Positions 1 through 43,958 of a stretch of DNA of 43,958 bases are shown here, piece after piece; the first letter of the stretch is position 1; every line of letters begins with the position of its first letter. The translations under genes were made by a program, and so were the position numbers. Where the stretch lies: NCBI RefSeq assembly GCF_014138625.1, contig NZ_JACJHY010000042.1:1-43958 (forward strand). Direction: 5' to 3'. The notes below the pieces were generated by a model. The model was given only the letters and a program-made list of their open reading frames with translations. It was not told the origin of the DNA and ran no database searches. This DNA comes from Aminobacter ciceronei (GTDB lineage Bacteria; Pseudomonadota; Alphaproteobacteria; Rhizobiales; Rhizobiaceae).

Positions 1-94
1 TCTCAAGTGCGGTTTGTTCAGGGCCGGCTCGCTTCAACATCACCCACTGAATCACAAACCCCCAACTCTCGCCAGGGGTTTGTCAGCAGTCTGA
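1..94. other. window edge with a stem-loop; no gene called
   Basis: No complete gene is visible. An inverted repeat, CAAACCCC at 55-62 with GGGGTTTG at 75-82, can form an 8-bp stem. On the minus strand a frame is open from a GTG at 55 to the window edge, preceded by a G-rich stretch that could be a ribosome binding site, so the 5' end of a leftward gene is possible. On the plus strand a frame ending in TGA at 48-50 could be the tail of an incoming gene. Neither can be decided from this window. Confidence 0.3.
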
Positions 95-95
95 A

Positions 96-119
96 GGGTG
101 CGGCAAGCCGCACCCTTTT
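96..119 (+). terminator. intrinsic-terminator-like hairpin
   Basis: A perfect 9-bp stem, GGGTGCGGC at 96-104 and GCCGCACCC at 107-115, is followed by four T on the plus strand. It would end a rightward transcript entering from outside the window. On the other strand it lies just downstream of the sciP stop, but there only TT follows, so a bidirectional role is less likely. Confidence 0.5.
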
Positions 120-145
120 CTGTTGGTTGGCCGCAACGGCCGGTG

Positions 146-421
146 TCAGTGGCGGTATTGCTGGATGCGCGTGGTGCGCAGGCCGGCAAGGCCGTATTCG
201 TCAATGGAAGCCTGCCAGGACAGGAACTCCTCGGTCGTCAACTTGTAGCGTTGGCACGCTTCGTCAAGACTGAGCAGTCCTCCCCTGACCGCGGCGACCA
301 CTTCCGCCTTGCGGCGGATAACCCACCGGCGCGTGTTGGTCGGGGGCAGATCGGCAATCGTAAGCGGGCTGCCGTCCGGCCCGATAACATATTTGACACG
401 CGGTCTAACCAGATCGGTCAT
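146..421 (-). CDS. sciP: SciP-like CtrA inhibitor (DUF1153)
   Basis: A 91-residue protein starting MTDLVRPRVKYVIGPDG and continuing with an RRKAEVVAAVRGG segment and a helix-turn-helix-like LSLDEACQRY region. This is the signature of the DUF1153 family, whose Caulobacter member SciP binds DNA and CtrA and blocks CtrA-driven transcription during the cell cycle. I start at the ATG at 421 because the family begins MT(D/E)L; the frame also has an ATG at 463 with no family similarity before 421. A CtrA-type site lies 58 bp upstream, as expected for a gene that is itself CtrA-activated. Family assignment is from memory of the sequence; the cell-cycle role here is inferred. Confidence 0.9.
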   Translation of the reverse strand: MTDLVRPRVKYVIGPDGSPLTIADLPPTNTRRWVIRRKAEVVAAVRGGLLSLDEACQRYKLTTEEFLSWQASIDEYGLAGLRTTRIQQYRH

Positions 422-478
422 CGTACTCTCTACTAAAAACTCAAAGACCCAATCACCTGTCACACTAGCGCCACAGCT

Positions 479-493
479 TTAAAAATTGCCTAA
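479..493 (-). promoter_or_regulatory. CtrA-type box upstream of sciP
   Basis: On the minus strand the sequence reads TTAG-N7-TTAA, one base from the CtrA consensus TTAA-N7-TTAA. A weaker CTAA-N7-GTAA lies at 501-515, and a CcrM-type GANTC site (GACTC) at 536-540. The position fits a CtrA-activated sciP promoter. Found by eye. Confidence 0.55.
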
Positions 494-689
494 GCGTACA
501 CTAAGAGCTAAGTAACGAACGTGAACAGAACGTTAGACTCTCAATCCGCAATTTAACCACCTGCCCAGTTGGCTGGTTTCTCGCCGAAAAAGGTGGGCCA
601 GCGCGCTCCGGGTGGCACTGCGATGAGGCTTGACCTATATTGCAGCCATTGGCATGCAGCCGACCTATAGACAGCGGAACGCAATCCCG

Positions 690-1880
690 ATGAACAGCCT
701 GGACCTGCCCGGACGCCCCGAAGACACCCGCGTGGTTGTTGCCATGTCGGGCGGTGTCGATTCTTCAGTCGTGGCCGGCCTGCTGAAACAGGAAGGCTAT
801 GACGTCGTCGGCGTCACGCTGCAGCTCTACGACCATGGTGCCGCAACCCACCGCGCTGGCTCCTGCTGCGCCGGTCAGGACATCGCCGACGCTCGCCGCG
901 TCTCCGAGACGCTCGGCATTCCACATTACGTGCTCGACTATGAAGAGCGCTTCCGCAAGGCCGTCATCGACCCCTTCGCCGAAAGCTATGTCGCGGGCGA
1001 GACGCCGATCCCCTGCGTTTCGTGCAACCAGACGGTCAAGTTCGCCGACCTGCTCGCCACCGCGCGCGAGCTCGGCGCCGATGCGCTCGCCACCGGCCAC
1101 TACATCCGCTCCAAGCAGAACGGTGCCCACCGCTCCCTGTACCGCCCCGTCGACGCCGATCGCGACCAGAGCTATTTCCTGTTCGCCACCACCCAGGAGC
1201 AGATCGACTATCTGCGTTTTCCCCTTGGCGGCATGTCCAAGCCAGACGTGCGCGCCGCTGCCGAGCGCATGGGCCTGACGGTTGCCGCCAAGCAGGACAG
1301 CCAGGACATCTGCTTTGTGCCGCAGGGCAAATATTCCGACATCATCGCCAAGCTCAGACCTTCGGCCGCCAATCCCGGCGACATCGTCCATATCGACGGC
1401 CGTGTGCTTGGCCGCCATGAAGGCATCCTGCGCTATACCATCGGCCAGCGCCGCGGCATCGGCATCGCCTCGGGCGAGCCGCTCTACGTCGTCCATATCG
1501 ACGCCGAGCGCGCGCGTGTCGTCGTCGGCCCGCGCGAGGCGCTGGAGACGCACAAGATCTTCCTGCGCGGCATGAATTGGCTCGGCGATGACGCCCTGTC
1601 GGCGGTGCCGGCCAGCGGCCTCGAGCTTTATGCCAAGGTGCGTTCGTCGCGTCCGCCCCGCCCCGTCGTGCTGCATCACAAGGACGGCACCACCTGGGTC
1701 GAACTCGTCGATGGCGAGTCGGGCATAGCACCGGGTCAGGCCTGCGTGCTCTATTCCGATGAAGGCAACGAAGCCCGCGTCTTCGGCGGCGGCTTCATCG
1801 AGCGTTCCGAGCGCCACGCCGACGCCGAGGCGATGCTGTCGCGGCTGGCGGCAACGCCGGGGTCGATCGCGGCAGAATAA
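690..1880 (+). CDS. mnmA: tRNA-specific 2-thiouridylase MnmA
   Basis: MnmA puts the sulfur on C2 of wobble uridine 34 in tRNA-Lys, -Glu and -Gln, using ATP to adenylate the base and a persulfide relayed to the enzyme. The 396-residue product has the PP-loop SGGVDSS at residues 20-26, a first active cysteine in [11 protein letters not shown] (about C112) and the catalytic cysteine in QDICFVPQG (about C208), matching Cys102 and Cys199 of the E. coli enzyme. The C-terminal part looks like the usual beta-barrel tail. I chose the ATG at 690 ([10 protein letters not shown]); an ATG-like start at 630 would add 20 residues with no family resemblance. Somewhat longer than the E. coli protein (368), as is usual in alphaproteobacteria. 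The YkvA-like gene follows 11 bp downstream. Confidence 0.95.
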
Positions 1881-1891
1881 CCGCCACTTCG

Positions 1892-2266
1892 ATGCTGGAA
1901 GCGGCCAAGCGCTGGGCCCGACTTCTGAAGCGCGACGTCGTGGCGCTGTACCTGGCAGCGCGCAGCCCGCTGACGCCGTGGCTTGCCCGCGTGGCTGCTG
2001 CCTGCGTCGCAGCCTACGCGCTGAGCCCCATCGACCTCATTCCCGATTTTGTACCGGTGCTCGGTTATCTCGATGACCTGCTGATCGTGCCCCTGGGCAT
2101 CTGGGTGGTGATCCGCATGATCCCGGCCGAGCTGATGGCAGGCTTCCGCGCCCAGGCGGCCGAAATCACAGCCAAGCCGCGCAGCATGGCTGGTCTGGTG
2201 TTCATCATTGCTGTGTGGCTGGCCGTCCTGGCTCTCGCGGGATGGTGGGTGCTGCGAAGGGAGTAA
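1892..2266 (+). CDS. YkvA-like DUF1232 membrane protein
   Basis: A 124-residue protein with the DUF1232 core AYALSPIDLIPDFVPVLGYL at about residues 41-60, followed by a membrane segment DDLLIVPLGIWVVIRMIP and a second hydrophobic helix near the C-terminus (VFIIAVWLAVLALAGWWVL). The family is widespread and its function is unknown. It starts 11 bp after mnmA and is probably co-transcribed. The stop codon TAA at 2264-2266 lies inside the first units of an 8-bp tandem repeat, so repeat-number changes would not alter the protein. Confidence 0.85.
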   Translation: MLEAAKRWARLLKRDVVALYLAARSPLTPWLARVAAACVAAYALSPIDLIPDFVPVLGYLDDLLIVPLGIWVVIRMIPAELMAGFRAQAAEITAKPRSMAGLVFIIAVWLAVLALAGWWVLRRE

Positions 2267-2334
2267 GGGAGTAAGGGAGTAAGGGAGTAAGGGAGTAAGG
2301 GAGTAAGGGAGTAAGGGAGTAAGGGAGTAAGGGA
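2257..2334 (+). repeat. 8-bp tandem repeat AAGGGAGT, about 9.75 copies
   Basis: Nine perfect copies of AAGGGAGT and a six-base remainder run from the last codons of the YkvA-like gene into its 3' region. The plus strand carries ten GGG tracts separated by five bases, which meets the usual G-quadruplex pattern several times over. The minus strand stays open through it, encoding a Y-S-L-T-P-L-L-P period, but nothing supports translation there. Confidence 0.95.
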
Positions 2335-2375
2335 CGGAGCAGACGTCGCCAACGGCGGGCAAGCCCTTTTTCCCC

Positions 2376-2400
2376 TACTCCCTTACTCCCTTATTCCCCT
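2376..2400 (-). repeat. inverted copies of the 8-bp repeat
   Basis: ACTCCCTT occurs at 2377-2384 and 2385-2392, followed by a degenerate third copy. These are the reverse complement of the tandem repeat at 2257-2334. A transcript crossing both could fold into a GGGAGTAAGGG/CCCTTACTCCC stem, so the pair may act as a terminator between the convergent neighbours. Confidence 0.8.
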
Positions 2401-2404
2401 ATCC

Positions 2405-3358
2405 TCAGTCGTGCGTGACAGTACCTGCCCTGAGAATCCTGAGCACGCCGAGCGCTTCCTCGGCACCGGTGCGCGGCTCTTGGCGCGTCTGGATGCAGTG
2501 GATGAAGTGCTCGAGCTCGCGCGTCAGCGGCATGGCGTTCTCGATCGGAATGTAGGTCGGCTCGTTCATCGTCGACGTCCACTGCCCCTCGTCCTGCCAA
2601 ACGGCGTGGCGATAGAGCGCCAGTTTGCGCTCCTGCGGCTCGACGTCGTCGAACACCGCCATGCCCTTGGTGCCGACGACGGTCAGCCGCCGCTCGCGGT
2701 AAGGGTTGAGCCGCGAGGCGAACAGGTGCCCGCGCAGGCCGTTGGGGAAGCGCATGTGCAGATGGGCGAAATCGCTGAGGTGGTTGAGCACGGCAGCCCC
2801 CTCGCCGCGCACCTCGATCGGCGCCGTGCCGGTGATCGCCAGGATCATCGACAGGTCGTGAGGGGCCAGATCCCACAACGCGTCGTTCTCGGCGTGGAAT
2901 TTGCCAAGGCCGAGGCGGTGCGAATGGATGTAGCCGACATCGCCGAGCTCGCCCTTGTCGACAAGCGCCTTGAGCCCTTCGAAGGCCGGGTGAAAACGCA
3001 GCACGTGGCCAGTCATGAAGACGCGGCCATTGTCGCGCGCGGCCTTCACGGCGCGCTCGGCATCAGGCACGGTTAGCGCGATCGGCTTTTCGACCAGCAC
3101 GTCCTTGCCGGCCGAGACGGCACGCACGGCAAAGTCGGCGTGGAACTGCGGCGGCAACGCCATGACGATCGCATCAACATCGTCGCGGGCGAACAATTCG
3201 TCTGGGGTCAGCGCGATGCAGCCATGTTCGCCGGCAAAGCGTTCGGCCCGCGCCGAATCGACGTCGGAAACGGCATGGAGGGCGCCAAGCGACTTCAGGG
3301 TGCGGATGTGGTTACCGCCCCAATAGCCGCATCCAAGGACTGCAATACGCGGTTTCAT
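2405..3358 (-). CDS. Gfo/Idh/MocA family NAD(P)-dependent oxidoreductase
   Basis: A 317-residue enzyme with an N-terminal Rossmann fold, GCGYWGGNHIRTL at about residues 8-20, the EKPIALT motif at about 93-99 typical of the family, and a C-terminal alpha/beta domain with DLAPHDLSM carrying the likely catalytic histidine. These enzymes oxidise or reduce sugars, inositols or nucleotide sugars. The GCGYWG start resembles WlbA-type UDP-sugar dehydrogenases, but no polysaccharide genes are near, so the substrate is open. I start at MKPRIAVLG (3358); a longer frame to 3436 has no family resemblance. It converges on the YkvA-like gene across the repeat region. Confidence 0.85.
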   Translation of the reverse strand: MKPRIAVLGCGYWGGNHIRTLKSLGALHAVSDVDSARAERFAGEHGCIALTPDELFARDDVDAIVMALPPQFHADFAVRAVSAGKDVLVEKPIALTVPDAERAVKAARDNGRVFMTGHVLRFHPAFEGLKALVDKGELGDVGYIHSHRLGLGKFHAENDALWDLAPHDLSMILAITGTAPIEVRGEGAAVLNHLSDFAHLHMRFPNGLRGHLFASRLNPYRERRLTVVGTKGMAVFDDVEPQERKLALYRHAVWQDEGQWTSTMNEPTYIPIENAMPLTRELEHFIHCIQTRQEPRTGAEEALGVLRILRAGTVTHD

Positions 3359-3542
3359 CAGGCTCTTTCCAAGGAGAATTACGCCGGCAGACATAGTCCC
3401 GGCACCTCGCCAACTCAACCCCGCGTGTTGCGCCATAAGCGCCCGGCGCGTCCGCGAAGGCGGTGGAATGGCGCTTTCCGCGAGCTGCCCAAGGGTCAGC
3501 CGATGCGTCAGACATTTATCCTGAAACGCCCGATCTCACTGC

Positions 3543-3571
3543 TTGACAGGCTCGCCATCGAGACATTATAT
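3543..3571 (+). promoter_or_regulatory. sigma-70 promoter of tRNA-Met
   Basis: TTGACA at 3543-3548, a 17-bp spacer and TTATAT at 3566-3571 make a near-consensus housekeeping promoter. The predicted transcription start, about 3578, leaves a leader of about 65 nt before the tRNA at 3644. The rest of the 3359-3642 gap shows nothing else I can support. Confidence 0.75.
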
Positions 3572-3643
3572 CCGCCCAACCTTGGCGAACGCATCGACGC
3601 CTGCCTCTCACAGAGACAGTGATTTCGGGCCTTCTCCAACCCT

Positions 3644-3720
3644 GGCGGGATAGCTCAGTTGGTTAGAGCACGGGAATCATAATCCTGGGGTCGGTGGTTC
3701 GAATCCACTTCCCGCTACCA
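3644..3720 (+). tRNA. tRNA-Met (CAT), elongator type
   Basis: A 77-nt cloverleaf: acceptor GGCGGGA pairing with TCCCGCT (G1-U72 wobble), D arm GCTC/GAGC, anticodon stem CGGGA/TCCTG around loop ATCATAA (anticodon CAT), variable loop GGGTC, T arm GGTGG/CCACT around TTCGAAT, discriminator A and encoded CCA. It lacks the C1-A72 mismatch of initiators, so it is elongator Met; a CAT tRNA modified for Ile cannot be excluded. Its 3' half and flank recur in degenerate form at 10021-10077. Confidence 0.95.
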
Positions 3721-3759
3721 CTTCCTCACCTCAAGACAGCATGCAGCCGGCGTAGCAGA
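3703..3759 (+). repeat. 57-bp direct repeat, copy A (tRNA-Met 3' end and flank)
   Basis: Aligns without gaps to 10021-10077 with about 46 of 57 positions identical by hand count. The first 18 bases are the 3' end of the tRNA; the rest is flanking sequence, which matches better than the tRNA part (32 of the last 38). Confidence 0.7.
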
Positions 3760-3840
3760 TGCCGCTTTCGGGGTTCGTCCCCACGAGCGCTCGTCGTTGT
3801 TGAGGCATTTTGCTGCCTGCCAGACGCGCCTCATTGACGC

Positions 3841-3865
3841 GCGGCGCCGGGAAGCTCGGCGCCGC
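3841..3865 (-). other. GC-rich hairpin 3' of the isomerase-like gene
   Basis: A perfect 9-bp inverted repeat, GCGGCGCCG at 3841-3849 and CGGCGCCGC at 3857-3865 with a 7-base loop, lies 24 bp beyond the stop of the leftward gene. No T-tract follows on either strand, so it is at best an imperfect terminator or an mRNA 3' stabiliser. Confidence 0.5.
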
Positions 3866-3888
3866 AGAGATGGATGTTGGACGCTCGA

Positions 3889-4818
3889 TCAGGCGGCGCG
3901 GGCCTGACCGATGACCTGGGCCTTGTCGGCCAGCGCCTTGGTCGCATCGACGGTTTCCTGAGCGGCGTACCAGTAGCGTTGCTTGAGCTCGATATTGAAC
4001 AGCACGCCCTCCGGGAAGCTGCATTCGGCCATCAGCGTTTCCCAGGGGATGTCGCCCCAACCGACCGGCAGGTGCAGGTCGCCATGGCCGTAGGCGAGGC
4101 GCTCACCCTCGGTAAACATCCAGATGTCGTCCTGGCGGCCGAAGCTGTCATGCATGTGGAGATGGCGGGCATACGGCGCCAGCGCCTTGATCTCCCCGAC
4201 GAAATCATCGCGGCGGCCGTCGAAGTCGAGCTTGAGATAGGCGTGGCTGAAGTCGAGGGTCGCGACGACATTGGGGTGGGCGATGGCCTCCAGTTCGCGG
4301 GCGAGGCGCGACGGCGACGAAGCATGGATCTTGCCGTCATAGCCTGCAAACAGCGTCTCGACGCAGAGAAAAAGGCCGTGCTGGCGGGCTATCTCGCCAG
4401 CCTTGGCCAGCCATTCGCGCTGGCGGCCATAGGCGGCCTCGATGCCATGGCCCTGCTGCAGCGGTGTCAGGCCGGAGTGCATGACATAGTTTTCGGCGCC
4501 GACCTCAGCCGCTATTTCAAGCGAGGCCTCGAGCACCTCGAGGTGGCGCGGCAAGCGAAATACCTCGTCCATGAAGTTGATCGCCAGCGGGCCATGTACC
4601 GAGAAGCCGACGTCGCGGCCGGCAGTGGCGCGCTTCAGCGCCTCGAGCTGCGGCCTGCGGATCCTGCCACCGACCACGAGGTCCATGTCATATGTGGGCA
4701 GCTCGATCGACTCGACGCCCAAGGCTTCAATCATGTCGAGCTCGTCGCTGAAGTCGGAAAGGTCGTCGGCGCGCTTGTGCGCTGAAATGCCGGTGCCGGC
4801 GGTGCCATTGGCAAGCAT
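3889..4818 (-). CDS. sugar phosphate isomerase/epimerase family protein
   Basis: A 309-residue TIM-barrel protein of the xylose-isomerase-like/AP-endonuclease-2 superfamily. Metal-ligand motifs appear in the expected order: SVHGP, VMHSG, CVETLF, TLDFSHAYL, HLHMHDSFGR, and FNIELKQRY near the end. Members isomerise or epimerise sugars or cyclitols; the exact substrate is unknown. It is divergent from the secreted-protein gene and the ugp operon, so it may share the PHO-type control region at 4971-4999. It begins with an ATG at 4818, behind a weak AGGAACA-type leader. A link to glycerol-3-phosphate or glycerophosphodiester use is only suggested by position. Confidence 0.8.
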   Translation of the reverse strand: MLANGTAGTGISAHKRADDLSDFSDELDMIEALGVESIELPTYDMDLVVGGRIRRPQLEALKRATAGRDVGFSVHGPLAINFMDEVFRLPRHLEVLEASLEIAAEVGAENYVMHSGLTPLQQGHGIEAAYGRQREWLAKAGEIARQHGLFLCVETLFAGYDGKIHASSPSRLARELEAIAHPNVVATLDFSHAYLKLDFDGRRDDFVGEIKALAPYARHLHMHDSFGRQDDIWMFTEGERLAYGHGDLHLPVGWGDIPWETLMAECSFPEGVLFNIELKQRYWYAAQETVDATKALADKAQVIGQARAA

Positions 4819-4970
4819 GGTCTGTTCCTAGTCTTGGAGAATGGCGGGGCATCGCCCCTCGGGTGAAAACCGTGGGCAGACTGGCCCGGCTACGTGTCAG
4901 CCGTTTTGCGTGAGCGTGACGCTTTGCTGACAGTGCACGGGCGCCATCGGCCATGGACATTGGCCGGCAA

Positions 4971-4999
4971 ATGTCATTGAATCGTCATCGCAACGTCAT
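4971..4999 (+). promoter_or_regulatory. three PHO-box-like half-sites in 11-bp phase
   Basis: ATGTCAT at 4971-4977, TCGTCAT at 4982-4988 and ACGTCAT at 4993-4999 are separated by four bases each, the PhoB geometry (7-bp units on an 11-bp period, consensus CTGTCAT). The array ends about 30 bp before the secreted-protein start and lies between two divergent genes. PhoB control is inferred. Confidence 0.55.
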
Positions 5000-5031
5000 G
5001 AACGGGTACCGCGATACGACGCTTCCTGCAG

Positions 5032-5388
5032 GTGCTGTTGATGCTGTCGGCCGCGTTTCCGCCGATGTCGGCCGCTCTCGCGGGCGAGCTCAGTTCGGGC
5101 GAAATCCGCAGCGAACTCGTCGGCCGTTCGATCTCGTGGTGGGAACAGGGCGGCTGGTTCAGTGGACAGATGATGCTTTTGCCCGACGGCCGCGCCGAGA
5201 TCAGCATCGATGCGCCGAAGCGGGCCGGCGATAGCGGCCGCTGGATGGTGCGCGGCGACCAGCTCTGTACCGTCTGGGGCGATTTCCGCTCCGGCCAGGA
5301 GAAATGCTACTCGCTCCAGCGCGGCGCGGCCGGCCGCTTCGAGACCAGCGGCGGCAACGTCTTCGAAGTCAGGGAAGCCGGCGTCTGA
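5032..5388 (+). CDS. small secreted hypothetical protein
   Basis: A 118-residue product with a hydrophobic N-terminus (LLMLSAAF ... SAALAG) that looks like a signal peptide cleaved near residue 18, and a mature part of about 100 residues rich in Trp, Gly and charged residues with two cysteines (LCTVWG and EKCYSL) that may form a disulfide. The fold is probably beta-rich. I do not recognise the family. The start is uncertain: I use the GTG at 5032, but the frame is open back to 5002 and would encode IRRFLQ just before it, the positive n-region the signal peptide otherwise lacks, with no standard start codon. It sits directly behind the phased PHO-like sites at 4971-4999, so the transcript may be nearly leaderless. 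Confidence 0.6.
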   Translation: MLLMLSAAFPPMSAALAGELSSGEIRSELVGRSISWWEQGGWFSGQMMLLPDGRAEISIDAPKRAGDSGRWMVRGDQLCTVWGDFRSGQEKCYSLQRGAAGRFETSGGNVFEVREAGV

Positions 5389-5445
5389 CAGACTGCGTTC
5401 TTGGATGAGAGCAGCTGCGCGGCCGCCATTCCACGCTGTCGTTGA

Positions 5446-5485
5446 TTGTCGTCATTCTGTCACCGGATCAAGACGTGCCTGTCAT
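5446..5485 (+). promoter_or_regulatory. double PHO box upstream of ugpB
   Basis: Units at 5446 (TTGTCGT), 5457 (CTGTCAC), 5468 (TCAAGAC, poor) and 5479 (CTGTCAT) are all 11 bp apart, the spacing of PhoB sites. The ugp operon belongs to the Pho regulon in E. coli. The array ends about 63 bp before the ugpB start. Confidence 0.6.
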
Positions 5486-5548
5486 CCCGTCAGGGTACGG
5501 GCTGCAGCGAGCATTGTGCTCGCACCAGCTTCCTGAGGGAGACGACGG

Positions 5549-6880
5549 ATGAAACGACTGTTCCTGCTTGCAACTGCGGCAAGCGCCATTGCGACGGCCG
5601 CCGGTGCGGCCGAGCGCACCAAATTCGATTTCTGGTACGGCCTGACCGGCGACCTCGGTGAGGTCGTAGCCAAGCACTGCCAGCTGTTCAATGAATCGCA
5701 GGACAAGTACGAGGCGGTCTGCACCGGTCAGGGCGGCTACGACAAGGCCGAGCAGAACACGATCGCCGCTTATCGCGCCAAGCAGCAGCCGACGATCGTC
5801 CAGATCTATGACGCCGGTACCGTCAACTTCATGCTGTCGGGCGCCATCTATCCGGCCAATAAGTTTACCGAGGAGCACAAGCTCGACATCGACTGGAAGG
5901 GCTATTTCCCCGGCATCGCCAACTATTATGCCACCTCCGGCGGCGACATGTGGTCGTTCCCCTACAATTCGTCGACGGCCGTGTTCTACTGGAACAAGGA
6001 TGCCTGGGCGAAGATCAACAAGACCAGCGCCCCCCAGACCTGGGCCGAGCTCGGCGAGGACCTCAAGGCCATGAAGGCCGCCGGTGTCGAGTGTGGCTTC
6101 GCCTTCGACTTCGACACCTGGATGAACCTCGAGCAGTTCTCCGCCACCAACAACCTCCCCGTTGCCTCGATGGACAACGGTTACGGCGGCCTCGGCGCCG
6201 AGCTGGTCTTCAACAAGACCGCCTTCGTCGACCACATGAAGGACTTCAAGATCTGGCTCGACGCCGGCTACGCCAAGATCCAGACCACCCAGGTGGGCAA
6301 GAACCTTGTGCAATCCTTCGCCGACGGCAGCTGCGCCTCGACAATCACCTCGATCGCCAACCACGGCACGGTCAAGAACACCCAGGTCGCCGGTCTCAAC
6401 TGGGACGTGGCGATGCTGCCGGTGATCGACACCACCAAGCGCACCAACTCGCTGGTCGGCGGCGCCTCGCTGTGGCTGATGCAGGGCAAGACGGATAAGG
6501 AATACGAAGCTGCCGCCGCATTCCTGAAATATGTGACGGCTGCCGACACCGGCGAGAAGTACATCGCCGAGAACACCGGCTACATCCCTGTTACCACCAA
6601 GGGATTCGACCTGCTCAAGCAGGAAGGCTTCTACAGCGACCCCAAGCATACCGGCCGTGAGGTCGCCATCGCCTCGCTGACCGCTTCCGACGTCGGCCCG
6701 CTGTCGCGCGGCATTCGCCTCGGCAACTTCACCTCGATCCGCGCCGAAGTCCGCGCCGAACTCGAGGCCGCCTTCACCGGCCAGAAGGACATGCAGACGG
6801 CCATCGACGCGGCCGTCGAACGCGGCAACCAGATCCTGCGCCGCTACGAGCAGACCTACAAGGGCGCTGCCCTGCCCTGA
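5549..6880 (+). CDS. ugpB: sn-glycerol-3-phosphate ABC importer, binding protein UgpB
   Basis: The periplasmic solute-binding protein for glycerol-3-phosphate and glycerophosphodiesters. The 443-residue product has a signal peptide (MKRLFLLATAASAIATAAGA), then WYGLTGDLGEVV, the FPYNSSTAVFYWNKDAW ligand-site region, the GGASLWLMQGK motif and RGNQILRRYEQ near the C-terminus, all strongly like E. coli UgpB and of similar length (E. coli 438). A good ribosome binding site (GAGGGAGA) precedes the ATG. It heads ugpBAEC, stands behind PHO-type repeats, and is followed by an intrinsic terminator before ugpA, which should raise its level above the permeases. Confidence 0.93.
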   Translation: MKRLFLLATAASAIATAAGAAERTKFDFWYGLTGDLGEVVAKHCQLFNESQDKYEAVCTGQGGYDKAEQNTIAAYRAKQQPTIVQIYDAGTVNFMLSGAIYPANKFTEEHKLDIDWKGYFPGIANYYATSGGDMWSFPYNSSTAVFYWNKDAWAKINKTSAPQTWAELGEDLKAMKAAGVECGFAFDFDTWMNLEQFSATNNLPVASMDNGYGGLGAELVFNKTAFVDHMKDFKIWLDAGYAKIQTTQVGKNLVQSFADGSCASTITSIANHGTVKNTQVAGLNWDVAMLPVIDTTKRTNSLVGGASLWLMQGKTDKEYEAAAAFLKYVTAADTGEKYIAENTGYIPVTTKGFDLLKQEGFYSDPKHTGREVAIASLTASDVGPLSRGIRLGNFTSIRAEVRAELEAAFTGQKDMQTAIDAAVERGNQILRRYEQTYKGAALP

Positions 6881-6901
6881 TCCTCAGGCTCGGGACCAGT
6901 C

Positions 6902-6930
6902 GGGCGCCGCTCTCCGCGGCGCCCATTTTT
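6902..6930 (+). terminator. intrinsic terminator/attenuator between ugpB and ugpA
   Basis: A perfect 9-bp stem, GGGCGCCGC at 6902-6910 and GCGGCGCCC at 6916-6924 with a TCTCC loop, is followed by ATTTTT. Partial termination here would give more ugpB than ugpAEC message. Confidence 0.85.
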
Positions 6931-6956
6931 CAGCATAGCGGACCGGGAGACGTTGC

Positions 6957-7841
6957 TTGGAAAAGCGCGCCACTTTCTCCAACCTGTGGCTGGCGGCAGC
7001 CTTCATCGCGCCGCAGATGCTGCTCATCTTCGTCTTCTTCTACTGGCCTTCGGGCGAGGCGCTCTACTGGGCGGTCACACTCGAGCCGCCATTCGGCGGC
7101 AGCAACGACTGGGTCGGCCTGCTCAATTTCCAGACCGTCTTCGCCGATCCCAAATATTGGAGCTCGGTGCGGATATCGCTCGCCTTTGCCGGCATAGCCA
7201 CCGCGCTGTCGTTGGTCATCGCCGTTATCCTCGCGCTGTTCGTCGACAGACGGTTGCCCGGACACCAGGTCTACAAGTTCACCTTCTTCCTGCCCTACGC
7301 GCTGGCAGCACCCGCCGTCGGCCTTGCCTTCCGCTTCATCTTCTCGCCGGATGCGGGCTTCGTCTCGGCCATCAACCGGGTCTTTCCCGACATCTGGAAT
7401 CCGGCGCTCGATGGCTATGACGCCTTTGCCCTGATTGTCTTTGCCCAGAGCTGGAAGATGGTCGGCTACAACTTCATTTTCTTCCTGGCTGCACTCCAGT
7501 CGATACCGCGCTCGGTGATCGAGGCTTGCGCCATGGACGGCGCCGGCGTGATGCGCCGTATGCGCGACGTGCAATTGCCGCTGATCGCGCCGACGCTGTT
7601 CTTCCTGATCGTCATCAACATCACCGACAGCTTCGTCGACAGCTTCGGCATCGTCGACATCACCACCGGCGGCGGCCCGGCCCGCGCGACCGACCTGATG
7701 GTCTACAAGATCTATGCCGACGGCTTTCAGGGCAAGGACTACTCGCTCGCTGCCGCCCAGTCGATCGTGCTGATGCTGCTGGTCATCGCCCTCACAGTCA
7801 TCCAGTTCCGCTACGTCGAGCGGCGCATCCACTACAGCTGA
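6957..7841 (+). CDS. ugpA: glycerol-3-phosphate ABC importer, permease UgpA
   Basis: A 294-residue inner-membrane permease with six predicted hydrophobic segments, starting NLWLAAAFIAPQMLLIFVFF and carrying the cytoplasmic EAA loop (IEACAMDGAGVMRRMRDVQLP) that docks on the ATPase. The best start is a TTG at 6957 behind a CGGGAGACG ribosome binding site; no ATG gives a full first helix. Length agrees with E. coli UgpA (295). It lies downstream of the ugpB terminator and 14 bp before ugpE. Confidence 0.9.
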   Translation: MEKRATFSNLWLAAAFIAPQMLLIFVFFYWPSGEALYWAVTLEPPFGGSNDWVGLLNFQTVFADPKYWSSVRISLAFAGIATALSLVIAVILALFVDRRLPGHQVYKFTFFLPYALAAPAVGLAFRFIFSPDAGFVSAINRVFPDIWNPALDGYDAFALIVFAQSWKMVGYNFIFFLAALQSIPRSVIEACAMDGAGVMRRMRDVQLPLIAPTLFFLIVINITDSFVDSFGIVDITTGGGPARATDLMVYKIYADGFQGKDYSLAAAQSIVLMLLVIALTVIQFRYVERRIHYS

Positions 7842-7855
7842 CCGGAGCGCCAACC

Positions 7856-8752
7856 GTGATCGAACGTACTCCCATCCTCGACTTCGCCACCCACGCGCTG
7901 CTGATCTTCAGCCTGGTCGCACTGCTGATCCCGCTGTGGATCGTGTTCGTGGCGGCGAGCCACGACTTTCACACCGTCAACCAGGTGCCGATGCCGCTCT
8001 GGCCCGGCGGCCACCTGTTCGAGAATCTGTCCGCCGCCTGGGAGCGGGGTAACTTCGACCGGGTGATGCTGAATTCGCTGATCGTCGCAGGCGGCGTCAC
8101 CATCGGCAAGATCTCCATCTCGGCGATCTCGGCCTTCTCGATCGTCTACTTCAACTACCGCCTGCGCATGGTTTTCTTCTGGCTGATCTTCATCACACTG
8201 ATGCTGCCGCTGGAGGTGCGCATCGTGCCGACCTACGCGGTTGCAGCCGATGCGCTGAGGCCGTTCCAGTCGATGCTCGATTTCGTCGGCATCAGCGTCA
8301 ATCTGCCGGAGTGGAACCTGCTCAACTCCTATTCGGGTCTGATCCTGCCGCTGATTGCCACCGCCACCGGCACGTTCCTCTACCGCCAGTTCTTCCTCAC
8401 CGTGCCCGACGAGTTGACCGAAGCCGCCAAGATGGACGGCGCAGGCCCGGTACGCTTCTTCTTCGAGGTGCTGTTGCCACTGTCGCGAACCAACATGGCA
8501 GCGCTCGCCACCATCATGTTCGTGTGGTCTTGGAACCAATATCTCTGGCCGCTGCTCGTCGTCACCGACCACCAGAACTACGCCACCGCCACCATGCAGT
8601 TGCAGAAGGTCGTGCCCGGTCCGTTGTTTGGCGAGCCGCCGGTCTGGAACATCGCCATGGCGGCCAACCTGATCGTCCTGGCCCCGCCGGTGCTGGTGAC
8701 CATTCTTCTGCAGCGCTGGTTCGTGCGCGGCCTCATCCAGACCGACAAGTAA
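7856..8752 (+). CDS. ugpE: glycerol-3-phosphate ABC importer, permease UgpE
   Basis: The second permease of the importer, 298 residues, with an N-terminal hydrophobic helix (HALLIFSLVALLIPLWIVFV), further membrane segments and the EAA loop DELTEAAKMDGAGPVRFFFE. I start at the GTG at 7856 (MIERTPILDF), 14 bp after ugpA and behind a CGGAG ribosome binding site; the frame is open far upstream but overlaps ugpA. It ends PP(V)LVTILLQRWFVRGLIQTDK, typical of UgpE/MalG-type permeases. Confidence 0.9.
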   Translation: MIERTPILDFATHALLIFSLVALLIPLWIVFVAASHDFHTVNQVPMPLWPGGHLFENLSAAWERGNFDRVMLNSLIVAGGVTIGKISISAISAFSIVYFNYRLRMVFFWLIFITLMLPLEVRIVPTYAVAADALRPFQSMLDFVGISVNLPEWNLLNSYSGLILPLIATATGTFLYRQFFLTVPDELTEAAKMDGAGPVRFFFEVLLPLSRTNMAALATIMFVWSWNQYLWPLLVVTDHQNYATATMQLQKVVPGPLFGEPPVWNIAMAANLIVLAPPVLVTILLQRWFVRGLIQTDK

Positions 8753-8764
8753 GGAGACCAGACC

Positions 8765-9904
8765 ATGGCCCAGATCGCCATTCGCGGCGTGCGCAAGACC
8801 TACGGCAAGAACGAGGTCGTGCACGGCATCGACCTAGACATCTCCAGCGGAGAGCTGGTCGTCATCCTCGGCCCGTCCGGTTGCGGCAAGTCCACGCTGC
8901 TGCGTATGGTCGCCGGACTTGAAGCGATCTCCGACGGGGACATCTCGATCGCGGGCAAGATCGTCAACAAGCTCGAGCCGCGCGAACGCGGCTGCGCCAT
9001 GGTGTTCCAGAACTACGCGCTCTATCCGCACATGACGGTCGCTGACAACATCGGCTACGCGCTCAAGATCGCCGGTATCTCGAAGACCGACCGCCGCGAG
9101 CGTGTGAAGGCGGTGGCGACATCGCTCGGCCTTGGCGAGTTCCTTGACCGCAAGCCGGGCCAGCTGTCCGGTGGCCAGCGCCAGCGCGTGGCCATGGGCC
9201 GGGCGATGATCCGCGAACCCAAGGTGTTCCTCTACGACGAACCGCTGTCGAACCTTGACGCGCGGCTGCGCGTGGCGATGCGCGTCGAGATCCGCAAGCT
9301 GCACCAGCGCCTGGGCGCAACCACCCTGTTCGTCACCCACGACCAGATCGAGGCGATGACCTTGGCCGACCGCATCGTTGTCATGAACAAGGGCGTCATC
9401 GAGCAGGTCGGCGCGCCTGTGGAAATCTACCAGCGCCCGGCGACAACCTATGTCGCCGGCTTCATCGGCACGCCCGGTCTCAACCTGCTGCCCGGCACCA
9501 TCGATCCGGCCAAGGGCATCGTCACGCTCGAGGACGGGCAGGAACTGGCCTATGACCGTGGCCGCTGGCCCGCGGCGGTTCCTGGGCCGATCACCGCCGG
9601 CTTCCGCGCCGAGGCAGTGGAACTCGGCTCGGGCGGACTGTCGGGAACCTACGAATTCTCGGAAGAACTCGGCGCCGCCCAACTGGTCCACGGTACGGTG
9701 GCGAAGTCGATCGTCATCGCCCACATCGTCGGCAGCAGCCGGCGCAAGGCGGGAGAGCCGCTGTCGTTCCGGGTCGCGCCGCAGCATCTCCAGCTGTTTG
9801 ACCAGCGCAGCGGCCGCCGGTTGAGCGGCGAAAAGTGCCCTGAAGTTTCGCTGGACGCCGCGTCCGACATCGTTGCCGAGCGACCGATGCTGATGCCCGC
9901 CTGA
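8765..9904 (+). CDS. ugpC: glycerol-3-phosphate ABC importer, ATPase UgpC
   Basis: The ATP-binding subunit, 379 residues, with Walker [10 protein letters not shown] at about 38-46, Q-loop [10 protein letters not shown], signature [14 protein letters not shown], Walker [13 protein letters not shown] and switch histidine in [10 protein letters not shown], followed by a TOBE-type C-terminal domain. Slightly longer than E. coli UgpC (356) because of a tail after residue 340. AAGGAG lies just before the ATG. It is the last gene of ugpBAEC; no ugpQ phosphodiesterase follows. Confidence 0.92.
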
Positions 9905-9962
9905 CAGGTGAGAACGACGAAGCCATTGAGCCCAAGCCATTGGCTTGACTTGTGCCTCTGTG

Positions 9963-9998
9963 AGGCCGGCCCCGCCCCCTCTCGCCAGGCCTTTTTTT
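9963..9998 (+). terminator. possible weak terminator after ugpC
   Basis: A short stem AGGCC at 9963-9967 with GGCCT at 9988-9992 and a 20-base loop is followed by a run of T to 9998. The stem is weak, so this is only a candidate for the end of ugpBAEC. Confidence 0.35.
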
Positions 9999-10020
9999 GC
10001 TTGGACTTACGGATGCGCGT

Positions 10021-10077
10021 ATCCAACTTCCGCTACCGGTTCCTCACTTTGAGACGGCATGCGGCCGGCGAAGCAGA
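10021..10077 (+). repeat. 57-bp direct repeat, copy B (degenerate tRNA-Met 3' end)
   Basis: Ungapped match to 3703-3759, about 46 of 57 identical by hand. It begins with a decayed copy of the tRNA-Met 3' end (ending CGCTACC) and continues with the same flank. It lies 9 bp beyond the stop of the leftward LysR gene; no tRNA can be folded here. Confidence 0.65.
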
Positions 10078-10085
10078 CCTTCCTG

Positions 10086-11012
10086 CTAGCCCGTCATCTG
10101 CTGGATGATCCATTTCCTGAAGGCGATCACGCCTGGGCTTCGCCTTTGTGCCGGCGACGTCACCAGGTGGTACTGCAGGTCCGACGGGATGATCTCGTCG
10201 AAGCATTTGACCAACCGCCCCGCGGCGAGGTCGTCGGCGACAAGCGAGGACCGTACCAACGCCAGCCCAGCATCCTGCCGGCACGCCGCGATCATGTCGG
10301 AGAATGTCGGGAAGCTCGGCCCGGCCTGAAAATCGAACGGTCCCTCCACGCCGTCGACAGCAGGAAACTGCTCCTTCCCGTCGTAGATCTGCCCATGCCA
10401 GCGCTCCCAATCCAGCACCGTGTGCCGGGCGCCTTCATAGCGCAGCAAGGGTGCCGCGCGCAGTGCCTGGCGACTGGGCAGAGCCCTGGCAACGGCCGGT
10501 GACGAGACGGCGAATTCGTAGTCCTCGGTAAGGCGGAAGGCTTCGGTGCCCGGCAGTGTCCCCGCCAGCCAGATCGCAACGCCGATTTTGTCGATGTCGA
10601 AGCGGGCGCGCCGGTATTCGATGGTCACGCTGACGTCGATCTCTGGGTGGGCGACGCAGAAGCCGCCGAGCCGCGGCTGCAACCACTGGCTGGCGAATTC
10701 CGGTGTCGTCGAGATGCTGAGCTGTTCGCTCCGGAGGCTCGGGCGCGCCGTCTCCAGCACCGCCTCCAGCGCCGACAGCGCCGCGACGATATCAGGTATC
10801 GCCTTGTCGGCCAGGACTGTCAGTTCGACACCCTTCCTGCTGCGCACGAACAGCGGCGTGCCCAGCCAGGCTTCGAGCTGCGCGATCTGATGGCTGATGG
10901 CCGTCTGGGTCAGCCCGAGCTCCTCGCCCGCTTTGGTGAAGCTGCGTGTGCGCGCCACCGCTGCCATGGCGCGGAGCGTCTGCAGCGGCGGCAGGCGGGA
11001 GCCCTGTTGCAT
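10086..11012 (-). CDS. LysR-family regulator, GcvA/DsdC-like
   Basis: A 308-residue LysR-type regulator: winged helix-turn-helix in the first 65 residues (LQTLRAMAAVARTRSFTKAG, then TQTAISHQIAQLEAWLG) and a periplasmic-binding-protein-like effector domain from about residue 95. The opening pattern resembles the GcvA/DsdC branch. No target enzyme is adjacent; the divergent gene is a small Arg-rich protein. An inverted repeat CATGAA/TTCATG at 11010-11026 overlaps the start codon and could serve autoregulation. Effector unknown. Confidence 0.85.
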   Translation of the reverse strand: MQQGSRLPPLQTLRAMAAVARTRSFTKAGEELGLTQTAISHQIAQLEAWLGTPLFVRSRKGVELTVLADKAIPDIVAALSALEAVLETARPSLRSEQLSISTTPEFASQWLQPRLGGFCVAHPEIDVSVTIEYRRARFDIDKIGVAIWLAGTLPGTEAFRLTEDYEFAVSSPAVARALPSRQALRAAPLLRYEGARHTVLDWERWHGQIYDGKEQFPAVDGVEGPFDFQAGPSFPTFSDMIAACRQDAGLALVRSSLVADDLAAGRLVKCFDEIIPSDLQYHLVTSPAQRRSPGVIAFRKWIIQQMTG

Positions 11013-11086
11013 GAAATTCCTTCATGTCAAGAGTGACGGTACTTCATTGTACCCGACGCATGGCGGCATGCAAATCGTGGAGAGCT

Positions 11087-11257
11087 ATGAAACAGCTGCC
11101 GGTCGTTTCTATGAAGAAAATCTCTGATACAGTCAGGCGCGTGTTGCGGCGCTTTCGCCGCCATGGTCGCCCGTCTTCACTCCCGAGTTATCTCCAGCGC
11201 GATACAGGCCAGCCGCACAAGCCTGATCGGCCACGCCATTGGGCCGACTTTCTCTAA
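11087..11257 (+). CDS. small Arg-rich DUF1127-like protein
   Basis: A 56-residue basic protein with SDTVRRVLRRFRRHG in its middle and a LPSYLQRDTGQP segment resembling the LxxYLxRDIG tail of DUF1127 proteins. GTGGAGAGCT stands right before the ATG. DUF1127 genes are common next to, and divergent from, LysR genes in Rhizobiales, which is the arrangement here. DUF1127 proteins include small RNA-binding or stress and phosphate-related proteins, but function here is unknown. Thr instead of the usual Ile in RDIG is a mild departure. A chance ORF cannot be excluded. Confidence 0.45.
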   Translation: MKQLPVVSMKKISDTVRRVLRRFRRHGRPSSLPSYLQRDTGQPHKPDRPRHWADFL

Positions 11258-11294
11258 CGCCCGACGGCTTGTCCCATCGCATGATCGAGCAGTC

Positions 11295-12914
11295 TCAATG
11301 GGTGATCAGCAGCGGCGAGATCGAGTTCGCGATGGTCTGGAACGCCGCCTTCAGCTCGGCGATGTTCTTGGTCGGGAAGTAGTAGCCCGGACCCGTCGCG
11401 CAGGTGCTGTAGAGATCGCGATTGGCCGGGGTGTCGGCACCCAGCACCACCGTGTAGACGACGACATCCTGCTTCTTCAAATCGGCACAAACGGTCTTCG
11501 TCGCCTCGTTGACCTTGCTGAGCGCACCGCTACGACTGGTCGAGCCCATGCGCCCCGTGTCGAGGTAACTGTAGGCGCCGTAGTCCGACTTGTTGATGGC
11601 TTCCGAAGACGCGCCGAAGACGTTGTTTTCGCCGTCGGTGAAGACGACGACAACCTTGGTGGTATCGGGCGCCTTGAAGGCATCGCCCTCGGTGAACGGC
11701 GCGCCCGGCGAAAGCACGCGATACCCCCAGGCGAGGCCCTCGGACACGTTGGTCCCCGAACCGTACCAGAAGTTCATGTTGTCGAGCTCGCCCTTGGTCT
11801 TCTTGACCGGATCGCCGCCAATCTTGGCGAGGTCCTCGGTCAACGGGACCACAGGCGTCGCGCAGCCATAATTCGGGCCGTTGGTGTCGTTCGGGGTTTC
11901 CTTGAGAATGGAACTGTCCCGAATTGTCTTGTCCCGATACTTGTCCCAGGATTGCTGCTTTGCGCGGTCGGTGTCATTCTTGCCGACCAACTTCTCGTTC
12001 AGATAGCTGTTGTTGTATTTGTTGCCATTGTTGCCGGTCTTGACGGCGTCGCCCGGCTCGTCGGGCGCAAAATAGGGCACGAACAAGGTTTCCGGAATGC
12101 TCAGGTCGGGCGGCGTGTCGTCAAGCGCATAGCTGCCACTGCGGGCTTCGACACAACCCTTCCATTCACCGGTCGGGCCGCTCTTCCAGTTGTCCTTCAG
12201 GTACTTGAAGAGCTTCCAATGGCCAATGCGATTCTTTGGGTCGTAGTTGTTGAAGTTCTTGCCGTTCCACGACTTGTCATCCAGCGGGATGAGCTCCCTG
12301 GTATCGATCCACGACTGACTGAAACCCTTGTCGCTCTTGATGTTCACGGCAGTCACGAACGGCACCAGTGCTGCCCGAATCTGGCGCTCAGGCCGGTCGG
12401 CCTTGACCTTCTGCAAGGTCCTGATGATCTCCTTGGAGCCCTCGATCAGCGCCGCCATGTTGGCCGCGCCCATCGAGCCGGTGTTGTCGAGCACCAGCGC
12501 GACTTCGAGCTTGGAATTCGATTCAAACGCATTGGCCGTGGCGGCGACGGCCGAGCTCTGTCCGAAGATGAAGGAGAAGTTCAACTTGATGTTGGAATCG
12601 GCGGTGGCGGTGGTCTTTATTTCGTTGACAGTCTGCTCAACGACGAGCTTGGCCTTGGCGTTGACCAGCGCCGGCTTGTTGGCAACGTTGGCGGCAAAGA
12701 AAGCGTCAAAGGTGGCCTGGCGAGTGCCGGTCTGATCGCTCAGTCGCGACGCCGCCAGCACCGCAGAATCGAGCGCGTTCTGCAGGTCCGATCTGGCCTT
12801 CATCAGATTGGCGATATCGAGCGCGAAGCCGACGGCGGCCAACAGCACAGGCAGCAAGATCGCGAACATCATCGCGAAATTACCGCTTCTCGACAGCCAG
12901 AAGCGTTTGAGCAC
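11295..12914 (-). CDS. TadG-like pilus-assembly protein with von Willebrand A domain
   Basis: About 539 residues: a short cytoplasmic start, one N-terminal membrane helix (NFAMMFAILLPVLLAAVGFALD) in the Tad-like Flp-pilus motif, then a large extracytoplasmic part with a von Willebrand A metal site (LVLDNTGSMG, then VVVVFTDGENN). Tad proteins of this kind sit in tight-adherence pilus systems, but no other tad genes are nearby, so this is an orphan. I prefer the GTG at 12914 because GGGGAGG lies 5-6 bases before it; an ATG at 12950 adds 12 residues and has no ribosome binding site. Secreted or membrane-anchored; role inferred. Confidence 0.8.
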   Translation of the reverse strand: MLKRFWLSRSGNFAMMFAILLPVLLAAVGFALDIANLMKARSDLQNALDSAVLAASRLSDQTGTRQATFDAFFAANVANKPALVNAKAKLVVEQTVNEIKTTATADSNIKLNFSFIFGQSSAVAATANAFESNSKLEVALVLDNTGSMGAANMAALIEGSKEIIRTLQKVKADRPERQIRAALVPFVTAVNIKSDKGFSQSWIDTRELIPLDDKSWNGKNFNNYDPKNRIGHWKLFKYLKDNWKSGPTGEWKGCVEARSGSYALDDTPPDLSIPETLFVPYFAPDEPGDAVKTGNNGNKYNNSYLNEKLVGKNDTDRAKQQSWDKYRDKTIRDSSILKETPNDTNGPNYGCATPVVPLTEDLAKIGGDPVKKTKGELDNMNFWYGSGTNVSEGLAWGYRVLSPGAPFTEGDAFKAPDTTKVVVVFTDGENNVFGASSEAINKSDYGAYSYLDTGRMGSTSRSGALSKVNEATKTVCADLKKQDVVVYTVVLGADTPANRDLYSTCATGPGYYFPTKNIAELKAAFQTIANSISPLLITH

Positions 12915-13011
12915 GACAGCCTCCCCGAAATCCCGCAGAGGCTTTTGCATACAAACAATTTAAATTGAGTTTAGCGGATTTCATACAACCGCAAGATGGC
13001 CTGCATGGCAC

Positions 13012-14784
13012 TCAGAGGTCTCCCGCAGCGTCAATTTCCTTGCCGTCACGATAGGCCACGCCAGTCCCCAAGGACTGCGGCTGCAAACCAAGCATCGGCA
13101 GGACGCGCCGGAGGATGGCGCCGCCAAGGGGAACGGCATTCCACCCTGAAGTCCTGAAGCCGTATGTCTCGGGCAGACCCTTGGGTTCATCCAGGATCGT
13201 CAGCAAAAGGTATCTCGGCTTGTCGGCCGGAACCACGGCCATGAGCGAGGTCATCACCAGGTCCTCGACGTATCGGCCGTTGACGACCTTCTCCGCCGTG
13301 CCCGTCTTGCCACCGACGAGATAGCCTGCGACGGCTCCGTTCCTGGCGGAACCGACCTCGGCGTTGTAGCGCAGCAGGTAACGCATGGCGTCCGCCGTGG
13401 CAGGCGAGACGAGCCCCGAGCCGACGACGCGGCCGGCGACCGGGGCGCCCTTGATGAAGGTCGGGGTGATCAGGCGGCCGCCATTGACCAGCGCTGCGAT
13501 GCCCATGCTTGCCTGCAATGGCGTCACCGCAATGCCATGACCGAACGAGACGGTTGCCGTCGTCACATCGCTCCAGCTTCGCGGCAGGATCGGGGCGGCG
13601 CTCTCCGGCAGTTCGGTGCGCAGTCGCGACATCAGGCCGAAGCGCGTGAGGTAGGCCCGCTGCGCTTCACCGCCCAAGGTCATGGCAATCCTCGCCGTCG
13701 ATATGTTTGAGGAGTAGATGAAGACCTCCGGGATGGTCAGCATGCGGTACTTGCCGCGATAATCGTGGATCATCTGCCGCCCGAACTGCAGCGGCTTGCG
13801 CGCATCGATGACCGACTTCAGCGTGAACTGTCCGGAATCGAGCGCCATCGCAGTTGTCAGCGCCTTGAATGTCGAGCCCATTTCGAACGCGCCGGCACTG
13901 ATGCGGTTGAGCCGCTCGGGCTTCAGCGCATCGATGGGCACGTTGGGGTCGAAATCGGGAAACGAGGCCAGCGCCAGCACCTCGCCATTGTCGACGTCGA
14001 GCAGCAGGCCGGCACCTGCCTTGGCCTTGAAGCGTGCCATCGCCTTGAGGGTTTCGTCGGCAAGGGCGTGCTGGACGCGGACATCGATCGTCAGAGCTAC
14101 CGGCTCCAGCTTCCTGGCATCGCCGGCCATGCCGGCGAGATTGAGCTCCTGCAGACCCTGACCGTCGATCCACTTCTCGATACCCGAGATGCCTATGTTG
14201 TCGAGATCGACTGCGCCGAGCACATGAGCGGCCAGCGGACCGTTGGGATAGATGCGACGCTTCTCCGGGCGGAGCCCGATGGCCGGAAGCCCGGCGTTCC
14301 ACAGAGCCTGTTTCTGCGCCGGCGTTACCTGACGCTTGAGCCAGGCGAAGGCGGCATCGCTTTTCAGCCGCTGATGCAACTGGCGCGCATCGAGGTCTGG
14401 AAAGATGGCCACCAGTTTTTCGACTGTCTCGTCGACGTCGGGCACGTAACGCGGCTCGGCATAGACAGACGCGCTCGGCAGGTCGGTTGCCAAAAGCACG
14501 CCATTGCGGTCCAGGATCTGCGGCCTGGCATTGGCCACCCCCCTGAAGGCATAGGCCGGTCGCTCGTTGCCGGCCAGGCCAAGCTGCACCAGTCGTCCAC
14601 CGATGGCTGCGAACAAGAGGGCAAACGCCGCCATGACAAGCCGGATGCGGCCTCCGGCATTTCTCGCGCCACGCCTCTGCATCTCAGTAGAGCCCGCCGG
14701 TGCTGTTGAGGAGCCTGTCGCGCAGCGCGGGCGAAATGCCGCCAATGGCAGGAACCGTCGTCGTGACGATGTCAGACGCTTCAA
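13012..14784 (-). CDS. class B penicillin-binding protein (FtsI/PBP2-like transpeptidase)
   Basis: A 590-residue peptidoglycan transpeptidase: about 45-residue basic cytoplasmic tail, membrane helix (RLVMAAFALLFAAIGGRLV), PBP-dimer region and a transpeptidase domain with SxxK at S304-K307 (GSTFK), SxN at S358-N360 (SSN) and KTG at 493-495 (GGKTGTAEK). All catalytic motifs are intact. It is not in a dcw division cluster, so it is probably an FtsI paralogue. The TTG at 14784 overlaps the upstream PBP1A stop (TTGA), suggesting translational coupling; an ATG at 14682 is the alternative and would shorten the tail by 34 residues. Confidence 0.85.
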   Translation of the reverse strand: MKRLTSSRRRFLPLAAFRPRCATGSSTAPAGSTEMQRRGARNAGGRIRLVMAAFALLFAAIGGRLVQLGLAGNERPAYAFRGVANARPQILDRNGVLLATDLPSASVYAEPRYVPDVDETVEKLVAIFPDLDARQLHQRLKSDAAFAWLKRQVTPAQKQALWNAGLPAIGLRPEKRRIYPNGPLAAHVLGAVDLDNIGISGIEKWIDGQGLQELNLAGMAGDARKLEPVALTIDVRVQHALADETLKAMARFKAKAGAGLLLDVDNGEVLALASFPDFDPNVPIDALKPERLNRISAGAFEMGSTFKALTTAMALDSGQFTLKSVIDARKPLQFGRQMIHDYRGKYRMLTIPEVFIYSSNISTARIAMTLGGEAQRAYLTRFGLMSRLRTELPESAAPILPRSWSDVTTATVSFGHGIAVTPLQASMGIAALVNGGRLITPTFIKGAPVAGRVVGSGLVSPATADAMRYLLRYNAEVGSARNGAVAGYLVGGKTGTAEKVVNGRYVEDLVMTSLMAVVPADKPRYLLLTILDEPKGLPETYGFRTSGWNAVPLGGAILRRVLPMLGLQPQSLGTGVAYRDGKEIDAAGDL

Positions 14785-17123
14785 AACCGTCGATGACAGG
14801 GCAGTCGCCGATGCAGGGCGAGGTGCCAGGCTTGAAGGCTTTCACGAATCGAGTCCGGAGTGCCGGCAGCGACGCGCCTTCCCGTACGTCGGTCGACGCT
14901 TTCGAATGTCATCCCTTCGGGCACAGGAAACTCGGCAGCCAGCTTGCCCTCGAGGGCAACCTTCATGAAGTCGATGAAGACGGGTGCCGCCAGCCCACCG
15001 CCGGATTCGCCATATCCCATCGGCTTCGGCGTGTCGTAGCCCAGGAACACGCCGGTGACGACGTTGGGCGTGAAGCCGACGAACCAGACGTCCTTCTCGT
15101 CATTGGTGGTTCCGGTCTTGCCCGCGACCGGCACGCCGAGCGCCGATACGCTGGTTGCCGTGCCACGCTCGACAACGCCACGCATCATCGAGGTGATCTG
15201 GTAGGCAGTCATCGGGTCGAGCACGTGTTCGCTGACGTCACGCAGTTCAGGTTCCCGCTGGTCCTGCCATGCCTCGACATTGCAGGCGTCGCAGTCCCGG
15301 CCGTCGTGGCGGAAGATGGTCTTGCCGTGACGGTCCTGGACACGGTCGATCATCGACGGCTGCACCGATTTGCCGCCGTTGGCGATGACAGCATAGGCCG
15401 AAACCAGGCGCATCAGCGTGGTCTCGCCAGCACCGAGCGACATCGGCAGGTAGGGCTTGAGCTTGTCATAGATGCCGAAGCTCTGTCCGTATTGCGCCAC
15501 CACATCCATGCCGACATGGCGCGCGAGACGCACCGTCATCAGGTTGCGGCTTCGTTCGAGCCCGGTGCGCAAGGTCGAGGGACCGCTGAAGCGGCCGTCA
15601 TAGTTCTTCGGTCTCCAGACCCGCCCCGCACCATCGGGAAGTGCGATCGGCTGGTCCATCACCAGTGCTGCCGGCGTGTAGCCGATGTCGAGGGCCGCGG
15701 CATAGACGAAGGGCTTGAACGCCGATCCCGGCTGCCGATAGGCCTGCGTGGCGCGGTTGAACTCCGACTGGGCAAAGGAGAACCCGCCGACGCTCGCCAG
15801 CACCCGGCCGGTATGCGGATCCATCGAGACGAGCGCGCCCTGCACTTCCGGCACCTGCCGCAATACATAGCCGTCGTGCTGCTTCTCAACATAAACGACA
15901 TCCCCGGCCGCAAGCGCGCCTGCCGATGTCTTGCCCGCCTTTGGGCGCCTCAGTGCCCAGCGCATCGAGTGGGTGCTGATGTGGGCGATTTCTCGCGCCT
16001 GCCGGCTGCCTGAAGCCTGGCGAAGGCCAATCCTGATGCCCTCGTCGGCCGCGCCGAGCACGACCGCCAGGCGCCATTCCGGCACGTCGGCCAGTGGCAC
16101 GATGCCATCAAGTGCTTGTTGCCAATCGCCTTCGGTCGCGATGCGGGTCACCGGTCCGCGAAAGCCCCTGCCCTGATCATAGTTGACGAGACCGCGCCGC
16201 AGCGCTCTGACCGCTGCTGCCTGCAGCTTGGGATCGAGCGTCGTGCGCACGGCGAGGCCGGCGGTGTAGAGCGCAGCGTCGCCATATTGCTCGGCGATCT
16301 GTCTGCGCACCGCCTCGGTGAAGTAACTGGCATCAGCAACCAGCAGGTTCGGTGCGCGCGTCTTCGTACCGAGCGGCAAGGCCGCCGCAGCGCGCGCTTC
16401 ATTCCGGTCGACAAATCCGTTGCGCAGCATCTGGCCGATCACCCAGTTGCGTCGTTCGACGGCTCGCTCGGCGTTGAGATAGGGATTGTAGTTGTTCGGC
16501 CCCTTGGGCAGCGCGGCAAGATAAGCCGCCTCCGCAACCGAAAGATCGCCGACCGGCTTGTCGAAATAGGTCAGTGCCGCCTCGGCGATGCCATAGGCGC
16601 CGAGCCCGAAATAGACGTCGTTGAAATAGAGCTCGAGGATCTCGTCCTTGGAAAAGGCGCGTTCGATGCGAACGGACAGAACCGCCTCGCGGACCTTGCG
16701 TTCCAGCGTGCGGTCCGAGGAGAGCAATAGATTCTTGGCGATCTGCTGGGTGATCGTCGATCCGCCGATCATGCGCTGACCAGAACCGAAGTTGGCCATG
16801 TTGGCCCAGACCGCGTTGACGAGCCCGGACATGTCGATGCCGGAATGGCTGTAGAAGCCCTTGTCTTCCGCCGACAGGAACGCCTGCCGGACACGATCGG
16901 GCACGGCGGCGATCGGCAGGAAAAGCCGCCGCTCGCGCGCATATTCCGCAAGCAATGCGCCATCATAGGCATAGACCCGGGTCATGACAGCCGGCTCCCA
17001 ATCCGCCAGTTCGCGGTAGTCGGGCAGATCCCTGGTGATGTCGGCGACCAGCAAAGCCAGGCAGCAGGCGGCCGCAAGCCCGGTCAGGACGAGGAATGAG
17101 AACAGATGGCTGATGAATTTCAT
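14781..17123 (-). CDS. class A penicillin-binding protein (PBP1A-like, bifunctional)
   Basis: A 780-residue bifunctional peptidoglycan synthase. After a membrane helix (FLVLTGLAAACCLALLV) comes the GT51 glycosyltransferase with EDKGFYSHSGID (catalytic Glu about 86) and GGSTITQQIAKN, then a transpeptidase with S467-A-F-K470, S525-R-N527 and KTGT at 669-672. A CDAC cysteine pair (about 611-614) lies in an insertion. It forms an operon with the class B gene and is divergent from the AmpR-type regulator, whose likely operator sits just upstream. The gene symbol is left blank because several PBP1A-type paralogues are usual in Rhizobiales. Confidence 0.9.
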   Translation of the reverse strand: MKFISHLFSFLVLTGLAAACCLALLVADITRDLPDYRELADWEPAVMTRVYAYDGALLAEYARERRLFLPIAAVPDRVRQAFLSAEDKGFYSHSGIDMSGLVNAVWANMANFGSGQRMIGGSTITQQIAKNLLLSSDRTLERKVREAVLSVRIERAFSKDEILELYFNDVYFGLGAYGIAEAALTYFDKPVGDLSVAEAAYLAALPKGPNNYNPYLNAERAVERRNWVIGQMLRNGFVDRNEARAAAALPLGTKTRAPNLLVADASYFTEAVRRQIAEQYGDAALYTAGLAVRTTLDPKLQAAAVRALRRGLVNYDQGRGFRGPVTRIATEGDWQQALDGIVPLADVPEWRLAVVLGAADEGIRIGLRQASGSRQAREIAHISTHSMRWALRRPKAGKTSAGALAAGDVVYVEKQHDGYVLRQVPEVQGALVSMDPHTGRVLASVGGFSFAQSEFNRATQAYRQPGSAFKPFVYAAALDIGYTPAALVMDQPIALPDGAGRVWRPKNYDGRFSGPSTLRTGLERSRNLMTVRLARHVGMDVVAQYGQSFGIYDKLKPYLPMSLGAGETTLMRLVSAYAVIANGGKSVQPSMIDRVQDRHGKTIFRHDGRDCDACNVEAWQDQREPELRDVSEHVLDPMTAYQITSMMRGVVERGTATSVSALGVPVAGKTGTTNDEKDVWFVGFTPNVVTGVFLGYDTPKPMGYGESGGGLAAPVFIDFMKVALEGKLAAEFPVPEGMTFESVDRRTGRRVAAGTPDSIRESLQAWHLALHRRLPCHRRF

Positions 17124-17251
17124 GATGGGCAGCTTGTCAGTTGGAAGCAGGCCCCAGGAAAATGGGCGAACGACTACAGCTCACAGGCTCCACCCCAGCC
17201 CGCGAACAGGTCATAACCTGCAGGTTTTGTTCGATAACGGCCGCAACCTGG

Positions 17252-17281
17252 CAAAATCCCGTGACCTCGACAAACACTCAA
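17252..17281 (-). promoter_or_regulatory. candidate promoter of the PBP operon
   Basis: Reading leftward, TTGAGT (17281-17276), an 18-bp spacer and ATTTTG (17257-17252) form a weak promoter. The palindromic AmpR-type site begins 3 bp upstream of the -35, the normal place for LysR-family activation. A 12-bp palindrome AACCTG/CAGGTT lies downstream at 17215-17226. Confidence 0.4.
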
Positions 17282-17283
17282 TA

Positions 17284-17324
17284 TTTTGGTTACCCATGAG
17301 AAAAATATGGGCATAGGACCAAAA
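17284..17324 (+). promoter_or_regulatory. nested inverted repeat, likely AmpR-type operator
   Basis: Two nested arms: TTTTGGT at 17284-17290 with ACCAAAA at 17318-17324, and CCCAT at 17293-17297 with ATGGG at 17307-17311. It ends 5 bp before the regulator's GTG and abuts the divergent PBP promoter, so one bound dimer pair could both autorepress and activate the PBP operon. Confidence 0.55.
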
Positions 17325-17328
17325 CCAC

Positions 17329-18210
17329 GTGGAAACGTCGCAATTGCCGCTGAACGCGCTGCGAGCCTTCGAGGCTTCGGCGCGCCATTGCAGCTTCACC
17401 CGGGCCGGCATGGAGCTGTTCGTGTCGCAGACCGCAGTCAGCCATCACGTGAAGTCGCTCGAGGACCTGCTCGGGGTGAAACTGTTCCGTCGGCTGCCGA
17501 GGGGACTGGCGCTGACCGACGAGGGCGCGGCCCTGGCGCCTGTGCTGACAGACGCCTTCCGGCGCGTCACCGCGACGATGAGCCGGTTCGAGGAGGGGCA
17601 CTTCCACGAAGTGGTGACTGTCGGCGTGGTCGCGACCTTCGCCGTCGGCTGGCTGATGGAACGACTGCCGGCGTTCCACCAGGCGCACCCCTATCTCGAC
17701 CTCAGGATCATGACCAACAACAACCGTGTCGACCTCGCCGGCGACGGTCTCGACCTGGCGATCCGCTTTGGCGACGGCTCATGGCGTGGAACCGAGGCGA
17801 TGCAGCTGATTGCCTCGCCATTGTCGCCGGTCTGCTCGCCCGTGATGGCGGCGCGGCTGACACAGCCGGCGGACCTCGCGCGCGTCGAACTGTTGCGCTC
17901 CTATCGCGCCGACGAATGGACGCGCTGGTTCGAGGCGGCAGGTGCGCCGCAGCCGGTGTTGCGCGGTATGATGTTCGATTCGTCGCTGGCCCTTGCCGAG
18001 GCTGCTGCCCGCGGCGTCGGCGTAGCCCTGGTGCCGATCAACATGTTCGAGCGCAATCTCGACGACGGCCGCCTCGTCCAGCCGTTCGAGACGACGGTTT
18101 CAACCGGCGACTACTGGCTCACCCGGTTGAAATCCCACCCGGTGACAGCTGGAATGCAGGCCTTCGAGAACTGGTTGCTGCAGCAGTTCGGCGCTCCGGG
18201 CGCAGCCTGA
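17329..18210 (+). CDS. ampR: AmpR-type LysR regulator
   Basis: A 293-residue regulator starting LPLNALRAFEASARHCSFTRAG, the AmpR opening, with helix-turn-helix SQTAVSHHVKSLEDLLG. Residues that in AmpR sense muropeptides are kept: T103 and D135 at exactly those numbers, and S219 and Y262, two off Ser221 and Tyr264 of Citrobacter AmpR. LLRSYRADEW is also an AmpR hallmark. AmpR proteins switch between UDP-MurNAc-pentapeptide and anhydromuropeptides to control a divergent ampC beta-lactamase; here the divergent genes are two PBPs. GTG start. No beta-lactamase lies nearby. Assignment to the AmpR group is firm; the regulon is inferred from position. Confidence 0.85.
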   Translation: METSQLPLNALRAFEASARHCSFTRAGMELFVSQTAVSHHVKSLEDLLGVKLFRRLPRGLALTDEGAALAPVLTDAFRRVTATMSRFEEGHFHEVVTVGVVATFAVGWLMERLPAFHQAHPYLDLRIMTNNNRVDLAGDGLDLAIRFGDGSWRGTEAMQLIASPLSPVCSPVMAARLTQPADLARVELLRSYRADEWTRWFEAAGAPQPVLRGMMFDSSLALAEAAARGVGVALVPINMFERNLDDGRLVQPFETTVSTGDYWLTRLKSHPVTAGMQAFENWLLQQFGAPGAA

Positions 18211-18247
18211 CCCTTACCCCGAGGCAGCGGCCAGCTGCCGCCGGAGC

Positions 18248-18285
18248 AACAAAAAAGCGGCGCAGCGACCCGCCAGGAGCGCCGC
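18248..18285 (-). terminator. intrinsic terminator of the nine-gene operon
   Basis: Reading leftward, GCGGCGC (18285-18279) and GCGCCGC (18263-18257) pair around a 15-base loop and are followed by TTTTTT (18256-18251) and GTT. It lies 18 bp after the stop of the dehydrogenase gene and marks the end of the leftward operon. Confidence 0.8.
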
Positions 18286-18303
18286 GCCTGCGGTGCCCAG
18301 ACC

Positions 18304-19383
18304 TTAAGCTATCGCATATCCGTCACGGCAAAGGCTGTTGAGCTCGGCCAGCGACATGGCGTCGAGGTCGAGCGCGGTCAGCAGGTCGTTCTCGGCAGTA
18401 AAGTCGCGGCCATACATGGCCGAGAAGATGCGCACGCCGGCTTCGTGCAGCTCGGCGGGGTAGCCTGCCAGACGGCCGATCTTGGCGGTCATGACCAGGC
18501 CGAAAGGCACGTCTTCGGTAACATAGCGGCTGTCGGCAGTGGTCGGGCCCTGGCCGCCATTGCCGGCCTCGTGCATCTCCTGGTTCATCTCAGAGATCGA
18601 GCTCATCGGCACGTGGAAAGACAGGTGGAAGTGCTGGAAGATGTTGCGCACTTCGAGGCCGAGCTTGGTGGCAATGGCGATGCGTTCCTCGTCGAGCTGC
18701 TCGAGCAGGCGGCCGACATTCGGCGTCACGTTCTGGCCCTGGCTCCAGGTTTCACCGCGCTCCATGCGCGTCATGTTGCCGAGCGCGATGCCCATGTGGT
18801 TCTGCGGGTTGAGGTTGGACAGCGCGATCGCCATCAGGCTGCCGCGGTCGACGAAGCGGTCGCCGAACAGCGTCTGGCAGACGGCAAGGCCGTCGGCGCT
18901 GCGCGATGCCGGAACGGTGGCGAGATCGACCTTCTTGCGCACGGTGTTGACGTTGACCAGCGTCGGGCTGAGCTGGCGACCGGATACGACAGTCGTGCCC
19001 CAGCCTACAACAGGCGCGACGACACCGCGCGCAGCCAGCAGGCGCGACAGATAAAGCGCGCCGAAGGATGCGTGCGAGCTGATGATGACGGTCTGGTCGG
19101 CCCTGACGTAAGGCGCGATGGCGTCGAGAACGACCTTGTGGCCATAGGCCGGCAGCGCGATCACGATCGCTTCGGCGCCGGCGACGAGCGCTTCGGCGCT
19201 CGGAGCAGCAGCCGGATGGAAGGTGCCTTCGACGGCGCCCTGGGCAACCAGAGCTTCGCCCTTGGCCAGCGCCTTGGTGCGCTCGCCCGACGGCGACCAC
19301 AGCGTTGCCTTGTGGCCCTGCTGTTCCAGAAACACCGCCGTGCCAAAGGCGATCGAACCCGCGCCGACAATACCTACCTTCAT
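18304..19383 (-). CDS. NAD(P)-dependent octopine/nopaline dehydrogenase family protein
   Basis: A 359-residue oxidoreductase with an N-terminal Rossmann motif (VGIVGAGSIAFGTAVFLEQQGH) and the C-terminal helical domain of the opine dehydrogenase family. These enzymes join or, in reverse, cleave an amino acid and a keto acid through a secondary amine. In an import operon it is more likely degradative. I start at the ATG at 19383 (MKVGIVGAG), 9 bases after AAGGGA; ATGs at 19392 and 19413 are closer to or before the ribosome binding site. Last gene of the nine-gene unit, followed by a terminator. Confidence 0.85.
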   Translation of the reverse strand: MKVGIVGAGSIAFGTAVFLEQQGHKATLWSPSGERTKALAKGEALVAQGAVEGTFHPAAAPSAEALVAGAEAIVIALPAYGHKVVLDAIAPYVRADQTVIISSHASFGALYLSRLLAARGVVAPVVGWGTTVVSGRQLSPTLVNVNTVRKKVDLATVPASRSADGLAVCQTLFGDRFVDRGSLMAIALSNLNPQNHMGIALGNMTRMERGETWSQGQNVTPNVGRLLEQLDEERIAIATKLGLEVRNIFQHFHLSFHVPMSSISEMNQEMHEAGNGGQGPTTADSRYVTEDVPFGLVMTAKIGRLAGYPAELHEAGVRIFSAMYGRDFTAENDLLTALDLDAMSLAELNSLCRDGYAIA

Positions 19384-19453
19384 TTTCAACATTCCCTTTT
19401 GGATCAAATTCATTTCAGCCCCGGCGCTCCCATTGCGGGCGCACCGGGGTCGT

Positions 19454-20068
19454 TCATTTCGGGCGAATCAACGCCCGGGTCGTGCTGCTGCCGACCTCCC
19501 CCGATGCCACCACCAGGAAAGCCCGTGCACCGGCCGGGCCAACACTGGTCAGCGAGTGTGCGACGTCGGCCGCATAGCGCGCCGTCTCGCCGGCGCGGAC
19601 GATCATCTCGTTGCCGGCGCTGCGCACCACGATCTCGCCTTCGGTGCAGTGCAGATGCTCGATCGTGCCTGTGCCGTGGGGATCGCTGATCAGCTTGCCC
19701 TTGAGTTCGAAGCTCAACAGATACCATTCGATCAGCGGCACCATGCCGGCCGGCGACAGGATCTGCAGCGTGCAGCTGCCGTCGGCGCTGCGGATGGTCG
19801 GCGTCAAATTCTCCGGCTGCAGGTCGATGCGGTCGCCACGCTCCTCGCTGGCGCCGCTGATCAGGCTGTTGAGGTCGATGTTGAGCGCGCGGGTGAGATG
19901 CCACAGCGTGCCATAGGTCGGGTTGGCGTTGCCGCGCTCGATCTCCGACAGCATCGAGCGCGAGACGCCCGATCTGGTCGCGAGGTCGGCAAGCGTCAGG
20001 TTCTGCTGCTTGCGATATGCCTGCAGGCGCGGCCCGATTTCCGGCGGATTGACCGAATGTATGTTCAT
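19454..20068 (-). CDS. XRE-family regulator with cupin domain
   Basis: A 204-residue protein: XRE helix-turn-helix at about residues 10-66 (NLTLADLATRSGVSRSMLSEIE) and a C-terminal cupin at about 115-190 (LHCTEGEIVVRSAG). This architecture includes PuuR, the putrescine-utilisation repressor of E. coli, so small-molecule control of amine catabolism is a fair expectation. The ATG at 20068 has GGAG eight bases upstream; a longer frame to 20098 adds 10 residues. It lies inside the operon it probably controls; the operator candidate is at 27210-27231. Confidence 0.85.
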   Translation of the reverse strand: MNIHSVNPPEIGPRLQAYRKQQNLTLADLATRSGVSRSMLSEIERGNANPTYGTLWHLTRALNIDLNSLISGASEERGDRIDLQPENLTPTIRSADGSCTLQILSPAGMVPLIEWYLLSFELKGKLISDPHGTGTIEHLHCTEGEIVVRSAGNEMIVRAGETARYAADVAHSLTSVGPAGARAFLVVASGEVGSSTTRALIRPK

Positions 20069-20098
20069 TCCGATTCTCCATTCCGACGCCACGGGCAA

Positions 20099-20674
20099 CT
20101 ATTCGGCGAGCGGTTCTCCAAGCGTGTGCATCAGCCGGTTGGCCCAGCCGAACAGCGACGACGACAGGATCAGGTCGAGGATCTCGTCCTTGCCGAGACC
20201 GGCGTCGACAAGCGCCTGCATGTCGGACGCATCGGCGTCCGAGGGGCATTTCGACAGCTTGACCGAAAAGTCGAGGATCGCCTTCAGCCGCGGCGAAATT
20301 ACCGCTTCGACACCGTCGGCGAAGATCGCGGCAATGACGGTCTCGTCCTTGGCCAGCTGGTTGTAGCGGCTGGCATGCACCGCCGCACAGTAGATGCAGC
20401 GGTTGACGATCGACGCGCCGACGGCGCCGATCTCGCGCTCGGCGCGCGACAGGCCGCCCTTGTTGTACATCACCCCGTTGAACAGCGGCGAGCGGTGAGT
20501 CAGCGTCTCGACGTCATGGGCCAGCACCAGCACATAGTCCGACACCTTGGTGTTGGACGGCGTGATCTTCAGCGCCTCGAGCTGTGCCGGAGTGGCATCC
20601 GCGAGATCGAGCGGCTTGACGTATGGCTTCCACTCGGGGACCGCGGTGGTGAATTCGTGAACGACCTTGCTCAT
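20099..20674 (-). CDS. carboxymuconolactone-decarboxylase/AhpD-like protein
   Basis: A 191-residue helical protein of the CMD/AhpD superfamily with the active-site motif CIYCAAVH (CxxC...H), seen near residue 97. Such proteins reduce peroxides through a cysteine pair or decarboxylate lactones. It overlaps the upstream CMD gene by 4 bp (ATGA) and is 30 bp before the XRE-cupin gene. The pairing of two different CMD-fold proteins recalls families named after Agrobacterium vitis Avi_7169/Avi_7170; this is from memory. Confidence 0.8.
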   Translation of the reverse strand: MSKVVHEFTTAVPEWKPYVKPLDLADATPAQLEALKITPSNTKVSDYVLVLAHDVETLTHRSPLFNGVMYNKGGLSRAEREIGAVGASIVNRCIYCAAVHASRYNQLAKDETVIAAIFADGVEAVISPRLKAILDFSVKLSKCPSDADASDMQALVDAGLGKDEILDLILSSSLFGWANRLMHTLGEPLAE

Positions 20675-21171
20675 GCCAGTCCCCGCATCAGCCGCAGCCC
20701 GGCGGCAACCCTGATCTGATAGCTGACGAAAGCGACGAGCTCGGACAGGCGCACGATGTCGGCGTCGGTTAGCCCGGCTTCCTGCAGCAGTTCGATATCG
20801 CGGCGCGTCGCATCCTTGGGCGCATGTGCCACGAGATCGACATGGCGGATCAGGGCCTTGAGCCTGATGTCGCCGCCGCCGTCGAACCAGATGTCGGCAA
20901 TGCGCGCGGTGTCGCCTGAGGCGCCCGAGCTGTCGAGCAGGGTTTCGAAATGCGCCTCGAAATCGCCGGCGTCGTTGATCTTGGCGATGCGGCAGGCCAG
21001 GGCTGCGCGCTCGGCATGGGTCAGACCGCCGGGTTCAGCGGGCGTCAGCGCCGCATCATGGGTCTGCTGGGTCAGCGCCATGATGTCGGCGCGGCCGGCG
21101 ACGACCGCCGCCAGTTCGCTGCCCGGCGCTATGCCGACGATCGCGGCGATCACGTCTATGGTGTCAGTCAT
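20671..21171 (-). CDS. CMD-domain protein, no obvious cysteine pair
   Basis: A 166-residue protein with the CMD-like helical pattern (LTHAERAALACRIAKIND, then LTDADIVRLSELVAFVSYQIRVAAGLRLM) but without the CxxC motif of its neighbour. It may be a catalytically different or structural partner of the AhpD-like protein. I start at the ATG at 21171 (MTDTIDVI); the open frame further upstream overlaps the monooxygenase gene. It ends by overlapping the next gene by 4 bp, so the two are probably made together. Confidence 0.75.
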   Translation of the reverse strand: MTDTIDVIAAIVGIAPGSELAAVVAGRADIMALTQQTHDAALTPAEPGGLTHAERAALACRIAKINDAGDFEAHFETLLDSSGASGDTARIADIWFDGGGDIRLKALIRHVDLVAHAPKDATRRDIELLQEAGLTDADIVRLSELVAFVSYQIRVAAGLRLMRGLA

Positions 21172-21181
21172 GCCGTTCCTC

Positions 21182-22714
21182 TTATGCCTGCTTGCGGGCG
21201 GCTGCCGGCGCTTCGTCCGGCAAGGGCGATGCCGTCCACTCGTCACCGCGCAGTTCGGGCGTGTCGTAGTCGAGCAGGAGCTGCCAGTACTGGCCGAAAT
21301 TCTCGCTGTAGAGCTTTGCGGCGATCTCGCGCGCCAGCCACGCCGCACCTTCGCTGATGCCCGGTATGTCGCCGCTCATCTTGCCAAGGCTGGCGGCCGC
21401 CCCGGAGTTGAAGCTGTGGATGTTGGCCAGCCACGGTGCCTGTCCCGGCTCGCGTTCGAGAAAGGTGAAGTCGTTGGCAAGATAGGGGTAGTTGCCAAGC
21501 TCGGTGTTTTCCTGGCCTTCAGGTGGCGTGAAGCGGTCCTGCCACAGCAGGATCTTGTCGGCGTAACCGTCGAGCTCCTTGCGCGCCAGCGGATCGACGC
21601 CGAAGCCAGTGCCGAGGATCAGGAAGTCGCAGCGGACCGCCTTGCCCTGCGAGGTCGAGATGACGATCTCGTCGCCGTCGAGCTCGGCCTTCTCGACCGC
21701 CGCATCGAAATGGAACCAGGCATTGGGATGCCGGCTGACACGCATCGTCGAGCCACGCGGCGCTGGCGTCTGGGTGCGCAGCGAATAGTTCATGATCTGC
21801 CAGCGCCGGGCATCGCCGAGCTGCGGGAAGGCAGCGGTGAAGCCGAACGAGCCGATGCCCATCAGCTTGTTGATACAGGGCATCTGCTTGCGGCGGATGA
21901 GATGGCGGACTTCCGCCGCTCCTGCCTCCAGCGCCTCGGCGGAATTGTCGACGGCAGATGCGCCGACGCCGACAACGACCACGCGCTTGCCGCGCAGGGC
22001 GGCGAAGTCGATTGCATCGGAGGAATGCGCCCAATAGTTTCGCGGCAAGCCGTCGACAAAACCGGGAATGCTTGGATGGCCCATGCCGTCACGGCCGGTC
22101 GCCATCACCACCTTGCGGGTCAGCACCGATTTTTCCCGAGCGCCCTCGCCCGACAGCGTCAGCCGCATCAATTCGCCTTCCGGCACGATCGTCTTGACCT
22201 CGACGCCGTTCTCGACCGGCAGGTCGAGCACCTTGCGGTACCAACGCAGATACTCCATCCACATCGGCCGGGGGATCTTGTCGAGTTCAGCCCAGGTATC
22301 GTTGCCGAACTGGGCGACATACCATGCACGAAAGGTCAGCGACGCCATGCCATAGGCCGGGCCGGTCAACTGCTTGGGCGAGCGCAGCGTCTCCATCCGG
22401 GCATAAGTCAGCCACGGCCCCTCGAAGCCCGTCGGGCTGCGGTCGAAGATGCGGATGTTCTGGATGCCGGCACCGAAGAGGGCGAAACTCGCGACCAGGC
22501 CGCACATGCCGCCGCCAATGACGACGACGTCATGGACCTTTTCTTCCCCCTCGGCTGATGTCGGCACCACCCAGTTCGACGGCGGGTAGCACAGGCAGGC
22601 CAGCTCGTCGCGAACACGCTGTTCGAGCTCGGCGAGGCCGGCGGCGGCCGCTTGCAACGGCGCTTGTACGTCAAACGCCATAGGTCGCCCCTGGTGTCCG
22701 GTCGAATTCGTCAT
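21182..22714 (-). CDS. FAD/NAD(P)-binding monooxygenase-like protein
   Basis: About 510 residues with an FAD Rossmann motif (VVVIGGGMCGLVASFALFGAG) and a second, NADPH-type motif (VVVVGVGASAVDNSAEALEAG), as in flavin-containing monooxygenases; a LGTGFGVDPLARKEL segment fits the ATG-type motif of the class. It would hydroxylate or oxidise a nitrogen- or sulfur-containing substrate or cleave an amine oxidatively. Start uncertain: I use the ATG at 22714 (MTNSTGHQG), preceded by GGACATGCGAC; an ATG at 22681 (MAFDVQAP) also has an AGGGG site. Eleven bases before the CMD gene. Confidence 0.8.
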   Translation of the reverse strand: MTNSTGHQGRPMAFDVQAPLQAAAAGLAELEQRVRDELACLCYPPSNWVVPTSAEGEEKVHDVVVIGGGMCGLVASFALFGAGIQNIRIFDRSPTGFEGPWLTYARMETLRSPKQLTGPAYGMASLTFRAWYVAQFGNDTWAELDKIPRPMWMEYLRWYRKVLDLPVENGVEVKTIVPEGELMRLTLSGEGAREKSVLTRKVVMATGRDGMGHPSIPGFVDGLPRNYWAHSSDAIDFAALRGKRVVVVGVGASAVDNSAEALEAGAAEVRHLIRRKQMPCINKLMGIGSFGFTAAFPQLGDARRWQIMNYSLRTQTPAPRGSTMRVSRHPNAWFHFDAAVEKAELDGDEIVISTSQGKAVRCDFLILGTGFGVDPLARKELDGYADKILLWQDRFTPPEGQENTELGNYPYLANDFTFLEREPGQAPWLANIHSFNSGAAASLGKMSGDIPGISEGAAWLAREIAAKLYSENFGQYWQLLLDYDTPELRGDEWTASPLPDEAPAAARKQA

Positions 22715-22740
22715 GTCGCATGTCCTGCCCTGCCTGCTGT

Positions 22741-22769
22741 CGGCCCGCACCGGTTCTCGACGCGGGCCG
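22741..22769 (-). other. stem-loop between the ATPase and monooxygenase genes
   Basis: CGGCCCGC at 22741-22748 and GCGGGCCG at 22762-22769 form a perfect 8-bp stem with a 13-base loop. No T-tract follows, so mRNA processing or stabilisation is more likely than termination. Confidence 0.5.
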
Positions 22770-22791
22770 CCCTTGTCGCCTGTTTGTCGTC

Positions 22792-23877
22792 TCAGTTGTG
22801 CGCGTGGCGGTCGGGGATGACCGTCGTCGTCTCTGGCTTCCAGCCGACCCAGATTTCCTCGCCATTGAGCTGGCTGACGTCGGCGGGATGGACCAGCGCA
22901 TTGAGCATGGTCCCGTCGCCGACCTCGACCGAAAGCGAGGTGTGGTTGCCCTTGAACACGCGCTGGCGGATCTTGCCCTTGATGCGGTTGCCACTCTCCG
23001 GCTCGGCGGCCGAGCAGTGGATCGCCTCGGGGCGCAGCACGACATAGAGGTGGTCACCGGCCTTTGGCGTAAGCCCGCCCTGTGCTGCCTTGATGGTGAC
23101 GCCGTTCCAGTTCAGCGCTGCCTGGTCACCTTCGGTGCCGACGACCGTGCTGCGCAAAAGATTGGTCTCGCCGATGAAGTTGGCGACGAACACAGAGCCT
23201 GGACGGCCATAAAGCGTGTTCGGGTCACCCATCTGCTCGATGCGGCCCTTGTTCATGACCACGATCGTGTCGGACATGGTCAGCGCCTCTTCCTGGTCGT
23301 GGGTCACGAACATGAAGGTCTTGCCGGTCTTTTCCTGGATCGACTTGAGCTCGATCTGCATCTGCTGGCGCAGCTTGGCGTCGAGCGCCGACAGCGGCTC
23401 GTCGAGCAGCAGCACCTCCGGATCGGGAGCCAAGGCGCGCATCAGCGCGACGCGCTGGCGCTGGCCGCCCGACAGCTCCGACGGCAACCGCTTGGCATAA
23501 TCCTGCAGTTGGACAAGCTCGAGCAGCTCCGAGACGCGGCGGTGGATGTGCTGGTTGTCAAACCCCTTGAGCTCGAGGCCGAAGGCAATGTTCTTGGCAA
23601 TGCTCATATGCGGAAACAACGCGTAGTCCTGAAACACGATGTTGACGTTGCGCTTGTTGGGCGGCACGCGCGTCACGTCCTTGCCGCCGAGCAGGATGCG
23701 GCCGGAGTTCGGCGTCTCGAAGCCGCCGAGCATGCGCAGCGAAGTCGACTTGCCGCAGCCGGACGGGCCGAGCAGCGTGACGAACTTGCCCGCCTCGATG
23801 CTGAGGTTCAGGTTCTCGACGGCAACATGCTTGCCGTAGCTCTTGGTGACATTGTCGAACTGGACGACGGGTTGCAT
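22792..23877 (-). CDS. polyamine-type ABC importer, ATPase (PotA-like)
   Basis: A 361-residue ATPase with Walker [11 protein letters not shown]-loop IVFQDYALFPH, signature [14 protein letters not shown], Walker B VLLLDEPLSALD, switch FVTHDQEEAL and a C-terminal TOBE region. Best matched to spermidine/putrescine-type transporters (PotA). Its ATG overlaps the stop of the permease gene by one base (TGATG), so translation is coupled. Substrate not determined; opine transporters of Agrobacterium are also of this type. Confidence 0.9.
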   Translation of the reverse strand: MQPVVQFDNVTKSYGKHVAVENLNLSIEAGKFVTLLGPSGCGKSTSLRMLGGFETPNSGRILLGGKDVTRVPPNKRNVNIVFQDYALFPHMSIAKNIAFGLELKGFDNQHIHRRVSELLELVQLQDYAKRLPSELSGGQRQRVALMRALAPDPEVLLLDEPLSALDAKLRQQMQIELKSIQEKTGKTFMFVTHDQEEALTMSDTIVVMNKGRIEQMGDPNTLYGRPGSVFVANFIGETNLLRSTVVGTEGDQAALNWNGVTIKAAQGGLTPKAGDHLYVVLRPEAIHCSAAEPESGNRIKGKIRQRVFKGNHTSLSVEVGDGTMLNALVHPADVSQLNGEEIWVGWKPETTTVIPDRHAHN

Positions 23878-24671
23878 CAGCGGGTCCTCGCGCGGCGGGT
23901 CATGTATTCGGCGTAAAGTCCGACGGCGGCGGTAACCACCAGGACGAGTGTCGCCATTGCGTTGATTTCAGGAGACATGCCGCCCTGCACCTTGGCGAAG
24001 ATCAGCATGGGAAGGGTCGGACGATAGCCGCCCAGGAAGAAGGTGCGCACGAAGTCGTCGATCGACAGAAGCACGCAGAAGATCATGCCGCCGACAAGCG
24101 CCGGCCCGAGATAGGGCAGCGTGACGCGGAAGAAGGCAACGATGCTGTCGGCACCGAGGTCACGCGCGGCATCGACGAGATTGCCCGGCATCGAGCGCAG
24201 GCGGGTCAGCGCCATCACCACCACGAAGGGCACTGCATGCACCGTGTGGCCGAGGATGATGGCCGCGGTTCCCGTCGGCATGTCGATTGTCGAGATGAAG
24301 ATGCGCAGCGAGATGGCCGAGATCATGCCTGGCACGACAGCCGGAAGGCAGGCGAGCGCGAAGATGATGACCTGGCCCTTGATGCCTTCGGCGACGATCA
24401 GCATGGCGATCCAGGTACCGAGCGTGGTTGCGGCGAGCGTCGAGGCGGCGGCGATCATCACCGAGTACAGGCAGGCTTCCAGGAACTGCTTGTCCTGCAT
24501 CACCTTGGCATACCAGTCGAGGGTCCAATCGCCGATCGGGAAGGCGACGAAGTTGGCGTCCTTGAAGCTCATCGCCATCATCAGCGTGAGCGGCAGGAGC
24601 AGGTAAAGCAGGAAGGCCCAGTAGATCGCCGTCAGCGACGTGCGCGGAGCGTCTGCAAACATGTTGCGCAT
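23877..24671 (-). CDS. polyamine-type ABC importer, permease (PotC-like)
   Basis: A 264-residue permease starting MRNMFADAPRTSLTAIYWAF, with six hydrophobic segments and an EAA-type loop (NLVDAARDLGADSIVAFFRVTLP). The ATG at 24671 overlaps the stop of the upstream permease by one base and the gene ends with the same one-base overlap onto the ATPase. PotC-type length and order. Confidence 0.9.
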   Translation of the reverse strand: MRNMFADAPRTSLTAIYWAFLLYLLLPLTLMMAMSFKDANFVAFPIGDWTLDWYAKVMQDKQFLEACLYSVMIAAASTLAATTLGTWIAMLIVAEGIKGQVIIFALACLPAVVPGMISAISLRIFISTIDMPTGTAAIILGHTVHAVPFVVVMALTRLRSMPGNLVDAARDLGADSIVAFFRVTLPYLGPALVGGMIFCVLLSIDDFVRTFFLGGYRPTLPMLIFAKVQGGMSPEINAMATLVLVVTAAVGLYAEYMTRRARTR

Positions 24672-25660
24672 CAGAATGCACTCCTTTTCTTGCCGCCGAC
24701 GAGGCGCATGAAGATGCCTGCGGTGATCAAGGCGGTGACCAGCATGATCAGCGCAAAGGCGGCGCCGACCGGCCACTTGTCGCTGGCGCCATGGAAGAAG
24801 CCGCTGATGGTTTCAGGAAACAGCACGGTGTTGGGTCCGCCGAGCAGCATCGGGGTCGCGAAGACGCCGATGCAGGTCAGGAACACCAGCGAGCAGCCCG
24901 AGACGATGCCGTCCTTGGACAGCGGCAGGATGATCCGGCGGAAGCGGGTGAACGGACCGGCGCCCAGATCGGCAGCCGCATCCAGATATTGTCCCGGGAT
25001 CTTCTCGATCGCCGAATAGAGCGGCAAAAGCATGTAGAGGCAGATCAGGTAGACCAGGCCGAAGCCGAGCGAGAACGAGGTGTAGAGCATCGGGATCGGC
25101 CGGTCGATCAGGCCGATCTCGCGCAAGAGCACGTTGACCGCGCCGCGGTTGGCAAGAAGCATGATCACCGAGAAGGTGCGGATCAACTCACCGGCCCAGA
25201 ACGGCACCAGCAGCAACAGCAGCGCCTTGGAACGGCCCTCCGGCTTGACGACCTTGGCGACGTAGTAGGCCACCGGGTAGACCACAACCAGCGTCACCGC
25301 CGTCGCTGCCGTGGCGAAGATGAAGCTCTTGATCAGCGGCGTGAAGTAGAGCGATTCCTTGAAGAAGATCGCGTAGTTGTCCAGGGTGAAGTGCGATTCC
25401 ACACCCGGCAGCACCGGGTAGTGGGACATCAGGCTGATCTTCAGCATCTGATAGATCGGCCCGACATGCAGCATGATCAGCCAGACCAGCGGCACCCCGG
25501 CCAGAAGGATGATCCGGCCGATCCGGGACTCGACAGCGGCCCCCAGCGTATGCCGGTAGAGCGCGGAATTGACCACCTTGGCGATGCCGGTCGAATATTT
25601 GGGCACCGGCGCGTCGCCGCGCCCTGCCGCATAGCCGGCTGTCGTGTTGCTACTCACCAT
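24671..25660 (-). CDS. polyamine-type ABC importer, permease (PotB-like)
   Basis: About 329 residues with a long cytoplasmic N-terminal tail of about 50 residues, then membrane helices (IILLAGVPLVWLIMLHVGPI), and an EAA loop (QYLDAAADLGAGPFTRFRRIILP). Start at the ATG at 25660 (MVSSNTTAG); the TTG at 25687 is less likely. It follows the binding-protein gene after a 244-bp spacer that carries a 49-nt palindrome. Confidence 0.88.
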   Translation of the reverse strand: MVSSNTTAGYAAGRGDAPVPKYSTGIAKVVNSALYRHTLGAAVESRIGRIILLAGVPLVWLIMLHVGPIYQMLKISLMSHYPVLPGVESHFTLDNYAIFFKESLYFTPLIKSFIFATAATAVTLVVVYPVAYYVAKVVKPEGRSKALLLLLVPFWAGELIRTFSVIMLLANRGAVNVLLREIGLIDRPIPMLYTSFSLGFGLVYLICLYMLLPLYSAIEKIPGQYLDAAADLGAGPFTRFRRIILPLSKDGIVSGCSLVFLTCIGVFATPMLLGGPNTVLFPETISGFFHGASDKWPVGAAFALIMLVTALITAGIFMRLVGGKKRSAF

Positions 25661-25734
25661 CAAACAATCTCGGTTGGCGCAGCCCAACTTGTACCGCCAG
25701 GCATTGCCGGCAGGTCAGTCATCGCGCGTTGTGG

Positions 25735-25767
25735 GACTACAGCGCCTCGCTCAGAACGCTGTAACTC
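25735..25767. repeat. partial palindrome, rhizobial repeat module
   Basis: ACAGCG at 25739-25744 and CGCTGT at 25757-25762 are arms of a short imperfect palindrome directly next to the 49-nt element at 25777. The combination looks like the mosaic palindromic repeats found between rhizobial genes. Confidence 0.4.
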
Positions 25768-25776
25768 TCTGAACCG

Positions 25777-25825
25777 GTGCATGAGCCCACCCGAAAACCG
25801 TGCCCGATTTTCGAGGGTCATGCAC
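25777..25825. repeat. 49-nt palindromic intergenic element (RIME-like), copy 1
   Basis: Bounded by GTGCATG and CATGCAC, with inner arms CCGAAAA and TTTTCGAG. It has the same length and plan as the element at 32373-32421. It lies between the binding-protein and permease genes and could attenuate read-through or protect the upstream mRNA. Confidence 0.7.
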
Positions 25826-25904
25826 ATGACAGGCCGGCAGCCTGTCCCGGAGATCGTCGCAGCGCTCCGGGACAGGCGATGGGCCGTGCGAGGCTTTCGC
25901 CTCG

Positions 25905-27014
25905 TCAGGCCGCTTTGACCTCAGCGGTCGCCCGGTCGATCATCTCGTTCTTCATGTCGCGATTGACCGACGAGAAGAAGACGATGCGCTCAAGCTCTTC
26001 CTGGGGCAGCGTCGAGGCGAGCTTTTCGCGGTCGTTGAGCAGGTCGGCGACGCCGTTGATCGTCGAGCTGTAGCCCGACTGGCGGGTCATTGCGGCCCCC
26101 ACCTCCGGGCTTGCCAGCACGGCATCGAGCAGCTTGTAGGCGTTCTCGGCGTTGGGCGCGTTGTTGACGACGTTGAGCGTATAGCAGAAGCCGAACGTGC
26201 CTTCCTTCGGCACCGACAGCTTGATCGGATGACCGTCCATGATCAGCTTGGCAGCCGGACCCGACCAGGAATGGCCGAGATAAATGTCCTCGTTGATGAA
26301 CATCTGCTGCACTTCCGAGCCGGCGTCATAGTACTTGCGCACCATGTCCTTGTGCTTGATGAGGAAGTCGCGCGCTTCGTTGGTCGCCTTCTGCGCCACG
26401 TCGGCCTTGTCGACATAGCTGACGAAGTCGCCGTCATGGCCGAGATACTGCATGACGATGGTCATGAAATCGCTGACGATATAGGAGGTCTGCCCCTTGT
26501 ACTGCGGGTCGAACATGATCTCCCAGCTCGGCGCTTCCTTCACATAGTCGACATTGCGGGCGAGCCCCTCATAGCCGGCGAGGATCGGCAGGCCCCAGAG
26601 ATTGTCGTCGACGCGCGCCCAGGCAGCGTTCTGGTAGGCCGGGTTGAGGTTCTTCCAGTTCGGAATCTTGCCGGTGTCGAGCGGCTGCAGCAGCTTCGAG
26701 GCGATGAACTGCGAATAACGATGGCCGGCGACGGTGACGATGTCGGTCGAGGGATTTGCGCCCTCGGCGGTGAGCAGATTGTATTGCTTGCCCTGGTCGT
26801 CGGTCAGCCGGATGTTGACCTGAATTCCACTGTCCTTCTGGAACTTGTCGAGGAATTCCTGCGGCAGGAATTTGTCGTAGGTGGTGATGTTCAACACGCC
26901 GTTCGCAGCCCAGCCGGGGGTCGGGCGGATCACGGCGGGCATGGCAAGGACGGCGGCGCCACCACCAAGCATCTTCAGCGCGGTACGGCGGTTCGGTACC
27001 AGAATATTGTTCAT
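25905..27014 (-). CDS. polyamine-type ABC importer, binding protein (PotD-like), Tat signal
   Basis: A 369-residue periplasmic solute-binding protein of the spermidine/putrescine type. A twin-arginine motif (NRRTALKM) precedes a hydrophobic stretch (GGGAAVLAMPAVI), so export by Tat is likely, with cleavage near GWAA. Mature part starts VLNITTYDKFLPQEF. I start at the ATG at 27014 (MNNILVPNRR), 6 bases after GGGGA. First gene of the nine-gene operon. Confidence 0.88.
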   Translation of the reverse strand: MNNILVPNRRTALKMLGGGAAVLAMPAVIRPTPGWAANGVLNITTYDKFLPQEFLDKFQKDSGIQVNIRLTDDQGKQYNLLTAEGANPSTDIVTVAGHRYSQFIASKLLQPLDTGKIPNWKNLNPAYQNAAWARVDDNLWGLPILAGYEGLARNVDYVKEAPSWEIMFDPQYKGQTSYIVSDFMTIVMQYLGHDGDFVSYVDKADVAQKATNEARDFLIKHKDMVRKYYDAGSEVQQMFINEDIYLGHSWSGPAAKLIMDGHPIKLSVPKEGTFGFCYTLNVVNNAPNAENAYKLLDAVLASPEVGAAMTRQSGYSSTINGVADLLNDREKLASTLPQEELERIVFFSSVNRDMKNEMIDRATAEVKAA

Positions 27015-27209
27015 TATGTTCCCCATTTGGATAATATCGATCACGCGCACGGCTTTCGCCGCGCAATAAAACCCGCCCTCACGCAGTCGAAAGGACTGCG
27101 CGACCGACAAGCCGGCGAAGAGGTATTCTCAGCGGTGTTTTACAGACTACTAATGAACTGGCGCAAAGTCCTCCACCAAGCCAGTCCTGAATTCCGACAT
27201 TCCGTCCGC

Positions 27210-27255
27210 AAATTCCACTAAACTGGAATTTTTCTCTAAACCGGACAAATGTCAA
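27210..27255 (-). promoter_or_regulatory. promoter and palindromic operator of the nine-gene operon
   Basis: Reading leftward, TTGACA (27255-27250), a 17-bp spacer and AAAATT (27232-27227) make a good sigma-70 promoter. A perfect 8-bp inverted repeat, AAATTCCA at 27210-27217 and TGGAATTT at 27224-27231, covers the -10 and start region, the position of a repressor site. The transcript would have a leader of about 200 nt before the ATG at 27014. The rest of the 27015-27432 gap, over 400 bp, shows no gene and no other clear signal. Confidence 0.65.
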
Positions 27256-27432
27256 GCATTGTTAGAAAGAATCTTGTTTGCCCACCAACATATGCAGCCA
27301 GCAGACCCCGCATAGGTTGCGCTGGCAGCCAACTAAGCACGGCCATGGGAATCGCATCCAAACGCCAGGAATCGACGATACGCTGAGATGAACCGCCATG
27401 CGCCTTGGCGGCCGCGGCAAATAGCTGGAACC

Positions 27433-28218
27433 TCAGGCCTCCGTCGAGACGCTGAGCTCGACCCTGTCGGCGACAAAGCGGGTTTCAGCGTACTGGACCG
27501 ACACGCCTGCGGTGTCGACGTTGATCGCCCTGGCGACGAGTACGATGGCGCCGGCGGACAGCTTGAGATCGGTCAGGTCGGCGGCATCGGCATGGCGCGC
27601 CGAAACCAGTGTCGACTTGCGGAAATAGTCCTCGATTCCAAAATGCTGGAAAGCGAGCGTGATCGACGCGGTCTCGGCGTAGACCCGTGCGAAGTCGGGG
27701 AAGCGCTCGGCGTCGAACCAGCTCGTCGCGCGCGACACCGGCCGGCCGTCGGCCTCGCTCAGCGTTTCCAGCCGGAGCACCGGCGCATCCGGCGCAAGCC
27801 CCAGGGCTTCGGCGACACGGCTGAGGGCAGGCTCTATGGCGTCGGCCAGGAGGATGCTGCGGCGCTCGCGTGTCTGCTCGCGCAGCCCTGTGGAAAAGCG
27901 CGTCCGCGCCGAAATTGGGTAGGAGAGCTTCTGGCGGCTCTCGACGAAAGTGCCGCGCCCCTGCTCGGCGCGCAACACACCTTCCTGGACAAGCGCGGCA
28001 ATGGCGCTGCGCAAGGTATGGCGATTGACGCCGAAGCGTTCGGACAGGATCATTTCGGGCGGCAGCTTGCCATCGGCGCCCAGAGTTCCAGCCGATATCG
28101 CCTGCCTGATCTGGTCGGCGATCTGGCGCCACAGCGCCACCCCGCTCTTGCGTGTCACCGCCTGCTCTCGTCCCTGCCCGCTCAAATCCACCGTCCCAGT
28201 TTGCGACTTGTCATGCAT
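27433..28218 (-). CDS. phnF: GntR/HutC-family regulator PhnF
   Basis: A 261-residue regulator: GntR winged helix at about residues 27-95 (PPEMILSERFGVNRHTLRSAIAALVQEG) and a C-terminal UTRA ligand domain. PhnF proteins regulate phosphonate genes. It is divergent from phnG, as usual. Starts at ATG 28218; a PHO-type box overlaps this start, and a palindrome between the two genes is a fitting PhnF operator. Confidence 0.92.
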   Translation of the reverse strand: MHDKSQTGTVDLSGQGREQAVTRKSGVALWRQIADQIRQAISAGTLGADGKLPPEMILSERFGVNRHTLRSAIAALVQEGVLRAEQGRGTFVESRQKLSYPISARTRFSTGLREQTRERRSILLADAIEPALSRVAEALGLAPDAPVLRLETLSEADGRPVSRATSWFDAERFPDFARVYAETASITLAFQHFGIEDYFRKSTLVSARHADAADLTDLKLSAGAIVLVARAINVDTAGVSVQYAETRFVADRVELSVSTEA

Positions 28219-28225
28219 CCGTCAC
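28208..28225 (+). promoter_or_regulatory. PHO box between phnF and phnG
   Basis: TTGTCAT at 28208-28214, GCAT, then CCGTCAC at 28219-28225, in 7-4-7 PhoB spacing; about 11-12 of 14 consensus positions match. It spans the phnF start codon (28216-28218) and lies 80 bp before phnG, so PhoB could activate phnG and hinder phnF. Confidence 0.6.
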
Positions 28226-28259
28226 GGAGCCTCGCTACAAGCCCATTGTAAGTTGTTCG

Positions 28260-28274
28260 ATTGTATAGAACAAT
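28260..28274. promoter_or_regulatory. PhnF operator-like palindrome
   Basis: ATTGT-ATAGA-ACAAT is a perfect inverted repeat. Its TGTATAGA core resembles GntR/HutC operators such as the mycobacterial PhnF site. It lies 31 bp before the phnG start. Confidence 0.6.
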
Positions 28275-28304
28275 AGACAAATGTGAAGTGGAGCAGCGAA
28301 AGCG

Positions 28305-28769
28305 ATGGACCGACGGCAGGAAAGAGAACTGGAGACGGCGCGCAAGACGGCCATGGCGGCGCTTTCGCTAGCACCAGTGGACGAGTTGAAGCGGCTGTGC
28401 GCGGCGGCAGGCATTTCTGGCGAAGCCGAGATGCTGCGCGGACCGGAGACCGGCCTCGTGTCGGTTCGTGGCCGTATCGGCGGCGGCGGCGCGCCGTTCA
28501 ACTTCGGCGAGGCGACGGTGACCCGCGCCACGGTGCGTTTGCCGAGCGGCGAGATCGGCCATTCCTATGCGCTCGGCCGCGACAAGGACAAGGCCCGCCT
28601 TTCGGCCATCACTGATGCCCTTTGGCAGAATGCCGACCGCCGCGCCGACATCGAAGAGAAGGTCATCGCACCGTTGCGTGCCGCACAAGCCGAAGCCGAT
28701 GCGACCAGTCGTGCCGAGACGGCAGCGACCAAGGTCGACTTTTTCACCATGGTGCGTGGAGAGGACTGA
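28305..28769 (+). CDS. phnG: C-P lyase complex subunit PhnG
   Basis: A 154-residue subunit of the PhnGHIJ core, which makes and then cleaves the ribose-linked phosphonate. Motif-rich middle (GLVSVRGRIGGGGAPFNFGEATVTR, shown in part: FNFGEATVTR; SYALGRDKDKA) is typical. Starts at ATG 28305 with GGAG upstream. Its stop overlaps the phnH start (TGATG). First gene of phnGHIJKL. Confidence 0.95.
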   Translation: MDRRQERELETARKTAMAALSLAPVDELKRLCAAAGISGEAEMLRGPETGLVSVRGRIGGGGAPFNFGEATVTRATVRLPSGEIGHSYALGRDKDKARLSAITDALWQNADRRADIEEKVIAPLRAAQAEADATSRAETAATKVDFFTMVRGED

Positions 28770-29374
28770 TGGATCAGATGGATGTGATTGACGGCGGCTT
28801 TGCCGCCCCGGTTTTTAATGCCCAGACGGTATTCCGCGCCGTCATGGACGCCATGGCGCGTCCCGGAACGGTCCAGCAGGTAGCTGGCCTGGCACAGCCG
28901 CCTGCACCGCTGGCGGCAACCGCAGGCGCGGTGGCGTTGAGCTTGTGCGACCACGACACTCCGCTCTGGCTCGATGCCGGGCTGCAGGTCTCGTCGGCAA
29001 AGTCCTGGCTCGGCTTCCACACCGGCGCGCCGCTGGCCGCGACACCGGCCGACGCGCATTTCGCCCTTGTCGCCAACCCGGCCAACCTGATCTCGCTCGA
29101 AAACTTTGCGCAAGGAACGCAGGAATATCCCGATCGCTCGACGACACTGATCCTGCAGGTCGACAGCCTGACCGATGGCGCGCCGCTGCATCTCGAGGGC
29201 CCCGGCATCGAGACGACTGACAGCATCGCGCCGACGCCTCTGCCGCGCCATTTCGTCGAGCAGTGGAAGCAGAATGGCGCCCGCTTCCCGCGCGGCGTCG
29301 ACGTGATCCTGGCGGCGCCCGGAGCGGTCGCCTGCCTGCCCCGCACTGTCCGCGCAAAGACGATGGAGGCCTGA
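28769..29374 (+). CDS. phnH: C-P lyase complex subunit PhnH
   Basis: A 201-residue protein beginning MDQMDVIDGGFAAPVFNAQ, with the PhnH core AVMDAMARPGTVQQ and LSLCDHDTPLWLD. PhnH is a structural subunit of the C-P lyase core complex. The ATG overlaps the phnG stop by one base. One base separates it from phnI. Confidence 0.95.
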   Translation: MDQMDVIDGGFAAPVFNAQTVFRAVMDAMARPGTVQQVAGLAQPPAPLAATAGAVALSLCDHDTPLWLDAGLQVSSAKSWLGFHTGAPLAATPADAHFALVANPANLISLENFAQGTQEYPDRSTTLILQVDSLTDGAPLHLEGPGIETTDSIAPTPLPRHFVEQWKQNGARFPRGVDVILAAPGAVACLPRTVRAKTMEA

Positions 29375-29375
29375 T

Positions 29376-30485
29376 ATGTATGTTGCTGTCAAAGGCGGCG
29401 AAGCCGCCATCGCCAACGCCCATCGCCTTCTCGCCGACCGCCGCCGCGGTGACCGCTCGGTGCCGTCGCTGCGCATCGAGCAGATCGTCGAACAGTTGGC
29501 GCTCGGCGTCGACCGCGTCATGTCGGAAGGCTCGCTCTATGACCGTGAGCTTGCCGCGCTCGCCATCATGCAGTCGCGCGGCGACCTGATCGAGGCGATC
29601 TTCCTCGTCCGCGCCTATCGCACCACCTTGCCGCGCTTCGGCTACACGAGGCCGATCGACACGGCTGCCATGCAGGTCGAGCGCCGTGTCTCGGCGACCT
29701 ACAAGGACCTGCCCGGCGGCCAGCTGCTCGGCGCGACCTTCGACTACACCCACCGCCTGCTCGACCCGGAACTCGCCACCGATGCCGAAGTGGCTACTCC
29801 CGAGCAGCGCGAAGGCGACGGCCAGCGTATGGCGCGTGTGTCCGAGATCCTCGCCCATGAAGGGCTGATCGAGGCCGACGGCGAGCTGCCCGAGGACCAC
29901 CTCACGGGTGACATCACCCGCGAGCCGCTCGAGTTTCCGATGGAGCGCGACATCCGCCTGCAGGCGCTGTCGCGCGGCGACGAGGGTTTTCTTTTGGCGC
30001 TCGGATACTCGACGCAGCGCGGCTATGGCCGCAGCCATCCCTTTGTCGGCGAGGTCCGCATCGGCGAGGTCGAGCTCGAGCTCGACGTACCTGAACTGCC
30101 CTTCCCCATAAGCCTCGGCCGCATCCGCGTAACCGAGTGCCAGATGGTCAACCAGTTCAAGGGCTCGGCCAAGGCGCCGCCGCAGTTCACCCGCGGCTAC
30201 GGGCTGGTCTTCGGCCAGTCCGAGCGCAAGGCCATGGCAATGTCATTGTGCGACCGCGCGCTGCGCGCCGGCGAACTGGGCGAGGACATCACCGCCCCCG
30301 CGCAGGACGAAGAGTTCGTCATCTCGCACTCAGACAACGTCCAGGCGACCGGCTTCGTCGAACACCTGAAGCTGCCGCACTATGTCGACTTCCAGGCCGA
30401 ACTCGACCTCGTCCGCCGCATGCGCGGCGAGCATGAAAAGCGTCAAGCTACAGATCAGACCGAGACAAGGGAGGCAGCCGAATGA
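29376..30485 (+). CDS. phnI: C-P lyase complex subunit PhnI
   Basis: A 369-residue subunit that displaces adenine from ATP to form the ribose triphosphate phosphonate. Recognised from MYVAVKGGEAAI, ALGYSTQRGYGRSHPF and TECQMVNQFKG, in the normal order; length is as usual for the family. It is followed not by phnJ directly but by a 234-bp spacer containing a possible antisense gene. Confidence 0.95.
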   Translation: MYVAVKGGEAAIANAHRLLADRRRGDRSVPSLRIEQIVEQLALGVDRVMSEGSLYDRELAALAIMQSRGDLIEAIFLVRAYRTTLPRFGYTRPIDTAAMQVERRVSATYKDLPGGQLLGATFDYTHRLLDPELATDAEVATPEQREGDGQRMARVSEILAHEGLIEADGELPEDHLTGDITREPLEFPMERDIRLQALSRGDEGFLLALGYSTQRGYGRSHPFVGEVRIGEVELELDVPELPFPISLGRIRVTECQMVNQFKGSAKAPPQFTRGYGLVFGQSERKAMAMSLCDRALRAGELGEDITAPAQDEEFVISHSDNVQATGFVEHLKLPHYVDFQAELDLVRRMRGEHEKRQATDQTETREAAE

Positions 30486-30511
30486 GTTCTCCCAACTCAA
30501 TCGCCCAAATG

Positions 30512-30655
30512 TCAGGAGCCGAGGTCGCGTTCCGGAGCACCATCATTCTCCCAGGCTCGCTTTGTCGGCTTTGGCTTGCTCCGCGCGAAAAATGCGACAG
30601 CAGTTACAGCAAGGGCCACCAGCACCAAGACACGAATCCACCCCGAAGAATCCAT
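30512..30655 (-). CDS. possible 47-residue single-pass membrane protein, antisense in the phnI-phnJ gap
   Basis: On the minus strand, an ATG at 30655 preceded six bases upstream by GAGGGGGAG opens a 47-residue frame: MDSSGWIR, a hydrophobic helix VLVLVALAVTAVAFFA, then a basic stretch RSKPKPTKRAW and an acidic tail ending at TGA. The layout is of a small membrane-anchored protein with its C-terminus in the cytoplasm. It is antisense to any phnI-phnJ transcript. I know no family. The strong ribosome binding site, helix and positive-inside pattern favour reality; lack of promoter evidence and homology data argue for caution. Confidence 0.45.
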   Translation of the reverse strand: MDSSGWIRVLVLVALAVTAVAFFARSKPKPTKRAWENDGAPERDLGS

Positions 30656-30719
30656 GCGGCTCCCCCTCGTTGCGATGGTCAACGCGGCAAAGAGTTAGCG
30701 CAAATCGGATCTGCCTGCC

Positions 30720-31601
30720 ATGTCTGACATCGCAACCTACAACTTCGCCTATCTCGACGAGCAGACCAAGCGGATGATCCGCAGGGCGATCCTCAAGGGC
30801 ATTGCCATTCCCGGCTACCAGGTGCCGTTCGCCAGCCGCGAAATGCCGATGCCCTATGGGTGGGGCACCGGCGGCGTGCAGGTGACCGCCGCGATCATCG
30901 GTCCTGAGGACGTGCTCAAGGTCATCGACCAGGGCGCCGACGACACGACCAATGCCGTCTCGATCCGCGCCTTCTTCCAGAAGGTCGCCGATGTCGCAGT
31001 GACCACCGAGACGGCGAAGGCGACGATCATCCAGACCCGTCACCGTATCCCGGAATATCCGCTGACCGAGGGTCAGACGCTGGTCTACCAGGTTCCGATC
31101 CCCGAGCCGCTGCGCTTCCTCGAACCGCGAGAGACCGAGACACGGAAGATGCACGCGCTCGAGGAATACGGGCTGATGCACGTCAAGCTCTACGAGGACA
31201 TCGCCAGGCACGGCCGCATCGCCACGACTTATGCCTATCCGGTCAAGGTCGAGGGCCGCTACGTGATGGACCCCTCGCCGACACCGAAGTTCGACAATCC
31301 CAAGATGCACATGTCGCCCGCGCTTCAGCTGTTCGGCGCCGGCCGCGAGAAGCGTATCTATGCCGTGCCGCCCTTCACCAGGGTGGTCAGCCTCGATTTC
31401 GAGGACCATCCCTTCGAGATCCAGACCTTCGACCAGCCCTGTGCGCTGTGCGGGGCCGCGCAAGTCTATCTCGACGAGGTCATCCTCGATGACAAGGGCG
31501 GGCACATGTTCGTCTGTTCCGACACCGACCATTGCGAGACGCGCCAGGCCTGCGGCCATCGCGGCCACCTCTCGCCCGATATCCTGGAGCCTGCCCAATG
31601 A
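30720..31601 (+). CDS. phnJ: carbon-phosphorus lyase PhnJ
   Basis: The radical-SAM enzyme that breaks the C-P bond, 293 residues. The cluster cysteines C241, C244 and C266 (CALC ... FVC), the catalytic C272 and the glycyl-radical G32 (IPGYQVPF) are all present at the same numbers as in the E. coli enzyme. Strong match throughout. The ribosome binding site is weak. The stop overlaps the phnK start (ATGA). Confidence 0.97.
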   Translation: MSDIATYNFAYLDEQTKRMIRRAILKGIAIPGYQVPFASREMPMPYGWGTGGVQVTAAIIGPEDVLKVIDQGADDTTNAVSIRAFFQKVADVAVTTETAKATIIQTRHRIPEYPLTEGQTLVYQVPIPEPLRFLEPRETETRKMHALEEYGLMHVKLYEDIARHGRIATTYAYPVKVEGRYVMDPSPTPKFDNPKMHMSPALQLFGAGREKRIYAVPPFTRVVSLDFEDHPFEIQTFDQPCALCGAAQVYLDEVILDDKGGHMFVCSDTDHCETRQACGHRGHLSPDILEPAQ

Positions 31602-32374
31602 CCGATGAACCGCTTCTGCGCGTTACGGCGCTGTCCAAATATTACGGTTCGCGCATCGGCTGCGAGGACATCTCCTTCGACCTCTGGCCGGGCGAAGTGC
31701 TGGCCATCGTCGGTGAATCCGGCTCGGGCAAGACCACCTTGCTCAACTGCCTGTCGACGCGGCTGCTGCCGACGTCGGGCACTGCGAGCTACCGCATGCG
31801 CGACGGCCAGTGGCGCGACCTCTACCGCATGAGCGAGGCCGAGCGCCGCTTCCTGATGCGCACCGACTGGGGTTTCGTCCACCAGAACCCGGCCGACGGG
31901 CTGCGCATGACGGTGTCGGCCGGCGCCAATGTCGGCGAACGGCTGATGGCCGTCGGTGACCGCCACTATGGCAACATCCGCGCTACCGCAGTCGATTGGC
32001 TCGGCCGCGTCGAGATCGACGAGGCGCGCATCGACGACGAACCCCGCGCTTTCTCGGGCGGCATGCGCCAGCGCCTGCAGATCGCCCGCAACCTCGTTAC
32101 CGGCCCGCGGCTGGTGTTCATGGACGAGCCGACCGGCGGGCTCGACGTTTCGGTGCAGGCGCGCCTGCTCGATCTGTTGCGCGGACTGGTCACCGACCTC
32201 GGCCTCGCGGCCATCGTGGTCACGCATGACCTCGCCGTCGCACGGCTGCTGTCGCAGCGCATGATGGTGATGAAGGACGGCCATGTCGTCGAAGCCGGCC
32301 TCACCGACCGTGTGCTCGATGATCCGCGCGCGCCCTACACCCAGCTCCTCGTCTCCTCCATCCTGCAGGTCTGA
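31598..32374 (+). CDS. phnK: C-P lyase-associated ATP-binding protein PhnK
   Basis: A 258-residue ABC-type ATPase with Walker A GESGSGKTT, signature FSGGMRQRLQIARN, Walker B LVFMDEPTGGLD and switch VVTHDLAV. PhnK binds the C-P lyase core rather than a permease. Starts MTDEPLLRVTALSKYYG at 31598, overlapping phnJ by four bases. The stop is immediately followed by a 49-nt palindrome. Confidence 0.95.
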   Translation: MTDEPLLRVTALSKYYGSRIGCEDISFDLWPGEVLAIVGESGSGKTTLLNCLSTRLLPTSGTASYRMRDGQWRDLYRMSEAERRFLMRTDWGFVHQNPADGLRMTVSAGANVGERLMAVGDRHYGNIRATAVDWLGRVEIDEARIDDEPRAFSGGMRQRLQIARNLVTGPRLVFMDEPTGGLDVSVQARLLDLLRGLVTDLGLAAIVVTHDLAVARLLSQRMMVMKDGHVVEAGLTDRVLDDPRAPYTQLLVSSILQV

Positions 32375-32421
32375 GCATGGTCCCGAAAAGTGGTTCCCGG
32401 TTTTCGGGCAAGATCATGCTC
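32373..32421. repeat. 49-nt palindromic intergenic element (RIME-like), copy 2
   Basis: Bounded by GAGCATG and CATGCTC, with inner arms CCCGAAAA and TTTTCGGG. Same length and plan as the element at 25777-25825. It starts inside the phnK stop codon and separates phnK from phnL. Confidence 0.75.
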
Positions 32422-32440
32422 ATCAAGGAAAGATTCTGAC

Positions 32441-33148
32441 ATGGCCACTCCCCTCATCGTCTCGGAGGTCTCCAAGGCCTTCACCATGCATCTGCGTGGC
32501 GGCATCCGCCTGCCGGTGGTCGCCAATGTCTCGTTCTCGGTCAGGGCTGGCGAATGCGCCGTGCTCGGTGGCCCCTCTGGCGCCGGCAAGAGCTCGATCC
32601 TGAAGATGGTCTACGGTAACTACGGCGTCGACCAGGGCCAGATCATCGTCGATCACCATGGCCAGCTTGTCGATCTTGCCACTGCCAATCCGCGCACCGT
32701 GCTTTCGGTGCGCCGCGACACCATCGGCTATGTCAGCCAGTTCCTGCGCACCGTTCCGCGCGTCTCGGCACTCGGCGTCGTCGCCGAGCCGCTGGTCGCC
32801 CGCGGCACCGAACGCTCCGAGGCTCATGCCCGCGCCTCGGAACTGCTCGGCCGGCTGAACCTGCCGGAACGTCTGTGGAGCCTGCCGCCCGCCACCTTCT
32901 CCGGCGGCGAGCAGCAGCGCGTCAACATCGCCCGTGGCTTCATCACCGACCATCCGGTGCTCCTGCTCGACGAGCCGACGGCATCGCTCGACGCCACCAA
33001 CCGCGAGGTGGTGATCGGACTGATTGAGGAGAAGAAGCTGAAGGGTGTGGCCCTGCTCGGCATCTTCCACGACGCCGACGTGCGCGAGGCGGTCGCCGAC
33101 CGCATCATCGACGTCACCACATTTGCCGCCGGAAAGGTCGCAGCATGA
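32441..33148 (+). CDS. phnL: C-P lyase-associated ATP-binding protein PhnL
   Basis: A 235-residue ABC-type ATPase with Walker A GGPSGAGKSS, signature FSGGEQQRVNIARG, Walker B VLLLDEPTASLD and a FHDADV switch. Starts MATPLIVSEV at 32441 with AAGGAA upstream; in-frame codons before it lie in the palindrome. PhnL forms a dimer module with PhnK on the C-P lyase core. Overlaps the next gene by four bases. Confidence 0.95.
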   Translation: MATPLIVSEVSKAFTMHLRGGIRLPVVANVSFSVRAGECAVLGGPSGAGKSSILKMVYGNYGVDQGQIIVDHHGQLVDLATANPRTVLSVRRDTIGYVSQFLRTVPRVSALGVVAEPLVARGTERSEAHARASELLGRLNLPERLWSLPPATFSGGEQQRVNIARGFITDHPVLLLDEPTASLDATNREVVIGLIEEKKLKGVALLGIFHDADVREAVADRIIDVTTFAAGKVAA

Positions 33149-33762
33149 GCCGCAAGCTGTCCGAACAGCCCTGGATCCACCCATCGGCCGAGGTGACGCA
33201 GTCGACGCTCGGCCGCTGGACCGAAGTCTCCGAGCGCACCCGCATCAGCGAAAGTTCGCTCGGCGACTACTCCTACGTCATGCAGGACTGCAGCCTGTGG
33301 TGCACGACGGTCGGCAAATTCTCCAACATCGCAGCAAGCGTGCGCTGCAACGCCACGAACCATCCGACCTGGCGGCCGACGTTGCATCACTTCACCTACC
33401 GCGCCTCGGACTATTGGGAAGATGCCAGCCACGAGACCGAGTTCTTCGAATGGCGCCGGTCGAACGCGGTGACCATCGGCCACGACACCTGGCTTGGCCA
33501 CGGCTCGACGGTGCTGCCGGGCGTTACCGTCGGCGACGGCGCGGCGGTCGGCTCGGGCGCTGTCGTCACCAAGGATGTCGCGCCCTACACCATTGTCGCC
33601 GGCGTGCCCGCCAAGCCGCTGCGCGAGCGCTTCGACCGCACGACAGCGGATCGCTTCCAGGCGCTGGCTTGGTGGGACTGGGACCACGCCAGGCTGCGCG
33701 TTGCCCTCGACGATTTCCGCAACCTCTCGGCGGAAGAGTTCCTGGAAAAGCACGGCGGCTGA
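33145..33762 (+). CDS. hexapeptide-repeat acyltransferase of phosphonate operons
   Basis: A 205-residue left-handed beta-helix acetyltransferase: hexapeptide repeats TVGDGAAVGSGAVVTKDVAP, the C-terminal IVAGVPAKPLRERF motif and the catalytic histidine in NHPTWRP or TIGHDTWLGHG. The family occurs in rhizobial phn operons and probably takes the place of E. coli PhnO in acetylating aminophosphonates; substrate not proven. Its ATG overlaps phnL by four bases. It is the last gene of the first phn block, 7 bp from the convergent gltS. Confidence 0.88.
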   Translation: MSRKLSEQPWIHPSAEVTQSTLGRWTEVSERTRISESSLGDYSYVMQDCSLWCTTVGKFSNIAASVRCNATNHPTWRPTLHHFTYRASDYWEDASHETEFFEWRRSNAVTIGHDTWLGHGSTVLPGVTVGDGAAVGSGAVVTKDVAPYTIVAGVPAKPLRERFDRTTADRFQALAWWDWDHARLRVALDDFRNLSAEEFLEKHGG

Positions 33763-33769
33763 GGAGCCC

Positions 33770-34981
33770 TCACCCCGCCAGGAAAAACTGGATCGCGATC
33801 ATGTTGACCAGGTCGACGAAAAACGCCGAGACCAGCGGCAGGATGATGAAGGCGTTCGGTGACGGGCCATAGTGCCTGGTCACCGCCGTCATCGACGCGA
33901 TGGCGGTGGGCGTGGCGCCGAGCGAAAGGCCGGTAAAGCCGGCGCTCAGCACCGCCGCCTGGTAGTCTCTTCCCAAAAGCGGGAACAGCACGATCAGGAT
34001 GAAGGCCACAGCGAGCAGCGCCTGCATGGCAACGACGACCAGCAGCGGGCCGGCAACCCCGGCAAGCGTCCAGAGCTGCATGCTCATCAGCGACATGGCG
34101 AGGAAGGCCGAGAGCGAATAGTCGGAGATCAGCGACATTGCGGGCGAGCGCGCTGGCCATGGCATGCGCGGAAAGATGTAGGGGATCGTGTTCGACAGGA
34201 CGACCCCCATGATCAGGCAAGGCACGAACAATGGCAGCTTCACGCCCATCGCCGTGACCGGGCCGTGAACCAAATAGCCGAGCACCACGGCGACGTTGAC
34301 CAGCAAAAGCGCCTGCATGAAGTTCGACTTGTCGATCGGCGCGGCCTCCGCCCGGGCGACGGCCGATTCCCCGTCGGGTCCGCTCGCGTCGGCGGTTAGC
34401 TTGCCACGCTCGATGAGGAACTTTGCCACCGGCCCGCCGAGGACGCTGGCGACGATCAGCCCGAGCGTCGCCGCGGCGGTGCCGACTTCAAGGGCGGCCG
34501 GAAAACCGTGCTCTGCGGCGATCGCCGGCGCCCAGGCAATCGTCGTGCCATGGCCACCGACAAAGGCGATCGACCCCATGATGACGCCTGCAGCAGAGGG
34601 CAGGCCGAACAGCCAGGCTCCAAGCGTGCCGACGCCATTCTGCAGAAAGACGAAAAGCACGGTCAGCACGCACAACACCGCCAACGCCCGTCCCCCGACC
34701 AGCAGGTCGACCAGCCGCGCATTGACGCCGACGGTGGCAAAGAAGATGACCAGCAGCCTGTCGCGCGTGGTCATCTCGAAGACGATCTCCGTGCCTGACA
34801 ATTGGTAGAACGCCAAAACGGCCACGGCCGCGAGAAACCCGCCGGTGACCGGCTCTGGGATGTTGTAGTTGCGCAGGAAAGCAATGTGACGGTTGAGCAG
34901 CACGCCGACGAAATAGACGATGATGCCGAGCGTGAGCGTCAGGAAATCTGGCGAAACGAAAACATTGTCGGCCATGGCCAT
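33770..34981 (-). CDS. gltS: sodium/glutamate symporter GltS
   Basis: A 403-residue inner-membrane carrier with about ten hydrophobic segments, starting SPDFLTLTLGIIVYFVGVLLN and with GGHGTTIAWAP and GLSLGATPTAIASM, hallmarks of GltS. It imports glutamate with sodium. It lies convergent to the phn block and between its two halves, so it is an interruption, not part of phosphonate use. Start at ATG 34981 or the ATG two codons later. Confidence 0.92.
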   Translation of the reverse strand: MAMADNVFVSPDFLTLTLGIIVYFVGVLLNRHIAFLRNYNIPEPVTGGFLAAVAVLAFYQLSGTEIVFEMTTRDRLLVIFFATVGVNARLVDLLVGGRALAVLCVLTVLFVFLQNGVGTLGAWLFGLPSAAGVIMGSIAFVGGHGTTIAWAPAIAAEHGFPAALEVGTAAATLGLIVASVLGGPVAKFLIERGKLTADASGPDGESAVARAEAAPIDKSNFMQALLLVNVAVVLGYLVHGPVTAMGVKLPLFVPCLIMGVVLSNTIPYIFPRMPWPARSPAMSLISDYSLSAFLAMSLMSMQLWTLAGVAGPLLVVVAMQALLAVAFILIVLFPLLGRDYQAAVLSAGFTGLSLGATPTAIASMTAVTRHYGPSPNAFIILPLVSAFFVDLVNMIAIQFFLAG

Positions 34982-35117
34982 CCGAGCTTCGCCTGGACAC
35001 CCGAACGAAGGTGCCGGATCGGATGATCCCGATCTCCCGAGCTCTCAACCTTGCCCAGAATAATTTCGAGAGCAATTGGATTTGCGGCGCAACCGAGCAG
35101 GCACCGCCCGACGCGGA

Positions 35118-35156
35118 AACGCCCGCGCCTCCCTGAAAGGGAAGACCGCGGGCGTT
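35118..35156 (-). terminator. stem-loop after the Tim44-domain gene
   Basis: A 10-bp stem, AACGCCCGCG at 35118-35127 and CGCGGGCGTT at 35147-35156, encloses a smaller TCCC/GGGA hairpin. Read leftward it follows the Tim44 stop by 20 bp and has only a TTT tail, so termination is plausible but not strong. Confidence 0.5.
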
Positions 35157-35175
35157 GTAATCAGTCTGAAACGGT

Positions 35176-36198
35176 TCAGGCGTCCTGGATAGCCGAGAGC
35201 TGCCAGTCGCCGCCGTTCTGGCGGACGAAGGTCCACAGCTCGGTCGTCTCGCTCGGCTCGTTTGCGTCGCCGTCCACCACTTCGCCGGTCGTGCGGTTGC
35301 GGGTCACGTCGATCGACGAATAGTTCATTGCCGCAGTGGCGTAGTCGCGGTCGCCTTCGTTCCAGCTTTCGGCAATGTCGGCCTGCAGGAGCTGGACGTT
35401 GGTCACGTCGTTGCGGACGCCGTTCTGAGCGTTGTCGGCCAATTCTTCCGAGAGATAGGACACCATCTCCGGCGTCACCAGGCGACGCAACGCCTTGTGG
35501 TCCTCGCGGCCAAACGCTTCCTGGACCTCGGTCAGCAGGCGCTGGAACGTGTCGAGATCTTCGCCCGACACGGTAATGTCCTTGCTGGCAGGCTGCTGCG
35601 GCGCGGCCTCGGCGCGGCTGCTGCCGATGCTCGGAATGCTGAACGAACGGCTGCCGCCATTGGCCTTGCCGCTGTCTCCAGACGGTGCCGCGTCGCGGTA
35701 GTTGAAGTTACCGCCGCCGGCACCCGCGCCGGCCATCGCCGGACCGGTGGCTTGGCGCGAACGGAAGAAGCGCAGGGCGAGCCAGATGGCGCCGCCGATC
35801 AGCAGCAGTTGCATCAGCATGCCGAACATGCCGGCGATGCCGCCAAAGCCTTGGCCCATCATCATGCCGAGCAGGCCACCCATCAGCAGGCCGCCGATCA
35901 TCGCGCCGCCGAAGCCGCCCATGAAGCCGGGGCGCTGCGGTGCAGTCGCGCCAGGACGGGCTGCACTGGTGGCGGCCGGGTTGGTTGCCTGACCGGTGTT
36001 GGGCGTCATCGAACGCTCGACCGGCGCGGTCGGCTGCGGCGCGGTGCGGGTCGGCGGCGCCGACTGGAAGGTACGCGTACCCCTGCTGCCGAAGCTGCCG
36101 CCGCGCCGTGCATCGGCGTGGTCGACGGCAATCATGGAGAAGGCGAGGAACAGGCCCGCGAAAAGCGTGGCGAAGCGGGTCGTTCGGGACAATTTCAT
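35176..36198 (-). CDS. Tim44-domain membrane protein
   Basis: A 340-residue protein: signal-like N-terminus (FATLFAGLFLAFSMIAVDHADA), an RGG/Gly/Pro-rich linker, a glycine-methionine-rich membrane stretch (GGLLMGGLLGMMMGQGF, then LLLIGGAIWLALRFF), and a C-terminal Tim44-like domain from about residue 215 (LDTFQRLLTEVQEAFG). Bacterial members are membrane-linked proteins of unclear function. Flanked by gltS and the GFA gene within the split in the phn locus. Confidence 0.88.
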   Translation of the reverse strand: MKLSRTTRFATLFAGLFLAFSMIAVDHADARRGGSFGSRGTRTFQSAPPTRTAPQPTAPVERSMTPNTGQATNPAATSAARPGATAPQRPGFMGGFGGAMIGGLLMGGLLGMMMGQGFGGIAGMFGMLMQLLLIGGAIWLALRFFRSRQATGPAMAGAGAGGGNFNYRDAAPSGDSGKANGGSRSFSIPSIGSSRAEAAPQQPASKDITVSGEDLDTFQRLLTEVQEAFGREDHKALRRLVTPEMVSYLSEELADNAQNGVRNDVTNVQLLQADIAESWNEGDRDYATAAMNYSSIDVTRNRTTGEVVDGDANEPSETTELWTFVRQNGGDWQLSAIQDA

Positions 36199-36425
36199 CA
36201 GCGGATCCTCAAAGTGTCGTCCGCCCTCATATAATGACTAACAACTGTAGTGTCAGGGTTTGCAGGCCAAGTTTTGGCAGATTCTTGCCGAAATTCGGCA
36301 AAATATTGATTCGTCATGCTTTTTCCAGGATTTCCGCAAGTGGACCTTATGTCCGACCGGCAGCTGCGGCCGTCAGCGGGCTGCGCTTGAGTACAATGCT
36401 GACAGCCAGCTGCCTGGTTTTCGTA

Positions 36426-36860
36426 CTACTCCTTGTGATTTCCCTTTCGAGGCGAGCCCGCCTCGGGCACACCTTCGAGACAAAGCCAATCGTGCTTGCT
36501 GTTCGGCCAGTGGAGCACGACCGGCGCCGGGAACCCCTGATCCTCCAGGCAGCCAACCGAGACCGACAGCGCCGCCGTCAACGCTTCCGCCCGCATGAAG
36601 ACGACCGATCCACAGGTGGTGCAGAATGTCTGCTCCAGCCATTGTCCCGACGCGCCGGCTCGCCGCCACGACCTGGTCTCGCCTTCCTGGCTAACGACGG
36701 CGGAATCCGCATAGATGGCGCGGTAGGAGAATGCCGTCCCGGTGCATCTCTGGCACTCGGTGCAACTGCAAGCATAGACTCGTCTCGGCTCCCCGGCGAG
36801 GACGAGTTTCACGCCGCGACACGAACAGGTGGCGGTGCGTTTCGTCTCCCCGTCATGCAT
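36426..36860 (-). CDS. GFA (glutathione-dependent formaldehyde-activating) family protein
   Basis: A 144-residue zinc-binding protein with GFA-fold cysteines in the usual order: CSCRGVK, CSCTECQRCTG and FCTTCGS. Family members include S-hydroxymethylglutathione synthase, but most have unknown roles. The start, ATG 36860, overlaps the tail of a truncated oxidoreductase frame on the same strand, so the gene may now be expressed from that gene's former promoter. Confidence 0.85.
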   Translation of the reverse strand: MHDGETKRTATCSCRGVKLVLAGEPRRVYACSCTECQRCTGTAFSYRAIYADSAVVSQEGETRSWRRAGASGQWLEQTFCTTCGSVVFMRAEALTAALSVSVGCLEDQGFPAPVVLHWPNSKHDWLCLEGVPEAGSPRKGNHKE

Positions 36861-36942
36861 GCTGGTAGCCCTGGTCGAACAAAGTTCGGACAATGGACGA
36901 GCCCATACGGCCCGTGCCGAGCACGCAGACATCTATATTCAC
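36853..36942 (-). pseudogene. truncated N-terminus of a 6PGDH/imine-reductase-like oxidoreductase
   Basis: A GTG at 36942, with GGAG 7 bases upstream, opens a 29-codon frame reading NIDVCVLGTGRMGSSIVRTL, then FDQGYQ and a stop at 36853. This is the beta-alpha-beta nucleotide-binding start of a beta-hydroxyacid-dehydrogenase/imine-reductase-type enzyme, cut off after the first helix. It faces the divergent hxlR gene, a common arrangement for the intact enzyme. The rest of the enzyme is absent; a GFA gene takes its place. Confidence 0.7.
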
Positions 36943-37087
36943 GATTTTTCTCCGAAATGCGAAGGCCCCTTGCGACGAGGGGCTGGTTCATGTTTGGCGC
37001 GCGCTCGGACCAAACATATGTACCGTCACTGCATTGAGAAGTACGCACTTTGAAGTAAGCCGTTGATATCATGACAGGAGCTGGAAG

Positions 37088-37426
37088 ATGAGGCACAAGG
37101 AACCGGACAGCTGCGGTTTTGCCGCAGCCATGCAGGCCATCGGCGGCAAGTGGAAAACCGCGCTGCTGTGGCAACTGCACCTGCGGCCCCATCGCTTTGC
37201 CGAACTGCGCCGCTTGCTGCCGGGCATCAGCGAGAAGGTGCTGACGCAACAATTGCGGCAGATGGAGACCGACGGGCTGATCAGCCGGCATGCATATGAA
37301 GAGGTGCCGCCGCGCGTCGAATATTCGATCACGCCGCTGGGCTTGAGCCTGAACGATGCCGTGACAGCAATGTCGGCATGGGGCAAGCAGCACGAGAACT
37401 GGAAAGACCGCCAACAGGCGGCCTGA
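37088..37426 (+). CDS. HxlR-family regulator
   Basis: A 112-residue winged helix-turn-helix protein with the HxlR pattern DSCGFAAAMQAIGGKWKTAL, FAELRRLLPGISEKVLTQQLR and DGLISRHAYEEVPPRVEYS. CGF near the N-terminus holds a cysteine that in HxlR relatives can sense electrophiles; that role here is only a suggestion. AGGAGCTGGAAG precedes the ATG. Divergent from the truncated oxidoreductase and GFA gene. Confidence 0.9.
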   Translation: MRHKEPDSCGFAAAMQAIGGKWKTALLWQLHLRPHRFAELRRLLPGISEKVLTQQLRQMETDGLISRHAYEEVPPRVEYSITPLGLSLNDAVTAMSAWGKQHENWKDRQQAA

Positions 37427-37556
37427 CACAGGCAGAGATCACAGCGGGCCATCGCGGTTCGCGAAAGCCGATTTCAGAAACGGGATTCCAAAAAGCAGCG
37501 ATATTTGCCCTCAAAAGCCGTGTTTTTCGCGCTTCGGCCTGTGCATCGTAACAAAA

Positions 37557-37574
37557 CTGACATGGTCCCGACAT
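37557..37574 (+). promoter_or_regulatory. PHO box upstream of phnC
   Basis: CTGACAT at 37557-37563, GGTC, then CCGACAT at 37568-37574, in 7-4-7 spacing; it ends 74 bp before phnC. Rhizobial phnCDE is a known PhoB target. Confidence 0.65.
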
Positions 37575-37647
37575 TGCAGCTTCACGTCCCGGGTCTAGGC
37601 CCATCGCAGACAAGGGCGAAAAGGCCCGACGGGACAGGGAAGCCAAG

Positions 37648-38490
37648 ATGCTCGAAATCCGCAACGTGACGCGCCGCTTCGGCAAGAATGTCGCCGTCAA
37701 CGGCGTCAACCTCAAAATCCAGCCGGGCCAGATGGTCGGCATCATCGGCCGCTCCGGCGCCGGCAAGTCGACCCTGCTCAAGACCATCAACCGCCTGATC
37801 GACCCGAGCGAGGGCTCAATTTCCTTCGACGGCACCGAAGTGTCGTCGCTGCGCGGCACGCAGCTGCGCCGATGGCAGCGCGACTGCGCCATGATCTTCC
37901 AGCAGTTCAACCTGGTCCCGCGCCTCGACGTCTTGACCAACGTCCTGCTCGGCCGCCTCAACCACCGCTCCACCGCGCTCAACCTGCTCTCGATCTTTAC
38001 GCGTGAAGAGCGCATCCGGGCGATCGCCGCACTTGAGCGCCTCGACATCGCCCGCACCGCCCTCCAGCCGGCTGGAACCCTGTCCGGTGGCCAGCAGCAG
38101 CGCGTCGCCATTGCACGTGCCCTGATGCAGGAGCCCAAGCTGATCCTCGCCGACGAGCCGATCGCCTCGCTGGACCCGCTCAACGCCAAGGTGGTGATGG
38201 ACGCGTTGCGCGACATCAACCTGCGCGACGGCATCACCGTCATCACCAATCTGCACACGCTCGACACCGCACGCACCTACTGCAACCGCATCATCGGCAT
38301 GCAGGGCGGCGCTGTGGTCTTCGACGGCGCGCCCGAAGACCTCACCATCGAGGCCGTGCGCCTCGTCTACGGTGCCGACGCCGACGGCACTGAAATTTCC
38401 GAAGCCATCACCTCGACCAGCATCCGCCCGGTCAAGGTCAGGGTTCCCGTATCCGCCGCACCTCTCGAACCGGCCTACGCCCCGGCCTGA
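37648..38490 (+). CDS. phnC: phosphonate ABC importer, ATPase PhnC
   Basis: A 280-residue ATPase with Walker [11 protein letters not shown]-loop [11 protein letters not shown], signature [14 protein letters not shown], Walker [13 protein letters not shown] and an NLHTLD switch as in PhnC. A C-terminal tail of about 30 residues follows the ABC domain. First gene of phnCDE1E2, behind a PHO box. Confidence 0.94.
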
Positions 38491-38581
38491 GGCTGCTCGC
38501 GTTCGTCTCGCCCACGTCAAGGGCCGGTAATCATCAACTGCAATGACCCGGCAAGGTGCTGGGCCAAACTGGAGAACTGTG

Positions 38582-39493
38582 ATGTTCAAGAAAGCACTTC
38601 TGGGTGCCGCTTCGCTCGCCGTGCTGGCGATCGGTTCGGCCAATGCAGCCGACCTCAAGGAATTCCGCATCGGCCTGATCGGCGGCGAAAACGAAGCCGA
38701 CCGCCTGCGCAACTTCCAGTGCCTCGTCGACCAGCTGCCCAAGGCCATCGGCGTCGAGAAGGTGTCGCTGTTCCCGGCCGCTGACTATGACGGCACCATC
38801 CAGGGACTGCTCGGCGGCACGCTCGACTACGCCGAACTCGGCGCTTCGGGCTACGCCAAGATCTATCTGCAGAACAAGGATGCGGTCGAGCCGATCCTGA
38901 CCACCGTCCAGACCGACGGCGCCACCGGCTACTACACCATCATGGTCGCCAAGAAGGATTCGGGCATCACCAAGCTCGAAGACCTCAAGGGCAAGAAGCT
39001 CGGCTACGCCGATGCTGACTCGACCTCGGGCTACCTGATCCCCGTCACTGCGCTGCCCAAGGATCTCGGCGGCGTCGCCGTGAAAGACTATTTCGCCGAG
39101 ACCGGCTTCGGCGGTGGTCATGAAAACCTCGTCCTTGAAGTGCTCAAGGGCACCTTCGACGCCGGCACGACCTTTGGTTCGGGTGTCGGCGAATTCACGG
39201 ATGGCTATACCTCCGGCAATCTCCGTAAGATGGTCGACAAGGGCATCCTCGACATGGACGACCTGGTCGAAGTCTGGAAGTCGCCGCTGATCCCGAACGG
39301 TCCGATCGTCGTTCGCACCTCGCTCGACGCCGGCATCAAGAGTAAGTTCAAGGATTACATGGTCAAGCTGCCGGAGACCGATCCGGCTTGCTTTGCGGCC
39401 ATCCAGGGCGGCGACTTCAAGGGCTTCACCGAAGTCACCCCTGAGTTCTACCAGCCTGTGATCGACGCCCGCAAGGCGCAGATCGGCAGCTAA
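38582..39493 (+). CDS. phnD: phosphonate ABC importer, binding protein PhnD
   Basis: A 303-residue periplasmic binding protein with a signal peptide (MFKKALLGAASLAVLAIGSANA) and the PhnD core IGLIGGENEADRL, KKDSGITKLEDLKGKKLGYAD and DADSTSGYLIP. The ATG at 38582 is preceded by a GGAGAACTGTG leader. It is followed by a strong intrinsic terminator before phnE1. Confidence 0.94.
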   Translation: MFKKALLGAASLAVLAIGSANAADLKEFRIGLIGGENEADRLRNFQCLVDQLPKAIGVEKVSLFPAADYDGTIQGLLGGTLDYAELGASGYAKIYLQNKDAVEPILTTVQTDGATGYYTIMVAKKDSGITKLEDLKGKKLGYADADSTSGYLIPVTALPKDLGGVAVKDYFAETGFGGGHENLVLEVLKGTFDAGTTFGSGVGEFTDGYTSGNLRKMVDKGILDMDDLVEVWKSPLIPNGPIVVRTSLDAGIKSKFKDYMVKLPETDPACFAAIQGGDFKGFTEVTPEFYQPVIDARKAQIGS

Positions 39494-39507
39494 ACCCCAA
39501 GCCTCCC

Positions 39508-39545
39508 GGACGCGCCGCGAGAAACACGCGGCGCGTCCCTTTTTT
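39508..39545 (+). terminator. intrinsic terminator/attenuator between phnD and phnE1
   Basis: A perfect 12-bp stem, GGACGCGCCGCG at 39508-39519 and CGCGGCGCGTCC at 39527-39538, with an AGAAACA loop, is followed by C and six T. Read-through would be partial, keeping phnD above the permeases. Confidence 0.9.
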
Positions 39546-39568
39546 GTCCGGGATCGAACGGAAACCTC

Positions 39569-40522
39569 ATGACAATGCCCCTCTCGGAAGCCGGCCTCGC
39601 GGTCGAGCAGCACTGGCGCGAACTCGCCAGCCGCCGCCGCCTCTATACGGCGGGCGGCCTGTTCATCCTCTTCATCGCGCTGTCCGGATCGCTCTGGTTC
39701 GCCAATGACAGCAATGCCGGCAAGTTCTTCGATCGGCTGCCGCATTTCTTCGACTTCGTCGACCAGATGATCCCGCGCGACGTCTTCGATGTCTGGCGCG
39801 CCATGTTCGACCTGCCTTCGCCCTATGCCGACGGCAGCCTGAAGTTCGACTACCCCGAAGGTCGGATGTATCTGTTCGGCTCGTTCTATTTGCCCGAATA
39901 CGTCTACAAGATGCTGGAGACGATCAACATCGCGCTCGTCTCGACGCTGATCGGTTTCGCCTTCGGCTTCCTGCTCTGCTTCCTCGCGGCCTCCAACCTG
40001 GTGACCCAGCGCTGGCTGCGCTTCTTCGTCCGCCGTTTCCTCGAAATCCTGCGCGCCTTCCCCGAGATCGTCATCGCCGGCTTCTTCCTCGCCGTGCTCT
40101 CGATGGGCGCCATCCCGGCGATCATCGCGGTGTCTCTGCACACCATCGGCGCGCTCGGAAAGATGTTCTTTGAGGTCGTCGAGAACGCCGACATGAAGGC
40201 CGACGAAGGCCTGCGTGCTGTCGGCGGAAACTGGCCCGAGCGCGTCTGGTTCGGCATCGTGCCGCAAGTGATGCCCAATTTCCTGAGCTACGGCCTGCTG
40301 CGCCTCGAGATCAATGTCCGCGCCTCGACAATCATCGGCGCTGTTGGGGGCGGCGGTATCGGCGAGGTGCTGCGCCTGTCGATCAGCCGCAACCACGAAG
40401 CCAAGACCATCGCCATCATCATCCTCCTGTTCTGCACCATCGTCGCGGTCGACCAGTTCTCTGCCTGGCTGCGCAAGAGACTGGTTGGCGAACAGGCCTT
40501 CGCCTTCGGCCGTGGGGACTAA
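39569..40522 (+). CDS. phnE: phosphonate ABC importer, permease PhnE1
   Basis: A 317-residue permease with an N-terminal helix (GGLFILFIALSGSLWF), a short extracytoplasmic stretch and four or more further helices, and the EAA-type loop (NADMKADEGLRAVGGNWPERVWFG shown in part: EGLRAVGGNWPE). The C-terminal RASTIIGAVGGGGIGEVL is typical of PhnE. Five bases separate it from phnE2. Confidence 0.92.
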   Translation: MTMPLSEAGLAVEQHWRELASRRRLYTAGGLFILFIALSGSLWFANDSNAGKFFDRLPHFFDFVDQMIPRDVFDVWRAMFDLPSPYADGSLKFDYPEGRMYLFGSFYLPEYVYKMLETINIALVSTLIGFAFGFLLCFLAASNLVTQRWLRFFVRRFLEILRAFPEIVIAGFFLAVLSMGAIPAIIAVSLHTIGALGKMFFEVVENADMKADEGLRAVGGNWPERVWFGIVPQVMPNFLSYGLLRLEINVRASTIIGAVGGGGIGEVLRLSISRNHEAKTIAIIILLFCTIVAVDQFSAWLRKRLVGEQAFAFGRGD

Positions 40523-40526
40523 GATC

Positions 40527-41918
40527 ATGACCACCCTTTCCCTGACCGACATGCAGGCGATCTCCGAGCGCCATCCCGACGTTTTCGCCGGCTCCTGGCG
40601 CAAGGCCCTGACCGGCTGGGCCGTTGGTCTGGGCCTTGTCGCCTATCTCGCCTTCGCCTGGTGGTTCTTCGCCGTCGGTGCCGTGCTTGCCAGCGGCAAC
40701 TGGGGCATCGCCGGCACCTACCTCGCCGACTGGGTTTCCTACGAGGTGCGGCCGCAGATCGACTTCAAGGACGACCGCCTCGATATCAGCTACCCCCGAT
40801 TCTCGGCCTACCGAGCCGACCGGCATCCACAATGGCTGAGCTTCGAGCAGCAGTCGGCAACCGCTTCCGCCGCTTCGGCCAACAAGGCGCCGGCCAGCCG
40901 CGTGACCGTCGAGATCGACGGCAGCGACCGCATCGAGGTCACCCCGACCGGCGTCGTCGTGACAAACGGCGGCGAGACGCTTGATATCGCCATCGTACCG
41001 GCAAAAAGCATCACTGTTGCAGGCGAACTGCCGGCCTGGGCGACCCAGAAAAAACCGGGCGAAAAGATCACCGTCGATTTCGGCTTTGCCGGCAGCGCCC
41101 AGATCGACGCCGACGACGTCAACGTCCGTCATCGCTTCTTTGGCTGGGAAAACTTCTTCTTCGACGGCCATTCGCCCTATTGGGGCAAGTCGACCGGTGA
41201 GGTCTTGTCGCTGGTCTTGTCAGGCGAACGTATCGACCCGAAGATGTCGAACGCAGCCCTTGCCTGGGACAACATCGTCAACAACTCCGAATGGCAGCAT
41301 GGCGATGTCTGGATCAAGATGCTGCAGACCATCGTCATGGCCTTCGTCGGCACGCTGTTTGCCAGCCTCCTTGCCTTCCCGCTGGCTTTCCTGGCTGCCC
41401 GCAACATCACCCAGAACCGCCTGATCAACCAGGTCGCCAAGCGCTTCTTCGACTTCCTGCGCTCGGTCGACATGCTGATCTGGGCGCTGTTCTTCACCCG
41501 CGCCTTCGGCCCCGGCCCGATCGCCGGCATCTCGGCGATCTTCTTCACCGACACCGGCACCTTCGGCAAGCTCTACTCCGAGGCGCTGGAAAACATCGAC
41601 GACAAGCAGCGCGAAGGCATGCGTTCGGTCGGGGCTTCGCCTGTTTCAGTCCAGCGCTACGGCGTCGTGCCCCAGGTACTGCCGGTGCTGATCAGCCAGT
41701 CGCTCTATTTCTGGGAATCGAACACCCGTTCGGCCACCATCATCGGCGCCGTTGGCGCCGGCGGCATCGGCCTCAAGCTGTGGGAAGCGATGCGCACCAA
41801 TTCGGACTGGGAAAACGTCGCCTATATGGTGCTGCTGATCCTGGTCGTGGTGTTCATCTTCGACAACATCTCGACTGCATTGCGCCAACGCCTGATCGGC
41901 AACAAGGCCAGTCACTGA
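40527..41918 (+). CDS. phnE: phosphonate ABC importer, permease PhnE2 with large extracytoplasmic insertion
   Basis: A 463-residue permease. After one helix at about 31-54 (WAVGLGLVAYLAFAWWFF), about 200 residues (55-262) with no membrane segment lie outside the cytoplasm. The usual permease core follows (TIVMAFVGTLFASLLAFPLA), with EGMRSVGASPVSV as EAA loop and RSATIIGAVGAGGIGLKL. The insertion is longer than a typical PhnE (about 260-300 residues). Start at ATG 40527. Confidence 0.92.
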   Translation: MTTLSLTDMQAISERHPDVFAGSWRKALTGWAVGLGLVAYLAFAWWFFAVGAVLASGNWGIAGTYLADWVSYEVRPQIDFKDDRLDISYPRFSAYRADRHPQWLSFEQQSATASAASANKAPASRVTVEIDGSDRIEVTPTGVVVTNGGETLDIAIVPAKSITVAGELPAWATQKKPGEKITVDFGFAGSAQIDADDVNVRHRFFGWENFFFDGHSPYWGKSTGEVLSLVLSGERIDPKMSNAALAWDNIVNNSEWQHGDVWIKMLQTIVMAFVGTLFASLLAFPLAFLAARNITQNRLINQVAKRFFDFLRSVDMLIWALFFTRAFGPGPIAGISAIFFTDTGTFGKLYSEALENIDDKQREGMRSVGASPVSVQRYGVVPQVLPVLISQSLYFWESNTRSATIIGAVGAGGIGLKLWEAMRTNSDWENVAYMVLLILVVVFIFDNISTALRQRLIGNKASH

Positions 41919-42017
41919 ACAAGTGTGGCCGGCCCTTGCAAAGGCAGCAAAGTCGGCCACTACTTCGTCAAACTGTCACGCAAATCATCTATCGCACGGC
42001 CTTCCAGGAACCTTTCC

Positions 42018-42725
42018 ATGCGCTACGCCATCTATTTCACGCCTGAGCACGATGATCCGCTGTGCCGCATCGCGGCCGGGTGGCTCGGGCGCGATGCGTT
42101 TGGCGGCGCAGTCACGGCGGCAAAGGCGTTTGGCGCGCTGTCGGCCGCGGAGGTTGCGTTCCATACGGCGGCAGCCCGGCGCTACGGCTTCCATGCCACG
42201 CTCAAGGCACCGTTCCGCCTCGCCGACGGCATGACCGAGGCTGTCCTCATCGATGCGCTCGACGCCTTTGCAAATGCCACCGCGCCGTTCGACATACCGC
42301 GCCTGAAACTCGCCCAGATCGATGGCTTCTTCGCCCTCGTGCCGGCGGAGCCGCTGCCTGAGCTCGACCGCTTCGCCGGCGATGTGGTGATGGCGTTCGA
42401 GCCGTTCCGCGCACCGTTGAGCGACGCCGAGATCGCCCGCCGCAACCCCGACGCGCTGTCGCCGCGGGAATGCCGTAACCTTAGCCAGTGGGGCTACCCT
42501 TACGTTTTCGACACCTTCCGTTTCCACATGACCCTGACCGGCCGCATCGCGGCCGAAGAAGCCGCGCGCGTGCGCGTCGCAATCGAGGAATGCCTGGGCG
42601 ACACGCTCGACAGGCCGGTGCCGGTGGATGGCCTGGCCGTGTTCGTCGAGCCGTCTCCGGGTGCGCCGTTCGAAGTGCGGACCTATCGCGCACTGGGCAA
42701 GCAAGCTGAAAGAAAGACCGCCTGA
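42018..42725 (+). CDS. DUF1045 2H-phosphoesterase-like protein of phn operons
   Basis: A 235-residue protein with two H-x-T-L motifs, HATL at residues 59-62 and HMTL at 170-173, the mark of the 2H phosphoesterase fold. The family (DUF1045, phosphonate-operon associated) is found beside phnM in many bacteria and may act on cyclic or ribosyl phosphate intermediates, like PhnP. AGGAACC precedes the ATG at 42018. One base separates it from phnM. Confidence 0.85.
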   Translation: MRYAIYFTPEHDDPLCRIAAGWLGRDAFGGAVTAAKAFGALSAAEVAFHTAAARRYGFHATLKAPFRLADGMTEAVLIDALDAFANATAPFDIPRLKLAQIDGFFALVPAEPLPELDRFAGDVVMAFEPFRAPLSDAEIARRNPDALSPRECRNLSQWGYPYVFDTFRFHMTLTGRIAAEEAARVRVAIEECLGDTLDRPVPVDGLAVFVEPSPGAPFEVRTYRALGKQAERKTA

Positions 42726-42726
42726 G

Positions 42727-43863
42727 ATGACCGACCTTGTCCTGAAGAATGCCCGCATCGTCCTGGCCGACGAGGTGATCGACGGCTCGATCGTCGTCCG
42801 TGACGGCAGGATAACAGAGATTTCGACCGGCCCGAGCGCCATCGGCGAGGACATGGCCGGCGACTACGTCATTCCCGGCCTCGTCGAGCTTCACACCGAC
42901 CACCTCGAAGGCCATTACGCGCCGCGACCGCGCGTGCGCTGGAACCCGATTGCCGCCGTGCTTGCCCATGACGCACAGGTGGCGTCGGCCGGCATCACCA
43001 CCGTCTTCGACGCGCTGCGCGTCGGCATGGACGAGGATGCCGACATGACGGCCGCCGACATGCGCCTGCTTGCCGATGCGATCGAAGACAGCGTGCGCGC
43101 CGACCGCGTCCGCGCCGATCACTTCATCCACCTGCGCTGCGAAGTCTCCGCCGGCGACTGCCAGGACAGCTTTGCCGTCTTCGACGGCGACGACCGCGTC
43201 AAGCTGGCCTCGCTGATGGACCACGCGCCCGGCCAGCGCCAGTTCGTCAACCTTGAGACCTATGCCTACTACTACCAGCGCAAGCTGAAGCTGAACGACG
43301 TCGAGTTCCAGACATTCTGCGACAAGCGCATGGGCGATTCCGCCCGCAATTCGGCCCCCAACCGTGGGGCGATCTCGGCTGCCTGCCACGCGCGCGGCAT
43401 CGTCTTGGCGAGCCATGACGACGCCACCACGGCACATGTCGATGAGGCGATCGCGCAAGGCATTCGCGTCGCCGAATTCCCGACCACGCTCGAAGCCGCC
43501 AACGCCTCGAAAGAGGCCGGCCTCGGCGTGCTGATGGGCGCACCCAACGTCATGCGGGGAGCCTCGCATTCCGGCAACGTCTCGGCCCGCGCCCTTGCCG
43601 AACATGGCCTGCTCGACATCCTGTCGTCGGACTATATCCCCTTCAGCCTGATCCAGTCGGCCTTCTTCCTCGGTGAAGTCGTCGACGGCATCTCGTTGCC
43701 GCAAGCGATGGCGATGGTGTCGAAGAACCCGGCAGACGCCGTCGGCCTGACCGACCGCGGCGTCATCGAAGCCGGGCGCCGTGGCGATCTGGTGCGAGTG
43801 CGGGTCGACGAGCATGTGCCGGTCGTGCGCACCGTCTGGCGCGAAGGCCGCCGCGTCGCCTAA
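42727..43863 (+). CDS. phnM: alpha-D-ribose 1-methylphosphonate 5-triphosphate diphosphatase PhnM
   Basis: A 378-residue amidohydrolase-fold enzyme that removes diphosphate from the ribose triphosphate phosphonate made by PhnI and its partners, giving the PhnJ substrate. Signature metal region ELHTDHLEGHYAPRPRVRW, and HDDAT, then DYIPFSLIQSAF near the end. Length is as usual and the C-terminus looks complete. Its stop codon touches the end of an IS481-like transposase frame on the other strand. Confidence 0.95.
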   Translation: MTDLVLKNARIVLADEVIDGSIVVRDGRITEISTGPSAIGEDMAGDYVIPGLVELHTDHLEGHYAPRPRVRWNPIAAVLAHDAQVASAGITTVFDALRVGMDEDADMTAADMRLLADAIEDSVRADRVRADHFIHLRCEVSAGDCQDSFAVFDGDDRVKLASLMDHAPGQRQFVNLETYAYYYQRKLKLNDVEFQTFCDKRMGDSARNSAPNRGAISAACHARGIVLASHDDATTAHVDEAIAQGIRVAEFPTTLEAANASKEAGLGVLMGAPNVMRGASHSGNVSARALAEHGLLDILSSDYIPFSLIQSAFFLGEVVDGISLPQAMAMVSKNPADAVGLTDRGVIEAGRRGDLVRVRVDEHVPVVRTVWREGRRVA

Positions 43864-43958
43864 GTGTCGTTTCCAAGAAGGTTGTTCAGTCTTTGGAACG
43901 GGCTGATGCCTCCAAGGGCCGAGTGTGGGCGTGCCAGGTTGTAGTTGGCTGCCCATTG
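43860..43958 (-). mobile_element. 3' end of an IS481-like transposase (partial)
   Basis: The minus strand from the window edge reads QWAANYNLARPHSALGG, then ISPFQRLNNLLGND and a TAG at 43860-43862, the integrase-core C-terminus of IS481-type transposases (YN..RPHSALGG). The stop codon uses the last bases of phnM, so the element end is at about 43864-43870 and the stop may be supplied by the target. The rest of the element lies outside the window. Confidence 0.8.

Follow-up and report, generated by a model that had tools for sequence, protein, structure and literature searches.

Gene organization of the locus

The window, that is, the whole stretch of 43,958 nucleotides from Aminobacter ciceronei (contig NZ_JACJHY010000042.1), harbors at positions 18248-27255 nine leftward genes encoding an importer with its solute-binding protein (SBP), a flavin monooxygenase (FMO), two AhpD-like proteins (CMD1 and CMD2), a regulator, and an opine-dehydrogenase-family enzyme. 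In the direction of transcription, the features are as follows.

27210..27255, minus strand: promoter (TTGACA at 27255-27250) and palindromic operator (27231-27210) (promoter scan, genome palindrome search, 16 aligned upstream regions)
25905..27014, minus strand: Tat-type solute-binding protein with PotD/PotF-like fold, pocket not polyamine-like (profile and residue comparison)
25661..25904, minus strand: SBP-PotB spacer of 244 bp with inverted repeat (ORF layout, folding against shuffles)
24671..25660, minus strand: PotB-type permease (profile searches)
23877..24671, minus strand: PotC-type permease (profile searches)
22792..23877, minus strand: PotA-type ATPase (profile searches)
21182..22681, minus strand: FAD/NAD(P)H flavin monooxygenase, with 22681 as its probable start and 22714 as that allowed by the longer frame (profiles, start region of relatives)
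20671..21171, minus strand: CMD1, AhpD-like, without conserved cysteines, TIGR04029-like (profile, alignment of relatives)
20099..20674, minus strand: CMD2, AhpD-like, with Glu, CxxC, and His (TIGR01926) (profile, alignment of relatives)
19454..20068, minus strand: XRE-cupin regulator (profile searches)
18304..19383, minus strand: opine-dehydrogenase-family enzyme (Octopine_DH) (profile, alignment to 1bg6)
18248..18285, minus strand: terminator-like hairpin with T run (site scan, fold energy)

All nine genes described in an earlier, sequence-only reading of this DNA were found in place. The same reading had put every gap except the 244-bp spacer below 80 bp; the spacer stands, but translation of the FMO probably starts at the second ATG, since a stop codon separates the two start positions in six of 19 translated relatives, and the PotA-FMO gap thereby widens to about 110 bp. 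Two flanking genes, encoding a LysR (17329-18210) and a PhnF (27433-28218) protein, were rejected as members of the system, occurring in three and four, respectively, of the 33 sequences clustered (the window plus 32 loci).

The regulatory features had been read as a promoter with operator and a strong terminator, and sites of both kinds are in place. TTGACA and the palindrome are present, the second hexamer being weak (10 of 12 promoter positions match; promoter-like sites number eight across the region against 1.9 expected). The exact palindrome has a single occurrence in the genome; allowing up to three mismatches gives seven places, as opposed to three for the reversed control, the six non-exact places carrying two or three mismatches. 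Across 16 aligned upstream regions (the window and 15 relatives, without L044, in which the SBP is truncated), CTTGAC and A..TCC..TTTA..GGA are invariant, and just four of the regions, those of the window, L002, L003, and L014, have a perfect palindrome. At the other end, a hairpin-like site (18275-18258) is followed by a T run, but its fold energy is ordinary (z -1.07) and the region shows no excess of sites of this kind (four against 8.6 expected). In the window, the spacer outdoes 60 mononucleotide shuffles in folding (z -4.7); among 14 relatives the result is uneven, with z from -5.3 to +0.2.

In the regulator, an XRE helix-turn-helix is joined by a weak match to cupin. Its score lies far under the curated PuuR cut-off (32.7 bits, cut-off 211). 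It is predicted that this protein, which accompanies the FMO in only 19 of 92 tree rows, probably binds the palindrome at 27210-27231.

Conservation of the gene set

Among 32 related loci, 14 show the same gene order; a further nine have these enzymes and this importer but arrange them differently. A dehydrogenase at least 60% identical occurs in 11 of 397 Rhizobiales genomes, all 11 of which also encode an FMO at least 55% identical, and in 10 of the 11 both lie in one cluster. Co-conservation across genomes, on which the earlier reading had staked its single conserved uptake-and-oxidation pathway, is therefore seen, and the locus very probably represents a dedicated catabolic operon.

The tree of 92 rows is not a random sample, because 18 of 334 FMO-matching plasmid records were opened and 20 of 32 non-window places and 20 of 21 further places retrieved, the 21st being obtained separately. 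In one clade, 60 of the 65 rows have a CMD pair no more than 8.5 kb from the FMO, as against none of the 27 rows outside it (L094 is counted as lacking CMD, the CMD pair of its genome, L121, being some 11 kb away from the FMO). Pair counts exclude L016, L031, and the first FMO of L099, whose surroundings are truncated by an end of the stretch; the Pot binding protein was counted at 45% and the dehydrogenase at 50% identity, so that the 45% dehydrogenase of L095 is scored as absent. Both proteins are present in 41 of the resulting 89 rows, the dehydrogenase only in one, the Pot binding protein only in none, and neither in 47. Fisher and binomial values for such counts ignore kinship, and the tree supplies little independent evidence: the Pot-dehydrogenase link comprises four independent changes, 3.5 of which agree in direction, a number too small to be significant. 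Of the 58 CMD-bearing rows, 16 have the FMO-CMD core without the dehydrogenase. Kbl, considered together with Tdh and MATE as a pathway gene, lies near the FMO in nine of 92 rows and is absent from the window.

Importer and binding protein

The binding protein belongs to SBP_bac_8 and both permeases to BPD_transp_1; all three stay under every listed Pot equivalog cut-off, and the ATPase alone passes a broad subfamily model (TIGR01187, 386.3 bits, cut-off 355.6). In PotF, polyamines are held by W37 together with four acidic residues, D39, D247, D278, and E185; the roles and conservation of these positions are described in excerpts of PMC8666671. In all 18 binding proteins compared here, W37 is replaced by Tyr, D247 by Pro, D278 by Tyr, and E185 by Asp (PotF numbering), while the D39 position holds Lys in 10 and Asp, Asn, or Gln in eight. 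PotD itself has Ser at the D247 and Glu at the D39 position, so losses at those two alone would not exclude polyamines. The loss of W37, D247, and D278 throughout nevertheless leads us to reject the polyamine substrate proposed before, and in all likelihood the operon serves another compound.

Ordinary polyamine uptake followed by polyamine oxidation, suggested by the subunit types, the broad ATPase model, and the annotation of a Sinorhizobium meliloti gene group, is accordingly extremely improbable; besides the altered pocket, it is opposed by the importers of relatives, which are of types not known for polyamines. In these loci the Pot system is replaced by a polar amino-acid ABC importer, a TRAP system, a dipeptide-type ABC importer with an M24 peptidase, or TctC/TctA. 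Operons of this kind are usually annotated as polyamine importers.

Enzymes of the operon

The FMO matches Pyr_redox_3 and also Lys_Orn_oxgnase, the family of lysine/ornithine N-hydroxylases, the latter over residues 145-277 only (45.7 bits); no NCBIfam N-hydroxylase model is among the matches listed for it. Its sequence fits oxygenation at sulfur, nitrogen, or carbon, any of which it may catalyze, and no assay of an enzyme of this FMO family was found in the open-licence PMC literature.

CMD2 matches TIGR01926 (181.9 bits, cut-off 81.8) and carries E81, C93, C96, and H100, invariant in 18 of 18 sequences and in agreement with E-x11-C-x2-C-x3-H, which we take to be the AhpD-type thiol redox motif. 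CMD1 lacks this motif and has no Pfam match. Together they match TIGR04029 and TIGR04030, models of a likewise adjacent AhpD-like pair (Avi_7170/Avi_7169), but neither score reaches its curated cut-off (97.3 of 100.75 bits for CMD1; 152.1 of 233.15). The PcaC (4-carboxymuconolactone decarboxylase) model is not among the matches listed for either protein at E values up to 0.01.

The opine-dehydrogenase family proposed for the last gene is confirmed by an Octopine_DH domain and by H196, R286, and D291, which align with H202, R292, and D297 of N-(1-D-carboxyethyl)-L-norvaline dehydrogenase (PDB 1bg6), three residues that presumably form the active site in opine-type dehydrogenases. Homology to 1bg6 extends over nearly the full length, although the match scores just 127 bits.

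A sulfur-free catabolism of opines or secondary amines could be built on these enzymes, with the dehydrogenase and an N-hydroxylating FMO opening C-N bonds and the CMD pair removing peroxide or a reactive nitrogen product. The retained active-site residues, the Lys_Orn_oxgnase match, the tie between Pot importer and dehydrogenase, nitrogen-linked regulation in S. meliloti (excerpts of PMC3596328), and a window cluster in which no sulfur-specific gene was found all speak for it. We nonetheless consider it rather unlikely, as the core also occurs without dehydrogenase and with amino-acid or dipeptide importers, and as two unrelated cysteine-degrading enzymes recur beside it in relatives. This scheme is close to the sequence-only reading minus the polyamine.

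Cysteine-linked neighborhoods

The two enzymes, both PLP-dependent, are a cysteine-desulfurase-like protein and a Cds1-like desulfhydrase. The former lies near 16 of 58 CMD loci as compared with none of 31 loci without CMD. It is encoded in 56 of the 397 genomes, nine of them with FMO, and in four of these nine no more than 10 kb separates it from the FMO; together with Lrp it also stands alone in many FMO-less genomes. In R. etli it is followed by a Blh-like dioxygenase and TauE. Of five genomes having both the Cds1-like desulfhydrase (NF052478, 542-571 bits, cut-off 600) and the FMO, four have them at most 10 kb apart, accompanied by RidA in two of the four and with an M19 dipeptidase adjoining the FMO in one, but at the genome level Cds1 and FMO are found together no more often than chance would allow (5 of 21 versus 44 of 376, p 0.16). 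The window genome yields no Cds1 match at E 1e-80; it has, on contig C11, a separate module of Lrp, cysteine-desulfurase-like, and Blh-like sulfur-dioxygenase genes. The Blh-like matches score 534.7 and 561.4 bits (cut-off 625), the first 139 positions of the model being unmatched.

The recurrence of cysteine-degrading enzymes hints at a sulfur amino acid as substrate, a feature absent from the earlier reading. It also bears on a scheme in which the amino acid is an ordinary one and the FMO oxidatively decarboxylates the 2-oxo acid released by the dehydrogenase, the CMD proteins scavenging leaked peroxide. Plant YUCCA enzymes carry out such a decarboxylation, and dehydrogenase and FMO share an operon in 42 of 89 rows; however, the cysteine-degrading neighbors persist at the FMO-CMD cores that lack the dehydrogenase, which makes this scheme very unlikely.

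A putative route for cysteine recovery

Judged from sequence, the substrate would be a derivative of a sulfur amino acid with slightly better than even probability; that it is N-carboxyalkylated is conceivable, though we lean somewhat against it. Whether the operon is one branch of a proteobacterial FMO-CMD pathway freeing cysteine from modified cysteines without N-acetylation seems to us evenly balanced. In such a pathway, the Pot-type importer would first bring in a carboxylate-bearing secondary amine, namely an opine-like N-carboxyalkyl, S-substituted cysteine, from which the opine dehydrogenase would take off the N-substituent with NAD(P)+. The FMO would then oxygenate the sulfur or the neighboring carbon, leading to cleavage of the C-S bond and to a product at the sulfenic acid level. 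Reduction to the thiol would fall to CMD1-CMD2, of which only CMD2 has the AhpD-type CxxC-His redox site, and the cysteine would be used or degraded elsewhere, in the window genome by the module on contig C11.

Versions of the cluster reside on plasmids of plant-associated bacteria, including pSymB of S. meliloti and a pAt of Agrobacterium fabrum, and there the importer passes for one of polyamines or of a generic type. If true, the proposed pathway would define a route for scavenging sulfur and nitrogen, provide a function for an unassigned FMO family and the CMD1/CMD2 pair, and suggest cysteine conjugates or cysteine opines as nutrients for plant-associated bacteria.

Comparison with known systems

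No paper assigning a function to the gene set of the window was found in the open-licence PMC literature. The PotFGHI and PotABCD importers share subunit architecture and binding-protein homology with the window system but not the ligand pocket. In excerpts of PMC3596328, which together with PMC3484140 is the only open-licence PMC paper found to mention the S. meliloti locus tags, SMb20278-SMb20285 form a co-regulated group that responds to nitrogen regulators and is called putative polyamine uptake; no substrate test was found in these excerpts. As described there, LysR, a Pot-type importer, FMO, CMD1, and CMD2 occur together, with LysR in place of the XRE-cupin regulator of the window. From gene order and description we infer that this group is the pSymB cluster of our loci L041 and L046, which encode the dehydrogenase upstream, on the opposite strand.

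The scm (yxe) and ytn/Cmo systems of Bacillus subtilis salvage S-modified cysteines by means of a flavin monooxygenase that frees cysteine; according to excerpts of PMC12757645 and PMC10863075, the product of CmoJ is a sulfenic acid that is later reduced, and N-acetylation and deacetylation are called crucial in all described cases. The Bacillus monooxygenases are FMN-dependent and operate within an acetylation cycle, whereas the window combines an FAD-type FMO with an opine dehydrogenase and an AhpD-like pair, and profile searches revealed neither an N-acetyltransferase nor an N-acetylcysteine deacetylase among its nine genes. It is tempting to speculate, with odds clearly against us, that an FAD-type FMO and a split AhpD-like reductase, one subunit redox-active and one inactive, cleave S-substituted cysteines at the C-S bond and so constitute a new, acetylation-free form of cysteine recovery, the opine dehydrogenase of the window's branch standing where relatives have a peptidase and Bacillus an acetyl group. 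It would either unlock imported N-carboxyalkyl cysteine opines or, as a bolder variant, reversibly cap the amine during oxidation, as acetylation does in Bacillus.

Operon layout and conservation

Gene families were assigned by Pfam and NCBIfam in the window, which is contig C42 of a 96-contig genome. Nine leftward genes encode, in order, a Tat-type binding protein (SBP), PotB, PotC, PotA, a flavin monooxygenase (FMO), two AhpD-like proteins (CMD1 and CMD2), an XRE-cupin protein and an opine-dehydrogenase-family enzyme (the dehydrogenase). They are enclosed by two sites:

27210-27255, leftward: TTGACA promoter and perfect palindrome, upstream of the genes
18248-18285, leftward: terminator-like hairpin, downstream of the genes

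This layout, proposed in the sequence-only reading, stands, except that the FMO start is corrected and probably lies at 22681. CTTGAC and the operator core are unvaried across 16 aligned upstream regions; a terminator scan of the region predicted sites no more often than chance. Just upstream, at 27433-28769, a PhnF regulator is encoded on the minus strand and PhnG, from a C-P lyase system, on the plus strand; among the 32 related loci described below, PhnF adjoins the operon in three Aminobacter only.

The operon is real and conserved. Searching species genomes with the FMO yielded 32 loci, the closest named ones being from Aminobacter. The same nine-gene order is found in 14 of them (L001-L014), and the order FMO-CMD1-CMD2-dehydrogenase-SBP-PotB-PotC-PotA in 9 further loci (L017-L021, L023-L025, L030). 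The remaining nine comprise two interrupted by contig ends (L016, L031), three with a different importer (L015, L022, L032) and four more distant loci (L026-L029, 47-51% identical). FMO matches were present in 334 plasmid records, of which 18 were opened; the Agrobacterium, Shinella, Sinorhizobium and Nitratireductor versions combine the same enzymes with a Pot-type importer. An FMO of at least 55% identity occurs in 13 of 397 Rhizobiales genomes and a dehydrogenase of at least 60% in 11, all within those 13; both reside in one cluster in 10 of the 11 (co-occurrence, Fisher p = 9e-20, kinship ignored). In a 92-row FMO tree, 60 of the 65 rows of one clade have the CMD pair beside FMO, vs 0 of 27 elsewhere. 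The literature searched assigns no function to the operon.

Genes for glycine C-acetyltransferase and threonine dehydrogenase are repeatedly found next to the cluster in both gene orders (L004, L006, L007, L010, L011, L013, L057, L025, L030), joined by a MATE exporter in L007, L010, L057 and L025. On Aminobacter sp. MSH1 pUSP1 (L044:6742-8826), a shortened SBP gene is adjoined by an IS3-family transposase gene, and in an unannotated stretch of S. meliloti ml47 pSymB (L046:7502-8776) the dehydrogenase homologue appears as two separate matches.

Proposed link to cysteine

A cysteine-desulfurase-like PLP enzyme of the SufS/CsdA kind, usually accompanied by an Lrp regulator, is encoded near 16 of 58 CMD loci vs 0 of 31 loci without CMD (p = 8e-4, kinship ignored). 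Across the 397 genomes, it is present in 9 of 21 with FMO vs 47 of 376 without (p = 9e-4), lying less than 10 kb from FMO in 4 of the 9 having both. In R. etli, a Blh-like sulfur dioxygenase and a protein of the TauE family come after it. On contig C11 of the window's own genome (L101:7219-10161), apart from the operon, an Lrp regulator diverges from desulfurase-like and Blh-like genes. A second PLP enzyme, unrelated to the first and with the L-cysteine desulfhydrase Cds1 as its best match, lies less than 10 kb from FMO in 4 of 5 co-occurring genomes, and its gene ends a CMD1-CMD2-RidA-Cds1 row in two. RidA hydrolyses the enamine released by such lyases. The swap of one cysteine-degrading enzyme for a non-homologous one beside the same FMO-CMD core is the strongest sign that this core would deliver cysteine. 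Counting against such delivery, Cds1 and FMO co-occur at genome level no better than chance (5 of 21 vs 44 of 376), the Cds1 and Blh matches score under the cut-off, and the window cluster contains no cysteine-degrading gene of either kind. The best supported reading, albeit unproven, is a substrate derived from cysteine.

Importers and the binding-protein pocket

The FMO-CMD core is accompanied by Pot, polar amino-acid ABC, TRAP, TctC/TctA or dipeptide-type ABC importers, the last with an M24 peptidase in two loci; in one TRAP locus an M19 dipeptidase lies beside FMO. Pot SBP and dehydrogenase occur together in 41 of 89 rows, the dehydrogenase alone in 1, the SBP alone in 0 and neither in 47, a pairing that amounts to only 4 independent changes. 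The dehydrogenase and the peptidases can be read as alternative means of unlocking the amino group of related substrates. The TRAP-CMD1-CMD2-RidA-Cds1 row in L099:203-10714 has an FMO gene on each side, one sharing 40% and the other 47% identity with the window FMO.

According to PMC8666671, PotF contacts polyamines proximally through S38, D39 and D247 and distally through S85, S87, A182, E185, D278 and L348, with W37, W244 and F276 forming an aromatic box; among 250 homologues, W37 is conserved in 100% and D247, D278, E185, D39 and R254 in at least 96%. The window SBP and 17 chosen relatives retain W244 and F276, and all 18 replace W37 by Tyr, D247 by Pro, D278 by Tyr, S87 by His, F88 by Arg, R91 by Gln and E185 by Asp. 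At D39, 10 carry Lys and 8 Asp, Asn or Gln. PotD itself has Ser at D247 and Glu at D39, and losses at these two positions alone are weak evidence; W37 and D278, present in both PotF and PotD, are gone from all 18, which contradicts the polyamine substrate considered in the sequence-only reading. Its opine idea may hold. An aromatic box with extra His and Arg and fewer acids would favour a carboxylate-bearing ligand over a dication.

Enzymes

In its alignment with 1bg6, the dehydrogenase retains the active-site His, Arg and Asp. Glu, CxxC and His, with AhpD spacing, are unvaried in 18 of 18 CMD2 proteins; CMD1 matches AhpD-like structures by profile and has no conserved Cys. By these residues, the pair resembles a redox-active subunit with an inactive partner rather than a decarboxylase. 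The FMO profile matched the PDB entries 4usr, 7a76, 4c5o, 4a9w and 5xhu, all weakly and partially. A distant FMO homologue (35%) on a Ti plasmid (L047:4131-29404) has FMN-dependent monooxygenases, members of the acyl-CoA dehydrogenase family and peroxidase-related proteins as neighbours, and an aliphatic sulfonate transporter is encoded close by. On Rhizobium plasmids (L050, L051, L052), FMO homologues (35-39%) adjoin genes for amidohydrolases and for members of the questin oxidase family; no CMD match accompanies them, and they belong to a different pathway.

Comparison with known systems

As described in PMC3596328, S. meliloti SMb20278-SMb20285 encodes a LysR protein, a Pot-like importer, a pyridine nucleotide-disulphide oxidoreductase, a hypothetical protein and a CMD protein. 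Regarded there as putative polyamine uptake, it is repressed in a glnBglnK mutant under nitrogen limitation and raised in a glnD mutant. PMC3484140 states that none of five such proteins, SMb20284 among them, had been studied. By gene order and description, SMb20278-SMb20285 appears to be the pSymB cluster of L041 and L046.

PMC12757645 describes how B. subtilis converts S-substituted cysteines to cysteine via acetylation, monooxygenase attack and deacetylation, acetylation being termed crucial in all described cases; CmoJ yields a sulfenic acid, which is subsequently reduced (PMC10863075). In contrast to that system, acetyltransferase and deacetylase are missing from the nine genes of the window operon. 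The operon would function similarly to B. subtilis salvage, yet does not belong to it.
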